Shown here: in pieces, positions 1-64,000 of the stretch
How positions within the stretch are numbered: position 1 is the stretch's first letter
Layout of the letters: every line of letters begins with the position of its first letter
NCBI GenBank assembly: GCA_026874595.1
Contig: CM049307.1
Coordinates: 20,189,079-20,253,078 of the forward strand
DNA: 64,000 nucleotides
From: Sipunculus nudus
Taxonomy: Eukaryota; Annelida; Sipuncula; Golfingiida; Sipunculidae
Direction of reading: 5' to 3'
Translations under genes and position numbers: made by a program
The notes under the pieces: generated by a model
Told to the model about the DNA's origin: nothing
Seen by the model: only the letters and a program-made list of their open reading frames with translations
Database searches by the model: none

Positions 1-521
1 ATGGATTTAAATTCATTAATCCAGCACGCGGGAGTCTTTGTTAAGAAGTATCGAGTTTGAAGAACGCCCAGGTAGGCATTTGGGACAAATTAATTAAAAA
101 CCATATCACGAGCCCCCGCACATTTAGTGTCGAACAAAATAACTATAGGAGGAACATGTATGTATAGCAAGTGTTGGCTTTTGGAGATGAATGCCTGGCT
201 AACAATACAGTCATTTGGCTATGTAAATAGACAGAGGAAATTATTTGAAGGTTATTTATAGTTATTCGAATGTTAGTTGAAGTCGTCATCACAAGGGTTA
301 GGTTCCATGGCAACCAGCTAGCGACCTTATTCAGTTACCTTAGTCACGATTTTGAGGTGAAAACATATATTCTAAAATGTTTCTGCAAGTAAGAGAAGCT
401 CTTTAACGTGTATATATGTTACCTATGCAAACGGGATAAGAGGGAGGTGATGTATTTGCCGATGTCTTTCTGTCCGTCCTTTTATTTGTCTGAATTATTA
501 TTGTCCGATTAAGGATATCAC

Positions 522-602
<81 letters not shown>

Positions 603-2938
603 TAGTTCAGTTTCGACCCTAAGTTGAGTATCATTTTACAGTTGTCAAAATGATTTATTTACACGCTCCATTCTAGGAAATCGTCCTGTGGGTTCTTATC
701 ATTAGTTATACTAACATATTATCAATATTATCAAATTATCCTGTGACAGATACGGGTGATAACAGCCGGTTTCGTTTGGGACTGGTTTTCCATGGGCTGG
801 GTTGGATACTCTGGCGTTGTTCTGATTGATGCCTTTATGATATAATCTTCCGATATCGAATTTAAAATAAATCGAAATTCCCAAATAGTGTCAAATTTAG
901 GGAAAATGTGGAAAATTATGCCTCTTATGACACAGCGTCATTCGTGATACTCAAGACAAAATTGTTGTTTTTCTCGTTACATCCGTGAAATTAGATGATA
1001 AAGTCATTACCTCACCTTAACTATCCCTCTTGATGACTTTTGATATCTGATACTTGTACTGTACGGTCATAAAGTTTAATATGATGTCTCTAAAATCTTT
1101 ACAATCATCTGTTTTATGATTTGCGTGGACGAGCGACTCCTCTGTGGAAATACACACCTCTCGGAAATAACTTTCCTCCCCAGAGCTTTCCTCCGGCTGT
1201 TGCTCAGAGTATATGGGTGTATTGGCCACCAAACTCTCCGCAGACACTGACCTCGGAGTATTTTCATATCGTGGTTTCGTGCTCTTATTAAATCTTTACC
1301 TCGCAAAAATGTCGACATCGCTCATGGGAGCTGCCATTTTGCGAATCATACAAAAACTCAGATGTGGCAAGTCGCATGTCGACATTATCGTACACTGCTA
1401 GTCTAATTGAACAGGCTGCTGTTAAATAAATAAATATAAAAATGTACATTTATTTCATAAAAAAATATCACAGTCACCATAATTAACCTTGATAATTTTT
1501 TATTTTAATGCTAGAAAGGGGCATATTGGTTTAGTTTATATATTTTTCTCGAGTTTCCAGGGTTAGAATTTTTTTCTGCATGTGTTACAATACTTGCCAG
1601 GCACATGGTTTATCAAGCATTCTGTTAGAGCTTGGATATAGATGATGTTTATACATGAAATTTTTTATAAGTAAATCTTTGTGGTGGGTTATAATACATG
1701 TTTTCTTAAAATAGACAGAACATGACCATTTAATTGTCCACATGATTAATTATTGGAACCAAGGGAGCAGAGTCACTGCCACGACACTCAGTGTTTGTGA
1801 GGGCAGATGAAATAAAAAACACCAGTTGAACTCAGAGCTATCTTACCTAACTTCATTACCTATACATGTCTTTCCCTTCATCCTTATCATCAAAAGTACA
1901 TTTATATGACGAGGTGAAGAAATATTTTTCATAAGAAACAATTGTTCTGTGGTAAAAAAAAAATGAATGTTCTCCCATTAAAAAACTACAAGTATAAATG
2001 CCTCCTAGTTTAAATCAAAACGATCGATATTTTCAAATTATGTATAATATACGGAAACCCGTGGAATAGACAATATTATTGATTGCCACCATCACGTGAT
2101 CTTGCTAAATCTTTCATATATTTCCGGGATTCAGTCTGATATACTGCACATTGAGAGTGACAAATATTATTCATAGTTTTCTATATTTGGCACACGGTTA
2201 TTGTATATATTTGGTTTCCGTGGGACGTATATATCGGATATATCCCTCCTGGAATTCTTCACGACAGGGACTGTACGGGCCATTTATAACTCAACTCTTA
2301 CTCCCCGTCCTCTTTGGCTGAGGTTTTTTTTTAACCAAGACGTTTACTAGTTAAGGTAAGACGCAAGGTAACGGTGCATAGACTTGTCAACAAAAGGGCT
2401 CTTTCGTCTAAGATAATGATCCTTTTTTTATATAAAATTTTGTTCTGACTAAAATACTCGACTTTTAAATTAATATTTCTAAAAAATACAAGTAATTAAC
2501 ATTTTATAATAGGTTAATATTAGGAGATATATGTTTAAAAAGTTATTCCCTTTTTTTCTTAAACATATATTAAGCAGTTTTTGACAAATTTCTGCTAAAG
2601 CGTGATAAGATTTTCAAACAAAATTTAAAAGTTAGTTTACAACATAAATTAAAAAGAATAGAAAAATTAACAAAATCGTCTGTAGATATTTGTATGTCAT
2701 TTGCTATTGATCTCCCGAAATTTACCTTGGTGTTCTCTGAGACTGGGAATATCGCGTTTATAATAAAAGCTACATTTAAAAAAATCTATTTTGAAGTAAC
2801 TTAATCAAAGCATATCCCATTTAATAGGACATTATATTAGGTTCATTCAGATATCCTTATTGTATTTGAAGTGAATATGATGTGATTTTTCACCTTATAA
2901 TCTAAACGATCTTTATAATTTTTATGCAAACTCCATAA
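1..2938. other. Intergenic, no gene recognised
   Basis: AT-rich DNA with short ORFs only. The two minus-strand ORFs near 1.02-1.32 kb overlap in different frames, begin at non-ATG or unsupported starts, and show no family motif. A (TA)n run is listed separately. Nothing else is recognisable. Confidence 0.5.
524..592. repeat. (TA)n microsatellite
   Basis: About 69 bp of uninterrupted TA dinucleotide. It is one of six long TA runs in the window (others near 30.03, 30.27, 36.57, 39.83 and 52.63 kb). Confidence 0.95.
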
Positions 2939-2944
2939 ACGCAG

Positions 2945-3080
2945 AGAACAACCTGGAACCTTCAAGCTGTTTCGTCATGTGACACCGATGATGCCCCATG
3001 TGTGCAGTGTCAGAGTTCAGGGTGTAGAGAATGCTTCAACGTTCACAGAGTACCAGACAGAGCCAGTGTGGAAACCCAAT
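2945..3080 (+). CDS. Candidate Cys-rich coding exon, gene unknown
   Basis: An open frame from 2939 to 3145 follows directly after a TAA. A possible splice acceptor (ACGCAG) ends at 2944 and a possible donor (GTAAAC) starts at 3081, giving a 136-nt exon. The peptide has six cysteines spaced C-x6-C-x2-C-x4-C-x2-C-x15-C, with acidic and basic residues between them, unlike the surrounding AT-rich translation. The spacing suggests a small disulfide-rich extracellular or zinc-binding module, but I cannot assign a family. No partner exon was found nearby. It could equally be a chance open frame or a fragment of a mobile element. Confidence 0.25.
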
Positions 3081-3145
3081 GTAAACACATTGTTTCATTC
3101 CCTTTTCCTCATGCCGTTATGTTGTTAATTAACGTTCTTGTTTAA

Positions 3146-4771
3146 AATCCTGTGTGTTCCTTTGTACACAGAAGTTCCGTAATTTCCATTTCACCCCTAT
3201 TGAAGATGCGCTAATGAAGCCAATGCTTCAGCAAGAGGGGGCACTGGGTGCATACGTGGAGACGTTTATATAATCACATCAGATCAAACAAAACCGTTTC
3301 TAAGTAGGCCTCATTGATTATAACAGTCAGAACAACGTAGTTTATACCTGGATGACGTCATCAGAAATATTTATGGAAAGTCATGAATTCATAGATAATG
3401 TAGAGTACGCTAACTATTGTTTATAACCCTTCTATAGGAGTAGAGTAAAAAGCTTGCGTACTCTTTTCGTGATTCCAGTGCTCTAATTATTATAACTGAA
3501 GGGAAAATAGCATAGAAAAACATTACTTGTGTATTATGCAGTATTAACTAGACCCTAAATAAGCCACCATGTGTAAGAGCTCAAGACCTTCCGCATATAG
3601 TACTGGCATCGCAATGGGCTCTCAACAAGTCAATTATGTGTCCCGTCCACCCGCTTTATCTAAAAGTAGAATGAAATCACCACTTACACGTCTGAATCTC
3701 AGTTATTCTGACTGTTATAAGTAGTTGTTGTAAGATATAAATTAGTCGAAAGTGTTCCATTTCTCACAGTAAAAAAACAAACTTGTAAATGGAATCTCGT
3801 GCTAAACGTATTTATTATGATAGAATCTAACTCACTGGACTGGAGCATAGATGGATATAAATAGCCATAGCGGAGATATGAAGGAGCTTAATTCTCTAAA
3901 TTGGCCTGTTAGGCTTGTGTATTTCAGCTGCTGCCTCGGGAATGGTTGATTTACCATCCTTTTGCATGTGGCAGCTGTATATACATACTTCACAAACACA
4001 GTCAGTGTCAGATAGATGCCGTAAATAGCAAATAAACAACCTTCACGCTGATTTGATTTTATGGTGCCGGGTTTTTAATGTTGTTTAGGATATCAGAAAC
4101 GCTTCAGGTTACCTAAAAATGTAAAGGGTGGCCAAGAGACACGCCATAACTTTCGTCACCCATCTTTATACAACCAAGTTTTAAGTTTCGTTTAGTAATG
4201 CTTTCCCATACCTTGATTCATTTGAGTGACATCAGGCGGTTTAGTAAACATTAATTGAACAGCATGGGTAAGCAGAATCTAGTTATATTTTGTTACTTAC
4301 AATACCGGAGAGGAGATCACTCATTTGTACCCAGTAACAATGCGGTCTGGCTTGTAACTGAACCCAGACAGCCGGTAGCATATCGTTACTTATCTCTTAA
4401 CTGTGGCCATGTGAATTAAGGCAAAGTGTGTTAGGCCACAAATAGTCATGTCAAAACGACATACACGGTCCGCTGATGTTCCCTCTAGAGGTCGTCTATC
4501 TGAATTCTTTGCCCCATAGATACCGGCACTTGCTATACAATGAGAGGAGATGTAGAGTTTTACACAAAAATGAAAGTAAGTCATTACTCAGCAGATTTGA
4601 TAACCGAGATTTGTTCTTAAATCACAGAGACAAGTTCAACACCTCATTCAGTGGCTTTCTTTTTGTTACTCTTTTAATTCGTACACGTCACTTCTACCAG
4701 TAGGCTATGGTGTGTTGTTGTCACTAACTTATTTTTATTTTTATAATAATAATTATTATTCTTATTATTAT
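3146..4771. other. Intergenic, no gene recognised
   Basis: No convincing ORF or motif. It ends in a TTA/TAATAA-rich stretch (about 4735-4771) directly against the left repeat of the DIRS-like element. Confidence 0.5.
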
Positions 4772-4918
4772 TATGGAGTTAATACTGGAGGGAGTATCCT
4801 TCACTAATTATACGGTCGGTAGGGGGCGCTACTGATAAGATATGTCACAACACCACAGTCTAGAATACAATAGTCGGTGGCGAGACAGCGGCAAATAAAC
4901 ATCAGTATTAACAAACCC
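4772..4918 (+). repeat. DIRS-like element repeat A1
   Basis: Begins TATGGAGTTAATA and ends ATTAACAAAC. It aligns along its length in direct orientation with 8960-9101, including the shared cores GGCGCTACTGATA (GAGCGCTACTGATA in A2) and GGCGAGACAGCGGCAA. It marks the left end of the element. Confidence 0.88.
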
Positions 4919-5011
4919 CTTTTTTACAGTACTGATGAACACGTGTGTGAACGGGTCTGTGATTTATCCGGGAATAAGCCTGCATATAATCAAAGGTAGC
5001 GATATGCGCAT

Positions 5012-5419
5012 TTGAATCTTTGGAAAAATACGCCTGTGATTTTAAAGATAATTGCTGCATTTGGACTAAATCTGAAAATTTACCATGAGGACAATGCTGT
5101 CTTCAAGTGTGAACGGCTGAAATGGAACCGGGTGTTTTTTTTCAAGTCAGTCGACGGTACCCCGCAGCGGGTTGTACTAGCTTTACATATCATCTTTCAA
5201 GATAACCCGCGTATGTATATAAGGCTTGCCCTCAAACACTGTGATGACATGAAGAAAAAATTGTCGGCATGGGCCACTCGTCACAAGAACGACGAAAATA
5301 CAATCTCTCCGCTGGCAAACGAGGCCTTCACTTCAATAGAAGCCCTTATCCTCTTAGAAATGGAAAACATCTGTAAAACAAAAATTTCAAGAGGTCAAAG
5401 GAAACTGGTTATTAAGTAG
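5012..5419 (+). pseudogene. Unassigned ORF in the gag position of the DIRS-like element
   Basis: A 135-codon open frame, the longest intact stretch in the element, about 90 bp inside repeat A1. It begins at TTG rather than ATG, so it is more likely the surviving part of a longer frame. It is Lys-rich with a mixed charged and hydrophobic composition; I see no zinc knuckle and recognise no family. A second frame (5442-5675, rich in Asn, Ser and His) overlaps its end and may continue the same protein after a frameshift. The position before reverse transcriptase suggests gag, but this is inferred from element order only. Confidence 0.45.
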
Positions 5420-6441
5420 TTGAAGACCTGCAACCAAAAAAATGACAGATGCAGCAAGGACACAAGACAACCGCCTTTTTCACACCCCGCTCGTTCAAAA
5501 CAAGGTGAGCAATCACCTATCAACACGGCTAATGAAGATCTGTTCATCCAACAGATCAGGTGCTACATGCGCCGACAGCGAACAACTCCTGATGAAACTG
5601 CACCAATTTGCATGCAACATGGTGGCCAAAGACAACAGCCATAAGGCGTCCGGTGTCAGCTTCCAGCCAACCTAGATGGCGTCTTCGTCCTCCGTTCGGT
5701 CGAAACTGACACGACTTATGACCTCACTACCAGGAAAGCTTTCTGGTGTGACCCAAAGATCCACCCGAATACTTAGGCTACATGGGGTAGGTGCAAATTT
5801 CTAGACATTCTTGATTTTGTTGACACTGCAGGTGGGCGTGATGAAATAGTTGTCCTCTCATCACCGCATGAAGGCGCGGACCGACCTTGTCCATTAATGT
5901 AGGACCCAAAAATCCTAGTTTTGACCAATGAACCATACCGCAATGGTCCCTGGCTAATTTAGCCAACTCAACTCACTTGTTAGAGATAACAACTTAAAAA
6001 CAAGAGAGCGTCATGGACTATTTAGCCTACTCCGCTCATGTATATAAGCTCCTAAAATCGCCTGAGAAAACTTTAGTATTTTTATGGGATAGAGAGTACC
6101 GTCTTTTTTTAAGTGCTTCTTCACTTTCGTTTAGGTACGGACGTGAGCTAAACACAGTCGGGCTGGCTGTGTCGTTACGAAATGTTATACCAGAAACCTA
6201 CAGCAACACCTGTGAGCTACCAGCACCCACGTTGGCCGATGGCACCAAACGGACGCTAAATATGTAAGGAGTACACCAGTTTCACGGGCTGTTAGTTCAT
6301 TGCCTGCGAATTCGAGAATGTGTGCTCACGCCAAAGTTGTGCAAAAAGCACTCTGCTGTACAACACCAAGAATAGATGTCCGAACTGCTGACCGTTAAAC
6401 TTTCACGGTAATTATATGCAGATGTCTGGACCAGAGAACTA

Positions 6442-7040
6442 GTGAATACGCATGATAAAGACACAGACTTAATTATTATCGGAGTTCAAAACGGATTTGA
6501 CATTGGTGGCAGGGACGCTGTGCCTAAACAAGCGAGTCTGCCAAGTCACAAAACAGCTATCTTGAATCCTGCTGAAGTCGACAAGCAAATAATGTGTAAA
6601 ATCAAAAATAGACACTATGTAACGCCAGGGAAGCACCATATTATTGATAGCCAATTAGCGACGATACCTAAGGATGATGGTTACGTCAGACCTATATACG
6701 ATTGCAGTCAATCAGCAGGTTTTGCTGTCAATGATTACGTACAATTGACTTCAACACCAGAGTAAATTCTGTCGACGACGCAGTACAGCTGTTGTCAGCA
6801 GGCAACAACATGGCCAAGAAAAACTTAAAATCAGGCTATCGCTCAGTGAAAAAATCAGAACATAGCCAGGAATTCACTGGCCTTTTATGGGTAGACATAG
6901 AAGGAAAACAGTACACCTAGCTTAATTTTGATTCTCAACGAGCCCCCGGGATATTTCACAGGTTAACACAGACAGTCGTGCTGTTTATGTAGTTCCGCGC
7001 GGTCAACAATATTTTAGCATGCTTGGACGATTTTTTAAGA
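6442..7040 (+). pseudogene. DIRS-type reverse transcriptase, broken
   Basis: The 107-codon frame at 6442-6765 has the DIRS-type lead-in (an IxxGVxNGFxIG-like segment) followed by IPKDDGYVRPIYDCSQ and NDYV, the usual start of this reverse-transcriptase family. The frame shifts near 6765 and continues with a SVDDAVQLLSAG-like segment into motif A. There the expected catalytic aspartate (family pattern KIDLKSAYR) reads KKNLKSGYR, with Asn at 6822-6824. The YLDD motif survives as CLDD at 7020-7031, followed by a stop. Loss of the motif A aspartate plus the frame breaks make it inactive. Confidence 0.85.
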
Positions 7041-7259
7041 AATAGGTGAGACACAACAATAATGAATGCTGGCTATGAAAGAACAGATTGCATTAGTTCG
7101 AGAAATAGGCTTTCATATTAATTGGAACAATTAGTAGATCTGTGTAAATGCCCGACTTTCCCTGACTTAAAACCGTGGACACAAATTTAAGTTTACCGTT
7201 AGGAAAATTAGAGGTTGTGCAGACAAACTCATAATCTGACATGCATTTAAAAGTGGCAC

Positions 7260-7830
7260 TTGCAGATTTTTATGGGAAAGCTCAACTGGGTGGCATCCGT
7301 GATACGGGGCGGAAGAGTATTTCTCAGTAGGTTGATCGATGCTATGGACTCACTTAAGGGGAAATATGACCGGCGGAGGCTGGATGAGAACACTCGGAAA
7401 GACAATAATGGTTGTATGAATGTAGCTTTTATTTTGGAGCAAACTCAAGTGACCGGGGTATATACAGACGCTTGCAGTAAAGGTGCGGGGCGTATATGGC
7501 ACCGACTTGTTTAATTGCAACTGGCATTATGATCTTTATTCTTGCAAACAGGTGTATGTTAAAGCCAATGAAACTCGCACTGTCATTCTGGCAGCCCACA
7601 GATGGGCCCATGTGTAGTCAACTAAAAGGATAATTTTTTCTAAGCGACAATAAGACTGCAGTCAGCAATATTAACAAAGGTTATTCTAAGCACAGACACT
7701 GAGGAACATGTTCTGGCCCTGAGTATTATTTAATTTGCACTTTTATGCAGTTTATATGCAGGGTAAATTCAACACCGTCGCTGATTCTGTATCACGGTTA
7801 CATGACCAGACCTATCGTACAAACTTGATC
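7260..7830 (+). pseudogene. DIRS-type RNase H region, broken
   Basis: The frame at 7260-7514 carries GKLNWVASVIRGGRVFLSR, the typical connection between reverse transcriptase and RNase H in DIRS elements, then VYTDACSKGAG, the first RNase H motif with its Asp. After frame breaks, a SDNKTAV motif (near 7647) and a final QGKFNTVADSVSRLHD stretch (about 7755-7805) give the later Asp positions. The domain order and spacing look complete, but several stops separate the pieces. Confidence 0.82.
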
Positions 7831-8888
7831 CATCTACATGCATAACTTTAAGCTACTACCCTTAAATAATCACTTGTCAAGGAAGTCCTGGGTCATATTG
7901 GTCAGAGAATCCGAGGAAGAGATCAAGTTTCCTGCAAACCCTGGATAAACAAGTGGCCTCATACCATATTGCTGCATTAGCGCAAACTACAAAGAAATCA
8001 TACAATACTCATCAAAGCCTTAAAGAGATTCTGTAGATCTCCTTGAATCCCATTAGTCCCTGTTAGCCAGGCGGACTTTCTATGCCTTATAGCTTACTTA
8101 GCAGAGAGATTATGTTACAACTCAATCAAACAGTATCTTAACGTGGTGAGGCTACTACATGAATTAGCCGGCTTTCCCAATTCAGTCAATGATTAAACTC
8201 TCATCACACTGATACTGCCGGATGTTCGCAGGACTCTGGGAGATATGACACGACCTAAATTGCTCACTACAGTCCCCTTTTTGCTCAGATTATTCCAGTC
8301 ATTCCAGTTATTCCAGACCTTTCATCATCTAGAGATATCTGCTTTTTGGCAGTGTGCCTAATTGCCTTCTTCAGTTTTCTGCGTATATCCCACCTCCTTC
8401 AAGCCTCAAGAAACCCAATGGGAGGGGATATACTTTTGTTGCGAAGTTCCTTCTTATTATCCCAGATGGGGTATGCCTCGTAATTAAGAGATCTAAAGCT
8501 ATACAATTCTTAGAAAGATCGCTCTCCATTCCTGTCCCACGTATACCTGGTCACTCCCTTTGCCCGGCACCAGCCTTTCTCTTGCATATCAAAGTGTCTC
8601 CTGGGAAGGCTAACGACCCACCCTTATCGTTTGTACACAGTGGTGTAAAAAACGTAATGGCTAGGATATATTTATTGTTCGGTTGAGATGTGCGTTAAAG
8701 AGGTGTGGTATATGTCCAGACAAATACGCTGGGTATAGTATCCGCAGAGAGGACTTTTGCCTGCAACATCCCCGTAGATGTCTACCAGAAATACATCAGG
8801 CCTAATGTGGAACAAAGGCTTAAAATAGCCCGGACACGAAGTACCTGGATTACCAATAATACTACACTGGGTTTGGCGAAGTTTGGGA
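7831..8888 (+). pseudogene. DIRS-type tyrosine recombinase, broken
   Basis: Fragments in shifting frames match the tyrosine recombinase of DIRS-order elements: a LCYNSIKQYLNVVRLLHELA segment (about 8110-8170), LGDMTRPKLLTTVPFLL (about 8238-8288), and the 110-codon frame at 8354-8686 with KAIQFLERSLSIPVPRIPG. Near 8731-8750 the expected HxxR box (usually GHSFRRG) reads GYSIRR, so the catalytic His appears replaced by Tyr. Beyond it the frame is lost, and I cannot find the catalytic Tyr. This enzyme would insert the circular DNA copy. Its presence, rather than a DDE integrase, separates this element from LTR retrotransposons. Confidence 0.85.
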
Positions 8889-8959
8889 GTATGTAATGGG
8901 AAGACACATAAGCATATTAAATAATATTAAGATCTGAATTATTCATCAATGTGTCTATA
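8889..8959 (+). repeat. DIRS-like element repeat B1
   Basis: A 71-bp sequence repeated in direct orientation at 9303-9373; my hand alignment gives 63 of 71 identical. It abuts repeat A2 without a gap. Confidence 0.88.
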
Positions 8960-9101
8960 TATGGAGTTAATATAGGGGGAGTACCCTTGACCTATTATAC
9001 AGACGGTAGGGAGCGCTACTGATATGCCACTAGACCAGAGTCTATAATACAAAAGTGGGCGGCGAGACAGCGGCAAGTAAGCATTAGTATTAACAAACAC
9101 C
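8960..9101 (+). repeat. DIRS-like element repeat A2
   Basis: Direct repeat of 4772-4918, lying between B1 and B2. In Ngaro/PAT elements the B1-A2 junction corresponds to the joined ends of the circular intermediate. Confidence 0.88.
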
Positions 9102-9302
9102 AGCTTTACCCTTCGGCCCACCCTAATCAACTTATCATATTCGTGTTATAGGATAAGTTTACGTAGAACAGTTATGTCGTATAAGGCTGAACTGTGGTCC
9201 ATAGATGAGGAATAGTGCTCAGGTGGTAGCATGTTTACTTCAATATATGTATTATTACCGCGGATGTTTCTTTGTTTATCTTTAGCTTGTGCTTGGACAG
9301 GG

Positions 9303-9373
9303 GTATGTAATAAGAAGACACATATGCATATTATATAATATTTAGATCTGTATTATTCATAAATGTATCTATA
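9303..9373 (+). repeat. DIRS-like element repeat B2
   Basis: Second copy of the B repeat, starting GTATGTAATAAGAAGACACA and ending ATGTATCTATA. It defines the right end of the element. About 200 bp of non-repeated sequence separates it from A2. Confidence 0.88.
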
Positions 9374-9894
9374 GTTTAATGCTATAAACAGCGGGATGAA
9401 GCAAATGCAGCGCTTTGATGCATGTTAAACGTGTAAATTCAGGCAAACGCAATAAAGTCCTCGTATACACATTACCCTGTCTACGTACTTTCAATATTTT
9501 TAATGGAATCATAGCATTAATGTCAGTTACGGCATAGCTAGAGACCTACCCCAGCCACCTGTCATTGTGGCTAGCATAGCGTGTTTCCTGTTGATCTTCA
9601 AAGCACATGCACAACCCACATTCCTTTATAGTATGAAGGCACGCAATAACCCCCACCTACTATGACTGATATGGCCATGTAGCTTCTATGGAGATAATAA
9701 CATAGCTGAATGAATAGGATGCATGGATTTAGTGATAATTAGGTACCAGGAAGTCCGTTTTGTACCTCCATAATGCCCCTTGCTGGCTTACATTCGTAAT
9801 GCGCACCCGAGTGAATGCTGACGCCCGAGATGAAATGATTGCCGCTGAAGTCATAGCTGCTATGGACTGTAACAGTTAACAAATAGGCAAATAA

Positions 9895-10080
9895 AGGGGC
9901 GGATTTAGGAAAAGAAGGGGTCTAACCCATAAGGGTTGATAAAAAACAAAAGACTCCAATCCGGGAAATCGGGGGTCCAGGCCGCAAAAATTAACCTGAA
10001 ACCCTTAAAAAGGTTACGGAGGCTGAAGGGGGGGGGGGGGGGTCCGGACCCCCTGGACGCCCCTCTGGATTCGCTTCTGA
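9895..10080. mobile_element. Miniature element with GGGGCGGAT-type imperfect inverted ends
   Basis: The left end AGGGGCGGATTTAG is imperfectly complementary to the right end CTGGATTCGCTTCT (10 of 14 by eye). The interior is purine-rich and ends in a 15-bp poly-G run (10028-10042) followed by a C-rich stretch. The ends resemble the CAGGGGCGGAT ends of the element at 44510, so both probably belong to one widespread class of non-autonomous DNA transposons. No target-site duplication is clear. Confidence 0.5.
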
Positions 10081-10843
10081 AATATCATATTACATGTCGA
10101 TCCCAATGAGCTTTATCTGTGTGTTATCTTCGCTATTCCGTGGTTCCGCATGTGTAAAATTTATATGACACCGTTTTCAAACTTCGACAACATTTATGTT
10201 TCCTTAAAATGTATGACTTACCGTGTTCAGAAGAGAGAGTCGGTTCAGAATGAACGTTAATTAGTTTGTGAGTGAACACTGATCGGCCTTCCATACCAGA
10301 AGGCTGAGTCGGCCAACTAAATATATTGGTCACTTATTTTTAATACAGAAGATTAACCGCCATTAAACAATGCAGAGGTATAAAGTTAAGTAATCTGAAT
10401 GAGCTGTGATGACGTAATCGACTAAGTTTGTCAGCTTATTTTACTCCTGCAAGGGGGCGTTGTTATCCTTATGGTTTACTGGTTTGTATGTAAGCAATTT
10501 TAGTCGAGTAGTTTCGAATAGTTTTGTTGAAAATTTGTCGAGGGTATGGGAAACACCTAATGAACAATCAGTTAAACTACCATTAGCAATTCACAGGTAT
10601 CGGGGCATCTGTATTCTAGAGCCGACGTGGCTGTTATCTTACAATGGTCTTTACTCTAAGAACACAATGAAGTTCGATCCTTGTTTGATATATTTACATG
10701 TGGGTACAGACTACTATCTGGTTCGTATTGACATTTAAAAACAATGTGAGACAAAGCATGACTAAAAATGAACAGAATGTATAAACAATTCCAGGAATGT
10801 AGCCAGGATGTATCGGGGGGGGGGGGGGATATATTGAAGTAAA

Positions 10844-11267
10844 CAGTGATGTAGGACTCGAGTCCACTGCTTCAGAGACTCTGACTTGGACTCGAGTTTC
10901 CTGGACTCAGGCTTGTACTCATACGATTAGGTCAGGACTCCGGAAATCAGGACTAGTCCATCGCCAGTCCAGTAAATAAAATATCTGGCAGGTAAGGCCT
11001 GACTTTAAGATTGGAAAACCTGCCATAAAGACATATAAACGCAAGTAACTGACATTATATTACCAAAACAAGTTAAGACAATATTCTAAACTCAATCTCG
11101 GCATTTGGAATGTAAATTGACAAATAAATTCACTTGATGATCTCTGATTCCTATTTTAAAGTTCTTATAATTAAGACATTTTTAACTTGATCTAGGACTT
11201 GGAATAGGACTTGAGCGTAGTCTCGAGTGGCTTAGACTCGGGTAATGTGGACTGGACTACATCACTT
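10844..11267. mobile_element. MITE-like element with ~20-bp inverted ends and GACTCGAGTC motifs
   Basis: The left end CAGTGATGTAGGACTCGAGT is the imperfect inverse of the right end (11247-11267, GTGGACTGGACTACATCACT). The interior near both ends is filled with GGACTCGAGT- and GACTTGGA-type subrepeats, while the middle is plain AT-rich DNA without an ORF. The 424-bp size and lack of coding sequence fit a non-autonomous DNA transposon. The superfamily is not assignable because no target duplication is evident. Confidence 0.65.
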
Positions 11268-12040
11268 AACATATATTTAAACTAAGAACAATTAAGAATT
11301 TGCTCAGGTTCTACCTAGAACTTCAATAATCTTGTCACATATCTCATGATAAAAATCAGTTGCCACAGCATAAATGAAAATCAGGAATGAGTGAAAAGTT
11401 GTAAATTATTACAGACAGTTAATCATTACATGTATTTTTTTAATCACTGGTTTGGGACGACGATTCATTATCACCAGTTTTTACTTAATTAATGAAAAAA
11501 ACCCCAAGAAATAATAGCCCGGGATATATTCCTCAGTGTTTTTTACTTTTTGCAAATGAAATATCAAAGAAATCAATCCAGATGTAAACATGACCAATAT
11601 TTTTATGTGTACACATTCCTACTGGGTATATAGTGTCTGAATCTGGAGAGTTTTATCATCAGTATTATATGGAACGTCGGCTGGAAGGGGGGGGGGGGGG
11701 TATGGCCCCCTGCGCCCCCCCCCCCCCGGCCACCCCCCTCTAAATCATGTATAATACAAGATGTTAACGGAGATCAGACAATTACTGAGAATTTTTACGG
11801 AGGATGACTACGTAATGAATACCTTTATATGTAATACCCCGCTATCACAACACATTAGCAAAATGATCCCGTGTATCATTATGAATAAAGACAGCAGAAT
11901 ACTTGTTCACATATATTAATATAACATGATGTGTAACCAGTATCACATATGTTAATATAACATGATGTGTACGTTTCTAGTATAACCGTTTCTGTACAAT
12001 CTAAGCAAAAAATCGATTCCAGGCCAAGATTCACCGTTAT
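11268..12040. other. Intergenic with G/C-run repeat remnant
   Basis: AT-rich DNA without ORFs. At 11683-11745 a 14-bp G run and a 13-bp C run flank GGCCCCCTGCG, resembling the right end of the element at 9895-10080, so it is probably a truncated relative. Confidence 0.4.
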
Positions 12041-12041
12041 A

Positions 12042-12425
12042 TTATTTCAGAATCCAAGCAATGCATATTAAATTTAACCGCCCAATTAATAACAGTGTCA
12101 ACTTAACGTTTTGTATTCTACCACATAAGGACTCGGGCTTACCTTGTACAGAATTATATTTACGCTCCTTAAAATTGAGTCTATCGATGCTTGACACTTC
12201 TTGCATGTTTAATAAAGGGTACATATCTTGAAAACGGACCGCCCTGACCACCTGAGTTCTGACTTCATCTGGTATCGAATGACACTTGTTCAAAGGAGCT
12301 GGCAATTCACCGCGGCCTGCACGCGCCAGGACCAACTTGTTGATTATGAATACAGTCCCTCTGACGTCATAAGCTCCTTGTAGCTGCCCACACTGTATAA
12401 TGGACAGGCGACCAAATCCACACAT
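12042..12425 (-). CDS. Hypothetical 127-aa ORF, possibly a mobile-element fragment
   Basis: ATG-initiated open frame of 127 codons, the longest unexplained one outside repeats. The composition is balanced, with Cys at five positions and a hydrophobic C-terminal stretch (LTLLLIGRLNLICIAWIL). A central segment with IPDEVRTQVVRAVRFQDMYP loosely recalls a helix common in ORFs of tyrosine-recombinase elements, but I would not rely on it. No splice sites, signal peptide or neighbours support a gene. Confidence 0.2.
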   Translation of the reverse strand: MCGFGRLSIIQCGQLQGAYDVRGTVFIINKLVLARAGRGELPAPLNKCHSIPDEVRTQVVRAVRFQDMYPLLNMQEVSSIDRLNFKERKYNSVQGKPESLCGRIQNVKLTLLLIGRLNLICIAWILK

Positions 12426-12694
12426 GGCCGCTTTTGACGTCCGCTTCCCAAGGGATTAATAGCCAGATATCTTCTTCAGCGTTTTGGAATACCGACCAAA
12501 CTAAGTGAATGTAAGGTGCATTATGGCCTACGTTTTAAACACCAATTAAATAATTGTCATACCCATTGTATTAACATTTAGCCTAGGTGGACATAGAATG
12601 TTTACCTTTAATTCTCAATCAACAAATCAGCGAAAAGTATAACTGGAATGACATCTTTTTTCTTTATTTTTCTCATTTTGCTGCATGATTATCT

Positions 12695-12975
12695 CCGCGA
12701 GGAGGGTACGAGTTCATCCCTGTCCGTGAGTGTGTTTGTGTGTGCAGTCATGAACGAAATCTCATGAAATTTTCGGGCATTTCGGGAATGGGCCAATAAA
12801 TCCACTGGGTACTGGTGTGATTCCGGCAATTATCCGGATTCATGAACGTCATCATGGAATATTCACAAATGTTAAGTCACTTATCCACGAATTTACCCGG
12901 GAATATTGGCCGATTATGTGAATGAAAACATGGTTTTAGGATCTATCCCACATGGTGGGGGTTTGAATTCAGATT
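12695..12975 (+). mobile_element. Dispersed repeat, copy 1 (CCGCGAGGAGG family)
   Basis: Shares with 35768-36110 a CTCCGC start, a TGTGTGTG patch, TTTCGGGAATGGGCCAAT, TTATCCGGA, ATCATGGAATATTCACA, GGGAATA-GGCCGA and ATTCAGATTTCTA-like blocks in the same order and orientation. It resembles a very common invertebrate and fish interspersed repeat that starts CCTCCGCGAGGAGG and contains 'gggaatgggcca'. No ORF. Confidence 0.7.
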
Positions 12976-13367
12976 TCTATTTTGGAATTGATTGTGTGAC
13001 AGTTTTACTGATGTGATTGAAATAACCACCAACAAAAGTATGTACTGGCTGACCTCAGGATACATATTGCATTACAGTCAAAGATAATCTTTGTGTTTCA
13101 TCAATTTAATCACTGAGGAGTAAATGGTCCTTGCTTAAACAGTGTAATAGTCATATCTGTATCGAATAATGAATGAAACAAGAGCAGTATTTTATCAAAG
13201 CAGTTATTATGATATAATATACTTTATTAAGCTGTCATACTCATTAAACCGGACTTATATTCATATTTTTCATATAATTATATAACCTTTTAAGAAAAGG
13301 ATGCATACTGGGGAGCTTTCTCGGCGATGGAGTCGTTTGCAAGCCCCTAATTAAAACACCCTTTGTA

Positions 13368-13500
13368 TTATTTTTATTATAATAATTACTTCTACTACTA
13401 CTACTATTATTACAACAACAACAACTAATAATAATAATAATAATAATAATAACAACAATAATAATATTAATTATTATTATATTAATATTATTTATTACTA
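13368..13500. repeat. Compound trinucleotide microsatellite (TAT/CTA/CAA/TAA)
   Basis: Successive runs of TTAT, CTA, TTA, CAA and TAA units. The overlapping minus-strand ORF is an Ile/Asn/Ser homopolymer translation and not a gene. Confidence 0.9.
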
Positions 13501-14360
13501 CAGGTAAATATGACGATACAGCACATGTTAGACTTTTTCTACGCAACGTGGCGGACTGAATCTTTTAAAGACAAAGCCGTTAACTTCCTTGACCTATAAT
13601 AACGAGTTATACATCATGAACTCTTAGAAAATTGATTACCTTTGTGACACGATATACAACCTACGGCATGCAACGTTATTAAAATTTCAGGACACAGTCA
13701 ATTAAGCCTTTACCGTTTTTAGGAAAAGCCCTACAAATTTAATTAATCTTCCACGAACACGTATTTTCCAGTGTGTAAAAATAAATTGACACTTATTCAC
13801 GTCTTCCGGATATCTAGCAGTAAATATATGAAAAGTGGCAGCCTGACACACTTGTTAAAGTATTTCTGGTTTAATGTGAGCTTTCTAATTATAACGGTAT
13901 TTTCTTGTAAAGGGAATCACTGGCTATAATTTTAGGATCTCATTAGTTTCTTTTTATTTATTTTTTCAAAATGAAAGTCAAAATTTTTAATGGTTTTAGG
14001 GCTATGATATATATGCTTGCACAGTTCTTCATGTATTCTATAGGATCGGGATCGGATTTTCAGGAGTCACTTTAAATTTCAGAACTGCTGGCCAAATGAA
14101 AGGAAATTTATGTTATCTTAATAGTATTTAGTGGTAAATTAAATAAAACGTTGAAAAAATTGACATGTTTTTTCAATATACATGGAATTTACAAAATATA
14201 TAACCCCGCAAATGCTAACCGTGTGACACGTTTCCTAAGGAAATAATGGTTTGCATTTGCACTATTGGATGCTCCCAAACAGTCTTTGCAAACGTCAGAA
14301 AAAGCACCCAGACCAGTGCGCAAGCGAGACTGCATGATGAGAGTCACGTGGGTGCACTCA
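13501..14360. other. Intergenic, no gene recognised
   Basis: AT-rich sequence without structure I can name. Confidence 0.4.
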
Positions 14361-14361
14361 C

Positions 14362-14462
14362 TGTCTGCAGACAGGTGTGTGACGGCACGAAAATATTGGT
14401 CCCGTTCTGATACATCCACACGGTACAAATGTTTCCTTGTGAAATCGATAAGAGAAGTGAAT
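14362..14462 (-). CDS. Candidate internal coding exon, gene unknown
   Basis: On the minus strand a pyrimidine-rich acceptor (TTGTGTTCTTTAATAG) precedes 14462, and a consensus donor GTGAGT begins at 14361, giving a 101-nt exon. One frame stays open across it and beyond (95 codons between stops) and reads FTSLIDFTRKHLYRVDVS then ERDQYFRAVTHLSAD, a normal protein-like composition. The peptide has no clear family. Two frames remain open, so the frame is not certain, and no neighbouring exon was found. Confidence 0.28.
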
Positions 14463-14514
14463 CTATTAAAGAACACAAATTTTTGATGGGTGACATTCCT
14501 ATTTATATGCGATA

Positions 14515-14960
14515 TTTTGTGTTATGCAGATTTTTTTATTATACAAACAATTATATAACTGGTCTATTTCCAGCTGCTTAGAATAAAAGGAATCACATAA
14601 CTAGTGTTCAGGTTGACTTTCCACCCCTATACTGCGTTTGTTTGTGTTATGTAGATCCGGTTTTGTTTTGTTATATAAACAACTATAAAAGTGGTTTATT
14701 TTCAGCTGCTTAGAATAAAAGGATTCGCATTATTAGAGTACAGGTTGACGTTCTTACGTATTTTGCGTTTTATTTGTGATTTATAGATTCGGATTGGTTT
14801 TGTTTTACAAACAACTATATTTCTGGTTTGTTTATGGAATAAAAGGAATCGCATCCTTCTTATTTTGTTTTTGTTTGTGTTATGTATAGATTCGTTTTTG
14901 TTATATAAATCACTTTATAACTGGTCTATTTAAAGCTGCTGGGAATAAAACGAATGACAT
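14515..14960 (+). repeat. ~120-bp tandem repeat, four diverged copies
   Basis: Four copies starting near 14515, 14640, 14765 and 14870. Each has a TTTGTGTTATGTAGAT-like block, a TTATATAAACAACTATA-like block, CTGGT(C/T)TATTT, and AGCTGCTTAGAATAAAAGGA followed by ATCACAT-like sequence. Copies differ by substitutions and small deletions. No coding potential. Confidence 0.85.
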
Positions 14961-16145
14961 AATTAATGTATTAGCAGTCAAGATACTGTTTTAAACATGT
15001 CCGTTCCTTTGATAAAGATACCATGGACGGTAATTTAAAAAGACAGGATATTAAACAGTAATTCTCCCGGTGTGGACAAAGCGTAAGCAGCAAAGAAACC
15101 GCTGGCCCGCGATATTGGTTTCCACTAAATATTAGATGCTTTAACGTTCTTCTGTCAGGCATTACTTCAAGTCACTGCGTGTTTCTGCAATTTTATTTCG
15201 CTGGCTGCTTCTCGTTGATCTTTAAAAGGCCTTTGTGTCTTGAAGTATCTGTCATGCCCATCCTGCACTCACGCAGATGTTAAATAAGTCACTAGAGGTA
15301 CCAGGATGATCTGTCCGCCCGCCGTAACGGAAACCACTGCCATGCGCTCCATGGACAGCTGAAGACGCACAAGTAAATTACCGTCTGATATTAATAAACT
15401 GCTCAAGATTGGACCATCAAACACCTGTAGCTATTGCTTATGTTATATGTAACTGAGTAATAATAAAATACTAACTGCTCTCGTGGAAAATCCATGGCTC
15501 TATCTGGTGCATATTTTTGTAATGAGATGATAGAAACTAAACGACGCATATTTAATCCTAAGGTTTTTGCAGGAATTTAAATGATATAAAGATTACTTCT
15601 GCTAGAATTTTCAAGGAACATCCTCCCCCAAAATATCAACATTGAAAGAAAAATTATTCTATTACAGAAATCACACAAAAGTTTTTCCCCCCGATAAACA
15701 ACATTACTGCGACAGTTTCATTGCTTGAGAAACATTGTAGATATAAAGTTTGTATAAAGAAGCATTCTACCGTGAAATTATATGAAAGATGCTTTCTATT
15801 ATTTGAAGCTCAGACGACATTGTAAAAAAACGATGTTTATTCAGTGTAGTCAGTTAAGGGGATAGTCTAAGGCATGTTTACAGACACATACGTTATTTGT
15901 ATACACATTCATGTCGTTGAAGTCTCTTGTACGCGAAACGTATAGCTGCCAAAGATAGGCCCGGAAAATATATTCCAACAGTATAAATTTTTGGTTTAAG
16001 TACTGTAAATTGTCATGGAATAAGCAGGCCTGATGTAAAATTGACAACTCTCCCAGATAAAAAGAAAGCAGTATGATATATTTCGATTAAAGTATTTAGC
16101 AAAGAAACCACATTAGCCTATGGTTCGTTGCATTGTCATTCAGCA
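14961..16145. other. Intergenic, no gene recognised
   Basis: No supported gene or repeat. Short ORFs on both strands lack motifs. Confidence 0.4.
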
Positions 16146-16146
16146 A

Positions 16147-16690
16147 GGGGCTATTCTTTTGTCCCCGAGTAGAAGCCGCCTATTTGTATGCAATCGTTCT
16201 GTCGTGTTTCTGAACCATGAAAATGTATTACATGAAACGTGCACGTATGAACGAACGACTGATTAGTAAATTCTGGCGGGGATTTCAAAGTCCCCAAGAG
16301 ATTGAGAACCATTTGAAGTGTGTGCAACCCCCCCCCCCCCCCATGTGTGCAACATCCCCCCCGGGGCTTCCTTTTGAAAAAAATCAAACAACCAATAAAT
16401 CGGCCGAACTATTAAAACCATGGAAAGATACTTCTGAATGTATAAAAATCAACATACCTGTAAACCTATATAAAACGGTGATCGTGTAGAGGGTTTCAGT
16501 TCTTTTTGTCCACTCAACCAGGAAAAATGCTTCCTATTAATTTCCGCGCTTGAATTTAAAATCTTTACTTCCTTTTGACAGAGGCGATATAATGGAAATG
16601 GGGTTCAGTGGGGATTACAGGTCGTCTCCTGAAAAAGCGTGCCAGGCGAAAATGTTTTGCAGAGCATTTCCGTAGGGTTAGGGTAAAGAC
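16147..16690 (+). repeat. ~600-bp repeat family X, copy 1
   Basis: Aligns in order with 16768-17530: a TTTGTCCCCG start, GAAGCC(G/A)CC-ATTTGTAT, ATGAAACG, a C-run (15 bp at 16328), AAAACCATGG-AATGTATAA-ATCAACATACCTGTAA, and TCTCCTGAAAAAGC. It is not coding; the ORFs are interrupted between copies. Confidence 0.75.
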
Positions 16691-16767
16691 ACATCAACAG
16701 TCCATTTCATTTAGGGGCCAATAAGAATCACCATTATATATATTTACCTATAAACCATAATAACAAT

Positions 16768-17530
16768 AGACCATTCCTTTGTCCCCGTGTTGAAGCCACC
16801 CATTTGTATTTATTTATTCTGCTACTCGCAAGGTGATCTCGTGTTAATGAAGCACGACAGTGTTCACCCATGAAACGCATACACGTTAACACATGACTGA
16901 TATTAGAGATTCTCGTGGAGGTCTGTACGCCCCGACTAAACAGATTCTGGTTTGTTATCAATTTAAAGATGTACTTGTGATATTTTTTGTTTGTTTCACC
17001 GTCCATACAGACAACGGATCTTAACAAATATATGTGAACATCCCCCCCCACCCCACCCGAATGATAATTAAGTTGTGAGGCTAATTTAAAAAAAAAACTT
17101 CATAAAATACATGACTTGGCCAAACTTTTGAAACCATGGTTATCATGGAATGATATTCTTGAATGTATAATTATCAACATACCTGTAACCCATAAAATAT
17201 GGTCAAACGGTAGTCACATCACTGGACTCAGTGCCCAGTGTTGACCAAACTGAAAAGCTCTCGCATTGAAAACGGAGTCGTGGTCTTTGGATAAAAAACC
17301 TTTCCTTCCTTCTGATAGAGAAAATTCCTTTAGAGGCGTTACAATGGATATGGGGGGTCATTGGGGATTAAAGTGGACCCGCGTGACCGCGTGTTGCATG
17401 GAAATGCCTTTTAGGCAGGACATGCGCTCTGGCCACGGTCCTAACAGGCCAGTGAAAATCCCCGAGGCGCCTCCTGAAAAAGCTTCACAGGCGTGGAGGA
17501 CCTTGCAGCACGAAAGATCTATATAGGGGC
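16768..17530 (+). repeat. ~600-bp repeat family X, copy 2
   Basis: Tandem neighbour of copy 1, about 620 bp downstream and longer by small insertions. The block GGCAGGACATGCGCTCTGGC (17413-17432) is found inverted at 20600-20625, linking it to copy 3. Confidence 0.75.
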
Positions 17531-19040
17531 ACCTAATGGGGAAATATTAAAATTATTAATTATTCAGCTTAACAGGGCATAATTCCGCAAAATAAAACAA
17601 ACTTGTTATAGAAGAGCACACCACCGATACGTCTGCCGAATTTGGAGAGTCAAATCAGAACGGAAGCAGGTAAACCGTGGTCTAGAAAAAACCCAACTCC
17701 GTATTAATTATATAGATAGACGGTCAGTAATAAAATGTAATATGAATGTTAAAATGTGGTTTTGCAAAAATATCCTTCAAATTTATTGTGTTTGTATACG
17801 TACATTGTGGTTGAGTATGTAAAATTCTTCCTCTTATTTATATTTTGAACATACTTCCGAAGGCCATTGGAGAGTTTCCGTTGGAAGCAAAGATACTCAA
17901 AAACTATATACGGAGTAATGCGACCATGACAGTGGTGCAGTAAGAAAAGAACTATTACTTAGAATATTCCCGGCAAAAAAAAAAATCTCAGATGTTTGGT
18001 AGGACACCAATGCAAAGGACGGGTTTAGTATCTGTGCCATATAAATTTGCAGGGGACTGAATTTTTTTTCAAGATCCAATATCCAAGGAAAATCAAGCTT
18101 TTATTAAATAACAACTGCTAATGTGCTGGAGTATGAGCTCACAAACGTATTAATACTAACTTAATATTAAATGTGAACATCTTGTCTGATGTGGTCTATT
18201 CTTCAGGTAAACGTTTCTTCAGACGTCTGTAGCTTTTGGCCTGTTATTTGGTCGGTTTGGCATTAGTCCTCGGGTCATACTTCAGACCGTGCTAACAGCT
18301 CGCGCAATTAAACAGCCTGCGAAGAAGATGGATGTTTGAACCAAATACCGCCCAACTTTTGGCAGGTCAAATGACTGAAAAAAGTCCTGTGTAGGCTGGC
18401 AGTTCTTCGGTATAGTATTTTTTTCTGTTGAAAATGATCAAATGTCTCAACTGTTGACTGTGTCCTGTTCTTTTTTTCATCTTAATCATCGATCGACTGA
18501 CTGAATGTAATTCATACAATGTTTTTTTATAGAGCCATTCTGTGTAACCCTGCGAATCACTATAAAGATTAAATTAAATATTAATATCATAGAGACGTTG
18601 TCCAAACGAACATATGTGCTTCTGATTTTGAAATGTGGAAGAAACACGTTTTCTTTTTTATGAATTCTAAAATGTGGAAAACTTTATGTGAAGCATTTAT
18701 TTTTATTTTACATTTTAAGTTCAGCTGACTGTAAGTCAAGTGAGGTATAGGAATGGCGCCTTGTCCGTAGTCCGTCCGTTAGTAGGGCACAAATCGTAAC
18801 TGCTGATCCTAGAAACTTCTAAGTAAACATCCAGAGAGGTCAATAAAAAATCTCCTTGGAAACATGAAATTAGGTCACTGCGACCTATATCCTCCGAGCT
18901 ATGGGTCTCGTAAGTACCCCCCCCCTCGAATAATAATAAAATGATATAAATCTTCCAATATCTTGATAAATAATGCATGGATTGTTAGCATGAAACTTGC
19001 CTTAAATCGATCACAAGTGGATGCCCGACAGTAATCACCT
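17531..19040. other. Intergenic, no gene recognised
   Basis: AT-rich, with several poly-A and poly-T tracts. No supported gene. Confidence 0.4.
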
Positions 19041-19660
19041 TGTCTGTCCGTCTGTCTGTCTGTCCATCCGTCCATCCACACAAATTTGTTTCCAGATCCA
19101 GATGATAACTACAGGTTGGATTAACATATGGATTTCAAACTTGACTTACATATGGCTCACCACTAAAGCATAACCTGTAGGATTTTGGGGTCATGAGGTC
19201 CAAGGTCAAGGTCACAGAAATCATTTATTTAACATGATTATGGCTTCATTTTAAGCCAAGCTTTTCATCTAACACTTTCCATCTTGCGCATTTAGCTGAT
19301 TTGCTTATATGGGGAGAGCATATATGAATTTCGGGTCATAAGGTCAAAGGTCAAGGTCACAGGGGCCATCTGTTCATAACTTAGTTTCCTGATGATAACT
19401 CCAGTTTATTTTGACATATTAGTTTCAAACTTAACTGATATATGGCTCACTTTAAATTAAGATACCAGTCGATTTTGGGGTCCAAAGGTCAACGGTCTAT
19501 AGGCTACATCATTAAAAAGATTTTGGATGCACTGTTAATCAAACTGTTCATCAAAACTTTCCATATTTCACACATGGCTGACTTGCCCAAAGTGAGGAAG
19601 TCTATAGATTTTGAGGTTACCTGGTCAGAGGTCAAGGTCAGTGGACCCACTTTTTTTAAA
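19040..19660 (+). mobile_element. Duplicated interspersed repeat rich in AGGTCA half sites
   Basis: It starts with a TGTC/TCCG microsatellite (19040-19078), then two tandem ~290-bp units (about 19087-19375 and 19380-19660). The units share GATGATAACT-CAG, ATTTCAAACTT, TATGGCTCAC, GATTTTGGGGTC, TTTTCATC-AA-ACTTTCCAT and GCTGACTTGC-like blocks. Each unit holds AGGTCA runs: tandem at 19203-19214, three copies at 19341-19359, one at 19486, tandem at 19629-19640. The pattern resembles an interspersed repeat abundant in bivalve genomes, recalled from general knowledge. Confidence 0.7.
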
Positions 19661-20399
19661 AAGGTTGTTATAATAATCTAAATGCTGCAAGTTCAAGGAT
19701 AATAAGTTTTCAGAAGATTTGGTCATAAGGCCATTGGTTAACTCACAGGACCATCATTTTGAAAACATTCTTAAAAAATATTCTTATAAACAAATTCAGC
19801 TGAGCTTCGAGACCCATGGGTCCTTAGTTCACATGCTCTTCTTTGGGAGAAATAGGTGAAATAAAAACTTTCTTATTTTGTAGATCTAGTATTTTGTGCA
19901 TCTTTTATTCGGATTTTGTTAAGACATTCTCTGTATCATGATATTACTGATGGAAATGCCCAATAAGGAATGTTTATTGATAAAGTGTTTTTTATATCAC
20001 TTCCATTTAAAGCAAGGATAGTGATCCCATATTCTTAATTATGAAGACATAGGAAAAAACCTTCAATTTATAATGGATTTCTGGTAACTGCTTCTAAGAA
20101 TATGCGTTGCAGACAAGAGTAAAGCGAAATTGAAACTAAGAGAATCAACCAAATGTGCCCCAATTTAATTGATTCAGGAGACTTACAACATACAAATCAG
20201 TCGCAAGACAATGTGATTAATGTTTTTGGAGACACTGTGCCGCATGTAATAAAACATGTGAAAGTAAAACTCTTAAAATGAAACAAACATGACCTAAACT
20301 TAAACAGGACAGAGCCATATATAAGATACAAATCTATATAGTTAATACGCATCGGTCTACCTACTTCCGCTCTGGTTATACTTCAAAATTCTGCACACG

Positions 20400-21305
20400 A
20401 ATCGTCGGTGGGCTCTTCTGGGACAAGTTTGTTTTATTTTTGCTGGATTAATACCTATCAAGCTGCATGATTAAAATGTTTAATATTTCTCCCATAGATG
20501 CCCTTATTTTTTTGTGCTTTAAGGTCATCCATGCCTGTCATGTTATATCAGCTGGTGCTTTCGTGATTTCCTCACAGTTCGAGCTAACCGACCCGTTGGA
20601 CCATGGCCAGAGAGCATGTCCTGTCAGAGCCGGGCGTTTTCGTGCAACAGGCGGTCACACTGGTCCATATTAATGCCCATTGATTCTACATATCCATTCA
20701 AACCCTTTCAAAAGGAATTAAATGTTTTAAATTGCTTAACACATGACCACCTGAATCTGCTTTCATCATTGGAAGCGCCTTTCCGTTGATTCAATAAAAG
20801 GAGCTGACACAAGGAGCAGCCACAAGCAGCAGACACAATCGACCTCCATTTGATAAGTGAGCACCTTCACTAGATTTAGAGCTATGTTGTTGTATTCAAA
20901 CTATTTTTTTTTTTGCCTTGATAACAAAGGCATTAAAATTCGGGTAATTTATGGACTGTAAGAAAAAATGGTTTTCAAAATGAAGCCCCACAACTTAAAT
21001 ATACTTTCGGGGGGGGGGGGTGTACACAATATTTGGGTTCCGGAAGCTCAATGTACAATGAAACATGAAAACATATCGCAATACATCTTTTAACTGCAGA
21101 CATGGATTCTATAATCAAACTAGATTTTGGTTATAGGAGCGAACTTCCACCAGAATCTCCTTATCAATCATGTGGTCATGTGTACACGTTTCATGTATAA
21201 ACACGGTCACCCTTCAGTCACGCCGGTTCACCTGGCAAGTGGCAGGACAAATCAATACGAATGGGCGGCGTCTACTCGGGGACAAAGGAATTTTCCTTTG
21301 TCATA
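20400..21305 (-). repeat. ~600-bp repeat family X, copy 3 (inverted)
   Basis: Reverse complement of copies 1 and 2. ACTCGGGGACAAAGGAAT (near 21280) is the inverse of the family start; the G-run at 21009-21020 matches the C-run of copy 2 and is followed by ACAATATTTG-type sequence; and CCATGGCCAGAGAGCATGTC (near 20605) inverts the 17.4-kb block. It includes a short ORF (20467-20673) that I do not regard as a gene. Confidence 0.7.
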
Positions 21306-23436
21306 ATTGTATATAAAAAATATATTATATTGATCCTGATTTCCTGCAAGATTTAACGGTTTATTTGTTTAGCTTTACAGTGACCATTTACAAATTTTAA
21401 ACAAAATCCGTAAATATATTTTGAGTTAATTTGCTTACAGACAAAGCAACGAATCAAGGCTGAAGTTAATTCCTTGCCAAAGACTTGCACCGAAAGATGT
21501 ATACCTGCCTTTTACCTGGGAGCGTTGTCTGTTACGATCATACCAGCTTATTTTAAGACAATCAACAAAGCCAAGGACAAACATGTATTGCTATTAGAAC
21601 ATGTATATCTGAGCCTGTCTTTTCACATGAGAAGCTAAACGTTGCATTTTCGCGTGCAATAATCTTCAGCTACATGCATATGTTTGTTAGCATGCCCACG
21701 ACTACCCTCAACTGACAACCAAAAATTTCGTTTTTTCGTGGTGCCCTCGGAGAATCTTTCATAAACTCTCTCTTTGATAGAGTCATATATTTTTTTTCAA
21801 ATTATGTTCACATTACATGGGTTTTATTTATAGTCGTTATATATATATAGTTATCACGCCAACAATGATGTTGTTATCATGTTGGTTTTCGAAAAAAGTC
21901 TCACTCAAAATTCGTACTCTCAGTTTCTACCTCACGCCCTTTGTCAAAACATATTTCGTTGTGTGATTTCTGCAAAAGCATATTTTAATTCTTTCCTCAT
22001 TTTTTAAGGATTTGGAGTTTTCTGAAAAAAATCTAGCATTCACTTCACGTACACTTCATATCATGTAACTGAATAACATGGAAAAAGGAATCCTGTGGAA
22101 AGCTCGGGATAAAAATATGTGATAGTCAGTCAAAATTAACCAAATTAATGATCTGATAGAACCGTGGTTTTTCCACGGGTACATCTATTAATTTATTAAT
22201 ACACAGCGGATAGAGCAACGAATTTTAAGATATCGTGTCGCAAATGAAAGTACTTTATAGACGGGCAGACGAATGAAATAATCGTCGAATCAATAGACAA
22301 TCAGTCAAGCATGACCAACCAAAGACTGGAGAAGAGGTGTTGTGTCGCATATATAATGAAATGAAGGGGCTGATAAGATACGCCCACCATGATGACTTAA
22401 GAATTAATGTTAATTTTCATATCAGTGTGACAATGGAATATTTATGCATCAATATAGATTTCACCTTTAATACTTCAGTGATCAGTTTTAGGTTTTTATA
22501 GTTTTGTTGTTAGTGAAAGAGTCTTCGGTATATCGAAATGCAATTCATCTGGAGGCGCATAATAGTAAAATTTTGGATAATTCATAACTCGTTTTGGAAA
22601 TTTTAAAATGACAATTATACTAGTGCATTAGAACAAACGCAAATGGTCACGTGCCTATTCAAGAAATTTCCTGCATCAGATATTGCTGGATGCTCTCCGA
22701 TATATTTATACGGTTTATTTTCTTTATATTAAATATTAATTCCAGTGTTGCTTCTTAAAATGCCATCATCATGATAATTTGCATGCCTCTGTTGAGATTG
22801 ACTTGGCAACAAACCTAAACATCCCGGATCGTTTTACAAGCATGACATGTTTATCTGTCGACAGGCCGATCCCTTGAAGTTCATCCGTACAATATGACCG
22901 TATCCCTGACGTAACTGTGTATCTTTGACCTTTCTCTGTCTGTTTTTCTTTTTATACCTACCCTTTGGTTTGAAATACCGAGAGCCCGCGTGGGCCCGAA
23001 TTGGTCATGACGCATTGGTAGATTGTTGCTGAAACATGTACGGTGACCTGTCGCTGTCATTTGATCGGTTTCACCAAATGTCAAGTGCAAATGAAATGAA
23101 CATGAGTGGCTCACATTCCAGCGCATTTTTATTGACACGTTTAGAATTAAATGTTAGTTTCATTTTATCTGGATATTCTTCCCCTGGTGACTCACCAATC
23201 TGTCATTTGACTGTGCTTGTTTTGCTTGACTTAAATGGATTACAGTGATAGCCATTAATTAGATGGACAACCGTGACTATATGACGTCCCAGTAAAGTAA
23301 GTAGCTTGTACAAAGTCGTAGCGTGAATCGGTCGATTTTGCTGTTTCCTTGCCAGTTTACTTGGAGCGATATTCATTGTGACTGTCGCATGCGACTGCCG
23401 TATACGCTGTGTATATACGGTGCAGCAAGCCTGATT

Positions 23437-23467
<31 letters not shown>

Positions 23468-25725
23468 GGGGGGGGGCACCTTGGCACACCCACTTGGCAA
23501 CTTATTCACAATCGTATATACATGTATATATATATATTGAAAATTTTGAAATCTAGTAAAATTATACATTTTTCCTAGAATTAACTATTCTCGGAAAATT
23601 TTGATCTGCGAAACATGAGAAAAGAGTTGCCAAAGTGAAACTTTGGAAAAGGTGAAAAAGGTGTCATATATTGCAAATATAAAGTCCATAATCAGTACAA
23701 TTATAAATTCGTCCTAGAATTTTAATATTCTCGGAAAAATTAAATTGAAAAAAATGAGAAAAGGTGAAAAAAAGTGTGGATTATCTTACACAAATTGTGT
23801 CCATTAGCACTTGTGTCGAAGTTATCTCATGACAAATACAGAAATAATGTCCAAGGTTACTCATGAAGGAATAAAAGCATTAAATTTTATATGAACAAGA
23901 CCCCTCTTTCCATGCTTTAAAATGTATTTTAATCAAAAGCTAACTATGATTTTCACATGCAGTGTTTACATGACATCATATAGTCAGTTATGTCAACTGA
24001 GGGTGTTTTTGCATATGACCAATGAACTTGTCCGCCGTAAGTGGGGCTGGTATGTGGTAAGATATAGTCTGATTTTTCATATTCATAAACAAAATCCTGT
24101 TTCTGAAATAATTTATAAGGTAAATGTTTAATTTTTGTTTTGAAAATGAGGTACATTAATATTATACCCTACAAATTTCCCCTATATTATGTAGGTAATA
24201 ATAATTTTCACAGGAAAAAGAGGTTGACGTGAGATGATGGAATGGACTATAGGATATAGAAAAAAAAGACTTAAAGGTAGGCAAAATGTTTTTTATTTTG
24301 GTCCTCAAGTCAAACAATAGTCTCCGGACTTCTTATATTATGGTTTGCTCGTACTTGGATGTGATAAATATGTCTCCAGGTTCCTGCTGGAGTTATTTTG
24401 ATATTTGCTTAATTTTACATGGACCGGTTCGGTGAAGGAGTTTTTTCTTGTGAATACTCATTAAAGGCTAAACCTAAAAAATGTAGGTTTTTATTTGTCG
24501 GTTTCTTCTGTTGACTTAAAATTTTAATTTTTGTAAACCGAAAATGTTCCTGCCCTACATATAAAAAAATAATCCTGCTTTTGTAGTTAAAATATCTGGT
24601 AGTCTAAAATTTAAGAGTAGGCCCTACCGTAGTACCATAGCGGTTTGAAATAACCCTGTAGATATGTTCATGTGAATAAAAATAGGGTCATTCTGCCATA
24701 TCACTGTGACTATCGCAAAAAGGGACCACGTGTATCGGGGGTGGGGGAGATTCCTGGCTCTGAGTTACGTTTCTAGAGTACGGAGATATTCAGTGAGACG
24801 AGTAATTAAAACTTTGTTCACTCATTTTATGAACGTGGCGTATACGCAAAATCCTTAACAGAAAATAAAGTTAAAATGCACCGGTTTCACATGGTTTATT
24901 TCAATACACATAAGGCATACAAACACAAGACTTGTGAGCCTAGTCATTTGGGATATGCTCATTTCTTCGGCAAATTGGGAGTTTTGTTTATGCCCGTCAT
25001 TAATGGCTGGCTTCCCGACTCTCTAGGGAAATCGGCTGCACCGGTCTGCTTATTTGGACACACGTAGAGTGACCCTATAGTGCGACCTTACACTTCAAAA
25101 ACTACTTTGTTGAATATTAACAGCAAAAACAACATGAATAAGCACGCGTGTATGGTCCTCACCATGATGTCAATCATAAACCATGACTTTAAATGGAATT
25201 ATATAACCCCGTAATGTCCGACCAAATAATTTACTTGATGCCTGTCTGGGCTACCCGGAGTTCAATATGTAATTCATAGTTATTTCCCGCACTAGCTGAT
25301 TCTACTTGAGCTTGTGCTAAAGGTATTTCTGTTTCCTTAAGTAAAAATAACCGAACGTGTTTTTATATGTAAACACACATGTTACCTTTTGTATATTTTA
25401 TCTTAGCTATTTACATACGTGTAATCTGTGGATATATACGGATATCACATTTTCTTCCAGAGGATTTTACTCTGATATCAAAAGATCCCTTCATTTCATA
25501 CACTAGCGTTTACACTGTACGTGCGTCTTTAGTAATGCACACTCGAGGCTTCGTCCGCATCTCCCACTAAAGTGGTCCCACAACGTTATATAAAGGCGGC
25601 ATTAAGCGGTATATATTTAAGTCAGCCCCTTAAACAGGAGGAACTTCATAGTATGATAAATAATAATAATGAGCACGGGCGAGTTTACTGGTATTCACAA
25701 CCATGAACTTTACATGGGCCGGTAA
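21306..25725. other. Intergenic, no gene recognised
   Basis: AT-rich. It contains a (GA)n-to-G20 compound tract at 23435-23476 and many small ORFs without motifs. No exon candidate passed inspection. The 3' untranslated sequence and poly(A) site of the GTPase gene should lie just left of 25726, but no clear AATAAA was found on the minus strand there. Confidence 0.4.
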
Positions 25726-26442
25726 CTAAGATATAGTACAATCGTTCCGGGATGGGTCCCCCGTGTTCTTCACCCTCGGGCGCGTCGCCCGCCTGATGAG
25801 GCTCCGGCTTCGGGACATCGGCTTTTCCACTTCAGGGTCTTTGAGTTTGTCTCGGCGATCAGCCATACGCGAGGCATTAGCGCTAAGCCTTCTCTGTATA
25901 ATGGGCTCTAGCTTGCGCACCTCTGGTATATTGGCCAGCTGCAATAGACGCTGAAATATAGCAACTATACCGCCATTGTCCTTCGCCGATACTTCAACGT
26001 GAGCTCCGGGCATCCCTTGTTCCTGCATCCACTCCGCCACATCATCCGCGTCCACGCGACGCTGGTCTTTAAGATCGCATTTATTACCCACAACTACGCA
26101 GGGTAGCTCCTGGTAGTTAGTCCTCAGTTCCTTGATTTGTTCCCATATCTGTTTTACTTCTTCCAAAGAAACTAAGTCAGTCACGGCGTAAACTAACACA
26201 AAAGCGTGCGCCGTTGATATTGAGAGTCTCCGCATGGCAGGAAATTCCAGGTTGCCTGCAGTGTCCAGAATGTCAACTTTGAGGATGGACCCATTGATGT
26301 TGTATTCTCGCGGGTGCAGCTCCTCCACGGTGGGTCGGTATTTTTCCGGGAAGGTGCCGGTCAAGAACCGATGCACGATGCCTGTCTTGCCGACGTTACC
26401 CGCTCCAAGAAACACCAGCCGGTGTCGCTGCTCCTCGCTCAT
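25726..26442 (-). CDS. Ras-family small GTPase (RASD/DIRAS-like), single coding exon
   Basis: A 238-residue Ras-superfamily GTPase that should bind GTP and act as a membrane-anchored signalling switch. Visible motifs: P-loop GAGNVGKT (13-20), switch I Thr38 within PTVEE, DTAGN (60-64), NKCD (120-123) and SAK (152-154). The C-terminus is extended and basic (RSRSLIRRATRPR) and ends in CTIS, a prenylation box whose final Ser favours farnesylation. The segment FPAMRRLSIS after the DTAG motif is typical of the Dexras/Rhes and Di-Ras groups. These also lack the catalytic Gln, here Asn64, so intrinsic GTP hydrolysis is probably slow. The start chosen is the ATG at 26442 in a good context (GGCGCCATGA). 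The frame is open 21 codons upstream to a splice acceptor, so the 5' untranslated region is probably spliced. The exact subfamily is not certain. Confidence 0.93.
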   Translation of the reverse strand: MSEEQRHRLVFLGAGNVGKTGIVHRFLTGTFPEKYRPTVEELHPREYNINGSILKVDILDTAGNLEFPAMRRLSISTAHAFVLVYAVTDLVSLEEVKQIWEQIKELRTNYQELPCVVVGNKCDLKDQRRVDADDVAEWMQEQGMPGAHVEVSAKDNGGIVAIFQRLLQLANIPEVRKLEPIIQRRLSANASRMADRRDKLKDPEVEKPMSRSRSLIRRATRPRVKNTGDPSRNDCTIS

Positions 26443-26501
26443 GGCGCCGGCCCGATCACTCCCAGGGCCTTCACTCTCGATCCTCTGATAACCGCTACCC
26501 T
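26443..26501 (-). other. 5' part of the GTPase exon after a splice acceptor
   Basis: On the minus strand TTTTAATTACCTTTGCAG, a pyrimidine-rich run ending in AG, lies just upstream of 26501. The exon therefore likely starts at 26501 with 59 nt of 5' untranslated sequence before the ATG. An upstream exon must lie at higher coordinates but was not identified. Confidence 0.65.
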
Positions 26502-26519
26502 GCAAAGGTAATTAAAATA

Positions 26520-28280
26520 CAGATTAGCACAGTAACCACGAATGCTCGGCTTTATCCTAAACCTGACAGCACAACACAAATTATTACACTTCTCTCTGAC
26601 AGTCGCCTGGAGACGAGCAATAATGCTTTTAGCCCAGTTGATTACTTGGGATTATTGTGCACGAAGGACTCTGAGCTTAGCAATAATTAAAGACTGGTAT
26701 GGGGTGTGCAAGTAGTGGACCAGCCAAGGCTAACCTTTGGAAAGCTTTAGGTACAGACGTAGAAACTCTTCTCAGAGAAGCCAGGGAACAGGAAACTTAA
26801 TACCCACTGTTTATTGACGGGAAATCCGCCATGAAGGATCATAATAGTGTCTCATGTGGCAAAATCTTTTCTTAGCTTCGATTTTTATTTTTTTTGTATG
26901 AAAGCCTGTCTTATCCTTAAAATAAAGTTGTATTCACCTGAATGAGTGCTTACCCACACACACATTAGATATTCTAAAAGGATGAGGCGGTCAAGTGGAG
27001 ATAATTGATGGGGTGACCAGCCTTACCAGTTATGGTCAAATTCTCCCCAATGTTTTCTCGTCGTCAACAGGAGGAATTGCATAGATCGCACGTACATATG
27101 GTCCCTTAGGCGTCTCTAATTAGTTTAATTCTTGGGAAATCGTGGCGGGAATGATTGACAATGCAGCACTGTTTTTTCGAAGAAAACTTTTCAACTAACG
27201 CCCCTTGAAAAACTCTTGAATTCTACTTTTACATAGCATGTTAATGTCGGAAGCGATATTATGGTATTACGTGAGTGAATATTATCTCAAGTACACATTT
27301 TAACACACTTTCTTTTACTAGTTATCGTGTTAAGCAATACCACATAAAAAAGGTTTGAGAAGTTACAACAAAAGATTAGTCAGAGACCCGAACCACTGTA
27401 AGGATGAATCATCAAATTTATTGATTTGGCTTACACATCTGTCAATGTTAAAAAACGCACCCCACGTAACCACCCACAACAAAACCTCCCCTAATGCTGA
27501 TGAATAATAAAACAGCCGTATGGAGCAATGAGGTCGCATCCTTTGGATGAAAAAAAAATTAAGGTGATTTAGATAACCTCCATAATTTAATGGACTACTT
27601 ATGGGTGTCAATCTAACCCCCCCCCCCCCCCACACACACACAATTTCAAATTTTCATCCAAAGTCTGTCCCTAATTTTGTTTGCATACCTGCTGACAGAC
27701 AAACCAAATGACCAAATGTTACACTCTCGCCAGGTAAATGAGGTATAATTATACAGAATCTCATATCGGATTTGTATTTTAAAGGTTTAATGATACTTTA
27801 AATTATTCTTTCACATACAACAAACGCACACTTTAAAGGTTCCTAATGTGAACGAAATCTACTTGGATTATTGATTATCCATTGAAATAAAGTTGCTTTA
27901 TTGTACATATAAAATTTATAAGTAATACCCCTTTATATCATTAATTCACCTTCAAGTACACCATAAGCAATATCTGATAAAGGTTTTACTTTGATTGACT
28001 TGTAATTATAATGGCAGGTTTATCTTAAGGTGTCCAGACATGACTAGGTTTTGGACAAACTGATATGATTATTGTCTTATTTTAAGCATATTTTATTCTA
28101 AACTATATAAATTTCATATACGTCGCGATATATCTTAAACAAATATAACTCAAACCTACTTCTAATAACCATGAGAAATGCATCTTATGCAAATTTTAAT
28201 CCAATATGTAAGACCTAAATGACTTTTGGAATTTTTATGAAATTTTCTTGTGTAACTTTTATATTTTATATGTGATGCAT
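26520..28280. other. Intergenic or upstream region of the GTPase gene
   Basis: Expected to hold the promoter and first exon of the minus-strand GTPase gene, but none can be pinpointed. A 15-bp C-run followed by (CA)n lies at 27617-27641. Otherwise AT-rich and featureless. Confidence 0.4.
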
Positions 28281-28860
28281 CTAAAAAAAAGGAGTGTTAT
28301 ATAGTACATGGGCTAGGAAGGGTCACAGTACACCCCCTCTGGGAGTTTATGACATAGGTATTTTTAGATCCCCACTTCCCTGTTAGGCCATTTAAAGACA
28401 ACCGCGTCATTACGCAAAGCACCCACGGACAGGTAGCCTTGACAAGGGGGTAGGTTACGTAAATACTTATAGCTCGCTTAATATTTGACATATTTACTTC
28501 AATTAAACTGTACGTTTATTTACAAATAGTCAGCAAAAGGTACTGATAAAAATAATCATGTATTTTATGTGTTTGTTGATTGTCTAATTAGTTACGATAC
28601 TTAAAACATATCCTGAAAATGTTGATTTAAACGACTTTTTCTTTAAACTTTTCACAACAGAAGTTTGTTTTAGATGATGGTGATATTTTTAAATTTCTAA
28701 TGCATTAATTTATTAGTACTTGACACTCAATCCATTTGATAACATTATGAATATTTGACCATATACACATGCAATGAAAGACCCACTATTAAGTATATTT
28801 TATAGTACCCTTTGTATATAAGGTGAATGTGGTGTTCCATGTTTCTCTCAAGACGCGCTT
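28280..28860 (+). repeat. ~670-bp tandem duplication, unit 1
   Basis: Shares with 28945-29535 the blocks GATCCCC, TAGGCCA, GCCTTGA-AGGGGG, GCTCGCTTAATAT-TGACATAT, AAACTGTA, GATAAAAATAATCATGTA and GGTACCCTTTGTATAT, in order and orientation. No ORF is conserved between units. Confidence 0.8.
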
Positions 28861-28944
28861 GCTTCCCTTATGATATGAATAGTTATTTTTCTGAACTTGA
28901 TGATTTTAATTGGCTTTAATAAAGATGAAAACACAAAAATAATA

Positions 28945-29535
28945 AAAATAGCCATATATATTGTCCATGGGAAAGGTCGAATGCAGTCTCTCTAGGAATT
29001 ATGACAAAGGTATTTTAGATCCCCAAGTATGTGGAGTTAATGAATAAAGATGTTTTCATTGATTTTTTTATACACTACCCTTTTAGGCCAATCAAATACA
29101 CCCGCGGCAACCGGAGGCAGATGGCCTTGATTAGGGGGAAGGGGTGTTGAAACGCTTATGTCTCGCTTAATATATGACATATTCACTTCAAGTAAACTGT
29201 ATTGTATTTGCAAATAGTCCTGAAAAGTCACCGATAAAAATAATCATGTAAGTGTATTATATGTTTTTGTTTATTAAGCGATTAAATTACGACATTAATA
29301 ATATTTCCTGAAAGAATTGCTGAATTTCATGGCCTTTTCATCAAATATATCCCAGTTGGTGTTTTTATAAGATAAAGTAGACATTTCAGCATACATAAAT
29401 TATTGATAATCCCGAAAACTCTTGATTATTTGACGGTATAAACATATAAAATAGTACACATATAATTATATCTCATGGTACCCTTTGTATATTACGTGTA
29501 TAATGTGTTCTTAATTTTTTCTCGATGTACCTCAC
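28945..29535 (+). repeat. ~670-bp tandem duplication, unit 2
   Basis: Second unit, offset about 670 bp, with an extra ~50 bp (29030-29085) absent from unit 1. Divergence is substantial, so the duplication is old or the two copies are separate insertions of one family. Confidence 0.8.
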
Positions 29536-30034
29536 GGTGACGGTTCTGTTTCCATAAATGCTCATTCTTTTGAAAATGAGTGTGTAAACACAAGTAAACA
29601 CTTTCTTTAAGACCATTTTGAATGTATAAGTATATAATGAACTTTTATAAAGAACTTTCTCCATGAATAAGCACTAACCAGTTGTAGGCTTAGCCTTCTG
29701 ACGATTTGGCCTCGGGAAGAAAGACATAACCACATAATTCATATATACTTAAGGATACCTAAAAGTATAGGCCCAGTGCCTCAGGCCAATACAGTACGGG
29801 ATAAGGATTGGTGCCACCACAATTTTCGGACAAGTTTGCAAGTTTCAATTACCATGAATAAATTATTAATTATGGCTTTTACTGCTAATTATTTTATTTT
29901 GTTTTGGTTGATGTTCTCTTTTTCCCTTTATAGTTGTTCTCATGTTGTTGTAACAAATATATTTTGACCAAGCAACATATTCCCGAGCATGGAGGGAAAC
30001 GTTTCGTCTATATATTAGAATAAGTATATGTATC

Positions 30035-30101
<67 letters not shown>

Positions 30102-30264
30102 AAGGGAGTAATTTTGCTTTTTTTTGCCAGGAATATAATTCGTTGGCATATAACCCTTTTGTGGTCATAGTTTCATATTTTGTCTGTTAATTAATAATTT
30201 AAAAGTGCAGTAACATCTAAAACATTTGTGTTATATCGTGTCAATATTTGGTCAATATTTTGTG

Positions 30265-30326
<62 letters not shown>

Positions 30327-30618
30327 ATTACGCAACAAATAATATGGAAGTGCCTGACTGCAAGAGAATATCTTTTTGTATTAGGTGTACATGAATAACA
30401 CTCTGAGAGCGCATACCTTTGCCAAAAAAGTTAGGATCCTGGTTAATCATTCTTGTGTGGCCCGTAAACCCAGGAACTATATTATTTCAATGTGTGAGTA
30501 ATGGCTCAGACTGCCTGAATACAAGTGGTTGAAAAGGTCACAAATATGCTTGGGAACGGGGCATACCTTCTCCTTGTTCGGAAATGTGTACCCTGTCCTA
30601 GTACTATTAAATTACGAT

Positions 30619-30662
<44 letters not shown>

Positions 30663-33180
30663 GGGTCAAGAAAGTATTGCCTTATCTCATAAAAACGAAT
30701 ATTCCTTCAAATTTATACTATAACAATTTTATGTTGATCCAGGTTACCTTTTATATCAAAAAGATATTTCAATTGGTGTTTACCTAACCCTACACAAAAT
30801 GTAATCAAAATCTGTTTATAACTTTTTTAAAGAAATTTTTTTTCGCGTGACTGGGCGCATGCGTACTCTTGGGTAACTTTGTGAATCTTATGAATTATTA
30901 TTTTACTTGAATTTTCACAAATCTCTCTTGCTATATAATCAGTCTATAATATGTAAGTACACATTTCTCACATTCCAGTTGTTTTTAAGGGAGTTCGTTC
31001 CATGTACATTTTATATTTAAATAATTTGTGGCAAATTTCAGTGACTTTCAGTTGATCTTTTATTCAACAAGGAATTCCGCTTTCAATTGAACATATATTC
31101 TTTTCACTTTCAACTGATCTTATATTCAATAAAGAATTTCTCTTTCAATTTATCTTATATTTTCACTTCTTATATTATATATTTTTTATCTTCTAATTGA
31201 TATTGTTTTCAACAAGGAATTTCAGTTTACAAACAACACATGTATATAATTAAAATGTTCAGTCTGTGTCAGTGGTAGGTTATATAAATATATATATAGG
31301 TGCAGATTTTTTAGAATTGATAAGCTATTATTTGAGGATTCGAAAAAAATTTTGAGAAACTAATCCAAGCTGGGACAAATTATGTAACATTTGTTTTCGA
31401 GTTGATCTCTCCCCTTAAACCGGTGATTCCTGTGACCTTTAGCGGTTATATACCCGGTGTCTATTAGCACTTCAGTACACTTGTCCTCTGCTACCTGGAA
31501 ATTATCACACTGGACAGCAGTTAAGGTGATGGTCTAACAGTGCAGAGGTATATTTTACTGATATAGATGGATTCCTCGCTGGGCAGAAATTGCAAACACA
31601 TTACCATGGCACCTAACCTCCTCGCGAAAACACTCAGCGCCACACGGTTATCCAGACAAATTGTGCTATTATAGACCATAAACACCCCACAGAGCTACAC
31701 CTCAGGTGAAAGCATGGATGCCGTGAGAGACTTTTCAACCTGAAGATACAAATTGCCACTTTCACCAGTAAAAAAATATACAAAATGGAGAAATGGAAGT
31801 TCTTTTTTCCCTGAACTAACAAAATTCATCTTTAAAACAGGGCTTTTTGAATTTGTCTCTTTGTTAAATGGATGTATTACGCATTTTAAACTTCTAATAT
31901 TTTACTTTGAAAACGAAGACAAGTCAATAAATGTTCTACAGTTAATTCTAAGACGAAGGATCGAAACGTGTCTTTAATGTGCGCCAAAAAGCCTCATTTT
32001 TCGCACATATTATGCAAACGAAGGACGTACAAAGAATACATTAAATAATATCCTTTTAATTATCAGTTACTTCTGTATACTCTATTTAAATAACATATAT
32101 ATATGTATGTATGTGTGTGTGTGTCTGTGTATAAAGAGAGCTCTACTTGCACTAAGTAGCGGCAGGAGCCCACATAACTGCACTGTCAGCAGTCCTGCGT
32201 TAACCCCTCTTATGTCAAGCATCCTTCAGCTAGGAATAGTAATTCTACAGGGAGGTGAATTTCCGGCTAATTCTGTGTAGATTCCTCAGGCCACCAAGTT
32301 CTTGATTCCATGAAGCACCTCCCTCATTTCGTGATTTCCCACAGGAAACATAAACAAACAGTAATTTTCTGGGCTAAGCTATTTTTAACCAACAGAAGGT
32401 CAGTTGGAAATCGAACATCCCTATCTCCAAACGTTATGTCTTTACAAAACACTGCTTTCCTTTATTATGCTTATCGCCAAGTAAGGGTCTGACTACGCTA
32501 CTTATACTGAAAGTTGTTCTAGAAAAATAAGTCATCTTGCCGGTTATTCTGGAAACCTTTCACCAACTGAATATTCAGTTGACGCCTCGGCCAATATTAG
32601 ACATGTCAACTACAATTATTCTTTAAATATTTTCCTGTACAATGCATAACTTTTTTAATGAAATAAGTATAATTGCTTTTGACAGGTTATGGTTTAAAGG
32701 GTTTTATTTCCGGTTGCTAGCTTCAACAGACTAATGTAATGACTCAAAATATAGGTATTGTTCTTCTGAAATTATTTTACCTGGAATAAAAAACATAAGT
32801 TACATAATTGAAACGTTCTTTGGTTACGCATATCTGGTTCATGTCATCTTTTAAATTATAAGTTTATATGACAAAATACAAACCACAATGAATACAGATT
32901 CGCCCACAAACACTTGAAATAACATATATCTTATTTGTTACACTCAGTCCAGACGAATAAAGAGCCTACTGTTTACATAACACCGTATTTTTCGCCTAAC
33001 ATAAAAAGTGGTAAAGATGGGGGTTTAAAGTCTTATTCACCGAAGATGATATCTAATCCGACTTAACAATTTGCCTTCCATTCCCCCCCCCATGAGAATA
33101 CAGCCCAAGCTGCATGAAACATATTTTATTATAAAAAATGAAATAATAAGGTAACTCTCCTGCTGGTGACGAAAAAACTT
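29536..33180. other. Intergenic with microsatellites
   Basis: Contains (TA)n at about 30034-30096, (AT)n-(TG)n at about 30267-30328 and (TC)n at about 30620-30660. Around 31020-31220 a CTTTCAATTGATCTTATATTCAAC-type unit recurs three to four times. A 22-codon ORF in strong Kozak context (ACCATGG at 31604) is too short to call. Confidence 0.45.
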
Positions 33181-33710
33181 GCATAACTGGGAAACTGGTT
33201 ATACGGTCAAATGGCCAAAACTGCAAGTATAAAGGCGATGGGTCTCGAAACACTGTCGTTCACAAGATCGAGTTCGGCTCTCGAATGGCATGGCTGGGTC
33301 TCCGCTGTGGGGGGGGGGGGGGGGGGGGGGGGGGGGGATGTGGGTTGCTTCTGCCTTTGCGGCTGTGGATACTGTAGCTTTCCTAAAAGGGCACCGGCTC
33401 GGGATGTACGGTGGCGGCCTCATCCGGCTCTCTGCTTGGCTTGGTGTGGCATCGCGTCTGATGGCTCAGAGAACGTGCTTAAGGAGCGCACAGGGCTGAC
33501 GGGGGGGGGGGGGGGGGGGGGGGATGTGGGTTGCTTCTGCCTTTGCGGCTGTGGATGCTGTAGCTACGGTGGCGGCCTCACGCGGCTCTCTGCTTGGCTT
33601 GGTGTGGCATCGCGTCTGTTGGCTCAGAAAACGTGCTTAAGAAGCGCACAGGGCTGAGTTCTTGACCACAGCAACCTGTAGCTGCTCGACGAGCGTAAAC
33701 TTCTTATGGA
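33180..33710 (-). repeat. GC-rich dispersed repeat family Y, copy 1, with poly-G expansions
   Basis: Reverse complement of 57571-57890. Shared blocks include ATGGCCAAAACTGCAAGTAT, CTCGAATGGCATGGCTGGGT, CTTTCCTAAAAGGGCACCGG and TTGGTGTGGCATCGCGTCTG. The part from the G-run to the CACAGGGCTGA end is present twice (33309-33500 and 33501-33658), each time led by a long G tract (29 and 23 bp). Overlapping Gly- and Pro-rich ORFs here are translations of these tracts, not genes. Confidence 0.85.
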
Positions 33711-34006
33711 TGGATGATAACTCTCCAAAACCATAAAATTCTTGATGTTTGAAATTTGCTTATAGAAATTTTAGAAAGTTTCTTCTTAGAATGTGACAAA
33801 TGAAAAAAATCATTCAAATATAAAATTCATTAAAAAAATAAATGCCACTTATATTGCAAAAAATATTTATTTCCACCTTATACTCTATGAAAATATGGTT
33901 TTGCATGTAATACTTAGGATTCAATAATTTACCATATGTATTTGTATGTACATGGACTGTTACACTTCCTCTAATAATAAAACAGATGGGTGTCTTCAGT
34001 TGACAG

Positions 34007-34157
34007 AAAATAAATTTGTGCAGCTTTCAAGAAGATATACTGAGTGTATGCCATTCCAAATGGTGTGAAATCATTTCCCCCATGGCTGCCGCGGTGACAA
34101 TGAACATCCTGCCCCGCCAAGGCCTTGACACCAGCAAGACGATGGTCTATCATCCTG
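34007..34157 (+). CDS. Candidate coding exon with consensus donor, gene unknown
   Basis: A 151-nt stretch between a possible acceptor (TTGACAG ending at 34006) and a perfect donor GTAAGT at 34158. One frame is open throughout and reads KINLCSFQEDILSVCHSKWC, then EIISPMAAAVTMNILPR, then QGLDTSKTMVYHP. An internal ATG at 34082 in good context (CCCCCATGG) could also make this a first coding exon. GC content rises sharply over the second half. I do not recognise the family. A second open stretch at 34177-34257 in another frame reads as a hydrophobic segment and may be related, but it needs a frameshift. The opposite strand is also open, which weakens the call. Confidence 0.35.
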
Positions 34158-34257
34158 GTAAGTCATGGTCCTACAGGTAGCCGGTGTTGATAGTCCAGTA
34201 AGCCCTGCGGCGGCCACTGCTGTCTGGTTTATGGTCATTTGGGACTGTGTTTACAAA

Positions 34258-35767
34258 GTGTGACTCATCTTGAGGAAAATGCCTCCTACATCCGGAACCC
34301 TTCAAGGATATATGAATATTCAAATCTTTTGACGTCACAGATCCTCAGGCGTTGGGGATTTGCAATGGTTCATGATTTGTCCCAGGATATATGCCTCTTC
34401 AGTAGACATAAACATTTTACATATTTCAAACAATTGTCTTTTTTTATACATCAATTGTTACTAAAGATTATCAGTCAAAGGCTCCTCACTATTGTATCAA
34501 GGTCTTCAATTCAGGTGTTATCAAGTTAATGATAAGCCAAGCTCTAAGCTTGAATACACGACTCTTGAGGCATTATAAACATAACATGTCCGTTCCACAC
34601 CCCCTGTCCACCTAAATTTTTGCGATTATCTCTACATAAGACAAATTTGCAAAAAAAAAAAAAAATGCACCAATGTCATAAAGAGGCAAAAGCGTAATTT
34701 TTGGTACCTCCCCTACTAACAATATAAAAATTATTTACTTTACGGCCATGTCTCATATTTATCCATGTTTCATGGCGTCCCTAATATATGGCCATTGTTT
34801 GTCCGCCTTAAATATAGATATAAAGTAATGTGACGTAACAGTGAAGCGCTTGCACGCGGAGAATACAAGTCTGTAAACAAAGGTCGGCAGCTCTTGATAA
34901 TTGGTCCCGTGAATTTTGGTGCCTCTTTAGTACGTCACGTCTATTATGACGTCATCACTATTCCCTGATATGTCCATTACACTGATAAGTGGCAAGATTT
35001 CGCGACTTAAAATGTTTTGAAAATCGAGTCTTTTTCTCATTTCTGTAGTTACAAATGAGTTAACTCCTGTTAAATGTATATTTATGTATTTATATGTGCA
35101 TTCTCATTTTCTATAATGTTTACGTAATAATAATTGTTTTTTTAAAGACTTTTTAATCTTTCATTCATATATATGTTAACTGCGTATTAGTCATGGCCAT
35201 CATTGTTACTATTTTCACAAATAAAACTGATATTTTTCGTTTTCATCTAAGGTCTATTGTCCATGCTATTCATTTTATTCTTAATGGAACAAATTATCTC
35301 AGGTAACCGCTGTTGGTGATCACAGTATGTGCCGCGTTGACGTCACAGGATTCATTTATAAATAAACGAATAACAAATATTCCAGATGGTTCAGGTGAAC
35401 GCGAGTCTAATAGGAGCAATTAAACTTATCACTGGCTCACACTTGATGAAAGTCTAGACTATCCTTGCACTCAAATTGGGCCAAATCACGCCCTCCACAA
35501 GAGAATCATGTTACAGCAGAAGAATAGAAGAACAAGTATGGGGAAAGATTTAATCGAAATATGCAATACATGACACGATACTCAATAAATTAACTTTAGG
35601 TATTGATATAATTACATCCGCATGCAGGGGTTATGTTTCCATCCGTGCCTCTTTGTTGTTTATCTGTTTGTTGGATCTGTTTGTCGGGGCCCATAAATTT
35701 CGATGAGATTCGTGATAAAGGGACGGGGATCCTTTGAGCCTTAGTTAAGGTTTGTGCTCTAGTTGCC
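34258..35767. other. Intergenic, no gene recognised
   Basis: A 96-codon plus-strand ORF (34239-34529) has no motif. AT-rich; no other features recognised. Confidence 0.4.
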
Positions 35768-36110
35768 TCCGCCAAGAGGGTAAACGTTCTTCCCCGTTCA
35801 TGTGTGTGTGTATGTCTGTCCACAATATAACATCATTATGAATGGATTCCCATTACATTTACAGGGTATTTCGGGAATGGGCCAATCAAGAATCTATTAG
35901 ATTTTGGTGTGGATCCGGCCTATTATCCGGACTCAGAAAAACCTTATCATGGAATATTCACATATGCAGAGTCACGTATGTACGCATAAACCTGGGAATA
36001 CGGGCCGAATAAGTGAATGCAAACACCGGTTTGGGTGCATCACACAAAACGAACACCCCACATGACGGTGGCTTGTATCCCCCAGAATGCAGATTTCTAG
36101 TTTTGTATTT
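35768..36110 (+). mobile_element. Dispersed repeat, copy 2 (CCGCGAGGAGG family)
   Basis: Collinear with 12695-12975 and in the same orientation, sharing the TTTCGGGAATGGGCCAAT, TTATCCGGA, TATCATGGAATATTCACA and GCAGATTTCTAGTTTTG-like blocks. Diverged, without ORF. Confidence 0.7.
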
Positions 36111-36565
36111 CATTTTCTGACAAAAATGTGTATTCTTTATAAATTTTAAACAGCTTTGCCATACTTATCTTTACAAAACAGCAAAACTGATCATTAAGCC
36201 TTTTATGGTATTTTATAGAACAGAGTTTGTATATTTTTATCACTGAGTTAACTACACAGCAGGAGAGTTTTGAACACGGGGATCCAGGCTCTACCATGAT
36301 CTGACGTAAACGGAAACTGTGTACTTCAAATAAATAATGTAACCACCGGGAGAAAAGGGCAATGTTAACTTTGTCTTCGTAATCAGTCTTCATAATAAAT
36401 TCCGGTGTGAGAGTTACCCGTCACTGGCTCTTATCGTATCGACGTGGCGCTGCAGCTGAACAGAATATTTAACATGCTTCCATGCGCCGTGTACTCTAGG
36501 AACCAGCCATTTCTTCTGTGAAACTATAGTAGGAAAACTTTTATTCCATATTAAAACAATAATAT

Positions 36566-36567
<2 letters not shown>

Positions 36568-36626
<59 letters not shown>
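36568..36626. repeat. (TA)n microsatellite
   Basis: About 59 bp of TA dinucleotide. Confidence 0.95.
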
Positions 36627-36628
<2 letters not shown>

Positions 36629-37129
36629 CATATACATATACCAGTCATCTCCTAATAAAGGAGCGTCATTTTACTGTCCCTTTGTCTGAACACTCCTCAT
36701 TTGCATTCATAACTACATTTATACTACTGGTCATATAATGTTCAGTAACGTTGACTTCATCCGGTTTGTATGGCAGCATACTGTCTCGTGGGAGCTCCCA
36801 CTCTTCAGGTGAGTGTGTGTGCGTGTTGGGTGTTTTTTGTAATGAGTGTGGCAGTTTAAGGCCCAGGAAAAGGTCCTTACCTGCCAAGCACAAAGAGACA
36901 TGATTAGTTTTCAGTTTTGTAGAGACTTGCGCTTGGCAGGATTTCGGGCAGAAACTTGTTCTCCGAGTGAAAATGACAAAGAAAAGACGACTGTTTGTAT
37001 ACGCTATGGAGAAATAAACCACTAAGTCCAGTACTGTGAGTGTCTGTGCGCGCGTGTGAAACAGGCGATCACATGATTGTGATCACTTGCAAAAGAACCA
37101 AACGGAACAGTTTTATCTTCAGCCTATAA

Positions 37130-38222
37130 TATTGACACCTGATCTTTGTTTCATATACATGTGGCAACCTGATATTGACACCTAGGCTTTGTGACATCAC
37201 ATGAATCAACCTAATATTGAGACCTGAAATTTTTTACGTGTACATGTATCAACCTGATATTGACACATAGGCTTTGTGACATCACATGAGTCAACCTAAT
37301 ATTGAAACCTGATATTTTTTACGTGTACATGTATCAACCTGATATTGACACATAGGCTTTGTGACATCACATGAATCAACCTAATATTGAAACCTGATAT
37401 TTTTTACGTGTACAAGTATCAACCTGATATTGACACATAGGCTTTGTGACATCACATGAATCAACCTAATATTGAAACCTGATATTTTTTACGTGTTCAA
37501 GTATCAATCTGATATTGACACCTAGGCTTTGTGACATCACATGAATCAACCTAATATTGAAACCTGATATTTTTTACGTGTACATGTATCAACCTGATAT
37601 TGACACATAGGCTTTGTGACATCACATTAATCAACCTAATATTGAAACCTGATATTTTTTACGTGTTCAAGTATCAACCTGATATTGACACATAGGCTTT
37701 GTGACATCACATGAATCAACCTAATATTGAAACCTGATATTTTTTACGTGTACATGTATCAACCTGATATTGACACATAGGCTTTGTGACATCACATGAA
37801 TCAACCTATTATTGAAACCTGATATTTTTTACGTGTACAAGTATCAACCTGATATTGACACATAGACTTTGTGACATCAAATGAATCAACCTAATATTGA
37901 AACCTGATATTTTTTACGTGTACAAGTATCAATCTGATATTGACACCTAGGCTTTGTGACATAACATGTATCAACCTGATATTGACACCTAATCCTTATA
38001 ACATGCTTATGTTTCAACCTTTTATTGACACCTCATCTTTGTGACAACTTATTAACATCTTATCAACCTAATATTCACACCTAGTATTTGTGACTTGCAT
38101 ATTATAAACCTAAAATTGACACCTAATCATTGTGACATGCACATGTGTCAACCTAATATTGACAACTAATCAACCTAATATTGACACCTAATCAACCTAA
38201 TATTGACACCTAATCTCTGCGA
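37130..38222 (+). repeat. 85-bp satellite array built of two related ~42-bp halves
   Basis: The core (37206 to about 37990) repeats every 85 bp. One half is ATCAACCTGATATTGACACA + TAGGCTTTGTGACATCACATGA; the other is ATCAACCTAATATTGAAACC + TGATATTTTTTACGTGTACA. Both start with the same ATCAACCT(G/A)ATATTGA(C/A)A block, so the 85-bp unit arose from a ~42-bp ancestor. The right flank (37990-38222) holds shorter, older variants down to 20-bp pieces. Core copies differ by only one to three bases, so the array is recently homogenised. Confidence 0.95.
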
Positions 38223-38884
38223 CGTGTCCAGCCTTGAGTAAAAATAGCTGACGCAGCGTGAATTAATTATTATCGTATTGGCAGCATATTAAATACCTCT
38301 ATATCAGTGGTTATATTCTGGTACACTTTGACTGTACACCAGTATATGCCACGACAACTTTACCCGTATCCACCGTATGTTCACACAAAATATCAATCTT
38401 GTGTAACGATTATCAATACGCGGGCCTCTCCGGCGTGCGATATTATAACCGGTTATGAAAATCTTTGTCAATAGGATAAATTGACTGCGGTGCATATTAC
38501 TCCTAGGCTGTGGCCCCAGGTGGAAGCTAAATGATGAGATCAATACTGATTTAATGTGCCCTGTCTGGACATAATCCCCTTATGATATACCTAACAGGTT
38601 TATTTGTCACAGCCTTTGTATCTTTTCAGACACAGGGAATTAGATTAAGGAGGAAATTTCTGTACTTCTTTAGCAGTTGGGTATCGATTATTTCTCGCAC
38701 TCTGAAACACGCACACACACATAAATGTATATGTATTCCTTACTCCTGTTAATATTGACTCCAACACATTCGTGTAAGTAGTAAAACTGGTCCATCGTTT
38801 TCCATGTGACCCGCCAATGGTTTATGTGTGTGTGTCATCGTCCTTTCAGGTCGCATATTTTTAGATTAGACACAGGAGATGGAG

Positions 38885-39060
38885 AAACTGGTTATCGGAA
38901 GTGCACGCATTCATCAAGTAGTTCAAGGATAAAGTGCACACGCTCAGCAGGTAGTTCGCGTATAAAGTGCGCACACATCAGGTAGTTCACGTATAAAGTG
39001 CACGCATTCATCAGGTTGTTGGTTTAAGTACACACACTCATCTGGTAGCGCACGTAACAT
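38885..39060 (+). repeat. ~37-bp degenerate tandem repeat
   Basis: Four to five copies of a unit like AAAGTGCACGCATTCATCAG followed by GTAGTTCACGTAT. The copies differ by several substitutions and indels. Confidence 0.75.
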
Positions 39061-39762
39061 ATGCGCGCGCTTATTAGGAGGCACACCATGTTATACGTCT
39101 TTTATTAAGTCTCATTTAGGCATATATACACACAGACACAACATTTATTAACGTACGTTGCAAGTCATTATCCGATTTGGCGAATTTATCGGATTCCTCA
39201 CGTTGTTAAACTTTATGTGCTAATGGTTAGATTATATTTTAAAATACACATCTGGCCTTAATAACATAAAGTGTAATGACGTGAGAAATAACTTTACACG
39301 CTAGTCCGGGTCATTTGATTGCATATATATAAACTGACAATGTTTCCTAAATTTCATTTACTATAAATCAAACTTTTGTTAATTATCACACCTCTACGTA
39401 TTCAAGTGACAGTTGAAAACTAGTATTGGATGTTTAATTTTTTGTTGTGTGGCAGGAAAACGTATTGTCGGCATTACTCTATTAATCTGACCAGAAATCA
39501 CGCCACACCGGTTGCCCCCTCGTAATGTATGAAAAAATACAGTATACATATTAACGTGTGAAAGCACCAGTAATCGATTCAATATGTTAAACTAGAGTAT
39601 TCGGCAAGAAGAACTCGATTCAAGTAATTACTTTCAGCATTAATAAGTTCCACATTTAATTTTTTTTTAATTTTCAGTCGGGGGGGGGGGGTTATAAACT
39701 CTTAATTAACAAAATTTACGTCAGTGTCAGGCTCAAAGTTGTAGGTCTGCATCGGTTGATCG

Positions 39763-39765
39763 GGA

Positions 39766-39798
<33 letters not shown>

Positions 39799-39831
39799 TT
39801 CTACCCCAGTTATATCTCCCATACGTATATA

Positions 39832-39887
<56 letters not shown>
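39763..39887. repeat. (ATT)n followed by (TA)n microsatellites
   Basis: ATT units at about 39767-39799, then TA units at about 39826-39887. A 12-bp G run lies nearby at 39680. Confidence 0.9.
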
Positions 39888-39889
<2 letters not shown>

Positions 39890-41680
39890 GCCAATGCTAT
39901 TTCAATTTGCAGAGTAATAATGGAATCAAACTGAAGCTCGATCCAAATACACACTTTTGATGAGCAACGGATGGAACCCATAAAATTATGCGACTTTTGC
40001 GTGACGGGAATCCTATCAAGGCTAGATGTTTATGCGATTTACATGAGCTTCTCTGTGCCTCCCTTAACGTCAGTCAGAGAATGAGAGTATTACTCGTTCA
40101 GATTTACAAGAATCAAAGGACACATAAGAGTTGTTTCGGGTACATTTTGGGAAACTTTGGATACTCCAATAGAACGACTTCCCAGCAAAGTGAAGCTGAT
40201 ATTATCGATGTACATCCGAGATAAGTCAAACAATGAAAGAAACAGACCTTACGAACCCCAAACTGACCTGACGCGTGTTGCTTGATGTAGTCCCTGGCGT
40301 TTATGACTTAATTTATGACTTGACCTGACGTGTCTGGTGACAGACATAAAACAAGACGCCGGGCTTACCTGATGAAGCCAATTGTTGAAAGACAATGTTT
40401 GAACTGTATGGTACCGCTGCCGGCATGCCAGTACTGCCCTGGAGAAGGAATGCAGTCACTCTCAGGTGCGGCAGGACGTTGCAGTGATTAATTCCTGAGG
40501 ATTCACCAGGCTTCCTAGACCACGCGCTAACAAAGTCCCATGAGCTTTCTAATTGGTAAGTTGTGGTAGCTCAATAGATGGCAAAGCCAGTCGCTTTACT
40601 GAGCTTGCTCGTGACAATGTCTCTCTGGTTACAAGCTGTGCAGAAAATGACACCGAATTGATCGACAACGACTAATTGGTGATCATCACACTTGAAAACT
40701 GCGTGGTACAGCAGAGGTCATCACTGAAGGCATTCATAAGTAACCTATCCTGCCCGACTCCACAAAGAGAACTATAGCCAACACTGCATGGGAGCTGATT
40801 TCCAGAGAGAAGATGTTTTTCCAGTAGAAGCAATTCGCCGTCTCCAGCTGTTGTGATGGCTTATACAGCGACCTGATCCGTTATTTGGCTAGAACGACCG
40901 ATAACATGAAACTCTAATAGGGGGCATCAGTCTCGGACGGACCCAGACAGATTGAGCAGTGGTCGGCATACCCCCGGGAGGTTAAGATTTGTTTAACTCA
41001 CTGATTCAACTACCTGAAATACCCGACACGTATTTTAACCGGCAAGCTTGTTTGGAAAATGGAGACAGAGTGGAATATACTTCGCGGCCAAGAGTGCTGT
41101 GTGCTCGGAAAGTGATCATTCAGAGGCGACCTGCCATCTTTCAATCTCTCCCTCACTCTGTCCCATTATCACAACTTCCTTGCTACTACAGGCTTTTGCT
41201 CCGTAATTAATAGCCAGACTGTTACCTGTCGAGCCACTCGGATGATAACCGATGGTTACATTAAGAGAACTGTCCCACCATTATAGCCACGTATCACGTG
41301 ATTGCCAGGTCATCTGACATTTATTGCCAGGGAGCGAACTACGGTTGACAAAGCTCTGGTCTTGCTCTGATGACATATTAATGGCCCGAGTTCAGTCAGA
41401 CTGGTCCCCCGGATATTCCAATGATTACGGGTGCTCACTGTTACCAGTTTTACAATTTATATATGGTTACATAGGGTTTAGACCCTGCACTTAGCAGGAA
41501 GAATTCCCAGTTGTCCGGTTTAGACACTGCACTTAACAGGTAGTGTTCAAGGTCGTCTGCTTAAGACGCAGTACTTTACAAAAGTGTTTCCATATGTAAT
41601 TACGAAGTAAAAACTGACCTTCTTTTGGAAAAAAAAAATTACGAACGACTACCGAGACCGTAAAAATTATTTATTTTGTC
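39888..41680. other. GC-richer region without an intact ORF
   Basis: More GC-rich than the flanks between about 40250 and 41000, yet no frame stays open for more than about 80 codons. The 78-codon ORF at 39988-40224 and the 73-codon ORF at 40989-41210 have no family motif. A decayed mobile element is possible but unproven. A diverged GTTTAGAC-CTGCACTTA-CAG repeat occurs two to three times near 41475-41580. Confidence 0.35.
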
Positions 41681-41687
41681 TTTGGCT

Positions 41688-42540
41688 TCCATACTCCTTT
41701 CTTTTGCTCCCACACTCCTTTTTCTTGCTTCTACTCCTTTCTATTGCTCCCACACTCCTTTCTCTTACTTCTACTCCTTTCTTTTGCTCCCATAATCCTT
41801 TCTCTTACTTCTACTACTTTCTTTTGCTCCCATAATCCTTTCTCTTACTTCTACTACTTTCTTTTGCTCCCATAATCCTTTCTCTTGCTTCTACTACTTT
41901 CTTTTGCTCCCACACTCCTTTCTCTTACTTCTACTCCTTTCTATTGCTCCCACACTCCTTTCTCTTACTTCTTCTACTTTCTTTTGCTCCCATAATCCTT
42001 TCTCTTACTTCTACTACTTTCTTTTGCTCCTATAATCCTTTCTCTTACTTCTACTACTTTCTTTTGCTCCCATAATCCTTTCTCTCACTTCTACTACTTT
42101 CTTTTGCTCCCACACTCCTTTTTCTTGCTTCTACTCCTTTCTTTTGCTCCCATACTCCTTTCTCTTACTTCTACTACTTTCTTTTGCTCCCATAATCCTT
42201 TCTCTTACTTCTACTACTTTCTTTTGCTCCCATAATCCTTTCTCTTACTTCTACTACTTTCTTTTGCTCCCACACTCCTTTTTCTTGCTTCTACTCCTTT
42301 CTATTGCTCCCACACTCCTTTCTCTTACTTCTACTCCTTTCTTTTGCTCCCATAATCCTTTCCCTTACTTCTACTACTTTCTTTTGCTCCCATAATTCTT
42401 TCTCTTACTTCTACTACTTTCTTTTGCTCCCACACTCCTTTCTCTTACTTCTACTACTTTCTTTTGCTCCCATACTCTTTTCTCTTGCCCCCCATATCCC
42501 TTTCGTTTGCTTCCATACCCCTTTCATTTGCTTCCATACT
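41688..42540 (+). repeat. 40-bp polypyrimidine satellite, ~20 copies
   Basis: Unit TCTCTTACTTCTACTACTTT followed by CTTTTGCTCCCATAATCCTT, period 40 bp. Variants (CACACTCCTT, TTTCTTGCTTCTACTCC) are interspersed in a pattern that suggests higher-order repeats. The strand is about 90 per cent pyrimidine with almost no G. ORFs such as the 156-codon one at 42304-42774 are translations of the array (Leu/Ser/Phe-rich) and not genes. The right end decays into longer variants. Confidence 0.95.
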
Positions 42541-44509
42541 CATTTTTATTGTGTCTGTACTCCTTTTCTTGCATCATTTCTCCTTTCTCTTGCTTCCTTC
42601 CTTTTTTTAGATTCCATGTTCCTTTTTCTTGCTTACATACTCCTTGCAGAGCTAGAAGTTTTAATGCTATATGCTGTATTAAATTATCAGTTTCTGAAGC
42701 TTTTAGCCTATTATCTTTTAATTAACGGCAACAAACAGCAAATAAGCAAACAGTCGTATCTTTTGGGTATTTAGTCAAAAGTGTTCCGGTATTCTTGTTG
42801 TGGGATTGTCCTTTATTAAGAAAAGACAACAATATAAAACAATCGAATTGTGACCTGATGAGAATATGAAATTTGCTATAGAGACGAAAGGAAAATCTTT
42901 TAAGAACCTATGCCATGGGACACGTATATGCATGCAAGATGATGTGTTTATATGTGTTAGTGTCGGCGGAGGCGAGGGGGTTAGTGTCAGGCATAAGTTA
43001 GGTATTTTCCGTGAACTTATGATTTCATTAGTGATTTTTATCTGTTAGACATGGTTAGATCTGGTTTCATGAAGCATACTTTATGTGCACGATATAAGTT
43101 ATCATTACGCTGATTTTTCATTTTGTTCATTACGCTGAATATCACGCAAACGAATCGCAGTAAAAAAAAAAAAAGGGGGGGTGGGGGGGGGGGGAGCCAA
43201 CAGGCTGTTCATATCTGCGCTCAGCGTAATATCGCGGACACATGACGCTAGGTCAGCGGAAATGATCGTAGGCGAAGTAGCGATATACACCCATGTTGTG
43301 AACCGAATTCTTATATGTGAGGCATCGTCAAAACCTTGACAGGGGAACTATGTGCCAAAATAAAATCACAAATAGTTTCCTGTTATATTGTTGCACGGGT
43401 GGAAGAATTGAACATGACTCATTAACATAAACTCCCACGAGAATTTCACACGTTGATTCTTGGCTGAAAGTATATAAGTGAAAAAATATTCATGGTTGAA
43501 ATTATGATGGACAGGTTATTCTATAGCAATTTGTCGATCTGTAAAACTTGCATGAGCGCTTTATATTAAAATTAACCAAAACATTATTACTTTGTATATG
43601 TTCACGGTGATTTATCATATATTTTTGCAAAAACAACAATATCATCTGGTATCTCCAGCTGTTATCTTTCAGCATCGTCCATCACATGGGTCTCAGAAAC
43701 CACAGAATCTCGCATCTTATTGGTACACGTCGCATCTTGTCGCCAATTAATCTTGATCGGTGAAGGTGAACGCTGCGGCTGACGATGTTTATACAATAGC
43801 ACATATTCGGTAAGGCAGTTTCTTCCACCTCTTATTTCAGAATCACGTACGGTTAAGTATAGTTCACCGGGTCGCCCGCTCTGCCGATCCAGGGAGCCCG
43901 CCCTAATGCCCTCAGTTCGCTTCTCTTGCTTTGCGTGACGTATTTTACCCGAGAATGGAGAATATATCCAGCCTGTGTCGTTGCCTGATTACCTGAGGTT
44001 AATCAACATTCTCAAACCGGCCCGATGAATCCAGAGCAGCCTTAGATGTCTGTCAATTAAGAGCGGCCCTAGTCTGGGACACGATCCGACCTGGTTGTAT
44101 TTATGAGTTAAGGATGGCCAAAGTGAAGAAGGCCATGCGATTTAATGCATCGATTTCTCTTTAGTATCTTTAGCATTTCTAATCCTTCTTGTATTAATAT
44201 GCTACACCTGTGCTTGCGTATTAAATGAACGGAAAATATCCCGACTAAATTCTTTATTATCCATTATTTGGTTTTAACTTACCTTCGTGCACCTTTGAAC
44301 TTTTAACCTTAACCAATCAAAATTATCAATATGTAAGCGCTGAACCACAAATTTAACATTGGAAGCTAAATTTGATATGGGTTTATGAAGCACGAGGCCA
44401 AGGATATATTGTTTAAATATTATAATCGTATTTTTTTTGCATATAATGTGAATTTAATTCAGTACAAAATAGAGTTTAAATTACATACTGCATCACAACA
44501 TGATGTCAG
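42541..44509. other. Intergenic, no gene recognised
   Basis: Includes an A13-G7-T-G12 compound tract at about 43162-43194. A moderately GC-rich stretch (43860-44110) has no open frame. Confidence 0.4.
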
Positions 44510-44741
44510 CAGGGGCGGATACAGTATTTGAGAATAGGGGCTGGGGCGCAGAGGGGATGGGTATAAGAGAAGATTTCCCTCGAACATATTGTAGAAAATT
44601 TATGCCGCAGTCAGGGGTATTTTGAAATGAATCTTGATGGGAAATCTGGTAATAAGCACTTATTTTTCTCATTTAAAATCTGTATAGGTTTAACGGGGAG
44701 GGTTTGCGGCCCCTGCATTTAACCCGCTCTATCCGCCCCTG
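44510..44741. mobile_element. MITE with 11-bp perfect CAGGGGCGGAT inverted ends
   Basis: CAGGGGCGGAT at 44510-44520 is the exact inverse of ATCCGCCCCTG at 44731-44741; the element is 232 bp and has no ORF. These ends resemble those of a common hAT-like class of non-autonomous elements, but the flanks show no clear 8-bp target duplication, so the superfamily is open. Confidence 0.72.
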
Positions 44742-46860
44742 ATCGTTGGATGTTCCTAAATGTATACCTTGACGATACCATTACTTTGGATGGAAGGTGA
44801 CCTGCGCCTTTAAAATATTATTTCAGAACCATTCGAAAACGGTATGCATGATGAAAATATAAGGTATTTGGTCGGGAAACAGCTGTGTGGCGTCTGATTA
44901 GTTAATCACCTCAAGATTCACCTGACAAAGGGGCCTTGATATTTTATTCATGAAGCTTATCGCTGAAGGTAAATTCTGATGTTGATTTATTTCACTGAAT
45001 TGAGGGATATAGTTAATTTGCTATGAACAATGTAGAACATTAACAGAAATCAAAACTAATAATCCCACTAAACATATTGTGACCGACGATATATATCACA
45101 ATCGCGAAACAAGGTATCGTTACAGTACTTAAAGTGTAAATTCTCGAGCTGAAGCAAAAAAAGTGATTCATACAAGGATTGTCGTCACATATTTGTGTAG
45201 GTTCGTTGGTGTCGTTTCTTTGTCTTAACCAAGCTTGATGGCATCTGGCTAAAATATTTTTTTAAGTTTGTTCTTACTTCTTCATCTGTGTGAGACAGTG
45301 CGGTAAAAACATAGAAAACATGAGTTACGAGTGATTAATGTTCGAGCACGAGTTGCAAAAACAACAGGTTTTACGACATACAAGAGCTAGACAGCAAGCA
45401 GAAAAAGACCATCAATATCTATGTTTGTATACCGTGAGAGCATCTGGCGAGCAGAAGAAATAATTGGCATCAACAGGCTTGCTTGCTCGCCACACGTGGG
45501 GTGACCAGTGCCAGGTCGTAAATATAATATATAATATTTCTTTCATATACTTAACCACTATTGACTCTTCCCTGGTAATGGATTCCCATTATAAAACCAC
45601 CTATGAGTAAGGAAGGATAATTGACCTAAAAACTGATAGAGTAATGATTCGATGGACAAATTTTTTACGTCACATTTTCCTGTTTAAAAGTCATGCATAA
45701 AAATTATACAATAACTTCCAGTAAAATAAGAGCTTTACATAAAACAGCTCTGTGTTGTTGGTATTACTGATTTCTGGTAAAGAACTTGTATCATGATGGT
45801 AAAAATGCTTCCAAATGATAATATTAAAAATAATTAATTTCATTATTTATTCTTCCTGGTAGAACCTTCGTGTTCCCAGTACCGTAGGTATGCCCTAGAT
45901 TTCAACAAAATTTTGAAAATGGTTCAATCTCTTCATTTAATAAGATCAGTATATTAACATCAGTGACTTCATTTGTAAACGAATGACATAATGACGGTTC
46001 CCTTCAAAACACCGTTGCTTCCTGTTAAATTCCATATCATGACGGGCATTATGATGGTACTTGTATCTCGTGATAGCCTGTCATTTTAACGATACATAAA
46101 ATTCCGATGTGAAAACACTAAGAATTAATTACCGAAGAAATCCATTGGTTCTTCGGTGGTCCATTAAGTATAAACAATCGAGTGATGATGCGTCTTGCTG
46201 CTGTGACAATAAATTAGTCCGGTATAAGGATGCTATATTTTCACCAGTATAATAGCCTTGTGGTGGTAATCGATCAAGTGTCGGCACATTCTGATGATAT
46301 CTGCTATCACTGACTGACGACTATAGTTGATTGATCATGTACACGCTGAATACACTGCTCACTTTGATCATCCAGTTATGTAGGTAAGTTTGAGGGAACG
46401 GAATAGGTGAAGCGACAATAGACTGTCTCTTAGCAATCCTGGTTAATACTATCGCAGCATATATTCTTCCTTTAGTCGTATGACATATTTCAAACTAATC
46501 GCCTATTGCATTTTATCGAGGTTAATCATATATGTTCGTAAGACCAATGTTTTCCGTTACTTGAGCAACGCCATAATAACTGTTTGCTTATTTTCCTATC
46601 TGTCTATCCTATACCTCAAAATTCATTATTTCACGTCACTGTTCGTGTCAAACTTCCAGGCTTAAATCAGATTCAGCGTTTGTGCTCAAACTATTCCAGG
46701 AAAATTAGCATAGAGTGTTTTTTTTTAATGTTTATAATGTGAAATTTATATATTGAGATGTACACTTTTTCAAAGTAGCCATTTAATATGGAAACTGTTC
46801 TTGATTCTTATTAAGTATCGATTTTAAAAGCTCCAACCTCTGTCAACAGTCAGAAGTGTA
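44742..46860. other. Intergenic, no gene recognised
   Basis: AT-rich; a 61-codon ORF near 46.5 kb is not supported. No named features. Confidence 0.4.
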
Positions 46861-46862
46861 CC

Positions 46863-47274
46863 GTGTAGCCTTGGGGGTCGTGACCCCCCCCCCCCCCTTT
46901 CCCTCCGCCCAAAATCCACCCCCTCACCCTATCCCAGATCCCCCCTTAATCCCAAACTCCGTATTTTCATGCAATATTGATGATTTTCTGTTGTTACATG
47001 GTGACATAAAAGCGGACCGAACTGTTTCGCTAATGAAGCTTGCCTAGTTAGCGGAGCGGTTGGTACGCCGGACTAGTGCGCCACCAACATGGGTTCGAAT
47101 CCCGGATCGGCCCAGTATTTTCCCTGAAAAATATAAGTAATTTATAAAACATGAAAATGTCAGTCCTGCTTACACCAGTACATAGGTGACCTCTTTCAAA
47201 AGCGGATATACTGCAACCCCTCTTCCCGACCCCCCCCCCCCCCCCCTCCGGTCACCTCCACCTGGCTACGCCTG
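46863..47274. mobile_element. Possible inverted-repeat element with C-runs, interrupted by a SINE
   Basis: The left end (GTGTAGCCTTGGGGGTC) and the right end (CACCTGGCTACGCCTG, inverse CAGGCGTAGCCAGGTG) are imperfect inverted repeats. Each borders a long C-run (14 and 17 bp). The tRNA-like SINE at 46992-47133 lies inside. The pairing is by eye and imperfect. Confidence 0.4.
46992..47133 (+). mobile_element. tRNA-like SINE, copy 1
   Basis: Has an RNA polymerase III A-box-like TAGCGGAGCGG (47049-47059) and a consensus B box GGTTCGAATCC (47092-47102) 33 nt later. It is preceded by GGTGACATAAAAGCGGACCG and followed by a TCCCTGAAAAAT tail, all shared with the copy at 52691. The acceptor halves do not pair, so this is not a functional tRNA gene. 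Confidence 0.72.
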
Positions 47275-50200
47275 TCAGCAGTTATTTGAAATTAGGAGGG
47301 AAGAACGCATTTTCTCCTGTTAAAGCGTCCTCAGTATGTTATCTCACCAAAAGAAAAACATATTATCCAACAGAAATTTTCTCAGGGAAAGAAGTACTTC
47401 TTGATTACCAAATGCTAAAAAATTACTCTTAAAATTGCTAAAAGCACTGAAATAAGGACCTATAAAATAGATATTTTTAGTGTCAGGTAGGGTCGCGGAG
47501 TCTAACTCGTACGCTCGATCCCTCTGCCCTGCATCATCAAAAGGTGAGCTCCCAAATCATTACAGTGGAGTAGAGGAAGAAATCCTACTCAGACATATCG
47601 ATGTTCCACTCCGTTGGTGGCAACGCCCGAAATAAAACCTGAATCACCAAGTTTATGAGCGCGCGTACTCATTAGTTTGAGTTTGGACTGACCGTGAACA
47701 TTGTGCCACGATCCCCAGGGGCATAAAAGTGCTGTATAAGGCATAGGAGGGTGATGGCATGAAGTCGGGAGCTCTCTACGGCTTGGATCATAAAGTTTGG
47801 TACATATACTTTAACCTTGAGTCAGCAACAGACAATTTATACCACTGTTTCGTGTCTTTGGATGAATTCGAATATGATTTTATTAAAACAAATAATGCAA
47901 GAAAAAAGTCAATTATCTAAAAAAAAAAAGACCTAACTGTCAAATGTTCACTCTGTGCCATATACAACACGATTAAAAGTGAAATCCAAATGCAACAACT
48001 GTGCAACAATTTGGAAAATAATTCAACCTTATTCATATTCATTTGATTCCAACGCCTCTTAAGAACTGTCAATTAAAATATGGAATCTAAAATATTAATA
48101 CTTTATGACTTTATGATAATTCAATCCGCAGAACATAAAGACCAACATAGGTGCTATTGTTGCATATTCATAATATGTTCAATAAATATGCAAAGTTTCA
48201 TGGCGACAGCCGCAGCAGTGAGAGATTGCACACCCACGGGCCACAGGTGCCGTATTCACCGGGCCGGTTAACACCAGGAAATAAAATGAGAGAGGCGTGC
48301 GATACTGCCCTGTCACGTAGTCCGAAACCTTAAAGGAATATTGAATATAAACATATACTTAGAGTAAAACTAATATTAAAATCTCGAGTAAAATATTTGA
48401 AAAAAAAATATTAAACTAATACACTTTAACAAACTAATAAGAAATGCAATTAACAGACTTCCTTGGAAAAGGTTAAAAATAAGGATATGAATAATGAAAA
48501 TATTAAGTGGAGACATTATGGTTTAAGGAACTTGGGTTTTACATTGTCAAATGTAATCATGACTAGTTGGGGGGGGGGGGGGGGGGTAACACACACACTT
48601 CTCACCTTCTGAAGTTCATCAGGCAGAGCAGTAAAAAGAGTGGAAATATAAAACCATAACATATCAAAAGGAATCGGGTCCAAGGCTGAATTCCAAGGTA
48701 CCAAATGCATTTTATCACTGTCCAGAATTTTTACTGTTAATATTTCCTCACATTCGTTGAGATCTCCGGATAAACTCCATTTTATTCATGTTTGTAAATT
48801 TTATGTATGTCAGGAACAGCAGTCGTACCAGTAATAACATTTGTTCTTCTCTTCACAATGAACTCTCGTTACATTCACATTCCGACGAGATTTACTGATA
48901 CTTCCGCCATTAACTCACTAACCAACAGATAACACGATACACGTGTTCAGTGTGTTAACACTACATTAGTAGTCGAACTGTCCTTCCCCTTTGTTAGGCC
49001 TTCTAGTTAGAGTGATGGCGACTCAAATGTCATTCTCCTCGCTTGGGAAAACAAATAAGAAACCTATTTGCACCACTGATTCTCTTCAGCCAGTTAGTAT
49101 GAAGGACACTTCACACACACGCGCGCGCACGGACGCACCCTCACCCACACATACCATTGGACACCAACACCATCCACATCCACACAATCATACACCCACA
49201 GCCACACACACAGTTATATATATATGTGTGTATGTCAGACACATTCCAAAGAGACAACTTAACGAGCGCCATAGTACTTTTACTGTTGCTTTATCTGAAC
49301 TCATTTGCAATCATTACTACTGCTCCTAGAGCTCGATCTTTGGTTATCTTAGGACCAGCGAAAGCTGCGAAGAGCAAGGGCCAGCCCTGTGGCAAAAAAA
49401 GTTATTCATTGAGGAACTAAAATGAATGCGGATATATAAGAAACACATCCGTCTTACCGTAACCCTGGCGGCAGCGTTAAAGGCGGAACATATCCTGGTA
49501 TCAATATTCTTCTCATGAAAGATTCAGAGCTCACTTTAGAGGGCACCTCAAGTATATATTGTAACCGCGTCACAGGGTAACAGTTCCAATCATAGGATAG
49601 CTGTATTAGGGAGGCAGATTTCTGTACATTTACATCAGACTATGCCGATACTATTGATACACGTAGTTGAGGTGCGGCTCCGGCCCCTCCGGCGGTATTC
49701 TGAAGGTTCTCCTGAAGAAGACGCAGTCCCTGGACCGCCGGATAAGCTAACAAAAGCAAGACTATAGTTGACACTTTCGGCAGCAACGCAAGCCAATACA
49801 GATACTCTACTGCACTGTACAAGAAAGCAGCCAGCACTCATTATATCTGCTGGTCGATTCCAAGCTCTTGTGTTGTTATTTGACCATCATGTTTGAGTGC
49901 ACTCGTGTCAAGGTACACAAGCAGTGTATGGTTAAAATATGTAAATCGATGTATGATGCCTCTCCAGAAAGTATGCGTGTCTATTTGGTGTAATAACTCG
50001 CCCCTGGACGACGTTCTGATGTCACTGACAACTTGTCCCTGTCCCACAGCTCTACTATATACATAATGAAACATATACTCAAACTGTCTCTTGTGCATAT
50101 GTAACACTTAGGTAATACTAAATATCCAATATTACATTTGTTAACCTGCTGTTAATATCCCGATGATTCATCCCTATATGTTAAAAGTTTTCCCTCACGT

Positions 50201-50368
50201 TCGATTTGAAAGTACGCTCAACCACAAAACTTGAATACCATTTTCAGCATAATATAGTTGTCATTCCATTGTCTTTCGAGAATTGTATGTAATGTATGAT
50301 CCATTATTCTTAAGGTCTCTGTGACCAGATGGCACGGTTGGGTTGTTTGATCGGATTTTTTTTATCAA
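47275..50368. other. Intergenic, no supported gene
   Basis: Contains an 18-bp G-run at 48569-48586 and a CA/CACG-rich stretch at 49113-49213. Two end-to-end minus-strand ORFs (49841-50107 and 49635-49841) meet at TAATG; they are open and protein-like but match nothing I know. Confidence 0.4.
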
Positions 50369-50503
50369 ATGGTAGGTCCACTGAATCGGCGCGCAGTCTT
50401 GGAAGTAGACCTCTATGGACATACCGTTAAACATCTTCTTGATTCAGAACGACTGCGCCAAGACCTTGATCCCAACCACCACGACATTCCAAATCGAGGC
50501 TAG

Positions 50504-52630
50504 ATCGTAGCAATTCATAAAGGTGTAACAGAGGTATAGAGCGTCATGACCAATGGGCCACTCGTTTTTTTAGGATATATGGCATGGCATTCGTGTTGCA
50601 GCAGTCGTTGTGTAGCAGAAGATGCCACATTAATCTTTCGTGTTAAAAAAGTTTAACAACAACTACACAGTGCGGCGATAGCTTGTATTAAGTTACTGAT
50701 CATCTTGCGTGTTTGTGACAGGCATATGTGGCATCGTACTTATAATATTCGTGTTTCCCTGCAATTTCCACTAATCCGTTTATAAAAATAACACTGAACA
50801 TTATCTTCTGGATTCTGGCTTTGCTGCTTTAACACGCGACAAACATAGGACACTCTATATTGTGCATTGTGATATTTTATGGAATTCCACGACAAAAGGC
50901 GGGAGATATTCGATTCGTAATTCAATCTGATCGATTCAGAAAATTTCGTTAGTATACGTGTTTGATATTTATACAAAATCGACTTCATCGTTTTTGCGAG
51001 TGCCTCATATGCCTCCCCGTTTGCAGTTATGGGCCGTAGTTTAAATGACATATGTTTAAATTAAAGCCCGGTACGTCTGTTATATAACGCTGACGTATTA
51101 TACGTACCAGGAATTACGCTGGTAATATGTCTGGCGACGGCGGGGGGACTTGTCATCGACACCGTTATGCCGGGGGGGGGGGGGGGGGGGTGCCATAATT
51201 TATCACCCCACATTTTGTCAAAAAAAAAGAAAAGAAGAGAACACGGGTTGAGATAGTTGTAAACACCGCTTAGATTCTGAGAAACTGGATCATTTTTAAC
51301 AGAATGATACCAAACAAGTTTTGCAGAAACCGCGAAATCAACTCTAAAGTAGGTTTTGTTTTCCCTAAAAGCGGTCACTTTATTTCAAATTACAAGTTCA
51401 ATAGAGACATTTTAAATAAAGTTATGATTATTTCCCTAAAATATGTCTAAAAAATGATTATTGTTTGAGTAGCCTTTCTGCATCTCTTAACATAGTACAC
51501 GTTTCCGTTTTTTACTTATTATTATTTTTTTAATTAATAAAGGCTTGTAATTCCTTTATATGGATATACCTACTAAAATCTACTTACATTAAAAATGCAA
51601 AGAAAAATCTGACAGTTACTGTATGGTTGAAACGAAACTGATGACGTATTTCCGAGTGAGGCCCTAAAAACAAGTCCTGATCAATCTAATCAATACAAAA
51701 GGAATGGTTATGCGGCAAATTACCTCTCTGTACCCAAACAAACACCTGTCTCAAAACCCTTGGTCGTCAGCGCGGCCAGATTTTGACTTGCGGTATATTG
51801 ATTCTTTACGTTCTGAACAGACGGACGATAATTTGAATTACTAATTACATACAGCTGACGCGGATAAACAGTCGTGTTTGATTTTTTTTGCTAATATTCC
51901 ATGAATCCGATGAGATACAAACATGATGCTCTGAGATGTCTTAGACCTCCGCAAACATGCTGTGAATGAAAAAAAAACCAAATTTAAGTCATTCTTCTTT
52001 TGAAATATATATTATACTGGCCTGCACTGTAAAGTGAATTCTCTAAACTGTTCAAAACCGTTTATAATCTTAGCTTTCCACAGACTCCCGATTACTTTAG
52101 GTGAGCTGTTGGTTTTTGAGCTGATGATAAACCAATACGGGTATATAGCGATTTCAGATAACCCCGGTATATTAAAATCGATTTTAGGTAACCCAATACG
52201 ATTTCAGGTTGCCCCTTCAAAATATTTTTTTTTTAGGATTGTTAACTTAAAACTCATATAATTTCTTTCTTCTGATTTCCCGAATTAGTTTGAAACTTTG
52301 AATATCTTCGGTGAAGTGCTTTGGTGAAGGGTATGAGCGAATGTAAATGTAATTTACAATATAAATAGCATTTTGCGACGAGTAAATGTTTTTTAGAGAT
52401 TCAATCTTTTGAATCTACACGTGGTAACCTGAAGTCTTGACACCTTAAGCATTGCATCCCTGCAAATCGCTTAACTGTTGTTTTTATTTTATTTTTGGTC
52501 CTGAGCAGAGCAAATGATGTATTACTATAAATGTATACAGCTGTCATACTAAGAGGAGTAAGACTGTCACGTTAAAGAGTGTTGAAATGTTTGTGCAAAT
52601 GTGTGTTCGTGCCTGTGTATTTAGGCTTAA
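50504..52630. other. Intergenic, no gene recognised
   Basis: A 19-bp G-run lies at 51172-51190. AT-rich otherwise. ORFs of up to 105 codons on the minus strand lack motifs, and one of them crosses the G-run. Confidence 0.4.

Positions 52631-52691
<61 letters not shown>
52631..52691. repeat. (TA)n microsatellite bordering a SINE
   Basis: About 60 bp of TA. Shorter (TA)n follows the SINE at 52790-52807, so the SINE sits within a TA tract. Confidence 0.92.
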
Positions 52692-52694
<3 letters not shown>

Positions 52695-52789
52695 ACGGGG
52701 GGTGACATAAAAGCGGACCGATCTGTCTCGTTGGGTTCGAATCCGGGATCGGCCAAGAATTTTTTCCCTGAAAAATTTGTCTTCGAAAC
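52691..52789 (+). mobile_element. tRNA-like SINE, copy 2, A-box region deleted
   Basis: Shares GGTGACATAAAAGCGGACCG, CTGT(T/C)TCG, GGGTTCGAATCC, GGATCGGCC and TTTTCCCTGAAAAAT with the 47-kb copy. About 50 bp between CTGTCTCG and GGGTTCG, including the A box, is missing. Confidence 0.75.
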
Positions 52790-52807
52790 AATATATATAT
52801 ATATATA

Positions 52808-55384
52808 CTATCTGATAAACCCGGTATACCGGGCTTTTTACCGAATTGGGGAGTTGTATCAATTGACAGTAAAGTTGGATCCTTTCCTTTTTTTATTCAA
52901 AAATTAAAAGAACATATAAATTTTCAGTGTTTTACAGTCTCAATAAGATATGTATGTACAAATATTTTATTAACATTTATTTTGTGGCGCTGTGCTCGTG
53001 GCAAGGAATTCATACACTTGTATGTTGATCTTGAAGACCTGGTCGGTGGAGATTTTTACATTAATTTGGGACGGGGGGCCCTCCGGTTTTCGATGTCCTT
53101 TGCCTGGTTACTATTCTTGTCAATGTGAGGAAGACATTAATTCAACATAGCTTAACTGAACTTCAAATTGAAACGGAGTAGGAAGACATGACAGATGAAT
53201 TAAATGTACGTTTTAAGGCAAGGACACTGTTCCTGAAGAGAGAAACGGAAATATGCATACCTCGTTAGTAATAGAAGCGGACCCAAGGGGAGTCCAGGGG
53301 GTCGGTCCACCTTTTCAGCTGCAGCCTTTTATAATTGTATCAGACCATTTTTGAGGCCTGGAACGTTCGCCCCCACCCCATCCCACCCAAAACCCTTTTC
53401 CGGAAATGGGGACCTTGTACAGGGTTTTGTCATTAATCCTCTGGGGTTGATCCCCTCCTTTTCGTAAAGCGCGCCAGAGTCGTGTTTTTTCACATTGACT
53501 GAGCCTTTGTCAAATGTCAGCCCAAACATGCATAAATCTGTCACTGAAAGCAAGGTTATTCATTTGCACGGTAGTCCTTAAATCGGCTTAATTCTGGGCA
53601 TGAGGTGACCACAAAGAAAATCCGAAAGTCTTTGCAGTAGGCAGTTCGGCTGTTTTCGATGATAGCCTCCGCTCATATCAGAATACACGCAAAAAAAAAA
53701 TGTGTTCATTAAAAATTATTTATTCTAATATAGGCCATGTCACTGAGGGAACAATAACCTTTAAAATAAGGTATAGCACAGTATCATACGCAACGCGGTT
53801 TCAGAGAACATTGCGAACAGAGGTGGACCGAATTCCTTTTATAAGTATTAGAAGATAACTTTGGAAAGGGGTATTTTTAGTGATTTCGTGTGTTCATTAA
53901 AAAGAATCCCTAACCTGCGCCTCTGAACCATCTCCCTACCCTTGCAGATGAATCGACCCCAACCGGTGCATCTGCTGGCCTTCGAAGTCCTTTGGTGAGA
54001 AAAAAAAAAATGTTACTGAATACTGAATGTGACCTTACGTCACAAGAAATACAGCTCTCCGTGTGTTCCTTGTGAACTTCATCCGGGACGGGCTCTTAAC
54101 ATATGGGACCTGATTGTTCTCGCATCGCTGGTCCGTTCCCCGATCAGTGGCTACATTAAGGGTCCTTGTGTCGGACGACGATAGTGTTTTGTGATATACC
54201 TCCTCGTCTCCTCCAGCCGGGAAACAATTATCTTATCCCAAGGACATAGGACTCACGTCACAAGTCCAGCACGGGCTATAACGGTATCCATCTAACGAAC
54301 CAACCAACATATAAACTATCTTAACTGCTCGTGTTAAGTGTGCGGGTCTAAGGGCTTCAGCTGTATGTACTATGAGCAATTTTTTGGTCAGAGTTCAAAC
54401 AAAAGAAAAGGAATGAACTAATCTATCGTACATCAAGGTCTACTTGAAGTATATAAGTTAGGATGATATTCATACATGCCGATATCTAGGGTCCAGTTAT
54501 GAATTTCTGTGCATTCTTATTCAAACTTCTTAACTCGATGGCGGTGATGAAGATTTTCATATGACAAGGAAAACAAATTATTAATTAGCTCTAATGATAT
54601 TCAGGTTACCCTGAACTGGGATATTTATATATAATGTATTGTCAGAGGTTTCAAGAATGGATGTAGTCAACTTTAGGCCAAATTGTATGCTATATGATGA
54701 TTTAAGATAATCTACTTCTTGATGTAAAACTTGAACAAAAATTTTGATAAATAAAAATTATTTATTAAAAAAAAACATCTGAAAGAACAAAGGTTGCAGT
54801 TGTGTGAAAGGTTTTCTTTACTAGGTAATAATGACTTAAATATGAATATTATGTGGCATGCAATAAAATAGTTATTTTATGGATATGACATTTATCATCT
54901 GGGCGCATAAGGCTATATGTATGTTCTTTTGGTACAATTTAAAGGATATATACTATTAACTGCTATTACTAATGTGGCTTTATCATTGTACTAATGTCAT
55001 TCGAAATGATTGGCACAATGGAACTGAATAAAACTTTTACTGTTATGGTTCAATAAACAGTCGTGTGGTCTGATTTTTCATTTTGGTGTTAATTCCTATA
55101 TTTATGACAAAATAAAAATACTGATCTAAATATTCAGTTTCGTCTGATCTTGAACGAGGGAATGTTACTGGTAAGTCACCACTCACCGGTAAGCGCTCGC
55201 CATGAGGACCACACGGAAAAACTGGAGGGGTTTATTATAACGCTTACAGCATCAACCTAACGACTTGCCTCTATTGACACAGTGTCTGTGGCCTTCATGT
55301 TGAAGAGTTTACAGGTCTGACATGATGGAGCAGCAGCTGATACAGCCGGTCTGGCTGACGGAGGGCTGATGGATTTATCTTCAG
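52808..55384. other. Intergenic, no gene recognised
   Basis: AT-rich for the most part; no supported gene. A 74-codon minus-strand ORF at 53329-53553 has no motif. Confidence 0.4.
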
Positions 55385-55471
55385 GATCAGTCCCCAGACG
55401 AGGATTTACGGCCGCTCAAATCGACAACTACTCAAAAGGAGATCAAATTTGTTTCCGAGGTGTCTATATTG
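55385..55471 (+). CDS. Candidate small internal exon, gene unknown
   Basis: The acceptor GGATTTATCTTCAG ends at 55384 and the donor GTAAAT starts at 55472, giving an 87-nt (29-codon, phase-neutral) exon. It reads DQSPDEDLRPLKSTTTQKE then IKFVSEVSIL, which looks like ordinary protein. No family and no neighbouring exon recognised; it may be chance. Confidence 0.25.
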
Positions 55472-55587
55472 GTAAATTTTCCGCTGACATAGCTCCTGTC
55501 TCAGACACGATTCAGATCTGCACGAGTGTCTCTAAATCATGATTGTTTCATTGTGACCACAGAAGGATGTGTACTCTTTTTATCAGA

Positions 55588-57570
55588 GCCTACCTCATGA
55601 GTCCCGTAACTATTTTTCCAGTCTACCATACGGGCGCTGTAGGTTACGTCTTGTTTCTTACCTACCTTGTGAGCGAAGTGGTTTTGTACCTTAGTCTCGG
55701 GAGCAAAATGGACTTAAAAAAGTCCCCAGCATACTTTGTGAAGAAAGTAGGCCTGAACCTAGATGCCAGCCTACCACGTGAGTGCAGTAGGCTTGTACCT
55801 TGGTTCACAGCCTTCCATGTGAGAGCAGTAGACCTGTTCCATGGTGCCAGCCTACCATGTGAGCGCAGTAGGCTTGTACCTTTGTTTCACGCCTACCATG
55901 AGATTACAGAAGGCTTTATCCTTGGTTCCTAGCCTATCACATGAGCGTTACTCGTGCAAGCCTTTCATGTCAACGCAGTACGCTTGTACTTTAGTTTCCA
56001 GCCTACCATGTGAGCGCAGTAGGCTTTTACCTTCTTGCCAGCCTTCCATGTGAGCAGAGAAGGCTTGTTTCTTGGTAACTAAACTATGATGCGAGCGCTA
56101 CTGGTTTGTTCCTTGGTGCCAGCCTAACACGTGAGCGCAGTAGGTTTATACCTTGGTGCCAGGCTACCATTTAAGAGCAGTAGTCTTGTCCCTTGGTGCC
56201 AGCCTAACATGTGAGCGAAGTAGGCTTGTACCTTGGTGCCAAGCTACCATGTGAATGCAGTAGGCCCGTACCTTTCTGCCAGCCTACCAGTGAGCGAAGA
56301 AGGCTTCTACCTTGGAGCCTACCATGTGAGCGCTACTGGCTTGCACCTTCTTGTAAACCTAACACCTGAGCGAAGTAGGCTTGTACCTTTTGGTACCAGC
56401 CTATCATGTGAGCACAGAAGGTTTGTTCCTTGGTGACAGCCTATCATGTGAGAGCTACTGGCTTGTACCTTAGTGCAAGCCTATCATGTGAGCGCTACTG
56501 GCTTATAACTTCTTGCAAGCCTAACACGTGAGCGCAATAGGCTTGTACCTACTGGTTTATACCTTCTTGCCAGCCTATCATGTGAGTACACAAGATTGTA
56601 CCTTCTTGCCAGCCTACCATGTGAGCACAGTAGGCTTGTATCTGGGTTCCCAGCCTACTATGTGAGCGCTATTGGCTTGTATATTCTGGCCAGCCTACCA
56701 TGTGAGCACAGTAGGTTTGTAGCTGGATTCCCAGCCTACTATGTGAGCGCTACTGGCTTGTATCTTAGTGCAAGCCTATCATGTGAGCGCTACTGGCTTA
56801 TAACTTCTTGCAAGCCCAACACGTGAGCGCAGTAGGCTTGTACTTTGCTACAAGCCTATCGTATGAGTGCTACTGGCTTATACCTTCTTGCCAGCCAATC
56901 ATGTGAGCACACAAGACTTGTACCTTCTTGCCAGCCTACCATGTGAGCACAGTAGGCTTGTTCCTGGGTTCCCAGCCTACTATGTGAGCGCTATTGGCTT
57001 GTATATTCTTGCCAGCCTATCATGTGAACACAACAGGCTTGTAGCTGGATTCCCAGTCAACTATGTGAGCGCTACTGGCATGTATCTTCTTGCCAGCCTA
57101 CCATTTGAGCACAGTAGGCTTGTAGCTGAGTTCCCAGCCTACTATGTGAGCGCTACTGGCTTGTACCTTCTTCCAATCCGACCATGTGAGCACAGTAGGC
57201 TTGTACCTTGGTTCTCAGCCTACTATGTGAGCGCTACTGGCTTGTACCTTCTTGCCAGCCTATCATGTGAGCACAGAAGACTTTTTCCTTGGTGCCAGCC
57301 TACCATGTGAGCACAGTAGGCTTTTAGCTAGTTTCCCAGCCTACTATATGAGTGCTACTGGCTTGTACCTTCTTGCCAGCCTACCATGTGAGCACAGTAG
57401 GCTTGTAGCTAGTTTCCCAGCCTACTATATGAGTGCTACTGGCTTGTACCTTCTTGCCAGCCTACCATGTGAGCACAGTAGGCTTGTACCTTGGTTCTCA
57501 GCCTACTAGGTGAGCGCTACTGGCTTGTACCTTCTTGCCAGCCTATCATGTGAGCACAGAAGACTTGTAC
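55588..57570 (+). repeat. ~41/81-bp satellite, translatable as a 27-residue repeat
   Basis: About 48 copies of a ~41-bp monomer like CAGCCTACCATGTGAGCGCA + GTAGGCTTGTACCTTGGTGC. To the right, two monomer types (GCACAGTAGGCTTGTA and GCGCTACTGGCTTGTA) alternate as a dimer of 81 bp. Because 81 is a multiple of three, frames stay open over several dimers (147 codons at 56867-57310), giving repeated CEHSRLV and YYVSATGLYLLASL motifs. The left half is less regular and full of stops. The ORFs are most likely a by-product of the period. Confidence 0.93.
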
Positions 57571-57890
57571 GAGCAGCTTCAGGTTGCTATGGTCAAGACC
57601 TCAGCCCTGTGCGTTCTTATGCACGTTCTCTGAGCCAAACAGATGCGATGCCACACCCAGCCAAGCAGACAGCCGCGAGAGGCCGCCACCGTACATCCCG
57701 AGCCGGTGCCCTTTTAGGAAAGCTACAACCGCAAAGGTAGAAGCAACCAACATTCCCTCCACCGATCCCAGCAGCGGAGACCCAGCCATGCCATTCGAGA
57801 GCCCAACTCGTCCTTGTGAACGACAGTGTTTCGAGACGCATCGCCTTTATACTTGCAGTTTCGGCCATTTGGACTGTATAACCAGTTTAC
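57571..57890 (+). repeat. GC-rich dispersed repeat family Y, copy 2
   Basis: Inverse of 33180-33710 but without the internal duplication and without G-runs: where copy 1 has poly-G this copy reads CATTCCCTCCACCGATCCCA. It starts exactly where the 81-bp satellite stops. The 122-codon ORF here is not conserved in the other copy. Confidence 0.85.
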
Positions 57891-58307
57891 CCAGTTTTGC
57901 AAGTTTTGGGAAATTTTTTCGTCATCAGCATATGCGGCAGTATAGAAACTAATATAGCTGCATACGTAAAGCCAGCGTTATATCTTTAAGACCAAACAAC
58001 AACTTCTGCAAAATGTCAGCAGAATTTAGGACAGGTTTACGAGGGCAGAAGCTGGTAAGGCATTTGTTTCTTTTGATTGGGCGTTTTTTTTTAATTTATG
58101 ATAGCGGACAGGTGAAAGAATTAATGTCCTGAAGTAAAGAGAAGCTGGCATAGAGCACACATAACACTAAACAAACATTTTCTGGCTGAGTTATTCAAAC
58201 TGGCACTTGTTAGTTATAGGTCTAGACAATTTGTGAATAATGTTGGTGTCCACACCTAAGTACGTAAGTCCAATACGAGAGTGTCTGCATCGTTACCCAC
58301 ATCATGT
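57891..58307. other. Spacer before the LTR, nothing recognised
   Basis: No ORF or repeat of note. Confidence 0.4.
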
Positions 58308-59128
58308 TGTTACGGAACCTAAAATAAACAGTTCATGTAGGCGTGATGAACATAAATTTTGTAATGGAGATAAAAAAATCAGATTCTGTAACACTAGGCA
58401 GCGTGAAATGTCTAGGGGAATGAAATAAGAGGTCAGTGGTTTTTTGTTAACAAATAATCATAATTTATTCTTAAAACAACCCTAACATTGCAATGCACTA
58501 AATCAATGCAATTAAACAGTATAACAGCGGTATAACAACAAAATAATACAATCACACAGTGAAATAAACAATGTGCACAGTACCTGGATACCACCACCAT
58601 CACAACGATAAGTTCTTTATATGTATACTCTCGGAGAATGACAGTCCAGTGTAAAGCTCCTGTTACAATCCAGAAAGTAAACTGAAGTCCAAACAAGACT
58701 CGTCACAAAATCCAGGAGAAAGTCTGAGGAAAATCTATAACTGCCGCATTCATCGGATAAATCCCAGAAACTGACACATACGCTTCTGCGTCCGCTGGAA
58801 TCTTCTCTGCTGCTCTCTCTCGGCTCCAAACACAGCCCCTTTATATACCTTTTCCACCTCAAGCCGAGAAGCTTCTGTTTCTCGAACATTCGAAGAATAA
58901 TACATTATACACGGTGAGCACGCGTTACAGGAATCATCTAGAAAAACATCGCTGTGTCTCTACACACCATGGTGTTTACGTGACCTCGGCCAGGCGAGAA
59001 AGCTCAAGGCCAGCATGACGACGAGAGCTCAACCAGCACGGACCAAACCGAGAATGCAACAAACGGCCCGGCGAGGGTGCCAAAACGAGCCTAGCCCGTG
59101 CCACACAACAAAAAGAGCACATGTAACA
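58308..59128 (-). repeat. 3' LTR of the Gmr1-like element
   Basis: On the minus strand it starts TGTTACATGTG directly after a purine tract and ends CCGTAACA, giving 6-bp inverted ends (TGTTAC/GTAACA) and a length near 821 bp. A TATA box (GGTATATAAAGG, minus, about 58843-58854) and an AATAAA (minus, about 58464) fall in the order expected of U3 and R. The left boundary could instead be 58305. It cannot be confirmed without the 5' LTR. Confidence 0.75.
58843..58854 (-). promoter_or_regulatory. LTR TATA box
   Basis: GGTATATAAAGG on the minus strand, about 275 bp into the LTR, followed downstream by a GC-rich stretch where transcription would start. Confidence 0.55.
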
Positions 59129-59139
59129 CTCCCATTCCT
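59129..59139 (-). promoter_or_regulatory. Polypurine tract
   Basis: AGGAATGGGAG on the minus strand immediately before the LTR's TGTTAC, the expected primer site for plus-strand DNA synthesis. Confidence 0.7.
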
Positions 59140-59145
59140 GTAAGA

Positions 59146-59178
59146 AAAAAGAAAGTTTTCCCGGAAAACTTTCTTTTT
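59146..59178. repeat. Perfect 16-bp-arm palindrome near the polypurine tract
   Basis: The arm AAAAAGAAAGTTTTCC and its exact inverse are separated by a single C. It lies between the end of the RNase H frame and the polypurine tract, so the element's RNA could form a strong hairpin there. Confidence 0.9.
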
Positions 59179-59260
59179 GTGATCACTATCACTAAATTTT
59201 TACAACATCTCAAAAATCATCTTATTTACAACATCACATAAACTTCCCGTTCACAACATT

Positions 59261-60689
59261 TCATAAACATCCCGATAAACAATCAGTAAGTATATTGATT
59301 TTCCCTTTAATGTGTGTGATTTCAAGGTTGTATTCCTGTAAGAACAAACACCATCTCAACAATCTTTGATTTTTACTCTTTAACCTATTCATGAACGTGA
59401 GGGGATTGTGATCACTGAAGACAATGATAAAGCCTGAAGTAACATATATTTCAAACTGTTGCAATGCCAAAATCAAAGTGAAAGATACTTTTTCAATAGT
59501 GGAGTAGTTTTTCTGGTTTGCATTAAACTTTCTTGAGAAATAACAATTTAGATGATTTATGCCATCATTTCTTTCTTGTAACAACACAGCACCAGCAGCA
59601 GTATCACTAGCATCTACAGCTAACTTAAAAGGCACAGAAATGTCTGGAGCTGCCAAACTGGTGAACTTTTCAGAATTGCTTTCAAATTCTGAAATGCCTT
59701 TTCCACCGAACATTCCATACAAACGTTTGTTTCTTCTTAAAACAAATTAGTCAAAGGTTCAGCTACAGCAGAAACATTTGCACAAAACTTCCAGTAGTAT
59801 CCAACCATACCAAGAAAACGCATTATTTGCTTTTTGTTTTCTGGTCCAGGAAATGCAAAAATAGCACTTATTTTAGCATCAACAGGTTTTACCTGACCCT
59901 GCCCTACAATATGACCCAAAAATGTTACTTGTGCATGAAAAAACTCAGATTTTACTTAGTTGATGGTCAGACGTGCTTCACTGTGTCTTTCGAAGATTTC
60001 GCGAAGAATTTGCAGATGTTTCTTCTAGGTGTCGCTGTACACGATAAGGTCATCAATATATGCGTCGCAGCCCTGAATGTCCTTGGCAACCACATGGATG
60101 AGGCGCTGGAAAGTGGCTGGCGAGTTCTTCATGCCAAACGGCATAACTTTATACTGGTACAGTCCTTGCGGCGTCACAAATGCGGACACTTCTTTCGCTT
60201 GTTTGTCAGCGGAACTTGCCAGAATCCTTTTAGCAAGTCAAGTTTGGAGACATATCTGGAGCTACCGACTCTATCAATACAATCATCGATCCTCAGAAAG
60301 GGGAACGTGTCATTTTTGGTGACAGAGTTCAGTTTTCGATAATCTGTGCACATACGATAACTTCCATCAGGTTTTGGCACAAGAATACATGGTGAACTCC
60401 AGTTACCGTTACCAGGTTAAATAAAATCATTGTTCAGCATATACTGAATCTTGTACTGTAGATACTTTTGCTTTTCTGGATTCAGTCTATAAGGATGTTG
60501 CTTGACTGCGCTTGCCTCGCCAACATCGACGTCATAGCACAATATGTTAGTTCGCATTGGAATTTCACTAAACAAATGTTCATAATTCCGCAGCAGGTTC
60601 TTGAGGTCTTGTTGTTGTGCGGTAAGGTGTGACAGTGTGGCGTGCAGGTTTTTAAGCACGTCTGAGTTTTTTATATGGTACTGTACCAC
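59261..60689 (-). pseudogene. Gmr1-like reverse transcriptase and RNase H, broken
   Basis: The N-terminal connecting part (60417-60689) is followed by MPKPDGSYRMCTDYRKLN (60380 leftwards) and SKLDLLKGFWQVPL, which retains the motif A Asp. After a frameshift near 60180, the YIDD box is encoded at 60049-60060. The thumb segment (59737-59919) has FLGMVGYYWKFC. RNase H (59261-59722) shows DASDTAAGAVLLQ, STIEK and FSDHNPL, the expected Asp-Glu-Asp residues, and ends DCLSG. Catalytic residues are all present, but at least three frame breaks prevent translation. Confidence 0.9.
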
Positions 60690-60806
60690 ACCGAATGTCT
60701 ACATCACACAATCAATATCTACTTTAACTAGGTCAGGGTCAGTTTTTACACAATTAACAGCAGTAACATTTTGTACAACATCTGATGTGCTATTTCTGTC
60801 ATAATA

Positions 60807-61889
60807 TTATTTCAACATGTTAACATGGCACAGCCGTTTCTTCTTACGTCTATCTGGTGTCAACAGTATGTAATTTAAAACACTGAATTTCTTGTCAACA
60901 ATGTAAGGACCAAAATACCTAGCTTGCAGAGGTCTGCCAGGGATGGGAAGTAAGGCAAGGACCTTTTCACAAGGCTCAAACGTCCTACTTACACTGTGCT
61001 TGTCATACTTTTTTTTCATTTTACTTTGTGTGGATTTGACTTTGCAATCTCACAACAATTGTGTAGTTTGGTGCGAAAGTCTGAGACATACTGCAGTATG
61101 CTAAGAGAATCAGGATTATCAGAAGTTTCTCTTTAAGCAGTTTCAATGGTCCGCGAACTGAGTGTCCAAAAACTAGTTCAAAGGGACTGAAACCCAAGGA
61201 CTCTTGAACGGATTCTCTGACAGCAAACAGCAATAGGTGGATTCCTTCTTCCTAGTCTTTCTGTGTGTCATAGCAATAAGTCCTGATCATGTTTTTTAAT
61301 GTCTGGTATGGCAAAGAGCTGCTAAAGACCTAGCTCAAGCATAACTTGTTGGAATAAACCAGACAAAATTAGACCCTTGGTCAGACTGGACGGATTTTGG
61401 TAATCCATCAGTTGTTGACTTGGTCAGAGCTTTGACAATACTTTTGGCATTAATTTTGCGCAATGGTATTGCCTTAGGGAACCTGGTAGATGCGCACATA
61501 ATTGTCAGCAAGTATTCATGTCCAGATTTTGTTTTTGGCAGTTGTTCAACACAGTCAACAATAATCCTACTGAATGGTTCCTCGAAAGCAGGAATAGGCC
61601 TAAGTGGGGCCTTAGGAGGATTCTGGTTTGGCTTGCCTACCATCTGGCATGTATGACATGATTTATAATATTGTACAACATCTTTCCTGAGGATAGGCCA
61701 ATAGAAGTGTGTACTAACTTTCTGATAAGTTTTATTTATACCTAAATTGCCAGACAAAGGAACCTCATGTGCCATGCTTAGAATTTCATTGCGAAAGCTT
61801 TTGGGCATTACTATTTGATGTTTGATGGCCCACTCATCATCAGCGCATACATCAGGTGGTCGCCATTTACGCATAAGACATAGAAACAA
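60807..61889 (-). pseudogene. Gmr1-like integrase, broken, catalytic Glu deleted
   Basis: The zinc finger region (61889 leftwards) reads HEVPLSGNLGINKTYQK and ends SCHTCQ: the cysteines are kept but the second His expected in this pattern (GHLG) is Asn. The core has IIVDCVEQLP (first Asp) and VQSDQGSNF (second Asp). Just after, near 61345, a deletion of roughly 45 nt removes the conserved segment holding the catalytic Glu. The frame resumes at TLKNMIRTYC and the SVQESLGFSPFELVFGHS segment (61021-61233). The C-terminal GPY module (YFGPYIV) is at 60807-61019 and ends RLCHVNMLK. Confidence 0.9.
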
Positions 61890-62847
61890 ACTGGGTTCTG
61901 TGACAGCTCATCTTTAGAAACTGCCCTGGGAAACAAACACGAAATATCAGGGTCCTTATGCTGTTCCGCAATAAGTTCTGACCTTGAGAGTGCTGCCTCC
62001 TGTACGGGCGAGTCGTTGGACGAGTCACTAGTGATTCCCAGAGTGTTATTATCTGGACCATTATCCTCATGTGTGTTTTTCTTGGCCATAGATCTAGTTA
62101 CAGCACATGAAGGATACAAACCAGGAATTCCTGACTTTCCGGATCAGTGTCCTGATCAAGTGACGGCTTTTCTGTCACTATTGGTACAGGCTGTATTTTG
62201 TCACCTGCAAGATCATTGCCTAGTAGCAACTGAATTCCCTTAAAGGGTAAAGTAGTTCTTATGCCCAAAGTTATATTCCCAGAAATCAAATCTGACTTTA
62301 AATGGATCTGTGAAGCGGAACTGAAGTGTGCTTGTATGAAAACACACCATTAACAAGTAGTGCATGTGCACCAGTAAAGGACCTATTAGAAAATGGCAAA
62401 GTGTTTGCTAACATGAGAGTCTAGCCTAAACCAGTGTCCCTCAAAATTCTAATAGGGGTAGAATCTGAAAAATCAGTGATACAAAACCATCATGTATGAT
62501 TGGCTCAAATAACTCCATTTCAGAGTCAAAAGAAGAATATACTACCTCAGCTTCATCAAACAAAGAACTGACATTGACAGTGTCAGTCATAAACTCTTTT
62601 TCAGAGTCATTAAGGAATCTACATCCTTTTTATCATCAAACTCCTCATGGGAGTCAACAAAGGAATTTTCCTCAGCAGAAACAAACTTCTGTTTGTCATA
62701 AGAGGACCGTGCCTCATTTGAAATACTCTCCCAAGAGTCATTAAAGAGAATACTCCTCGCAGGAGTCCTGAAGGGCCTAGCCTTATTACATTCCTCGCAG
62801 GAATCAACTGAGGTTTTTACCCCGCAAGCTACGGAATCTTCTTTGGA
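61890..62847 (-). pseudogene. Gmr1-like protease region and linker, broken
   Basis: The aspartic protease signature survives as LRDTG (DTG codons at 62430-62438), but a stop follows four codons later. Further on, the frame at 62098-62289 holds TTLPFKGIQLLLGNDLAGDK, the conserved segment after the protease core in this group. The frame at 61811-62119 (TRSMAK then acidic linker) leads into the integrase. The stretch 62450-62840 is Glu/Ser-rich spacer with several frame changes. Confidence 0.75.
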
Positions 62848-64000
62848 TTAAGACGGCACTTGGGCCTGCGTAGTATCAAACTCTTTACGAGAGTCAATAA
62901 AGGAGTTGTACCTCTTATTTACATGAAAAGAGCCTGGCTCTTGTACTATGCTATACATAGATTTTGAAACAAAACCAGAAGGTTTGCTATTTGGTTTATT
63001 CGCAATTTTCCAGCAGTCAGATATTAGATGACCTTCCTTCTTGCAGTAATTACAGATTTTCCTTGAAAATGACTGGTCTTTGTTGGACTTAGACACAGTG
63101 GACGTGGACTGAGATGTAGCAATGGACTTTATTGAACTACCAGGACTACTAGTACTGGATGACTGCACTTTAAACTGATTTTGACCATACTGATTTACAT
63201 TCTTGTTTGTGAATGACTGGTTTGATTTTCTAGTAAAGGACATTTTGTATTTCAATGAATAATTATCAGCTAATTGAGCAGCAATGTCAAGTGTTTCAGG
63301 ACTTTTCTCATCAAGAAAAGTGTTAACATCTGCGTTAATGCAGCGCTTAAGTTCTTCAAGCAAAATCAACTAGCGCAAATTGTCATAATCTTTCATTACA
63401 TTTTTAGAACTACACCAGCGATCAAACAACTGCTCTTTAGCCCAAGCAAATTCGACGTAGGTCTGTTCTTTGCGTTTTTTCCAATTTCTGAATTTCTGGC
63501 GGAAACCTCTGGAACTAACTCATAACCTTTTAGGATAAACCGTTTTACCAGGTCATAGTCAGCTTCTACTGAAAGCTCTGTATAAATTTCTCTGGTCTTG
63601 CCAGTCAATACACTTTGTAACAGCATAGTCCAATTTTTCTAAGGCCATTTTAAATTTTCAGCTACCTTCTCAAAGTGTAAGAAATATTTATCAACCTCTT
63701 TTTCTTGAAAAGGTGGGACAAGTCTAATGTGTTTAGTAACATCAAAACTGTGATTTTGGGCAGCACTTAGACTATGTCTAGTTTAAGTCTTTCTTACTCC
63801 AGGCGGTTTAACTCAATTTCTTTTTCTTTTTCTAGTCTTTCTCTATCTAACCTTTCATGTTCTTCCCTCTCTCCTCCTTGTTTTTCTAATTCTAACTGTT
63901 TTAATGCTACCTCATGTTGCATTCCTAACTTTTTTAATTCTAATTGCATAGTAAGGCTGTCATTTTTGGATATTTCAACCTTACTCACTTCAATTAAACT
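62848..64000 (-). pseudogene. Gmr1-like gag, broken, partial
   Basis: Three pieces. The N-terminal part (63794 to the window edge) is a charged coiled coil rich in Leu, Lys and Glu. The middle (63396-63626) has LLQSVLTGKTREIYTELS and ILKGYELVPEV, a capsid-like helical segment typical of this group. The C-terminal part (62848-63369) has a Ser/Thr-rich linker and a CCHC zinc knuckle, CNYCKKEGHLISDC (about 63013-63055), for RNA binding. Frameshifts separate all three. Confidence 0.87.

Follow-up and report, generated by a model that had tools for sequence, protein, structure and literature searches.

A probable old and degenerate Ngaro-like retrotransposon with split direct repeats in the genome of Sipunculus nudus

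Introduction

The described elements closest to the one reported here are the Ngaro-like retrotransposons of the DIRS order, including DIRS-53_XT of Xenopus and the types found in Cafeteria burkhardae, which in the excerpted text of PMC9210276 and PMC8547959 share the plan A1-[ORFs]-B1A2B2 and carry Gag, reverse transcriptase (RT)/RNase H and tyrosine recombinase (YR) genes with no methyltransferase (MT). The same excerpt of PMC8547959 describes isolated AB repeats in the Cafeteria elements and likens them to solo LTRs. PAT-like elements also combine split direct repeats with RT/RNase H and YR, as set out in part of PMC4157794, and are defined by a methyltransferase. DIRS1-like elements contain RT, RNase H and tyrosine recombinase as well, and are distinguished in the available portion of PMC3266345 by inverted terminal repeats, an internal complementary region and a methyltransferase. 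A warning that structure alone can mislead in classification is given in the excerpted part of PMC4157794.

The window analysed here is a stretch of 64,000 nucleotides from the Sipunculus nudus genome (contig CM049307.1, 20,189,079 to 20,253,078), and the element within it occupies 4772..9503 on the + strand, or about 4.73 kb, with roughly 24-27 bp gone from its left side and a right end placed near 9503. It is in all likelihood an old and dead Ngaro-like retrotransposon copy (DIRS order) within an animal genome. It has the repeat plan and the gene content of the Ngaro-like reference elements and, unlike them, is degenerate with a shortened internal junction. A hydrolase ORF is reported in amphibian Ngaro in the portion of that literature drawn upon here; the window element has none, and the approximately 20 bp between its YR and B1 leave no room for one. 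The methyltransferase that defines PAT elements does not fit in the window element, and the inverted terminal repeats, internal complementary region and methyltransferase of DIRS1-like elements are likewise lacking. The locus adds a Ngaro-like family in a genome where both young relatives and relatives with a methyltransferase are also present, and ends, junctions and solo copies can thereby be compared side by side within one genome; for general biology it is an ordinary case.

Results and Discussion

Repeats and gene remnants

Two pairs of split direct repeats frame the element. The A1 repeat (4772..4918, + strand) aligns with A2 at 8960-9101 over 121 matches, 20 mismatches and 7 gap columns (86% identical; K2P 0.158), and B1 (8886..8959, +) aligns with 9300..9373 (+), the part of B2 common with B1, over 65 matches and 9 mismatches with no gap (88% identical; K2P 0.133). 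The local scores of 186 for the A pair and 112 for the B pair lie far above the highest values, 51 and 47, obtained from 500 first-order Markov samples per pair, and an unprompted repeat search also returns both pairs, with A in three pieces separated by small gaps. The complete extent of A2 is 8960..9109 (+), followed by a spacer at 9110..9299 (+) that recurs between A and B at other loci and is for this reason considered part of the element. Behind the common part of B2 lies the remainder of that repeat, here called the tail (9374..9503, +), which carries an AATAAA at 9451-9456 and the native right end. The order A1-body-B1-A2-spacer-B2, all in direct orientation, is as the earlier note had proposed, and both pairs do align. 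Its coordinates match the portions that can still be aligned; they are not native edges, as B2 extends to about 9503 and both A copies have lost their first 24-27 bp or so.

Much of the body was read through a young sister family, L047, which has the same A1-body-B1-A2-spacer-B2 plan with repeats that are 99-100% identical. Its RT matches RVT_1 at 4.6e-20 and its YR matches the phage-integrase SAM-like model at 1.2e-5, one bit below the Pfam cut-off. In tblastn searches with L047 ORFs, for which E values refer to a comparison against the 4.8 kb element only, a stop-broken Gag remnant was found at 5729..6372 (E 3e-31), RT at 6412..7499 and RNase H at 7489..7842 (together E 1e-85), and a tyrosine recombinase with stops and frame changes at 7899..8866 (E 9e-33). 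A further piece from the N-terminal side of Gag, at 5258..5416 within an open frame at 5000-5416, matches the 454-aa Gag-like ORF of L048 (blastp E 1e-11, 24/53 identical). All of these lie on the + strand in the order Gag, RT, RNase H, YR, and the RT, RNase H and recombinase remnants noted earlier are corroborated by homology. The RT frame is open from 6412 to 6762 and is then interrupted by stops and frame changes. None of the window's 10 open fragments scored above a family cut-off in Pfam, with one match far below, and IMG/VR was scanned with two RT queries, the window piece and that of L047, which gave eight and three stretches, respectively, none of them confirmed. As its genes contain stops and frame changes and about 155 bp at the junction and 24-27 bp at the left end are gone, the window copy itself is unable to work.

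Class placement

The combination of split direct repeats, a common strand for all domains and a gap of 56 bp between RNase H (similarity to 7842) and YR (similarity from 7899) makes the element Ngaro-like by the structural definitions given in excerpts of PMC4157794 and PMC9210276, a placement drawn from structure and a within-genome tree rather than from named references. The 56 bp leave no room for a methyltransferase, and in L047, L048 and L049 RNase H likewise runs directly to YR with no MT between.

The distribution of methyltransferases was compared with an RT-RNase H tree of 23 rows, all from the same genome, in which seven MT-bearing elements form a branch with 100/100 support apart from the window and 15 other rows. 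The latter consist of L047, L048, L049 and 12 RT-match loci; these 12 are what is left of 15 loci taken from the RT search once L026, which is the window, and L030 and L038, which coincide with L047 and L048, are set aside. As the open RT piece (6412-6762) has 114 matches in the genome, window included, the tree samples a small part of the RT family, and its rows are anchored on L047, which may favour that side; the RNase H-YR gap was read in L047, L048 and L049 among the 15 rows. The Dam model PF05869 has 11 genome matches, and none of these (0/11) falls within the window or coincides with the RT location of any of the 15 window-side rows. Ten Dam loci were fetched and seven contain an RT match; L052, L054 and L056, with no RT match, are not among the tree rows. 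Identity of the window element is 31-51% to the 15 window-side rows and 18-22% to the seven MT-bearing elements. Forcing it into the MT-bearing branch is mildly disfavoured (AU p 0.03, SH p 0.038), where the AU values are to be read as rough because a tree grouping the window with the MT-less rows also receives AU p 0.022 though its likelihood is within 0.19 of the best. The 56 bp gap and the separate branch of MT-bearing elements agree with the lack of a methyltransferase and the leaning towards Ngaro expressed in the earlier note.

An element of PAT-like descent that lost its methyltransferase secondarily, and has a Ngaro appearance only, is an unlikely alternative. Split direct repeats are common to PAT-like elements, and a loss of this kind has been proposed for a lineage of Caenorhabditis briggsae, both in the excerpted text of PMC4157794. 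However, the absence of MT from L047, L048 and L049 as well as from the window makes it a feature common to a deep group. The MT-bearing elements of this genome also fall on the other branch, although that branch may be DIRS1-like and not representative of PAT.

Native ends of the element

The right end of the element probably lies near 9503 and not at 9373, as comparison with other loci suggests that the tail belongs to B and ends in a conserved motif. Among eight other loci with a tail, seven carry the stretch 9374-9498 behind B, and in five of these it adjoins B; approximately 200 bp lie between B and tail in L019, and the first 31 bp of the tail are without alignment in L023. The tail ends in TTCTRTATTA in L012, L019 and L020, a similar motif stands at the end of the L047 B repeat, and the tail aligns with that B end. 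A reading of the stretch behind B2 as a shared insertion target was rejected, given its position behind B in 7/8 tail loci and its alignment with the sister B end. A search for a second tail copy inside the element gave scores of 37 (direct) and 40 (inverted), against a maximum of 47 and a mean of 36.7 in 100 shuffles, and thus found none.

On the left side, A is directly preceded by a motif about 24-27 bp long (TGTAATATTGACATCGGTTAA and variants) in 10 of 11 other readable loci, as judged by eye (L009, L010, L011, L013, L014, L015, L019, L021, L023 and L025; L012 is diverged there). The motif aligns with the first bases of the L047 A repeat. By this comparison of copies, the A repeat natively starts about 24-27 bp further left than 4772. 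The motif is missing before both A1 and A2 in the window, and no residue of it was detected in the left flank of A1, where 498, 408, 500 and 459 of 500 shuffles scored at or above the real sequence for four versions of the motif.

The B1-A2 junction

In the window, B1 ends after its first 74 bp and A2 begins about 24-27 bp late, the two meeting at 8959..8960 (+). The junction is complete in all three sister copies read (L047 and two more of its family), where it reads TGTATTAA-ATGTATG. Relative to this form, about 155 bp (130 of B, corresponding to the native last ~130 bp missing from B1, and 24-27 of A) are gone at 8959/8960, and on the sequence comparison the tight contact is probably a deletion rather than the native arrangement. 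The direct abutment of B1 on A2 that had been reported is present in the window but is probably not native, and it serves as a caution that edges drawn by eye in an old copy can mislead. Within its own family a B1-A2 junction was seen in the window copy alone, and the native form of that junction is drawn from the sister family.

One point that a private deletion leaves to be considered is that A1 and A2 have almost the same starting base, a coincidence for which two independent losses alone do not account and whose chance is, by our own estimate, about one in five. In addition, L042 stops at the same point of B (72/74 bases in one alignment and 67/74 in another), and no tail was found behind its B, which is followed instead by unrelated sequence. 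These observations speak for a subfamily whose repeats are shorter and in which the short junction is native, a reading that nevertheless appears distinctly improbable: the window's own B2 has a full tail, the A-start motif is present at 10/11 other readable loci, the sister-family junction is complete in 3/3 copies, and what follows B in L042 is not A2. A bolder reading would take the common A1/A2 start and the B stop of window B1 and L042 as real processing points, either the 5′ end of an RNA or an alternative site of recombination, the window copy then being the relic of a round of replication whose internal junction could not restore the left end; this is regarded as very unlikely. A deletion at 8959/8960 is thus retained as the best reading of the contact.

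The idea of a DIRS1-like element whose inverted ends were misread as direct can be virtually dismissed: the genome does hold MT-bearing elements, one of which (L065) has an 80-bp inverted pair, yet both terminal pairs of the window element are direct, none of the five inverted pairs listed by the repeat search links its left with its right end, there is no room for an MT, and it falls on the other branch of the tree. Inverted ends were on these grounds rejected, in line with the split-direct-repeat, Ngaro/PAT-like rather than DIRS1-like architecture originally suggested. The inverted pair of L065 stands behind its YR frame, the side that was read, and would fit DIRS1-like ends.

Proposed replication

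Following published models, the live element would have multiplied via an RNA intermediate. During reverse transcription the internal B1-A2 copy would serve to bring the two ends together in a circle, which the tyrosine recombinase would then recombine into the genome with no target-site duplication. The sister copies fit such a circle, as the two joined ends together match the internal junction in all three. Bases shared between the two ends of these copies are short or none, as judged by eye, and the corresponding left end of the window element is lost; the L047 flanks found no counterpart in the end sequences fetched for the other two sister copies. The AATAAA lies 47 bp before the likely right end of the window element, a position suggesting that the final bases of B2 would probably have been missing from the RNA and could be supplied by the internal copy.

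Other loci of the family

Searches of the assembly (1.43 Gb, 153 contigs) with four DNA queries gave at least 10 matches for A1 (two of them the window's own), at least nine for the stretch behind B2 (one own), at least six for the YR end with B1 and the start of A2 (one own) and at least five for B1 (one own). Together these define at least 15 loci besides the window. Body sequence is kept in four of them (L011, L013, L014 and L042), the left side of L042 having one body match of 237 bp and others that are short and weak.

In six of the at least 15 loci (L012, L015, L016, L019, L023 and L025), A runs straight into the A2-B2 spacer with no body. Neither B1 nor body was found upstream of these six in the 0.8-4.7 kb fetched, except for a weak B-like stretch 3.9 kb upstream of the A piece in L016 (E 2.5e-5), on account of which L016 may not be a clean solo copy. 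From their sequence arrangement the six loci look like products of recombination between A1 and A2, and they are similar to the 'solo AB' repeats of Cafeteria Ngaro as presented in the excerpt of PMC8547959. Elsewhere A runs into B (L021), A occurs by itself (L009 and L010), B is found together with the tail (L020), and in L022 the tail alone is present.

Relatives of the Ngaro-like element in the genome

The young sister family of the decayed Ngaro-like retrotransposon in the window is represented by L047 and L061-L064, which are located on contigs C4, C2 and C1 of the Sipunculus nudus assembly (G000). The paired repeats of L047 are 99-100% identical and the repeats of different copies are ~94-98% identical to each other, and this lineage therefore moved far later than the window copy. 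Another locus of the window element's own family, L042 (G000:C11:25083529, - strand), is a copy retaining the body and B1, where B breaks off at the same point as in the window B1 and is followed by unrelated sequence. The methyltransferase-less Ngaro-like relative L049 is located at G000:C14:60898500-60906000, and the stretch retrieved carries the same 300 bp at both ends (spacing of 6655 bp, 100% identity); this locus is perhaps a tandem copy. The Dam-methyltransferase match L052 (G000:C130:45599-45979), where a search for a reverse transcriptase match returned none, lies on a small contig with densely packed and overlapping frames, possibly a bacterial or phage contaminant.

Other features of the window

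On the - strand, 59261-61907 and 62848-63369 hold remnants of a Ty3/Gypsy-type LTR element, with Pfam matches to RT_RNaseH (59264-59746, - strand, 2e-29) and Integrase_H2C2 (61338-61907, - strand, 1.5e-19). No Pfam family was matched by the further open frame at 62848-63369, which may encode the Gag of this element. Tandem repeat arrays are found at 37127-38162 (period 85), 41692-42486 (period 40) and 55746-57570 (period 40/81), and the long open frames coinciding with the latter two are probably not genes. An uninterrupted open frame for a Ras-family GTPase occupies 25726-26508 on the - strand (Pfam Ras, 2.3e-39), with Di-Ras2 as its nearest solved structure (1.4e-37).
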